Shown: piece after piece, positions 1-24,001 of the stretch
Layout: each line of letters starts with the position of its first letter
How positions within the stretch are numbered: position 1 is the first letter of the stretch
Notes under the pieces: generated by a model
Told to the model about the DNA's origin: nothing
What the model saw: only the letters and a program-made list of their open reading frames with translations
Databases searched by the model: none
Position numbers and translations under genes: made by a program
Virus record (IMG/VR): IMGVR_UViG_3300031952_000140
Span: 1-24,001 of that record
Origin: a virus
Reading direction: 5' to 3' (one strand)
Length of the DNA stretch: 24,001 nt

Positions 1-1
1 C

Positions 2-85
2 CAGAGCACCGGAATGACAATCTTTTTTATCGCCCTGTTACTTGCCATCTGGAGTAACAAGGGAGTAAGGGATGATAGAGAATGA
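2..85 (+). CDS. C-terminal end of a small membrane protein (partial at window edge or starting at 14)
   Basis: The frame is open from the window edge and stops with TGA at 83-85. An ATG at 14 would give a 23-residue peptide with one hydrophobic segment (IFFIALLLAIW) followed by a charged tail (NKGVRDDRE). The stop overlaps the ATG of the next gene as ATGA, which is typical of translationally coupled phage genes and argues that both are real. One transmembrane helix with a short charged tail fits a small phage membrane protein, for example holin-like, but nothing proves that role. It may continue to the left of the window. Confidence 0.45.
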   Translation, partial: QSTGMTIFFIALLLAIWSNKGVRDDRE

Positions 86-306
86 TTACAATAACCGCTT
101 ATTGCATACATGGTAAATCGTACCTTTACAAATCAATACTGAACTCCTTTATAAGGATACATGGTAATATAAACGAACCCGTCTTGATCATAGTATCAGA
201 GAACGATAAAATACAGCGTTCAGACCTTTATATACCAGTCTTGCAACAGAGAAAGCAAATCAGACCCGCACAGATTAATCACATTATCACGTCTCTAACC
301 GAATAA
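82..306 (+). CDS. small hypothetical protein, last gene of the plus-strand operon
   Basis: This is a 74-residue protein on the strand opposite to the late genes. Its ATG overlaps the upstream stop (ATGA), and a purine-rich GGGAGTAAGGG lies about 10 bases upstream. No known motif is recognised. It alternates hydrophobic and charged segments, with no membrane segment or signal peptide. An 11-base direct repeat (ATACATGGTAA at 106-116 and 157-167, exactly 17 codons apart) encodes the shared tripeptide IHG in both places. Function unknown. Confidence 0.5.
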   Translation: MITITAYCIHGKSYLYKSILNSFIRIHGNINEPVLIIVSENDKIQRSDLYIPVLQQRKQIRPAQINHIITSLTE

Positions 307-326
307 CCCACCCCCCCCGGTTAGAG
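293..326. terminator. stem-loop over the stop of the plus-strand gene, with a poly-C loop
   Basis: CTCTAACCG (293-301) and CGGTTAGAG (318-326) form a perfect 9-bp stem. The 16-nt loop contains the stop codon and an uninterrupted run of eight or more C. No U-tract follows, so it is not a textbook intrinsic terminator. It may stop the plus-strand transcript together with the next inverted repeat, or protect its 3' end. Confidence 0.5.
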
Positions 327-332
327 CATCAA

Positions 333-408
333 ATAAACCTGATAAATTATATCAATTGGTAAATGGTTTACATAACCCCTACCATACGATATAAAATATC
401 AGGTTTAT
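333..408. terminator. 12-bp perfect inverted repeat with 52-nt loop, possible terminator or structured RNA
   Basis: ATAAACCTGATA (333-344) pairs exactly with TATCAGGTTTAT (397-408). The loop holds a second small hairpin, GTAAA-TGG-TTTAC (359-371). On the plus strand the right arm is followed by TGTTTTAG, weakly T-rich, so it could end plus-strand transcription. The large loop makes a structured RNA or a protein-binding DNA site equally possible. Confidence 0.45.
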
Positions 409-435
409 GTTTTAGTAATAGACGGGTGCAGTACC

Positions 436-509
436 TCAAAGACGCTATATTCAATTTCTAGAACTAGTTTAAATTTCTAGATATTCACTAAATATTATCA
501 AAGACGCTA
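436..509. repeat. pair of 12-bp direct repeats 62 bp apart, with a second short repeat between them
   Basis: TCAAAGACGCTA occurs at 436-447 and again at 498-509. Between the copies AATTTCTAGA is repeated at 453-462 and 472-481, flanking the palindrome AACTAGTT (462-469). No ORF explains this. The layout looks like protein-binding sites such as operators, a replication element or a recombination scar. Two copies are too few for a CRISPR. Confidence 0.55.
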
Positions 510-525
510 GTTATAGATTTATAGC

Positions 526-595
526 TTGTCATATATTTTAGAAACAAAGTTTTAAAAATTTATTAAAAAATAATTTATTAGTAGATATATGACAA
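526..595. repeat. 11-bp perfect inverted repeat around an A/T-only core
   Basis: TTGTCATATAT (526-536) and ATATATGACAA (585-595) are exact reverse complements. The 48-bp core is almost pure A/T and contains AATTTATTA twice. The core is easily melted, so the site could be an origin-like or regulator-binding element. No gene overlaps it. Confidence 0.45.
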
Positions 596-625
596 AATAG
601 GTCAACAATGTATAGATATTAGCTA

Positions 626-668
626 GAATAAAGGGTAAATCAGTGTTTATTTGATTTACCCTTTATTC
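626..668. terminator. strong bidirectional hairpin terminator between convergent operons
   Basis: GAATAAAGGGTAAATCA (626-642) and TGATTTACCCTTTATTC (652-668) form a perfect 17-bp stem with a 9-nt loop. It lies between the last minus-strand gene (stop at 684) and the plus-strand operon. The plus-strand side continues CTTCTATC, fairly T-rich. The minus side lacks a long U-run. A hairpin this long between convergent genes is best read as a two-way terminator. Confidence 0.8.
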
Positions 669-670
669 TT

Positions 671-692
671 CTATCGTAGGTCTCTATCGTAG
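671..692. repeat. 9-bp tandem repeat at the stop codon of the last late gene
   Basis: CTATCGTAG occurs at 671-679 and 684-692, a 13-bp period. On the minus strand the first-read copy (CTACGATAG) supplies the TAG stop of the 60-residue basic protein and the second repeats the stop 13 bases on. It looks like a small duplication of the gene end. Confidence 0.5.
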
Positions 693-866
693 ACTTCTTC
701 CTTTCATTTTTATTGTTTTACCTTTTTTCTTTTTTAATGTTTGGATTGTTTGGGAAGTAGTCATTGGTTTATTACCTATTGCATTATACTTATAGGTATT
801 AGCTACACTAGGTTTACCTGCTTTTATTTTTGTTTTACCCGCCTTGGTACTTCTATTTCTATGCAT
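684..866 (-). CDS. lysine-rich 60-residue protein, unknown function
   Basis: The protein is very basic, with Lys/Arg making up roughly a third of the residues (KKKKGK near residue 45, RSLR at the C-terminus) and almost no acidic residues. It has no membrane segment or cysteine pair. Its ATG lies one base after the stop of the upstream 22-residue ORF (TAA-A-ATG), so re-initiation is likely. AGGTAG is a possible weak binding site, 9 bases upstream. The charge suggests binding to nucleic acid or another polyanion, but no family is recognised. It is the last gene before the terminator at 626-668. Confidence 0.55.
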   Translation of the reverse strand: MHRNRSTKAGKTKIKAGKPSVANTYKYNAIGNKPMTTSQTIQTLKKKKGKTIKMKGRSLR

Positions 867-867
867 T

Positions 868-936
868 TTAACAACTACCTCGTTTAGATTTTTTACTACC
901 TTTTTTTGTTTTTGTATCGTCTTTCTTTGTTTTCAT
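868..936 (-). CDS. 22-residue lysine-rich micro-protein
   Basis: The minus strand has AAAAGGAGCTAGTAATG at 950-934, a near-consensus Shine-Dalgarno with good spacing, opening a 22-codon ORF that ends with TAA at 868-870. The peptide is nearly all Lys, Thr, Asp, Ser and Gly and ends in Cys. The stop is one base before the next gene's ATG. The strong site and tight packing suggest it is translated, either as a micro-protein or as a leader coupling translation into the next gene. It is below normal gene-finder length, and function is unknown. Confidence 0.55.
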   Translation of the reverse strand: MKTKKDDTKTKKGSKKSKRGSC

Positions 937-952
937 TACTAGCTCCTTTTGT

Positions 953-1264
953 TTAGGGAGGAGTTACTGGCACGGGATTGGCTGCAATGGCTGCGGTTAG
1001 AATTGCCTGTTGTGCATCTAGATCAGCAGCTAGTGCATACATAGCCAGCGGGTCATTTGCATGTGACCTGATATATTCTGATAATCCTTGTAGTAATAAT
1101 ACAGCGCTGTCTACCATACCCCTTGTTTCTGCTACTTCTAATGTTAAAGCATCTAATTCTGCGGACATATGATTCTCCTTTTCTACTACTATGACTAAGG
1201 CTTTTTTTATATCATCCAAGTCTTTTTGGATTCGTTCTAATTTTTCGTACAACCATATCTTCAC
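953..1264 (-). CDS. small phage protein of the 'LDALT...PVTPP' type, with two in-frame starts
   Basis: The best first start is GTG at 1264, preceded by AGGAGG with a 6-nt spacer, giving 103 residues. A second in-frame ATG at 1168 also has an ideal site (AAGGAG, 6-nt spacer) and gives 71 residues. The extra N-terminal 32 residues are a charged amphipathic helix (EKLERIQKDLDDIKK). The shared part (MSAELDALTLEVAE, then VDSAVLLLQGL, then NDPLAMYALAADL, then a Pro/Ala C-terminus) resembles a small-protein type common in environmental phages. Its role is unknown to me, possibly virion-associated. A longer reading from TTG at 1330 is rejected because it overlaps the 57-residue gene and has no binding site. 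Confidence 0.75.
   Translation of the reverse strand: MKIWLYEKLERIQKDLDDIKKALVIVVEKENHMSAELDALTLEVAETRGMVDSAVLLLQGLSEYIRSHANDPLAMYALAADLDAQQAILTAAIAANPVPVTPP
1166..1180 (-). promoter_or_regulatory. strong internal ribosome binding site and ATG inside the 953-1264 gene
   Basis: AAGGAG (1175-1180 on the minus strand), then AATCAT, then ATG (1166-1168), in frame with the longer ORF. Its quality equals that of the outer GTG start, so two nested products of 103 and 71 residues are expected. Confidence 0.6.
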
Positions 1265-1280
1265 TCTATGCCTCCTCTGC

Positions 1281-1454
1281 TTATTTCTTCTTGCCCCCTT
1301 GAGAAAGCTTATTAAATTTCTTTGCTCCAAATTTTTTACGTCCGATTGAGGCTGCTAACGCCGCAGGGTCTTTTACACCCTTCTTGGCTAACTTTCCCTT
1401 CAAATTAGCAAACCTCTTGCCTGAACCTAATTTTGGTAGTTTCTTTGTTGCCAT
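1281..1454 (-). CDS. 57-residue basic phage protein, unknown function
   Basis: ATG at 1454 has a strong site (AAAAGGAG, 7 bases upstream), and the ORF runs 57 codons to TAA at 1281. The protein is Lys/Gly-rich. It has the order GSGKRFANLKGKLAKKGV, then DPAALAASIGRKKFGAKKF, then KLSQGGKKK. I recognise this layout (GSGKRF, GV-DP-ALAA-IGRKK-G-KKF) as a small protein often found near lysis and tail genes of environmental phages. No biochemical function is known to me. The next gene's binding site follows immediately. It is too short for many gene finders, but the start signal and family resemblance make it convincing. Confidence 0.8.
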   Translation of the reverse strand: MATKKLPKLGSGKRFANLKGKLAKKGVKDPAALAASIGRKKFGAKKFNKLSQGGKKK

Positions 1455-1466
1455 TATTATCTCCTT

Positions 1467-1979
1467 TTATTGGTGTAGAGTTAACTCCTTGAAAAAAGTA
1501 AATACAGATATTGACAGTCCAATACCTGCTATAATATAAGCTACGTTGACAGAATTCTGGCTTGCCTTCCCCTCATTTCTAGCATTAGCTTCTCTCAATA
1601 CTTTTATATCTTCTTCTAGTTTATCTATTTGTATTTCATACTCTGCCCTAATAACATAATTAAAACTTCTTAATAGTTTAAAATCATCATCAATCTTTTT
1701 TATTAATATATCGTGTTCTTGTCTGGTGACAAAATTAGCTGCTTGGTCTTTTAATTGTCCCCTGAATTCATTGACTGAATCAAATCTTTTCTCTAGATTA
1801 ATAGCTGCCAGAGAAGTAGCCTTTTCTAGTGCAGTTAGTCTTGCCTCTACATAAACTTCAAAGGCATTAAACTTAGTATTAACATATACTTTGAGTGCTT
1901 CAATTAGCTCCTCAATATGTTCTCTGAGTGGTACTTTAGAATTTGAATCAGGGTGCGGTGTTTGTAAGTCTGTTGTCAT
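1467..1979 (-). CDS. coiled-coil protein with a C-terminal membrane anchor, lysis-module candidate
   Basis: This is a 170-residue protein. Residues about 18-135 are predicted long helices or coiled coil, with heptad-like segments such as EARLTALEKATSLAA and IQIDKLEEDIKVLREAN. Residues about 147-163 (VAYIIAGIGLSISVFTF) form one transmembrane helix, followed by a short FKELTLHQ tail. The N-terminal 18 residues are polar and lack a signal peptide, so it is probably tail-anchored with most of the chain in the cytoplasm. The segment EKATSLAAINLEKRFDSVNEFRGQLKDQ... resembles a widespread phage membrane protein type. Its position right after the GH25 lysin suggests a holin-like or lysis-accessory role, which is inference. 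The start has AGAGGGA 5 bases upstream. Confidence 0.75.
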   Translation of the reverse strand: MTTDLQTPHPDSNSKVPLREHIEELIEALKVYVNTKFNAFEVYVEARLTALEKATSLAAINLEKRFDSVNEFRGQLKDQAANFVTRQEHDILIKKIDDDFKLLRSFNYVIRAEYEIQIDKLEEDIKVLREANARNEGKASQNSVNVAYIIAGIGLSISVFTFFKELTLHQ

Positions 1980-2000
1980 TTATATCCCTCTACCGAAAAT

Positions 2001-2867
2001 TTAGTTACTATCTGGTAACTGCTCTATCAATACCGCTAACTCTTCTATTAGTGCTTTTATTTCAGCTTTTACATCTATTTGTGATGGGGAGGCGGACGAT
2101 GATGAAGACAGTGAAGAAGATGGTGAAGACGATCTAGACGCCGACACAGAAGAAGATGCAGAAGGTAATACAGCTACTCCCTTGCAGAACATTTTGAATT
2201 CTTTCAAACTTCCAAAGTACCAATCCATATCTAAACCTTTACTTTCCATACCAGCTAATAATCCTGGCCCTTGCCACGAGAACTGCCACATGGAAACTCT
2301 ATTCATAAGAGTTGTTGGTGGAAATACATTCTTAGTATACTCAGCTACATCAGTATTTGCAGGTATTGTTATAGGCCATGCTAACCAAAATGGTCTTTTC
2401 TTCAACCAATCCGGTAAAGGGGATAGATAGGCTAGTGTAGATAGATTGGTATATAAACCACTCTCAATACCAGTACCAGCATCTACTTGATTCATCCAAT
2501 TCTGTATCATATTCAAACAATCTTGTCTTGGGGGTAGAACTGAGAAGTTTGCATTGGGACGTTCAAAATCACACCAACCTCTTACCTTTTCTTTGCCTTT
2601 CATCCAATCTCCTATAAACTTACCTTGCATACCTGCATCAACACTACCACTCCAATATTGTAGAAAACCATACACCATGTGAGGAATATTATGTACTTGG
2701 CACTCATTCCAGTAATATGCAAACATACTGTCTAGAGTTAGATTTTGGGAGATGCGTAATATCACGCCTTGTATACCAACATCTAACATCTTACTTAGTT
2801 CTGGTTTTATAGTAGTACTTGGGGCATCTTGGTAAAACGAAATGTCACAACACAATGTTCTTTCCAT
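2001..2867 (-). CDS. GH25-type endolysin (N-acetylmuramidase) with Ser-rich linker
   Basis: This is a 288-residue lysin. Residues 1-230 follow the glycoside hydrolase family 25 plan: an early Asp (CCDISFYQ, D8), GVILRIS (34-40), PHMVYGFLQYW (62-72), the catalytic-type D-x-E strand (WCDFERP, D100 and E102), GLYTN (137-141), FWLAWP (160-165), MWQFS (193-197) and GLDMDWYFGS near 211-220. GH25 enzymes cut the N-acetylmuramic acid to N-acetylglucosamine beta-1,4 bond of peptidoglycan. Residues about 236-262 are almost all serine and look like a linker, followed by an amphipathic helix (IDVKAEIKALIEELAVLIEQL) also present in the next upstream gene. There is no signal peptide, so export would need a holin. 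The start has AAAGGAA 7 bases upstream. Confidence 0.85.
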   Translation of the reverse strand: MERTLCCDISFYQDAPSTTIKPELSKMLDVGIQGVILRISQNLTLDSMFAYYWNECQVHNIPHMVYGFLQYWSGSVDAGMQGKFIGDWMKGKEKVRGWCDFERPNANFSVLPPRQDCLNMIQNWMNQVDAGTGIESGLYTNLSTLAYLSPLPDWLKKRPFWLAWPITIPANTDVAEYTKNVFPPTTLMNRVSMWQFSWQGPGLLAGMESKGLDMDWYFGSLKEFKMFCKGVAVLPSASSSVSASRSSSPSSSLSSSSSASPSQIDVKAEIKALIEELAVLIEQLPDSN

Positions 2868-2879
2868 TAGCTTATTCCT

Positions 2880-3650
2880 TTATAGTTTTAATATTAAATC
2901 TGCTATTGCTCTTAGGTGTTCTGCTATTTGTTGTTTTACATCTACTACAGGCGGGGGAATTGGTGTTGAAGGTGAGGGCGAAGATGAAGGTGAAGATGAA
3001 ACGCTAGAAACTGGAGGAATGGGTGTTACCCAATCAGCCCAACTCTCTGTAAGAGTTATACCAGCAATCCAAACACGTTTCTTAGCAGGAGTAGCATAAA
3101 ATTCCGCATCCATTACTGTTGCTGTTATTCCAGGTCTTATATACCAGATTCTTACACCAGGCAGAGAAAGCGTAGTCATAATGGGTGAAGACTTACTATT
3201 TACAAGTAAACTAGCGGTACTTTGATTTAAACCTAAAACTACGTCACCAAGGGGCTTTACCAATATATCATTAAAATAAGGAATGAAGTCCCCTTCTACT
3301 TGACTAACTTTATAATTAGCGGGCCATTGTCCTATAACTACCGCAGGTAGTAATGAAGACCCAAAAGCAGTTCTTTTGAAAGCTAGGTCTTGGAATGTTT
3401 TAGCATAAGATATATTTATACCATCAGGTAGAATATAAAAACCTACTCTAAAACCATTATTCTGTGCTTCATCAAAAATATCACTTAAGAATAAATTATC
3501 TTGAATTACATAACCAGTAGTACCTTTAATAACTTGGTGGGCAAGGATATAAGCACCAGCATATCCTTGTGCCTTCAATCCAGTCCAATCAGTTACTGGT
3601 TTGTACCAATTAGCCCCCTTTCTATTATCAATTGTTAAAATTTTATACAT
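2880..3650 (-). CDS. GH25-fold-like paralogue lacking the acidic pair, with the same C-terminal module
   Basis: This is a 256-residue protein. The N-terminal domain has the layout of the neighbouring lysin: ILTIDNRKG (4-12), GLKAQGYAGAYILAHQ (24-39), DIFDEAQNNGFRVGFYIL (57-74). Where the lysin has D-x-E, this one reads LPAVVIGQWP (101-110) with no acid, so it is probably not a muramidase. A Ser/Pro-rich linker (about 210-234) leads to VDVKQQIAEHLRAIADLILKL, matching the C-terminal helix of the lysin. It could be a duplicated lysin turned into a binding or regulatory partner, or a virion surface protein. Homology to GH25 is inferred from pattern only. The start has AAAGGAG 5 bases upstream. 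Confidence 0.65.
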   Translation of the reverse strand: MYKILTIDNRKGANWYKPVTDWTGLKAQGYAGAYILAHQVIKGTTGYVIQDNLFLSDIFDEAQNNGFRVGFYILPDGINISYAKTFQDLAFKRTAFGSSLLPAVVIGQWPANYKVSQVEGDFIPYFNDILVKPLGDVVLGLNQSTASLLVNSKSSPIMTTLSLPGVRIWYIRPGITATVMDAEFYATPAKKRVWIAGITLTESWADWVTPIPPVSSVSSSPSSSPSPSTPIPPPVVDVKQQIAEHLRAIADLILKL

Positions 3651-3660
3651 TTTATCTCCT

Positions 3661-4329
3661 TTAAGCTTTCTTAATCATAACTCCAGCACAACAAGTCCTA
3701 TCATCTGCTGAAGTAGCCCAACTCATAGTAACAGCCACATCTCCAATCTTTTCTGCCCCTCTTGATTCCCAAGCACCATCTGAATCAGAGTATAATTGTG
3801 TCATACTTGCATGAGGAACAGCGTGTCCTACATTATCCCAATGATAAATCCAACTAAATGCCAAATCACCAACAGAACCGACTAAATCAATAGAAGGACT
3901 GCCATCATTTTCAATGTTACCTACATATGAGGCTAGTGGTGTAACTTGACTCGTATTTTCAAAGTCAACAATACCCATTATCATCCAAGTATTACCAGGA
4001 GATACTACATCAATTGTATTAGCTCCAACATCAGGATTCATTATATACCAAAGCTCGACATGACTTTCAGTAATAGCATTTACTGTTGAACCGAACTGTG
4101 ACATAGCTACTCCCTCACATTCAACTGAGGTCATAGTTGTTTGATTTAAAAAAGCCATAGCTACAACTAATAATCTATTAGCACCTGAGCCTACTGTGTG
4201 CTCTTGTGTCATAGTAGACCCATTCCATACATGTTGAGTACTTGCAGTAACACTTACTACATTAGGCGTATTGGATAAAGCATTTGCATCAATTAGTCCA
4301 GGTATTCTTGTTCTTCTATAAGCTTTCAT
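3661..4329 (-). CDS. beta-sandwich tip/adhesin-like protein
   Basis: This is a 222-residue, beta-rich protein. The segment WNGSTMTQEHTVGSG, then NRLLVVAMAF, then VECEGVAMSQFGST, then VELWYIMNP, then VGANTIDVVS matches a repeated beta-sandwich domain type seen in bacterial surface proteins and phage tip proteins (pattern: HTVGSG-NRLLVV, LWYL-NP, G-TV-V). The first 20 residues are basic and Pro-containing (RRTRIPGL), perhaps an attachment peptide. A cysteine pair (TCCAG) lies near the C-terminus. Its ATG overlaps the stop of the upstream gene (TAATG), so the two are translationally coupled. It probably decorates the tail tip or binds the host, but this is inferred from context. Confidence 0.65.
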   Translation of the reverse strand: MKAYRRTRIPGLIDANALSNTPNVVSVTASTQHVWNGSTMTQEHTVGSGANRLLVVAMAFLNQTTMTSVECEGVAMSQFGSTVNAITESHVELWYIMNPDVGANTIDVVSPGNTWMIMGIVDFENTSQVTPLASYVGNIENDGSPSIDLVGSVGDLAFSWIYHWDNVGHAVPHASMTQLYSDSDGAWESRGAEKIGDVAVTMSWATSADDRTCCAGVMIKKA

Positions 4330-4682
4330 TATGATGAAATCCTATTAACAAAGCCACCAATTAAAATAACATTACCTGTACCTGCAAATGCAGCTACAGC
4401 CAAACCACCATTTAATACTAAACCTGGTACAACTAACACATACCCGCTTTCTGCTGGTATAGAAACCTCAATCAGATCGTCTGGACTAGTTGTACCACCC
4501 CATTCGATAGTTAGTTTTACAATAGATACGGATGAATTTACTGCATATAACCATATTTCATCATAATCTGATGCACCCGATACTGCTGTATGAATTGCAG
4601 TACCAGCAGTACCAGTCTGCACAACTTTAATTTGTCTACCACTAGTAGAACCACTCAGTTTCATCTTCGTAAACGTAGCCAT
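4329..4682 (-). CDS. small beta-rich virion-type protein, unknown function
   Basis: This is a 117-residue protein without charged clusters. It has the order KLSGSTSGRQIKV, then GTAIHTAVSGASDYDEIWLYAVN, then KLTIEWGG, then DDLIEVSIPAESGYVLVVPGLVLNGG, then a hydrophobic C-terminus. This pattern is familiar from small proteins in tail-tip clusters of environmental phages; I know no experimental function. It looks like a single beta-sandwich domain. The binding site TAGGAG precedes the ATG. The stop overlaps the downstream start by one base, suggesting matched expression with the 222-residue protein. Confidence 0.7.
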   Translation of the reverse strand: MATFTKMKLSGSTSGRQIKVVQTGTAGTAIHTAVSGASDYDEIWLYAVNSSVSIVKLTIEWGGTTSPDDLIEVSIPAESGYVLVVPGLVLNGGLAVAAFAGTGNVILIGGFVNRISS

Positions 4683-4698
4683 AATAAACTCCTAAATT

Positions 4699-5139
4699 TT
4701 ATGAGAAAACTTGCACCGCAAGAATATCCGCACTACCACCTACTCCACCAGAAATAGTAACTCTTGTGGCGTCACTACCAGCATCGTCTATGACACTAGC
4801 ACCAATAAAATTTAAATGGGTACGGGTTGGCATATCTAAACCAGTATTCTGTATCACGTGTCCAATACCGCTGGCAGGAGTGGATTCCAATTGTTCTAGA
4901 CGATAACGTATATGATTCATGTTATCCAATAAAGTAGCGGAAACTACTGTGGCATTACTTTCTACCTCTGCCATATCATAAGTGACCCGTGTCTGCGGTA
5001 GATAGCCTACAAACCCGCCTGGAGGCCCTCCAGCACCCCCTCCAGAGGTACTTACACCCCCAAGGAATAGGGGTGAGGCCCTCATTTGTGACTTTAGTTG
5101 TGCTACAATAGCATACAGTTCTTGTTCAAAATTTGCCAT
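4699..5139 (-). CDS. tail-tip associated protein with Gly-rich hinge, unknown function
   Basis: This is a 146-residue protein. Residues 1-22 are helical. Then comes a flexible Gly/Pro-rich segment (SGGGAGGPPGGFVGYLPQ, about 32-49), a helical part (MNHIRYRLEQLE, about 74-85), and a beta-rich C-terminal part (VIQNTGLDMPTRTHLNFIGA, DDAGSDATRVTISGG) of a type often seen in trimeric phage fibre or collar proteins. Its Shine-Dalgarno (AGGAC) overlaps the stop of the upstream hub-adhesin gene, with only two bases between the genes. A small fibre or connector is the likely role. Confidence 0.6.
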   Translation of the reverse strand: MANFEQELYAIVAQLKSQMRASPLFLGGVSTSGGGAGGPPGGFVGYLPQTRVTYDMAEVESNATVVSATLLDNMNHIRYRLEQLESTPASGIGHVIQNTGLDMPTRTHLNFIGASVIDDAGSDATRVTISGGVGGSADILAVQVFS

Positions 5140-5141
5140 AT

Positions 5142-7880
5142 TTACGTCCTATCATCTGTTCTAATTATTGTTATTCTAGAATTTGGTAAATTGTTATTAT
5201 ACATAAACATATAGTTCTGGTCTTTATCTATTTGATAAAACTCTGAAGTATTATTACTATAACTATTACCACTAATGGTACTGAAAAACATATAGGGTGT
5301 ATTTAGATAACCCTGATTAGTTGTCTCCATATGATCTAAACAACCATTTATTATACACACGCCCGATAGGGTAGGAGAAGACCAGACTGGGTTTAAATCA
5401 TAACGTGCTAACCTGACCTCACTAAGACCATTGTATTGATTATGTTGTACAAAACCAGTATATCTAATAAACTCCACACCAGAGACTACATCAAAGTTTC
5501 TAGCATCAGAAACGAAAGCATTACCAGATAATGCAGGGTTTCCTAACACACCATGGTCAATTAGATTCAAATTATTGAAAGTATGTCCATCTACAGAATA
5601 ATATACAAAACCATTATTATAGACTTGATTACCACCATATAATACTGTAGGACTACCTTTAGATAATTCTACTTTAGCAAGATTAGGAGTCCCAGTAAGA
5701 AACTCATAATCTAAACCATTTGGAGTTCTAATAGCACCATAAACACCAGAAGTACCACTTATGTTATCAACTAGAGTTATATCAGCTTCCCCATGTGTAC
5801 CTGTAGGGCGTATGTATATTTTATCTATGCTCCACATTGCTGTACCAACAATTTCTTCCAAGGGCCAAAAATTAATACATAACCACCTATCTTCGTGGGC
5901 TTGTATAGCAGGAAGGCCGTATACTCCTCCTGGTACGGGTGTAGCAAAGTGAATAGTCGTATATAAAGGAAGACACTGACCATTTATAGTATTCCAATTA
6001 TATAAAGTAACACCATGATGAGTCAGAGTATTAGTCCAAGGATCAAACCAAGGTTCTCCCGTTATATCCCATCCGTCTACTATAAGATTATAATAAGGTG
6101 AAGACGGGTCACGATTAAAGACTCTTGGTATACCTGAAAGATGTGTCATATCCACATGGAGGAAACCAGTTAAACCAGGAGGGCCGTCATATATTAATCT
6201 AATCCAAATTCTTGCCCAAACATCAATGCCACCATGAAACTCTGTCACTTCAAATACACCATTACCCAAATAACTTGCTACAGGTGTTGGACTAGGAGCA
6301 TAATACCAACCAGGTTCTATATCTACACTACCTACCGTCCCTAAAATAGCAGGGGGAGTATAGATACCTGAAGCAATAACACTAATATAAGTATATCTAC
6401 CATCTGTATCTAGATCATAACTATAAAGATTATCGTCTCCAGTACTATAACCAGAAATAACCACACCACTAAGAATAATAGGAAAACTAGTAAGAACTCT
6501 GTCTATGCCATTTAGTTTCATTAACCAACTTTTACAATCATCAGTTAGATATGGATAACCATTTATCTCAGTATACACACCTTTGGTATTAACTAAAAAT
6601 TGAATTTCGTTGTTAGTAGGATTGATTGCACATGCCTGTGCCTCTAAATCTATACTAGAAACAACTACACCACTAATTGTAGTCATATTGGGTATTATAT
6701 ATGGTGTCCACATGCCCTCAGTAGAAAATCTGGTATAAAGTGTCTTATCTACAATACTAGCAAATGCACCATAAGAAATATTTAAATCGGTGACATTATA
6801 ACTGGCAAGACCAGTAGAGAAGTCTGCCCACGTATGGGGGCCTTGGATAGGTTTATACCAAATACCAGCACCAGAAGTACCTACATAGACATTATCATTA
6901 TTATTGTTAAAGTACGCTACAAGTCTAGGACAGCGTTCTCCAATTGTAATTGTAGTAATCCTACCACTACCACTAGTACGACAAATTAGAGAAGTAACAA
7001 TACCAGAACGTGTACCAAAATGAGAATTAATATAGGCAGTATAACCAATATCTACACTAGCATAACCTACAATATCTACAGTAGTTTCATCTGTTAGTCT
7101 AGAGAATTCGTTTAGTATCTGATTAGCAAGTTGTGTGGCGACAATATTATCAGGTATGTTGGGATTCTGCATAACAGTAGTTCTAAGATCATTACTATCA
7201 TAGTTCCAAGGTGTATTTATCTGCAAATCAGCAAATACATATCCACCCGTCATATAATCACCAGCACCCCAAACAACAGCACGATTACGCAACATCTTAT
7301 CATTCTTGTTATCATGGAAGGAAGATATCTGCGTATCTGTTAATGTGATATTGTTGATAGAATTTTCTATTCTATTGATATGGCAGGTATTGCTTGAATC
7401 AAAGTACATATACCAACCACATTGAGCAAGCAAAGGTACAATAGCATCATAAGCACTGCACATACCCATATAGGTATTGTTAGAGATTAGAGAATCTCTG
7501 TCAGTAGTATCAAATACAAATGTTGCACCAGCAGCGGTTAGGAATTGAGTAATCCAATAACTACAATAATAAGCAGTATCTAAAGTATTATAACTCTCGT
7601 CTATGAAGTAATCTATTAATAAGATGGAAGCATCTTGACAGTTTAGGGTTACAGTAGATTCAGGAAAAGTCTTTTCAACTGATAAGACATAATATCTACC
7701 TTTTATAGTGCCATCTTCAGTAACAACTACTATATCAAATGGGTCTATAGTATCCATATCATAAGTAGCATCAAGCATTAGAGTTAGTGCTCCTACGCCC
7801 GTACATATGTTGTGGGTACGCTCGTATGAGGTTACATATGATAAAATACTTGCACCTTCCAAGGTAATTGCTAAAGCCAT
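5142..7880 (-). CDS. tail hub-like domain fused to a large propeller/beta-rich adhesin
   Basis: This is a 912-residue protein. Residues about 1-325 are a baseplate-hub domain paralogous to the 317-residue gene just upstream: TVTLNCQDASILLIDYFI against the other's CQDEMIRAVDYFV, and MLRNRAVVWGAGDY against DLRNRVVVYGAGDV. From about 330 it changes to beta-propeller-like repeats (VYVGTSGAGIWYK, then TWADFSTGL, typical of BNR-type blades). A jelly-roll-like insert rich in aromatics follows (about 520-700), then propeller-like strands again (PTVLYGGNQVYNNGFVYYSVDG). Gly-Val/Ser-Gly turns (ISGVVV, LSGVVISG, TSGVYG) recur. The fusion suggests a tail-tip hub carrying its own receptor-binding part. 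The start is coupled to the upstream stop (TAA-A-ATG). Confidence 0.75.
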   Translation of the reverse strand: MALAITLEGASILSYVTSYERTHNICTGVGALTLMLDATYDMDTIDPFDIVVVTEDGTIKGRYYVLSVEKTFPESTVTLNCQDASILLIDYFIDESYNTLDTAYYCSYWITQFLTAAGATFVFDTTDRDSLISNNTYMGMCSAYDAIVPLLAQCGWYMYFDSSNTCHINRIENSINNITLTDTQISSFHDNKNDKMLRNRAVVWGAGDYMTGGYVFADLQINTPWNYDSNDLRTTVMQNPNIPDNIVATQLANQILNEFSRLTDETTVDIVGYASVDIGYTAYINSHFGTRSGIVTSLICRTSGSGRITTITIGERCPRLVAYFNNNNDNVYVGTSGAGIWYKPIQGPHTWADFSTGLASYNVTDLNISYGAFASIVDKTLYTRFSTEGMWTPYIIPNMTTISGVVVSSIDLEAQACAINPTNNEIQFLVNTKGVYTEINGYPYLTDDCKSWLMKLNGIDRVLTSFPIILSGVVISGYSTGDDNLYSYDLDTDGRYTYISVIASGIYTPPAILGTVGSVDIEPGWYYAPSPTPVASYLGNGVFEVTEFHGGIDVWARIWIRLIYDGPPGLTGFLHVDMTHLSGIPRVFNRDPSSPYYNLIVDGWDITGEPWFDPWTNTLTHHGVTLYNWNTINGQCLPLYTTIHFATPVPGGVYGLPAIQAHEDRWLCINFWPLEEIVGTAMWSIDKIYIRPTGTHGEADITLVDNISGTSGVYGAIRTPNGLDYEFLTGTPNLAKVELSKGSPTVLYGGNQVYNNGFVYYSVDGHTFNNLNLIDHGVLGNPALSGNAFVSDARNFDVVSGVEFIRYTGFVQHNQYNGLSEVRLARYDLNPVWSSPTLSGVCIINGCLDHMETTNQGYLNTPYMFFSTISGNSYSNNTSEFYQIDKDQNYMFMYNNNLPNSRITIIRTDDRT

Positions 7881-7881
7881 T

Positions 7882-8835
7882 TTATTTTCTCAAGTCCATA
7901 TTGCAAGTATAGCCACTCTGACTCCAAGTGTGAGTACAACCGTAGATATAATAATTATCGTGTGGTAGATAAGAAGAATCTATATGCAGGTTCTTTCTTG
8001 CCATATATATATGACTACCCAATACATTAACATTAGCAGAATAAGTAAGTCTGTTTAATTTATCTAAGTTATAGTCTGCTGTCATGTGTGCTACAGAGTT
8101 AGAACCAATTAGAGGGTGGGAATAGACTACACTTTTGAAAAATCCCGCAGGCAACCAGGGGCAAGTAGGATCAGACGCAGTATATTTTACATCTCCAGCA
8201 CCATAAACTACTACCCTATTTCTCAAATCTTTCTCATTCTTCCTATAGGTACAAGAAATTATGTCCGTATCATCTATAGTAGCTAAAATAGCACCAGCAG
8301 TATAATATGGTCTTCTATCTTTGAAATAGACTGTACCAGCTTCATACCAGAGTGAATAGGCTAATAGTTCTGCAATTGACTTACAATAATCATAAACAGT
8401 AACTAATTTAACTTCAGCTTTAGTACCATTGATAGCCAATATAAAGCTAGTCACATCATGAGAATAAGTAGTTAATCCTGCTAAAGCTAAAACATTCTCT
8501 ACCAGGTCTTCTGCTTGGATATCATTCCAAGTTGGAGGGTGGTCTGGATCACTGGGGGCTACAAAATAATCTACTGCTCTAATCATCTCATCTTGACACA
8601 TTACAGTATAAGTATTACCAGGCACATCTTGAATTATTTCTTTTACATAACCAGTAAACACATCACCATGATCTGTAGTATATCCTAAATCAATAGTAAG
8701 AGAATCACCAATATCAACAACACCAATATCATGACAGCTAACAGTAGCCATAGCAGTAGCAGCACCATGATTTTGCTGCACGTTCATTTCCATTATTCCA
8801 CTCAGTCCTGTGGCAGTACCAAAGAGTATAGGCAT
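7882..8835 (-). CDS. tail baseplate hub protein (gp27/gpD-like)
   Basis: This is a 317-residue protein located after the tape measure and a small baseplate protein, the usual hub position. The layout fits the hub/late-control-D fold: beta-rich N-terminus with VSCHDIGVVDIGDSLTIDLG, GYVKEIIQDVPGNTYTVMCQDEMIRAVDYF (about 62-92), a central helical region (about 107-155), then DLRNRVVVYGAGDVK (about 202-216) and a final beta domain. The following gene carries a related domain, so two hub-like chains are made. Its ATG overlaps the stop of the upstream gene by one base (TAATG). The family call rests on pattern and gene order. Confidence 0.75.
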   Translation of the reverse strand: MPILFGTATGLSGIMEMNVQQNHGAATAMATVSCHDIGVVDIGDSLTIDLGYTTDHGDVFTGYVKEIIQDVPGNTYTVMCQDEMIRAVDYFVAPSDPDHPPTWNDIQAEDLVENVLALAGLTTYSHDVTSFILAINGTKAEVKLVTVYDYCKSIAELLAYSLWYEAGTVYFKDRRPYYTAGAILATIDDTDIISCTYRKNEKDLRNRVVVYGAGDVKYTASDPTCPWLPAGFFKSVVYSHPLIGSNSVAHMTADYNLDKLNRLTYSANVNVLGSHIYMARKNLHIDSSYLPHDNYYIYGCTHTWSQSGYTCNMDLRK

Positions 8836-9194
8836 TATGTAATCAATCCTATAGTAACTTTATATACTGGATCAAGACAATCATGTGTACCATCTAGAAT
8901 TATGCTCTGAGAAATGACATTCATCTGGTCTGCACTTACATCACCTACAGAAACAGTAACATTCCCATAAGGTGTAACTAGTGTATAAGTAGTACCAGTT
9001 GTAGTAAGAGAAAATAATGCGTCTCTATCAGTATCACCAACTACAATACCATTCAATTTGTATGATTTACTCTCATAACCAAAGAAATGATTTATACTAC
9101 CACCAGATAAAGGTTGTAATCTAGCTATAATTCTTTTAGCACTTTGAGCTTTTTCTTGTACAATAATTTTAGTCCCGTTGAGCGACCATGCCAT
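8835..9194 (-). CDS. small baseplate/distal tail protein
   Basis: This is a 119-residue protein between tape measure and hub. It has the order MAWSLNGTKIIVQE, then RIIARLQPLSGGSINHFFGYES, then LNGIVVGDTDRDALFSLTTTGTTYTLVTPYGNVTV, then a hydrophobic end. This is an all-beta small domain of a type common in siphovirus tails at this spot, where distal-tail or tail-hub adaptor proteins are coded. The exact role is not proven. Its strong TAGGAG site overlaps the tape measure's TAG stop, so it is translated closely after it. Confidence 0.65.
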   Translation of the reverse strand: MAWSLNGTKIIVQEKAQSAKRIIARLQPLSGGSINHFFGYESKSYKLNGIVVGDTDRDALFSLTTTGTTYTLVTPYGNVTVSVGDVSADQMNVISQSIILDGTHDCLDPVYKVTIGLIT

Positions 9195-9204
9195 AATTTA
9201 TCTC

Positions 9205-12200
9205 CTATTGAGAACCTACGAACTGATTAAGTGTAACTCCAAAAGTAGTACCTGTTTGTGCAATTAGTTGTCCCAACTTAGTACTAAGTATTTTAGCTAA
9301 TACATTACCATCTATAGTTAAAGTCACATCAGAATTAGTAGTCAAGTTAATCTGTGTTTTAATAGGAGGTATGTTTATAGCTTGTGCTACCCCTCTATCT
9401 CCTAACCCACCACTATCATATGGTGTAATTGCATCTGTTCCATTTCTGGTAAATCTTTTAAGGTAATCTTGTGCTGTAAGTTTTTCTGTAGTTGCTGCGT
9501 CTACTCCATTTCTAGTAAATCTATTAAGGGATTCCTGAGCACCTAATTTTTGTGTATTTTCTCTAATAGCTTGGGTATTAGCATCTAAAGCCGGAGAAGC
9601 AATACCACTTTGTAGAATTCTATATAATTCTCCAAGTGCACCTGTACCAGTACCTTGTTGTGATTTCCAACTCATTTCAGCAGCCTGATAGGGTACATAG
9701 AATTCTGCACCAGAAGGAAGATTATACATACCTTGGATATCTTTAGTATTATCAGAGATTTCCTGTAATAGACCGGAGAGAATAGCCATATCCACAAAGG
9801 CAAGTTTGAAAGTATCAGGCCCACCGTTAGGATTAGTTACCTTCATAATCTGCAACTCTTCATTCTTTTTCCAACCATAAGGGCCGAAGTTCTTTTCCAA
9901 ATCTGCTATAAGTTTAGGATAGGCTGCCTCTGCTTGTTTAAGTTGGTCAGGTGTAGCAGTTATACCTGAAATACCAAGATTAGGATTGAAATTCATTGAT
10001 TCCTTTCTAACGTCTTCTAGAGCTTTTTGCAAAGAATCGGCAGAACGTCCATTTACTTCTACCCAAACATCACCAATTTTAACGAGTACCTTTTCAGCAA
10101 GATTAGTTTGTACTTGTGCTAATTGGTCATAGGTATTTGTCATTACATCTATTTGTATTTTTTGAATTTTATCTGCACCATCTTTAGCTAAATCAAATTC
10201 TTTCTGACTTTGGAATTTAAGATCAGTTATACTTGGGGGTTTAGCATTTGCTAATGCAAACTGTTCTGCTTTGAGTTTAAACTCTGGCCCAAAATTAGTT
10301 TTCAGGGCATTTTCCTTAGCTATCATTGCATCTAATTCAGGCCCAACTCTACCTTGTTTCTTAGCTTCGGCTATCTTAGTTTCAAGATCGGTTATCTCAG
10401 AAGTCATGGATTGCAGTTCACCTAATTGATCTGCTGTTAAACCCATTACTGTTTCAGTGATATATTTAAGAGTATCCGCCCAATTAGTAAATTTAGTAGG
10501 GTCTAGATTATAGCTAGAAATCTTATCAAATGCTCCTGCACCTTTATACAAAGCAGCCAATGTATTGGATACGTTAGTATTACCAGTACCTAATAGTTCT
10601 GTTTGTCTCTGGTATTCCGTTCTTGATATATTTTTTGTAGGAGAGTAATATGCTGCCTGCAAACCCGTCTTAGCATTAACATTAGCTAGTCTTAAGGGTT
10701 CAGCCAATGCAGAGGCAATATCACCACTTAGTTTAACAAAAGGAGAATTTACATCCACTCTACCAACAGATGACGCACCCGCTACTTTTGTATTATAATC
10801 AGCAATTAGTTTAGCATATTCCCCAGGAAAAGCTTTTGCTACAGCATCAAATAATTGTTGTTCAGTTAAACCTGGTCCAGCCGTTCCTCTGAATCCAGGA
10901 ATTGCAGCAATTTCTTGTGGAGTTAACCTTCCTGCTAAACCTTGTATTCCTTTTTGTAAGATTTCATTTTTTGATAACTTATTTTTCTCCGCTTCAGCGA
11001 TATCAGCAGCAGCCTTTAAAGCATCAGCTTTGGCTTGATCTGATTCAGGTGAAATACCAGCAGGAATAAGTGTTCCAATATTTGCTCCACCTTTACCACC
11101 AAATCTACTATCCCATATATTAAGCATTGATTCCCCAGCGGAAGAACCAATAGCAGCACCAATAGCTACAAGTGCAGGATTTAAAGTTAATGCTCCTAAT
11201 ATGCCACCAGCAATACCTCCACCAATATTAGCATATGCTGCACGACTGTTTCCACCTAGTGCGTTCATAACAGCAGGTATACCCGCACCAGCAGCACCAG
11301 CAACTATACCAGTACTCCATAATGTTCTATTAGGATTAGCAAGAACACCACCCATAGCTGTATTAGTGGCAACTTGTTTATTAGTTTGCCAACCCTCACT
11401 AGTAAATGATTTTCCGGCTGGATTTGTAGCAAGTCTTCCAGCAATACCACCAGCCATACTAGCCATAGTTGCTAATACACTGCCCTGTCCAATAGTACTA
11501 AACAAACTCTTATAAGCTATAGCTAAACTAACAGCAGTTAGAGTACTTGCACCCATTACACTACTAATTGCAGTAAAACCATCAACTAACCAAGTCAAAG
11601 CCTCTGTTAGGGCTTTAAAGGTAGGCAGTAAACCCCCCTCTGTACCTAAAGTTCTAGCTAATTCCGAGAAAGATGTACCTAAGTTAGTAATCTTAGCCTG
11701 TGTAGTTGTCAACTCAAATTGAATGGCTCTTTCTGCCTGTCCTTGAGGATTAGCTTGTGCAGTTACTATATCATTAATATTACCCATACCAAGCAATAGA
11801 GAAGTAACCCTAGACATACCCCTGTTACCACCAGTCATAGCCATAGCTATTCTATTCTTCTGTGATTCATTAATAGCACCAGACTGTATCATGGCAGCTA
11901 CTTGAGAATAAACATCAAGTAAACCTCTCATGTTACCCTCAGTATCCTTTACTGAAACACCAAACTGTCTCAAGACTTCTTGTGAACCCTGAGTAGTATA
12001 ACCAGCAATAATACCTCTCATGGCATTACCAGTTTCTTTAGCAGAGGTAATTTGTGCTGTAGCTACAATAGCAGTAATAGCATTTAGTTCTTCAATACTT
12101 AAACCTGCATCAGTAGCAGCCTGCCCTACAATAGCAAAGGTAGAAGCAAGCGTAGCAACTGGTACATTAGCTGCTCTAGCTGTAGCTTGCCACTTATCAA

Positions 12201-14298
12201 GTAATGTCATACCTTGGTCTAGTGGGATATTCATTTGAGTAAGAGAAGCAACTAAAGTATCTGTAGCTTCTGCCTGAGACATACCAGACATCTTAGCTAA
12301 AACAATTGAATCATATAATAACTTATTAGTAACTACAACTCTTTCTACTTCATCCCTATAACCAGCACTGGCTTGTGCAGCCATAGCATAACCTTCAACA
12401 ACACCAGTAAGAGATTCACCAGTTTTCCTAGCAATATCAGCAGCATCAAAGAAGACTTGATTTAAACCTTTTTGAGATAATTGCATAACAATAGCCACAT
12501 CAGCTAGTCTAGCTTCTTGGTCTATTGTATCCTGCATTAACTGTCCAAGTTTCTGTAGGGGTAAATAAACTAAAGTAACAGCCGCCGTCCAGCCAATAAA
12601 CTCTTTAGTATTTCTAGCAATTCGTTGAGTAAGAGTAGAGAAACGATTAGAGAAGTCAGTAAGTACTTGTCCAGTTTGGGGATTGAAAAACACCTTATTG
12701 GACATATTCATCCCAGTAGCAGTATCCTTATACTGGGAAGAAATATAACCTACATTTCTATTCTGTTCTGTATTAATACTTCTAATATTACCAACATTAG
12801 CAAAGTTAGTTTTATTTAGTAAATCTCCTTCTTGTAACTTACCCCATACTGCACTGTATCTAGGATTAGATTGAAAATTTCTAGCTGTTTGTTCTTTAAT
12901 AGCAGCAGCCCAATCTGCTTGCACCTGCATTGGATTAACTTTTGGTGCAGGTGGTACAGGTATCTGATTAGGTTGATTATTCCATGTTTTACCCAGCGCC
13001 ACTTCTTTTTCCCAAGGACTCTGCTTTGTACTCATCCATGAAGGAGTTTGGGTAGATGGTTTTTGTCCAGCGTTTCTTGCTAATTGATTTATTTGATCTT
13101 GTGCTTGTTTAACAGCTTGCTGTGCAACTTGTTCAGATAATACTTGTGTAGAAGCTGCTACTTTAGCTTGTAATGAGGCATTGGGTGGTAGGCGTGTAGT
13201 AGCATTTGAAGTTACACCGAAAGCAGGAGTGGGGGGAACATGAGGAGTTAAACCACTTGGCACACCAAGATCAACACCTTGATTAACTGCATTTTGGAGT
13301 ATTTGTTTAGCATACTCATTTGCAGCAAGCTCTCTAGGTCTATCCATGTGTTGTGCTTGTGTTGCAGTACCATTTGCTCTAAAAGTAGCTTCATCAGCAA
13401 GACTTTTAAGACGTTGTTCTTGAGTCATTTTATTAGTATCAACAGCATGACCCATCTCATGTAGACTTGAGTATAATTCTCTTTGTGACTCAGTAACATC
13501 CCCTGGTTTGACTTTAAATGCATCTGCTATAATAGGTGTATAAAGATCACGAGTTTCTTGGGTTTGTACAGTTATACCTTTCTTTTTACGAAGTTCATCA
13601 GATATACTTTTGATTGTGTGGACTTTACCAGTATCTTTAGCTGAACTGGCAGCATTATACTCACCTGCTATTAGATTAATATCACCAATTTCAGGGTCAA
13701 GAAGTTTGGCAAGTTTCTGTGCTTGTCTGGCTAAAGGACGCACTGTCTGAGCATTAGCTTTGGCTAAATCTGCTTTTGCTTTCTCCAATCTTTGTTGTGC
13801 TTTTAACTCTCTTTGTGCGTCTAATACAGCTTTTTCATCTTGCTGTATTTGAGTAAGTACAGGAGCAATAGAAACTTTTTTAGCAGCAGCCGCCTGTTGT
13901 GCAACTAATCTTTTAGCGGCAGAAGCATCTTTAAGTGCCTGTGCATCTGTTAATTTTTTAGCTTGCAGAAATTCTTCGTTGCTTTTTACTACTAATTGGT
14001 GGCGTATAGTTTGTGCAATATCTCCAGGATGTGCTGGAGCATTGGCTTTACCCAAACCAATTTGAGGTATATTCTTATCTAAGTCTTTTAGTGTAGCATT
14101 AAGATATTGTTGTATCTGTCTGGCTAAACCCGTAGCTAATTGTTTAGACCCTACTTGTGGATTAATGGCAACATAGCCTTTATTCAAGGCATCGTTAATA
14201 ATTCTAGTAAAGTCAGTACCACTGACTAACTTAGAATAACCCAACAAGTTTTGCTTTATTTGTTCTTGCAGTTTCTTTACATAATCTGTATAGTTCAT
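9205..14298 (-). CDS. tape measure protein with embedded HExxH metallopeptidase motif
   Basis: This is a 1697-residue protein, the largest in the window and placed right after the tail chaperone. Residues 100-200 are Ala/Gln/Lys-rich helices. Residues about 225-335 hold a zincin-like motif: LHEMGHAVD with H280, E281 and H284, followed by RELAANEYA with E323 as probable third zinc ligand. Residues 350-470 are Pro/Gln-rich and low in structure. Residues about 580-880 match the TP901-type tape measure core (RKTGESLTGVVEGYAMAAQAS, NVPVATLASTFAIVGQAA, SAKETGNAMRGIIAGY). Hydrophobic Ala/Gly-rich segments (about 900-1060) may insert in the host membrane. Helical segments continue to a beta-rich C-terminus that would dock on the hub. 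The tape measure sets tail length and leads DNA entry. The start lacks a strong binding site (TAAGATAAAAG), so coupling to the frameshift ORF that ends 8 bases upstream is likely. Confidence 0.93.
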   Translation of the reverse strand: MNYTDYVKKLQEQIKQNLLGYSKLVSGTDFTRIINDALNKGYVAINPQVGSKQLATGLARQIQQYLNATLKDLDKNIPQIGLGKANAPAHPGDIAQTIRHQLVVKSNEEFLQAKKLTDAQALKDASAAKRLVAQQAAAAKKVSIAPVLTQIQQDEKAVLDAQRELKAQQRLEKAKADLAKANAQTVRPLARQAQKLAKLLDPEIGDINLIAGEYNAASSAKDTGKVHTIKSISDELRKKKGITVQTQETRDLYTPIIADAFKVKPGDVTESQRELYSSLHEMGHAVDTNKMTQEQRLKSLADEATFRANGTATQAQHMDRPRELAANEYAKQILQNAVNQGVDLGVPSGLTPHVPPTPAFGVTSNATTRLPPNASLQAKVAASTQVLSEQVAQQAVKQAQDQINQLARNAGQKPSTQTPSWMSTKQSPWEKEVALGKTWNNQPNQIPVPPAPKVNPMQVQADWAAAIKEQTARNFQSNPRYSAVWGKLQEGDLLNKTNFANVGNIRSINTEQNRNVGYISSQYKDTATGMNMSNKVFFNPQTGQVLTDFSNRFSTLTQRIARNTKEFIGWTAAVTLVYLPLQKLGQLMQDTIDQEARLADVAIVMQLSQKGLNQVFFDAADIARKTGESLTGVVEGYAMAAQASAGYRDEVERVVVTNKLLYDSIVLAKMSGMSQAEATDTLVASLTQMNIPLDQGMTLLDKWQATARAANVPVATLASTFAIVGQAATDAGLSIEELNAITAIVATAQITSAKETGNAMRGIIAGYTTQGSQEVLRQFGVSVKDTEGNMRGLLDVYSQVAAMIQSGAINESQKNRIAMAMTGGNRGMSRVTSLLLGMGNINDIVTAQANPQGQAERAIQFELTTTQAKITNLGTSFSELARTLGTEGGLLPTFKALTEALTWLVDGFTAISSVMGASTLTAVSLAIAYKSLFSTIGQGSVLATMASMAGGIAGRLATNPAGKSFTSEGWQTNKQVATNTAMGGVLANPNRTLWSTGIVAGAAGAGIPAVMNALGGNSRAAYANIGGGIAGGILGALTLNPALVAIGAAIGSSAGESMLNIWDSRFGGKGGANIGTLIPAGISPESDQAKADALKAAADIAEAEKNKLSKNEILQKGIQGLAGRLTPQEIAAIPGFRGTAGPGLTEQQLFDAVAKAFPGEYAKLIADYNTKVAGASSVGRVDVNSPFVKLSGDIASALAEPLRLANVNAKTGLQAAYYSPTKNISRTEYQRQTELLGTGNTNVSNTLAALYKGAGAFDKISSYNLDPTKFTNWADTLKYITETVMGLTADQLGELQSMTSEITDLETKIAEAKKQGRVGPELDAMIAKENALKTNFGPEFKLKAEQFALANAKPPSITDLKFQSQKEFDLAKDGADKIQKIQIDVMTNTYDQLAQVQTNLAEKVLVKIGDVWVEVNGRSADSLQKALEDVRKESMNFNPNLGISGITATPDQLKQAEAAYPKLIADLEKNFGPYGWKKNEELQIMKVTNPNGGPDTFKLAFVDMAILSGLLQEISDNTKDIQGMYNLPSGAEFYVPYQAAEMSWKSQQGTGTGALGELYRILQSGIASPALDANTQAIRENTQKLGAQESLNRFTRNGVDAATTEKLTAQDYLKRFTRNGTDAITPYDSGGLGDRGVAQAINIPPIKTQINLTTNSDVTLTIDGNVLAKILSTKLGQLIAQTGTTFGVTLNQFVGSQ

Positions 14299-14306
14299 CT
14301 TTTATC

Positions 14307-15298
14307 TTAGCCTATATCGTCTATATCAAACTCGATATCTTTTTGTATTTTTCCACTGATTACTTCGTCAAGCCACTGTTCCAAATCTTCGGATGTATCA
14401 TCCCATATCTGTCTATCGTTAGGACGCTTGTCCTTCGGCAATTCATACAAATTATCTTGCTGTACCAACTTTCTAGTAACATAAGATAATGTATAGGGCA
14501 TGTCTCTTATTTCTTTTATTCTATTATCTAGGGGTAGGTGTAATGCCTTGGAGACAGACCAGAGAGAAGTTATTGCATTACACCTTGCGATTTTTTTAGC
14601 TCTTCTACTCCAATCTCAAGACCCTGATACTCTGATACTAAACTTTCTTTCAAATCGGTAGGGAGATTATCAAAGTCATCAAAACTATCAAACAAAGGTT
14701 CAGAAAGTGTATTATCTTTATATAAACCTAAGAAGGTAGATATCTCTTTAAACTTCCTATTCACTTCCATATCACATAGATAGTTGATAGTTGTAGTTAC
14801 ATACTCTTTGTATAATATATCCATATCAAGTGTAGACAATCTTTCACGTTCTTTCTCAAGTTTCTTATCCAGTAATCGTCTAAACTCTGCATCAAACTTG
14901 GCTGGATAAGCATCTACTTCTGTTTGATAACTTTCTTGTTTCTCTAACTTAGAATCAGAACGTGCTTCTTTGGGGAAGGGTATAGTAATCTCTTTATAAA
15001 TATCTTGTGCTAACGAGTTTGTCATTGTAAAGAGAGTGTATTCTACCAACCCCTCCTTTTCCATACTATCTTGTTCTGCAATGTAAGCTAATCTTTCATC
15101 GGACTCTAAATCTTTCAGCTTATTACGTAAGTCTCTAGATTTTCTAAGTGAAAAAACTCTGGCACGATTTAGTTCAGCGTCACCAATCAGTCTTATGTAA
15201 CCTTCTAATAGATTACCTTCATAATTTATTGAGAAATTCTTAAACCATTGAAACAGTTTACTTATTGATATATCGTTACGTTCTGGTGAAATAGACAT
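14307..15298 (-). CDS. tail assembly chaperone, long -1 frameshift product (gpGT-like)
   Basis: Reading starts at ATG 15298 in the frame of the 242-residue protein. At A_AAA_AAA (14597-14591) the ribosome can slip back one base after residue 236. The new frame has no stop for 94 codons: ATC GCA AGG and onward, through the ATG at 14501, to TAA at 14307, giving about 330 residues. The extension has SLWSVSKALHLPLDNR, then MPYTLSYVTRK, then an acidic end (DIEFDIDDIG). The 64-residue ORF from 14501 has no good binding site, so it is best read as part of this fusion. As with lambda gpG/gpGT, the short product is expected in excess and the extension to recruit tail tube protein to the tape measure. 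Family similarity to lambda is by position and frameshift layout, not sequence. Confidence 0.9.
14536..14597 (-). promoter_or_regulatory. -1 programmed frameshift signal: slippery A_AAA_AAA plus 11-bp stem-loop
   Basis: In the mRNA, seven A (14597-14591) sit in frame as CT[A AAA AAA], followed by the 5-nt spacer TCGCA. Then AGGTGTAATGC (14585-14575) pairs perfectly with GCATTACACCT (14546-14536) across a 28-nt loop. Slippery heptamer, short spacer and downstream stem are the three parts of a classical -1 signal. The zero-frame stop (14570-14572) falls in the loop. The -1 frame stays open for 94 codons. Confidence 0.92.
14570..15298 (-). CDS. tail assembly chaperone, short product (gpG-like)
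   Basis: This is a 242-residue protein, mostly helical and acidic/basic mixed, with heptad-like segments (KLEKERERLSTLDMDILYKEY). The N-terminal part contains ISKLFQWFKNFSINYEGN and a stretch RVFSLRKSRDLRNKLKDLESDERLAYIAEQ. It lies between the major tail protein (with the inserted GIY-YIG gene) and the tape measure, the standard chaperone slot. It ends SQGVMQ just after the slippery run. The start has AAAGGAA 6 bases upstream. In known systems this chaperone coats the tape measure before the tube assembles. Confidence 0.85.
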   Translation of the reverse strand: MSISPERNDISISKLFQWFKNFSINYEGNLLEGYIRLIGDAELNRARVFSLRKSRDLRNKLKDLESDERLAYIAEQDSMEKEGLVEYTLFTMTNSLAQDIYKEITIPFPKEARSDSKLEKQESYQTEVDAYPAKFDAEFRRLLDKKLEKERERLSTLDMDILYKEYVTTTINYLCDMEVNRKFKEISTFLGLYKDNTLSEPLFDSFDDFDNLPTDLKESLVSEYQGLEIGVEELKKSQGVMQ

Positions 15299-15331
15299 TC
15301 TTATTCCTTTCTACTAAATGAAATTTTAATT

Positions 15332-15919
15332 TTATTGGAGTAAAATAATCTTTTCTTTTACTGCCTTCTTCCACTTTCTTTTTAGCCACCTTCTTCTATT
15401 AATTAAATCCTCATTAATACTCTCATCTTTTAATCTTTTCCATCCAGTTTTACTATTAATCGTTTGTCCTTTAACTATTCCTCTAATAGCATCATATCCT
15501 AAATTTCTCTCTCTACAAAATTTTGTTAGGTTTTTAATATTCCTATATTCTACCCCATCAGGGGAAACCAAACCTGTCCAAGTTTTTGCACCGTATTCTG
15601 TTCCAGTAGGTATGCCAGCAGGTCTGTCACCAGGGCTATAGGCAATAATAAAAATGTTGTATTCTGGTTTTATTTTGTCTAGTAATTTTTGTTCTTCAGC
15701 CAAAAGAGTCTTCCTGTCATCTGAACATTCAAGTAAAACTTCAAAGATAAAATTATTCTCGCCGTACTTATTCCAATCTTGTTGTAAATAACGATTATGT
15801 TGGCCGTGTCGTAAATAATAAAGATGATCTCTTCGTCTAGATTTGATATTCTTTGAACTTCCTATATAAACTTTATTATTTATTAAATTTCTAATTTGGT
15901 ATACACCCGATTGTTTCAT
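15332..15919 (-). CDS. GIY-YIG homing endonuclease
   Basis: Start chosen at ATG 15919, since AAGAGG lies 6 bases upstream and the catalytic domain begins at once; a longer reading to 15961 lacks a site. The 195-residue protein has GVYQIRN (5-11) and KVYIG (16-20), the two GIY-YIG strands. SRRRDHLYYLRHG (27-39) carries the catalytic Arg and His, AEEQKLLD (74-81) carries the metal-binding Glu, and YNIF (87-90) follows. The C-terminal part (SPDGVEYRNIKNLTKFCRERNLGYDAI..., then GWKRL) looks like a NUMOD-type DNA-binding helical repeat, which would recognise the homing site. It is inserted between major tail protein and chaperone genes. It is a mobile gene, free-standing and not in an intron. Confidence 0.92.
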   Translation of the reverse strand: MKQSGVYQIRNLINNKVYIGSSKNIKSRRRDHLYYLRHGQHNRYLQQDWNKYGENNFIFEVLLECSDDRKTLLAEEQKLLDKIKPEYNIFIIAYSPGDRPAGIPTGTEYGAKTWTGLVSPDGVEYRNIKNLTKFCRERNLGYDAIRGIVKGQTINSKTGWKRLKDESINEDLINRRRWLKRKWKKAVKEKIILLQ

Positions 15920-15921
15920 TT

Positions 15922-15937
15922 TACACCTCTTAGTGTA
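15922..15937 (-). promoter_or_regulatory. hairpin hiding the ribosome binding site of the GIY-YIG gene
   Basis: The minus-strand RNA reads TACAC-TAAGAG-GTGTA just before AAATG. This is a perfect 5-bp stem whose 6-nt loop and first stem base contain the AAGAGG site. Such masking is known for some T4 homing endonuclease genes. Here it is inferred from sequence only. Confidence 0.45.
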
Positions 15938-15938
15938 T

Positions 15939-15990
15939 GGGGCAGGATATTGTAAGAGCAATATCTTTTCGGCCTTCTTAACCTAGCCCC
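15939..15990 (-). promoter_or_regulatory. structured leader of the GIY-YIG gene
   Basis: In minus-strand RNA, GATATTG-CTCTTA-CAATATC (15965-15946) is a perfect 7-bp hairpin. GGGGCTAGG (15990-15982) can pair with CCTGCCCC (15946-15939) with one bulged base, enclosing it; the two share one base, so they may be alternatives or nearly coaxial. No gene lies here. It follows the terminator after the major tail gene, so it could contain or shield a promoter or processing site for the downstream tail genes. Confidence 0.35.
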
Positions 15991-16000
15991 ATTTATAGCA

Positions 16001-16060
16001 AAAGGGAGTTATATTTAATACACACACACAATTAATATGTGTCTATATATAACTCCCTTT
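16001..16060 (-). terminator. terminator after the major tail protein gene
   Basis: ATATAACTCCCTTT (16047-16060) and AAAGGGAGTTATAT (16001-16014) form a perfect 14-bp stem. The loop holds CACACACACA and TGTGT, which extend the pairing. On the minus strand the stem is followed by TTTTGC, a short U-run. It lies 37 bases after the tail tube stop codon, a usual place to limit readthrough from a highly expressed gene. Confidence 0.75.
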
Positions 16061-16096
16061 CTCAAATAACCCTTTATTTAGACTAATTTATTCAAT

Positions 16097-17296
16097 TTAT
16101 GGACGTGCTCCACTATACACCTTGCAGTGTCCATAAGTGGATTTCCAGTTGAAGTTCAATGTAGTATTCTGATTAACATTACCAGCGAAAGCATCACCAG
16201 TAGGTATAATACCATCAATGTAAACTTCCTTGATAACAGTATAAGGCAGAGTGTCATCACAAGGATCAAGTAACTGAATACTCAGTGATGCACCACTAAC
16301 CACACAACCTTCACCAGGGAAGTACTCTGTACCACTAGCCAAGACACCATACTGCAATAAAGCAGTAAGTTCTAGGTCAGTATCCAGCACAGCAATAGTA
16401 CCAGTAACTTCAGGCACTTGCTTAGTACTACCAACAATCTGTCTATTACCCATCTCCCTAACAGTTTGTGTATTCAACGTACCATTGATAGTAACTGACT
16501 GAACTCTAGGAATAGAATTCAAACCAATTTTCACAGGTACATCTTTACCTCTGATAGCAACAGGCATAGTAGCATCACCAACATCTGCCCAACTAAGAGC
16601 AACAGGATCAGACTGATAAACAGCCATGATAATGCCACCACCACCCAGTGCGTCACCTGTGGTCAGCGTGGTAGGTAATGTTACACGATATTCACCTGTA
16701 GCAGGTGCACCAGCAACTTCAGTAAGATACACACCATTCATAATAACTGAAAGCAGGTATCTACCATTTTTCAACACCAAAGGTGTTTGAGTAAGAGCTT
16801 GAGTAACACCAGCAGCTACAAGTTTATCAACAGTAACTTCTTTAGAGAAGTAACGTCTTTCTGAACCAATAGCCGTATAATCTTCAGTGGACTCACCATC
16901 TGCATTGTAAGTAAATGTGAAGTCCCTGATCTGTAATTTTCTTGCATGAATTGTCTTTACATAGTCATTAGTTGTCACGTCTTTGACATACATAATAGCA
17001 TCAATTTCACCAAGACTGGAAATATCTACACCAGCGGCAGGATAAGCTGCTGGATTAGTACCAGTCAATGCAGAGAAGATTTTAATACCAACATCCATAG
17101 CACTAAAGGTCAGTGTTACATTTGGTAAATCCTGCACATTACCTACATGAGAAGCCGAACCAATTTCGTCAACTGTAGTAGAAGGAATGTCTGCATTAAG
17201 GGAAAGTCTTTGAACTCTCGATGCTTTAAATGCTTCAAAAGGCCCAACAATAAATAACTGTAGTTCTTTTGATGCGATACTTGTTCGTTTAGCCAT
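16097..17296 (-). CDS. major tail tube protein with duplicated tube domain
   Basis: This is a 399-residue, beta-rich protein between tail terminator and chaperone. It contains an internal repeat: RVQRLSLNADIPSTTVDEIG, then NVQDLPNVTLTFSAMD (27-69) resembles RVQSVTINGTLNTQTVREMG, then STKQVPEVTGTIAVLD (264-306) in order and spacing. Each half ends in a tube-type strand pair (FTFTYNADGESTEDYTAIGSERRYF, about 126-150; NVNQNTTLNFNWKS near the C-terminus). Residues about 165-230 form an inserted region with QTPLVLKNGRYLLSVIMNGVYL. A two-domain tube protein as in phage T5 pb6 would build a ring from three copies. The gene is less AT-rich than its neighbours, as expected for high expression. The only good site, GGAGG, lies 14 bases before the ATG inside the HNH gene end. 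Confidence 0.88.
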   Translation of the reverse strand: MAKRTSIASKELQLFIVGPFEAFKASRVQRLSLNADIPSTTVDEIGSASHVGNVQDLPNVTLTFSAMDVGIKIFSALTGTNPAAYPAAGVDISSLGEIDAIMYVKDVTTNDYVKTIHARKLQIRDFTFTYNADGESTEDYTAIGSERRYFSKEVTVDKLVAAGVTQALTQTPLVLKNGRYLLSVIMNGVYLTEVAGAPATGEYRVTLPTTLTTGDALGGGGIIMAVYQSDPVALSWADVGDATMPVAIRGKDVPVKIGLNSIPRVQSVTINGTLNTQTVREMGNRQIVGSTKQVPEVTGTIAVLDTDLELTALLQYGVLASGTEYFPGEGCVVSGASLSIQLLDPCDDTLPYTVIKEVYIDGIIPTGDAFAGNVNQNTTLNFNWKSTYGHCKVYSGARP

Positions 17297-17299
17297 CGT

Positions 17300-17998
17300 T
17301 TAAATCATAGCCTCCGTAATATATACAGGTATTTTTGGAATAATATCCAACCTATACTGTATAATCCTATCATTTTTTGAACAATTACAGTGTTTGCAAA
17401 GTAATTGTACATTTTCTAACGTAAGACCGCCACCTTTAGTTAAAGGTATAATATGATCTAGCGTATATCTCACCTTATCATTAAAATCTATTCCACAACA
17501 AGCACACTTTTCTTCTTGAAAAGAGAGTAAAAATTTTATTTCTTCAGTAGTTAAAGTATTCTCTACATTATTTTTCCTGCCTCTCCTTTTATCTTTACAA
17601 AGTTTGTCATTTAGTTTACCCTGTGGGGAAGAGAGGTATCTTTTTTTATTAGGGAGTATTTTATCTTTATTTTTTTCATAATAATTTTTAGAATACTTAT
17701 CAGAATATTTTTTAAAATAATCTAAATTATTTCTGTAATACTCTTTACTTTTTTCTATTAGTCTTTCTTTATTTCTTTCATAATAATCTTTTCCAGATAT
17801 TTCATATATGTCATTATTTTTTCTGTACTCCTCTTGTCTATTTTGTATTCTTTTTTTATTCTTTATATAGTAATCTTTACTATATATTGATAAACAAGAA
17901 GTACATCTTGGAAGAATTCCATTTTTATATCGTTTAGCCCTTGGAAAAAAACTTTCATCTTTTTCTAGGTGACAATATTTACAGATATATAAAGTCAT
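17300..17998 (-). CDS. HNH homing endonuclease
   Basis: This is a 232-residue protein. The N-terminal zinc finger has C6/C9 and C32/C35. A lysine-rich middle carries four repeats of the type K-D/E-YY-x-x-NK (residues 41-115). The C-terminal HNH nuclease has CACCG (165-169), LDHIIPLTKGGG (180-191), N196 and LLCKHCNCSKND (199-210) as metal-site and nuclease residues. It sits between the tail terminator and major tail genes, with 3 bases to the next ATG, and is much more AT-rich than the tail gene beside it, as expected for a mobile gene. The start has AGAGGT upstream. It probably spreads by cutting phages that lack the insertion. Confidence 0.92.
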   Translation of the reverse strand: MTLYICKYCHLEKDESFFPRAKRYKNGILPRCTSCLSIYSKDYYIKNKKRIQNRQEEYRKNNDIYEISGKDYYERNKERLIEKSKEYYRNNLDYFKKYSDKYSKNYYEKNKDKILPNKKRYLSSPQGKLNDKLCKDKRRGRKNNVENTLTTEEIKFLLSFQEEKCACCGIDFNDKVRYTLDHIIPLTKGGGLTLENVQLLCKHCNCSKNDRIIQYRLDIIPKIPVYITEAMI

Positions 17999-18019
17999 TC
18001 ATTACCTCTATTACTATAT

Positions 18020-18466
18020 CTAGCATGGATTGTAGGTAGAAACATACTTGAGTACAGCACGATAGTAGAGCTTTTCCGATTCACTCGGAATAACTGCTAT
18101 AGGCGACAGTTGCAACTCATCCACATTAAAAGCACCTAATCTAGCTACAACTGCTGGAGGAAAACCAAGGTCGTAATCATACACTGGTATAGGCTGTTCT
18201 AATGCATTTAGTAAACGATAACCATATTCATCTCTTTGGGCTTTGTTCTCAGTAAAGAAATCAAAGTACCAAGTACGGAGTTGCATCCTATCTCTATTAC
18301 CCATTTCATAGGGCATAGTAATGATGGTATCCGCCTCTACTGCTATGGTAGGTATAGTCAGTAGATTTTCGGGGAAATCATCAACTATCTTTATAAAGGG
18401 TGCATCATTATATAAAGTCTTTATAAAATAATATACAGATAGGTCTTGCTTTCTCTCGATGTAAAT
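18020..18466 (-). CDS. tail terminator/completion protein with AUU start
   Basis: The protein is usually readable only from an ATG at 18316 (98 residues), but that ATG has no binding site and the frame stays open 50 codons further up. The first codon after a strong Shine-Dalgarno (GGAGG, 18479-18475, 8-nt spacer) is ATT at 18466; no ATG, GTG or TTG lies in frame. The 148-residue product reads as one domain: a helical N-terminus (KQDLSVYYFIKTLYN), then NLLTIPTIAVEADTI, then MPYEMGNRDRMQLRTWYFDFF, then KAQRDEYGYRLLNAL, then IPVYDYDLGFPP. Alternating helix and strand with YEMG...R-W-D is typical of tail terminator/completion proteins, and the place before the tail tube fits. Only the AUU start is unusual. 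Confidence 0.78.
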   Translation of the reverse strand: MYIERKQDLSVYYFIKTLYNDAPFIKIVDDFPENLLTIPTIAVEADTIITMPYEMGNRDRMQLRTWYFDFFTENKAQRDEYGYRLLNALEQPIPVYDYDLGFPPAVVARLGAFNVDELQLSPIAVIPSESEKLYYRAVLKYVSTYNPC

Positions 18467-18479
18467 TGTATTACCCTCC
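18464..18479 (-). promoter_or_regulatory. Shine-Dalgarno GGAGG and ATT start of the tail terminator gene
   Basis: GGAGG (18479-18475), spacer GTAATACA, then ATT (18466-18464). The site starts two bases after the upstream TAA stop. No other start codon in this frame has a binding site, so this decides the start. Confidence 0.6.
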
Positions 18480-18480
18480 C

Positions 18481-19854
18481 TTACTTACCAAGCAATCTTC
18501 TTGCAAGTTCTATAGTACGGAATCTCTTATATTCACCACCAGGGGTTTTATATGCGATTCTGCCTTCCTTAAGAATTTTACCTGTACGTAATTGTGTAAT
18601 AGCAGACTCAATATTTGCTCCAATTTCTGATTCTGGTATACCCATTTGTTTAAATCTTCCCTCAAAAAGAGAAGTGATTTCCTTCTGCTTATTAGCAAGA
18701 GCTACTGGATCACCTCTAAACTCTATAAGAATCTTTACAGTTTCAGTTTGTGTCCTTGCAATAAAAGTAAGTATTTCCTGTTCTAATTTTTGAGCCCTAG
18801 ATATTTGTTTATTTAGAGTATCGTACTCCTTACTCCACCTAGTTTCTATATTTTTTATTATATTTTTATATATTATATTGGCTCGTGTTTGTATTTGAGT
18901 TTGAGAAGTACCTACAAAATTAGTTGCTACTTGGGGAATAATATCACCCGTCCCATGTCCCATTGAACCTTTATCTAATAATTCCCAAAAGGGTGCAGGA
19001 TGAGCAAAGAATTTTGCTCTTGCTAGTAATGTATTGTGATACTTACCTCTATAAGCCTCAGTGATATCTTCTCCACCAGCCTCTGTAGAATTTCTTTCGG
19101 AAGCAATATCTGCTAATAATCTTTTTTCTGAAGCAGTACGCTTTTTTCCTTTCTTACCAGTTTGACCAAAATCAACTTGAATAAACTTACGTTTTCTGTG
19201 TCTTCTGTATCTAAAGATTCTATTATTTTCTTCATCAACACCCCAGTACTTTTCTTCAAATACTTTAGCACCTACAGCCGGATCATTTCTAGTTAATACA
19301 CCAATATTATTAAGTGCACCTGGATTTTTACCAATAAATAACTTAGCTTCAATAATAGCTGCAAAATACTCATGCAAAGTTCCTGCTACTTGATCCATTG
19401 ATATAAGGACAGTTATAGGCCTTTCAACGTGTGGGTTTCCCGCATACTCTGGAGTAATAACAAGTATATCAGGATTCATTACTGCTATCATTAATCTTTC
19501 AGCAAAAAAGGGTGCTCTATATTCTCTAGAACTATTTATAGCTTTAATAGTATTTTTTATAAGAATTTGATGTAACTGATTAAAATATTTTCCTTCAAAC
19601 TCTGTATTTGCAACTAATTCTAGATTTGTATCAGTTTGTTTCTTTTCCCATTTAACAGTTTCATCATATAATTTTTCAATAAGTATGTTTACTCTTTGTC
19701 TTAGAATTTCTAGTTGCTCTATATTATTCATAACAGAAGTTACTTGTGAGAGATATAGTTTTAGCTCTTTATCGAATAATTCTGCCTCTTGATTATTACC
19801 ACGAAGAGTTGCTCTAACTTCATTTTCATAATCTTGACTAGAATAATCACTCAT
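18481..19854 (-). CDS. large unassigned neck/tail-region protein
   Basis: This is a 457-residue protein of unknown family. The N-terminal 130 residues are predicted helical or coiled coil (LEILRQRVNILIEKLYDETVKWEKKQ). A central alpha/beta part (DILVITPEYAGNPHVERPITVLISMDQVAGTLHEYF) is followed by a strongly basic stretch RYRRHRKRKFIQVDFG and KKGKKRTASEKR (about 216-246). The C-terminal 130 residues are again helical (LNKQISRAQKLEQEILTFIARTQTETVK) and end in KRFRTIELARRLLGK. It lies between neck genes and tail terminator, so a structural or assembly role is likely. The binding site AAGGAA is 9 bases upstream. Confidence 0.7.
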   Translation of the reverse strand: MSDYSSQDYENEVRATLRGNNQEAELFDKELKLYLSQVTSVMNNIEQLEILRQRVNILIEKLYDETVKWEKKQTDTNLELVANTEFEGKYFNQLHQILIKNTIKAINSSREYRAPFFAERLMIAVMNPDILVITPEYAGNPHVERPITVLISMDQVAGTLHEYFAAIIEAKLFIGKNPGALNNIGVLTRNDPAVGAKVFEEKYWGVDEENNRIFRYRRHRKRKFIQVDFGQTGKKGKKRTASEKRLLADIASERNSTEAGGEDITEAYRGKYHNTLLARAKFFAHPAPFWELLDKGSMGHGTGDIIPQVATNFVGTSQTQIQTRANIIYKNIIKNIETRWSKEYDTLNKQISRAQKLEQEILTFIARTQTETVKILIEFRGDPVALANKQKEITSLFEGRFKQMGIPESEIGANIESAITQLRTGKILKEGRIAYKTPGGEYKRFRTIELARRLLGK

Positions 19855-19860
19855 TTATAC

Positions 19861-20100
19861 TTATTCCTTTGGCCCGTACTCTAAATCAGTCCCAAATATT
19901 GCTCTACAAATAGAACGTTTATAATCATTGAAATAGTTAAGAAATAACTTTCTAACTAGTACATACTCTTCTGAATCTTTAGGTAAGATAACTTCTAATT
20001 CTTGTAATGCCTTAGCAATGTCCTGTTTATTCTTTCTGGAAATAAAATTAATAACTTCAATTACATCCATGCCAATAACGATTTGCCTTCCCTCGTTCAT
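19861..20100 (-). CDS. small hypothetical protein
   Basis: This is a 79-residue protein in the neck operon, mostly helical (VIEVINFISRK, DIAKALQELEVIL), with a basic C-terminal part (NDYKRSICRAIFGTDLEYGPKE). It has no signal peptide, membrane helix or known motif. The ATG has AAAAGGAG 7 bases upstream, a strong site. The next gene's own site overlaps its stop. It may be a chaperone or small virion component, but this is not shown. Confidence 0.65.
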   Translation of the reverse strand: MNEGRQIVIGMDVIEVINFISRKNKQDIAKALQELEVILPKDSEEYVLVRKLFLNYFNDYKRSICRAIFGTDLEYGPKE

Positions 20101-20127
20101 GTTATTCTCCTTTTAGTTATTTAGTTT

Positions 20128-20853
20128 TTAAACAGCAGCCCACATATCACTCACATCGTTGGGTGTTACAAATTCATACGGCATGTAGAAATATCCGGCA
20201 TCACCCCAACTATTACCCCAAGAATTACGTACAATAAACCATTTCTTGCTATCGTCATAACCAACAACTACAACAGCATGTCCACCTAATACAGATTCCC
20301 AAGCAGTAGGCATGGGCATAACACCATCACTACCAATATTTTCAAATGATTCATAGACAGTAAAACCAATAACTACAGGTAAACCTTCAACTAAATGTGT
20401 TTTAACATCAGTCAGGGTATTCAAACGATGATAAGTAGTAATCTTCCAAATAGAACTAGCATAAGCTTCGTCTGAAGGTTTTTCATCAAATACACTGATA
20501 TCATAGGGCCAGTACTTATTAGCACAAGTACCTACTTTTTGTAGCTGTTTCCAACAATCTCTGAGGTAACAACCACTGTCTTCATCTTCAGTACCTTCAT
20601 CAACTCTGGTGTTATAATAACCAAAAAGCACACTAAGAGGAATAAATTTATCATCAGTCAATCTCTCCTGAAATTCCCTAAAGCCAACCATTGATTGCCA
20701 AGTACAAGAACCTAACTGCCCTTGATCTCTAACAGGAGAGCATGTTTTTCTCAAGTCCACCATTGTAGGAAGTTTTTCTACTGCCAATGTTGGCTTATAT
20801 ATAAAATCCCTTGTATCCGGTTTATCAGGTTTATAACCAAAATAGTGTCCCAT
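20128..20853 (-). CDS. papain-like (C1A) cysteine peptidase
   Basis: This is a 241-residue protein with the full papain plan. PVRDQGQLGSCTWQSM (40-55) has the oxyanion-hole Gln44 and catalytic Cys50 at the canonical 6-residue spacing. GGHAVVVVGYD (190-200) carries His192, and VRNSWGNSWGDAGYF (208-222) carries Asn210. Its length matches the mature C1A domain, with only a short N-terminal segment (GYKPDKPDTRDFIY) resembling the sequence before mature bacterial and viral C1A domains. There is no signal peptide or full inhibitory propeptide. It lies between neck-protein genes, so it may cleave head or neck proteins, or be carried in the virion to act on the host surface. The start has AAAGGAG 5 bases upstream. 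Confidence 0.92.
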   Translation of the reverse strand: MGHYFGYKPDKPDTRDFIYKPTLAVEKLPTMVDLRKTCSPVRDQGQLGSCTWQSMVGFREFQERLTDDKFIPLSVLFGYYNTRVDEGTEDEDSGCYLRDCWKQLQKVGTCANKYWPYDISVFDEKPSDEAYASSIWKITTYHRLNTLTDVKTHLVEGLPVVIGFTVYESFENIGSDGVMPMPTAWESVLGGHAVVVVGYDDSKKWFIVRNSWGNSWGDAGYFYMPYEFVTPNDVSDMWAAV

Positions 20854-20862
20854 TTTTCTCCT

Positions 20863-21297
20863 TTATTCTTCCAAACTACAGTCCAATAATATACGATTCA
20901 AGGGTTGTGCACCACGCAGAATCTTTTTATTAATAACAACCTTTCTTGCATCCACCACTATATAATCAACAGTATTAACTAAGTTTAAAGTATATGGGGT
21001 GTATTCTATTTGCAACCGGACATCCCCTTCCATAAACTGTCCACCAGTTACCCAATTTAGTCCGTCAACACCACCCCATGTAATATGGGCTGAAATCATA
21101 ACATCATTATAAGTATAAATATAACCTATGCCACTACATACATTACAGAATGGATTAGTAGTATTCCCAGTAACAGGGTCTCTGCTACAAGCAGAACACA
21201 CAGTCTCATTTTCTGTATAGAAATGTACTGGACGCCCAATAGCATATCTAATTTTGTCTATAGTATCTTTTGTAGAAGGAAAGGTTATAATTGTCAT
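20863..21297 (-). CDS. neck/head closure-like protein with zinc ribbon
   Basis: This is a 144-residue protein. Residues 18-30 (YAIGRPVHFYTEN) lead into CSAC (34-37), SRDPVTGNTTNPF and CNVCSG (51-56), a four-cysteine zinc ribbon. A beta-rich rest follows (HITWGGVDGL, GDVRLQIEY, VDYIVVDARKVVINK). This build is common in the small head-tail joining proteins after the connector gene of siphoviruses. Its ATG overlaps the glycosyltransferase stop (TAATG), so the two are co-translated. Confidence 0.7.
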   Translation of the reverse strand: MTIITFPSTKDTIDKIRYAIGRPVHFYTENETVCSACSRDPVTGNTTNPFCNVCSGIGYIYTYNDVMISAHITWGGVDGLNWVTGGQFMEGDVRLQIEYTPYTLNLVNTVDYIVVDARKVVINKKILRGAQPLNRILLDCSLEE

Positions 21298-22481
21298 TAC
21301 ATTAAACTCTTAAATAATTCATTCCAAGTACCAGCAATTGTTTTCCAGTTGTATTCAGGACTATTGAATTTTTCAAAACTCTTTTCAGATAGAGTTTTAT
21401 ATAGTTCTTTATCAGAATAAATCTTATCCAAACCTTCAGCTACATCTACCGCTGTAACAACTCTACCAGTAGTCATGATATTATCTTGCGTCCAAGTAAA
21501 CTTAGGTTTCACTATAACACCACAATCTGAATATAGTTCTTTCAATGCACTATGTCCTGCTACAACTTGTGGTGCACCAAGAGATGCATGTTCAAAATTA
21601 GGTAAACCCCAACCCTCACCAATACCTGTATTAATACCTACTTCACAAGAATTATAAATAAGATTTAGTAGTGCAACTGGTGCAGCTTGTGCACCATTCC
21701 TGGTATTAGTAACAATCAATCTGTCACCCAAATCATATCTATCAGCATACTCTAAGATATCAATGTGCTGGTCAATTCTACCCATGTGTAGATACATTTT
21801 GATATTCTCTGGTTTACCTTTGACAAACTCTGCAAAGCCCTGTATAGTAAGGTCTATTCTTTTCCTGGGTTGATTACGATTAGCATTTAGTACTATGAAT
21901 GAATCTAGGAAATCTTCTCTATCAGGTAGAATCTGTTTCTTGATAAGTCTCTTATCTACACCCTGTATCTTGAAGAAATCTTCATGTTCCACACCGTGTG
22001 GGATTACACTTACAGTCAAGAGGGGGGCAGCCTTTCTAATAACTTTCTTACCAAATTCAGTATAAGTAACTATCTTATCAACTGTATCAAATTCTTTATA
22101 CCAACTGGGTGAATGATCTTCAGAATCTACAGGTATATAAGTTACAATTTTTGGGGGAGTTTTATCTCCGAAAAGACGCTTAATTTCCTTTAGGTATGTC
22201 CTTACAATCCAAGCATCATTTAGTATGAAGATAATATCTGGCGTCCAATATTCAATAATCTCTTCGAGTCTACTAATACCGTATGCGTCATTACCCCGTA
22301 TATTAGCAGGAAATATCATGTAGGGGTATGGTTGTGGGTCGCCTTTATAGTTAATCCCTAAACCCCTGACTTCATATTCCTCTGGTGATAAATGATAAAT
22401 TATAGAGTGTGAAACTCTTGAAAAACCCGTAGGCACAACTAAATCACTGATCCATAAGACCTTTATTTTTTCCTTTTCCAT
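21297..22481 (-). CDS. GT4-type (GT-B fold) glycosyltransferase
   Basis: This is a 394-residue protein with two Rossmann-like halves. The N-terminal half has VLWISDLVVPTGFSRVSHSI (8-27) and later DIIFILND (82-89). The C-terminal nucleotide-sugar half has IVLNANRNQPRKRIDLTI (196-213, the Asn/Arg/Lys donor loop) and NTGIGEGWGLPNFEHASLGAP, in which E289 and E297 form the E-x7-E motif. GT4 enzymes move a sugar from a nucleotide donor to an acceptor. No membrane segment is seen. Its place between two neck-protein genes in the virion operon suggests it modifies virion proteins rather than DNA; the acceptor cannot be told from sequence. The start has AGGAT shortly upstream. Confidence 0.9.
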   Translation of the reverse strand: MEKEKIKVLWISDLVVPTGFSRVSHSIIYHLSPEEYEVRGLGINYKGDPQPYPYMIFPANIRGNDAYGISRLEEIIEYWTPDIIFILNDAWIVRTYLKEIKRLFGDKTPPKIVTYIPVDSEDHSPSWYKEFDTVDKIVTYTEFGKKVIRKAAPLLTVSVIPHGVEHEDFFKIQGVDKRLIKKQILPDREDFLDSFIVLNANRNQPRKRIDLTIQGFAEFVKGKPENIKMYLHMGRIDQHIDILEYADRYDLGDRLIVTNTRNGAQAAPVALLNLIYNSCEVGINTGIGEGWGLPNFEHASLGAPQVVAGHSALKELYSDCGVIVKPKFTWTQDNIMTTGRVVTAVDVAEGLDKIYSDKELYKTLSEKSFEKFNSPEYNWKTIAGTWNELFKSLM

Positions 22482-22494
22482 TATCCTATCCTTT

Positions 22495-23028
22495 CTATAC
22501 TATACCAGATGGTCCATTATTATTGCTAGCATCCCCCCTCTCCCAGGGATTATCAAGATACCCAGGTAGAGGTCCACGAAGAGGTTGTGCAAGTCTTTTA
22601 GTAGGAGAAGTGATTAACGATTCAAGTTCTTTAGTCATTCTATTGAGGTTAGAGTCTCTCAACCTTGCCCCTTCGTTAGAATTGAAGCTTATTTCATTAT
22701 CTCTCCACGAAACAGCATCCCAAGCACTATTTTCTAAACTGCCCCCCAGTATTATTATACCTGCCATTAATATTACGACATACTCATCGCTAGATTCAAT
22801 CGTACCTAAACCCTCATCAAATACCCAATATTGATAGTTAGAATTTCTGGTAACTACATTGTCATCATCAATTATATATTTATCTCTCCAGAATCTTTGT
22901 AGATTCTTAATAGATAAGGCGAGAGAAGTTTCCAACCAAACATCCAGATATCTATAACTAGCAGGATTTAAATCCCCTAACTTAAGTCTTAGATAAGGTA
23001 TAAGATACGAAATATTTACAGATGTCAT
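22495..23028 (-). CDS. head-tail connector/adaptor protein
   Basis: This is a 177-residue helical protein. ISYLIPYLRLKLGDLNPASYRYLDVWLETSL (about 6-36) is the usual N-terminal helical hairpin of gp6/gp15-type adaptors that bind the portal ring. The middle has ESSDEYVVILMAGIIILGGSLE, a hydrophobic helix, and the end is Pro/Gly/Asn-rich and likely disordered (PLRGPLPGYLDNPW). It lies two genes after the capsid protein, the normal slot for an adaptor. The start has AAGAGGTA 5 bases upstream. Confidence 0.7.
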   Translation of the reverse strand: MTSVNISYLIPYLRLKLGDLNPASYRYLDVWLETSLALSIKNLQRFWRDKYIIDDDNVVTRNSNYQYWVFDEGLGTIESSDEYVVILMAGIIILGGSLENSAWDAVSWRDNEISFNSNEGARLRDSNLNRMTKELESLITSPTKRLAQPLRGPLPGYLDNPWERGDASNNNGPSGIV

Positions 23029-23037
23029 ATTACCTCT

Positions 23038-23532
23038 TTATGAAACAGTAGGGGGTTGTTTTAATTCCACTTCTGATAACCTTGCCTCTAGTGTCTTGAT
23101 AATCTTTTCAGACTTTTCTTCGTCCCTAGCAATAGCTATTAGACGCATCAGTACTGGTGCAGATTCAATTTCTGAAAGCTGACGCTGTAGAGAATAATAT
23201 TTTAGACGTAATAGTTCAGCCAGTTCCGCATCAGAATATTGTTCTATAGTCCTAACTTCCACTGGAGTTTCACGTTCTATTTTCAGAAGAGTACCTCTAG
23301 CAAAATGATTCTTATTCATTCTCCTAAGAAATAAGTCTTCTTTCTCCGACCAAGTATCAATCCTACCCGATTCATCGTTTTTAGGATCACCATATAAAAT
23401 AATACCTTCAGGATTACCACTAAACGGATTAAGTATATTTATATAGACCTTAGCTAAAATGGTCTTTCTATACGTAGCGTAGGGATTACCTGCTTGCATA
23501 GCACTAAAAATTGCTGAATCACTGTTGTCCAT
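23038..23532 (-). CDS. head-module protein of unknown function
   Basis: This is a 164-residue protein directly after the capsid gene. The N-terminal half has beta-like and turn segments (ILAKVYINILNPFSGNPEGIILYG). Then comes DTWSEKEDLFLRRMNKNHFARGTLLKI, and from about 95 a long charged helix or coiled coil (YSDAELAELLRLKYYSLQRQL, KIIKTLEARLSEVELKQ). Position and length would fit a small decoration, joining or assembly protein, but no family is recognised. AAGGAA lies 6 bases upstream of the ATG. Confidence 0.7.
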   Translation of the reverse strand: MDNSDSAIFSAMQAGNPYATYRKTILAKVYINILNPFSGNPEGIILYGDPKNDESGRIDTWSEKEDLFLRRMNKNHFARGTLLKIERETPVEVRTIEQYSDAELAELLRLKYYSLQRQLSEIESAPVLMRLIAIARDEEKSEKIIKTLEARLSEVELKQPPTVS

Positions 23533-23549
23533 TCAAATTTCCTTTCTTT

Positions 23550-23582
23550 TATTAGGGGAGGTTTCTTAGGCCTCCCCTAATA
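23550..23582 (-). other. 12-bp hairpin between capsid gene and next gene
   Basis: TATTAGGGGAGG (23550-23561) and CCTCCCCTAATA (23571-23582) pair perfectly across a 9-nt loop. In the minus-strand RNA no U-tract follows (AAAGAAAGGAAA, the next gene's Shine-Dalgarno, comes instead), so it is not a textbook terminator. It may protect the capsid mRNA end, act as a processing site, or attenuate the downstream genes. TATAGTAT occurs twice just upstream, in an AT-only stretch (23583-23622) that could also hold a promoter; I see no convincing -35/-10 pair. Confidence 0.5.
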
Positions 23583-23622
23583 CTATATTAGTTATTTATA
23601 CTATATATTATATAATATAATT

Positions 23623-24001
23623 CTAGAGGTTTCCCAACACAAATATACCGTCTGCGTTATCGATCATAAGCCCAAACTGTGAGAATAAGTCCATGTGCCA
23701 ATAAGGAGGAGTAGGCTCATTATCAGTCCATTCTTTTGACCTAGGTTCACCGTAGGTGATGAACTCACCAACATTCTTACCAATGACAAGAACTTTGTCA
23801 ACGGGCAGTAAAGCGGTATAGTCATCGGGGTTGTTCCAAATCTGATTGAGGGACACAATGGGAGCACCATAATATGAACCCAACCAACCATTTGTTAAAA
23901 TCTGAGTTAGAACTTGCTGTGAAGTAGCTTCAATAACACCACCAACATAGGGGTTGGGTTGCCAAGCACCAAACGCCAAAATGGGGGTTAAAGCCGATCT
24001 C
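23623..24001 (-). CDS. major capsid protein, C-terminal part (partial at window edge)
   Basis: The frame is open at the right edge, so the gene starts outside the window. The TTG at 23979 is only an internal Leu codon; upstream in frame it reads RSALTPIL, then AFGAWQPNPYVGGV. The 126 visible residues match the C-terminal pattern of HK97-fold capsid proteins seen in environmental siphoviruses: EATSQQVLTQILTNGWLGSY, then YGAPIVSLNQIWNNPDD, then KVLVIGKNVGEFITYG, then WTDNEPTPPYWHMDLFSQFG, ending GIFVLGNL. It makes the icosahedral shell. It stops with TAG at 23623-23625 and is followed by a hairpin. Confidence 0.88.
   Translation of the reverse strand, partial: RSALTPILAFGAWQPNPYVGGVIEATSQQVLTQILTNGWLGSYYGAPIVSLNQIWNNPDDYTALLPVDKVLVIGKNVGEFITYGEPRSKEWTDNEPTPPYWHMDLFSQFGLMIDNADGIFVLGNL

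Follow-up and report, generated by a model that had tools for sequence, protein, structure and literature searches.

The window analysed here is a 24-kb virus contig (24,001 nt) from IMG/VR, in which the tail genes lie on the minus strand. The features considered below are as follows.

16097-17296, minus strand: probable tail-tube (major tail) protein
14570-15298, minus strand: short tail chaperone (gpG-like), 242 aa
14597-14591, minus strand: slippery heptamer A_AAA_AAA, after the codon CTA and in phase with the short chaperone ORF
14590-14586, minus strand: 5-nt spacer TCGCA between heptamer and stem
14585-14575, minus strand: 5' arm of the stem, AGGTGTAATGC, with the conserved core GTAATGC at 14581-14575
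14574-14547, minus strand: 28-nt loop
14572-14570, minus strand: zero-frame stop TAA of the short chaperone, inside the hairpin loop
14546-14536, minus strand: 3' arm of the stem, GCATTACACCT, with the conserved core GCATTAC at 14546-14540
14307-14591, minus strand: -1 frame extension (gpT-like), 94 codons and a stop, holding a 64-aa ORF (14307-14501)
9205-14298, minus strand: tape measure protein, directly downstream of the chaperone

The tape measure protein is assigned through PHROG tape-measure families (best E = 2.3e-21). The short chaperone is defined by the family alignments A1 and A5 and by its place in relatives, flanked by the probable tube gene and the tape measure gene. The tube protein is named mainly by position, together with a weak PHROG match (virion structural protein, E = 1.8e-4); its family co-occurs with the chaperone in relatives, where the order tube, chaperone, tape measure is kept. 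In both the window and the relatives, two ORFs overlap immediately 5' of the tape measure gene, with the second of them read in the -1 frame. One relative has an additional 78-aa ORF (L006:11326-11562) separating the extension from the tape measure gene.

Several other elements occur nearby. A GIY-YIG endonuclease gene (15332-15961, minus strand; Pfam E = 6.5e-10) lies between the tube and chaperone genes, and ORFs of other lengths occupy the same site in five relatives (L016, L018, L020, L023 and L026), suggesting an insertion hotspot. A second endonuclease-like gene (17300-17998, minus strand; PHROG endonuclease VII/HNH, E = 9e-29) immediately precedes the probable tube gene, and the structural gene region also includes a papain-family cysteine protease gene (20128-20853, minus strand; Pfam E = 1e-20) and a possible glycosyltransferase (21297-22481, minus strand). 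The probable tube gene is followed by a terminator-like 14-bp hairpin with a short T run (16001-16060, minus strand). Nearly all relatives checked carry strong hairpins at this site, many of the form GGGGCTA.../...TAGCCCCTTTT, and the hairpin may reduce expression of the chaperone compared with that of the tube protein. Perfect inverted repeats of 18 bp (625-669) and 12 bp (23550-23582, in an intergenic gap), each with a 9-nt loop, are also present.

Relatives were reached mainly through the probable tube protein. Queries with the chaperone and the tape measure protein retrieved only one contig, 99.6% identical, while the tube protein query proved a productive bridge to 24 further IMG/VR contigs, and an alignment of the chaperones from these tube-linked contigs returned 80 loci. 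The analysis covers 81 related loci (67 distinct sequences) and 12 held-out loci, the latter comprising ten new contigs retrieved with an alignment headed by the most distant clade, plus two that belong to metagenome-assembled genomes. These two (L102 and L103) sit in genomes labelled Brevinema and Parcubacteria, and may be stray virus contigs rather than evidence of host. A tRNA search of 20 loci as a clue to the host found none. Among isolate phages in the phage collection, none matches the chaperone family beyond chance; the best isolate protein match, from Agrobacterium phage OLIVR1 (E = 0.6), is a Schitoviridae structural gene beside the portal gene and was rejected.

Near the end of the 242-aa ORF, the zero frame reads CTA AAA AAA TCG CAA GGT GTA ATG CAA TAA, so that the A7 run is phased as A_AAA_AAA. 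The earlier note had proposed a seven-A slippery heptamer in the correct frame, and its position is exact to the base. All 81 related loci carry an in-phase heptamer near the end of the short ORF (AAAAAAC in L022 and L046 only), and an in-phase heptamer with an open -1 frame is present in 12 of 12 held-out loci; homologues without the A run or with a -1 frame interrupted by stops, which the note had named as evidence against its proposal, occur in neither set. The A run is exactly seven nucleotides long in 65 of the 67 distinct sequences, six in the other two, and never longer. The codon preceding the two lysines (14597-14599, minus strand, in the window) is CTA in 58 of the distinct sequences and TTA in the other 9, a bias opposite to that in the remainder of the chaperone gene (TTA 546, CTA 316), and ATA in one held-out locus. 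Selection seems to act on the bases 5' of the heptamer. The zero-frame stop follows the heptamer directly in one group, lies ∼21-24 nt beyond it in most of the rest, and as far as 60 nt away in a few. Upstream Shine-Dalgarno-like stimulators are not enriched (18 of 67 sequences, against a background of 19%).

From 14591, the -1 frame reads IARCNAITSLW... for 94 codons, up to a TAA at 14309-14307 that is separated by 8 nt from the tape measure ATG (14298). The predicted long form therefore has 236 + 94 = 330 aa, and the earlier figures for the frame, the gap and the fusion all hold when computed from the sequence. In relatives the -1 frame is open for ∼94-102 codons or, on contigs that are too short, up to the contig end. 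The encoded peptide is conserved from its first residue at the slip site (IARSNAIASLW...K.LQIPLD), and its divergence is biased to third codon positions, with pairwise differences of 292, 136 and 488 at -1-frame codon positions 1, 2 and 3 within the stretch that precedes the site of the window ATG. Together with the lack of a conserved start codon, this pattern argues for an extension without a start of its own that is under selection at the protein level from the slip site onward.

The hairpin of the window also agrees to the base with what had been described, namely a 5-nt spacer, an exact 11-bp stem and a 28-nt loop. By itself this stem is only mildly unusual. The 76-nt fold has a folding energy of -16.5 kcal/mol (z = -2.1), matched by 8 of 200 shuffles, and synonymous-codon shuffling of the window sequence alone gives a non-significant p = 0.17. 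Perfect inverted repeats of at least 11 bp with loops of up to 60 nt number 8 in the 24 kb, compared with 0-2 in ten first-order random sequences, and an Rfam search of the window found nothing. Since the window stem alone is not decisive, the comparison with relatives decides.

With offsets numbered from the final A of the heptamer, the 5' arm at 10-16 pairs with 45-51 (6 or 7 of 7 pairs) in 38 distinct sequences, in the variants GTAATGC/GCATTAC, GCAATGC/GCATTGC, GTAACGC/GCGTTAC, GCAACGC/GCGTTGC and GTAGTGC/GCACTAC. In a background-corrected covariation scan, the pair 14-47 comes first and the pair 11-50 fourth among all column pairs; each links third positions of -1-frame codons, and changes in these pairs are therefore largely synonymous. 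The compensatory changes that the earlier note suggested looking for are thus present, in a 7-bp core that covaries at third codon positions. In this core 87.2% of cells are paired, compared with at most 40.5% when the stem is slid, and 41 cells show double changes, compared with 15.7 in shuffles. When synonymous codons are shuffled with the amino acids fixed, the summed folding energy of the natural sequences (-1192 kcal/mol) lies far below that of the shuffles (-841 +/- 23 kcal/mol, z = -15), and perfect 7-bp arms occur in 39 of 67 sequences, compared with a mean of 5.0 and a maximum of 11 in 200 shuffles. A sign test on the chaperone tree could draw on only 5 well-supported independent pairs, which is too small a number for significance. 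The two partners changed jointly in 4.5-4.8 of them and went opposite ways in none, and no link was seen in mismatched controls. A convincing stem is absent in several relatives (L027, L046, L066 and L071). A base-paired structure that starts ∼5-9 nt after the heptamer is thus supported by evolution, though it is not found in every relative.

The partner of the 5' arm is not always found at the same place. The 5' arm is nearly fixed, while the partner lies at +45 (as in the window), +34 or +57 depending on the clade. In the +57 type, the 5' arm (mostly GCAACGG or GTAACGG) pairs with 57-63 (CCGTTGC or CCGTTAC) in 14 distinct sequences; 13 of these are placed in the tree, where they make up a single clade (support 99/93). 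In the +34 type, found in 5 distinct sequences on one side of a branch (82/59), it pairs with 34-40. All three types recur among the held-out loci. The hairpin therefore appears rewired, and synonymous compensatory changes preserve the pairing within clades. The slip site is universal among the loci compared, and the stimulator is common but labile. We lean towards a stimulator that has been repeatedly rewired around an almost fixed slip site and 5' arm, the partner of that arm changing place or giving way to an overlapping helix from clade to clade, as if selection held the frameshift ratio rather than any one structure.

The arrangement is best explained as a programmed -1 ribosomal frameshift signal of the lambda G/GT type, to which we assign a probability of about 0.93. 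Most ribosomes, we infer, would read past the A run and stop at 14570, yielding the 242-aa chaperone. In a minority, the two lysyl-tRNAs on AAA AAA, delayed by the hairpin 5 nt downstream, would re-pair one base back, and the slipped ribosomes would read on for 94 codons to give a 330-aa fusion whose reading frame closes 8 nt ahead of the tape measure gene. If the two forms act as their lambda counterparts do, the short one would be bound along the tape measure, and the tail-tube protein would be brought in by the extension. The hairpins start 5-9 nt downstream of the slip site, where the usual spacing of a downstream structure is 5-8 nt (PMC4066793). Shifting at the percent level is plausible here, since 10% frameshifting in E. 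coli has been published for one cassette of seven A's (PMC3711429).

Other readings of the overlapping ORFs fit less well. Were the 64-aa ORF an independent gene with its own start, the heptamer being incidental, the ATG at 14501 would serve as that start; this ATG is extension codon 31 and recurs at that position only in L058 and L069. No start codon is conserved anywhere in the extension, 18 of the 67 distinct sequences lack any ATG there, and the 30 codons ahead of the ATG are among the most conserved of the extension. A separate gene is hardly credible on this evidence, and the earlier suggestion that the ORF is not one is borne out. Alternatively, RNA polymerase might add or drop an A within the A7 run, so that part of the mRNA already encodes the fusion. 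A-runs can slip in transcription, and runs longer than 7 are listed for that route (PMC3711429), but here the run does not exceed 7, the two AAAAAAC members keep a ribosomal heptamer while shortening it, and the covarying hairpin lies downstream at the distance of a ribosomal stimulator. These three features favour ribosomal over transcriptional slippage, which we regard as very improbable.

A further question is whether the -1 signal is real but stimulated by a pseudoknot or another helix rather than by the simple 11-bp stem. The 28-nt loop is long, and in several of the nearest relatives of the window an overlapping 8-bp helix (15-22 with 33-40) is found instead of or besides the core stem. 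The covariation scan ranks core-stem pairs high and contains no high-ranking pair between the loop and downstream sequence, although pairs fixed by the protein cannot be judged in this way. For want of such covariation in the relatives, the pseudoknot proposed in the earlier note is unsupported, and we consider a stimulator other than the simple stem unlikely.

Neither protein significantly matches any characterized chaperone family or fold. Pfam and PHROGs give no convincing match for the short chaperone or the extension. The AlphaFold model of the short form is confident (pLDDT 89.6), and Foldseek matched it to nothing in PDB or BFVD at E <= 0.001, while that of the extension (pLDDT 69.7) is too weak for a structure search. 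The chaperone role consequently rests on position and architecture. Low sequence similarity between the G/GT genes of different phages is known (PMC5009743), and the missing family match is therefore not evidence against membership.

In the lambda system the tape measure is the binding partner of the short protein, and the tube protein that of the T part (PMC5009743). Lambda G/GT (Levin 1993; Xu 2004; reviewed in PMC5009743) shares with the arrangement predicted here a short protein and its -1 fusion, encoded by overlapping ORFs just before the tape measure gene. Both also have an in-phase X_XXY_YYZ slip site close to the end of the short ORF. The slip site of lambda is G-rich (GGGAAAG), whereas that found here is A_AAA_AAA and is followed by a covarying hairpin, and the libraries used reveal no sequence or fold similarity to named families. 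Tail-assembly genes of Paenibacillus larvae phages (PMC6256562) share the AAAAAAA heptamer, the gene context and a predicted -1 shift; they belong to isolate phages and are tentatively annotated, in contrast to the present family, which has no isolate match in the phage collection. The signals of E. coli dnaX and IS3-family elements (PMC4066793, PMC5009743) likewise combine an A-rich heptamer with a downstream structure at short spacing, but lie in other genes, and differ from the signal described here, which shows no upstream Shine-Dalgarno-like enrichment. What the alignments very probably reveal is lambda-type G/GT frameshifting in a chaperone family that no library used here recognizes.

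The frameshifted tail chaperone is itself a familiar phage device, found here in a large group of uncultured phages, throughout which annotation of the small downstream ORF as a gene of its own would be wrong. The 67 distinct and the held-out sequences form a large, varied and naturally occurring alignment of a single phage frameshift signal. Evolution can be used to judge its slip site, its frame and its hairpin alike, which makes the case directly testable. The apparent relocation of the 3' arm offers a natural experiment in the tuning of frameshift rates by spacing and loop length.
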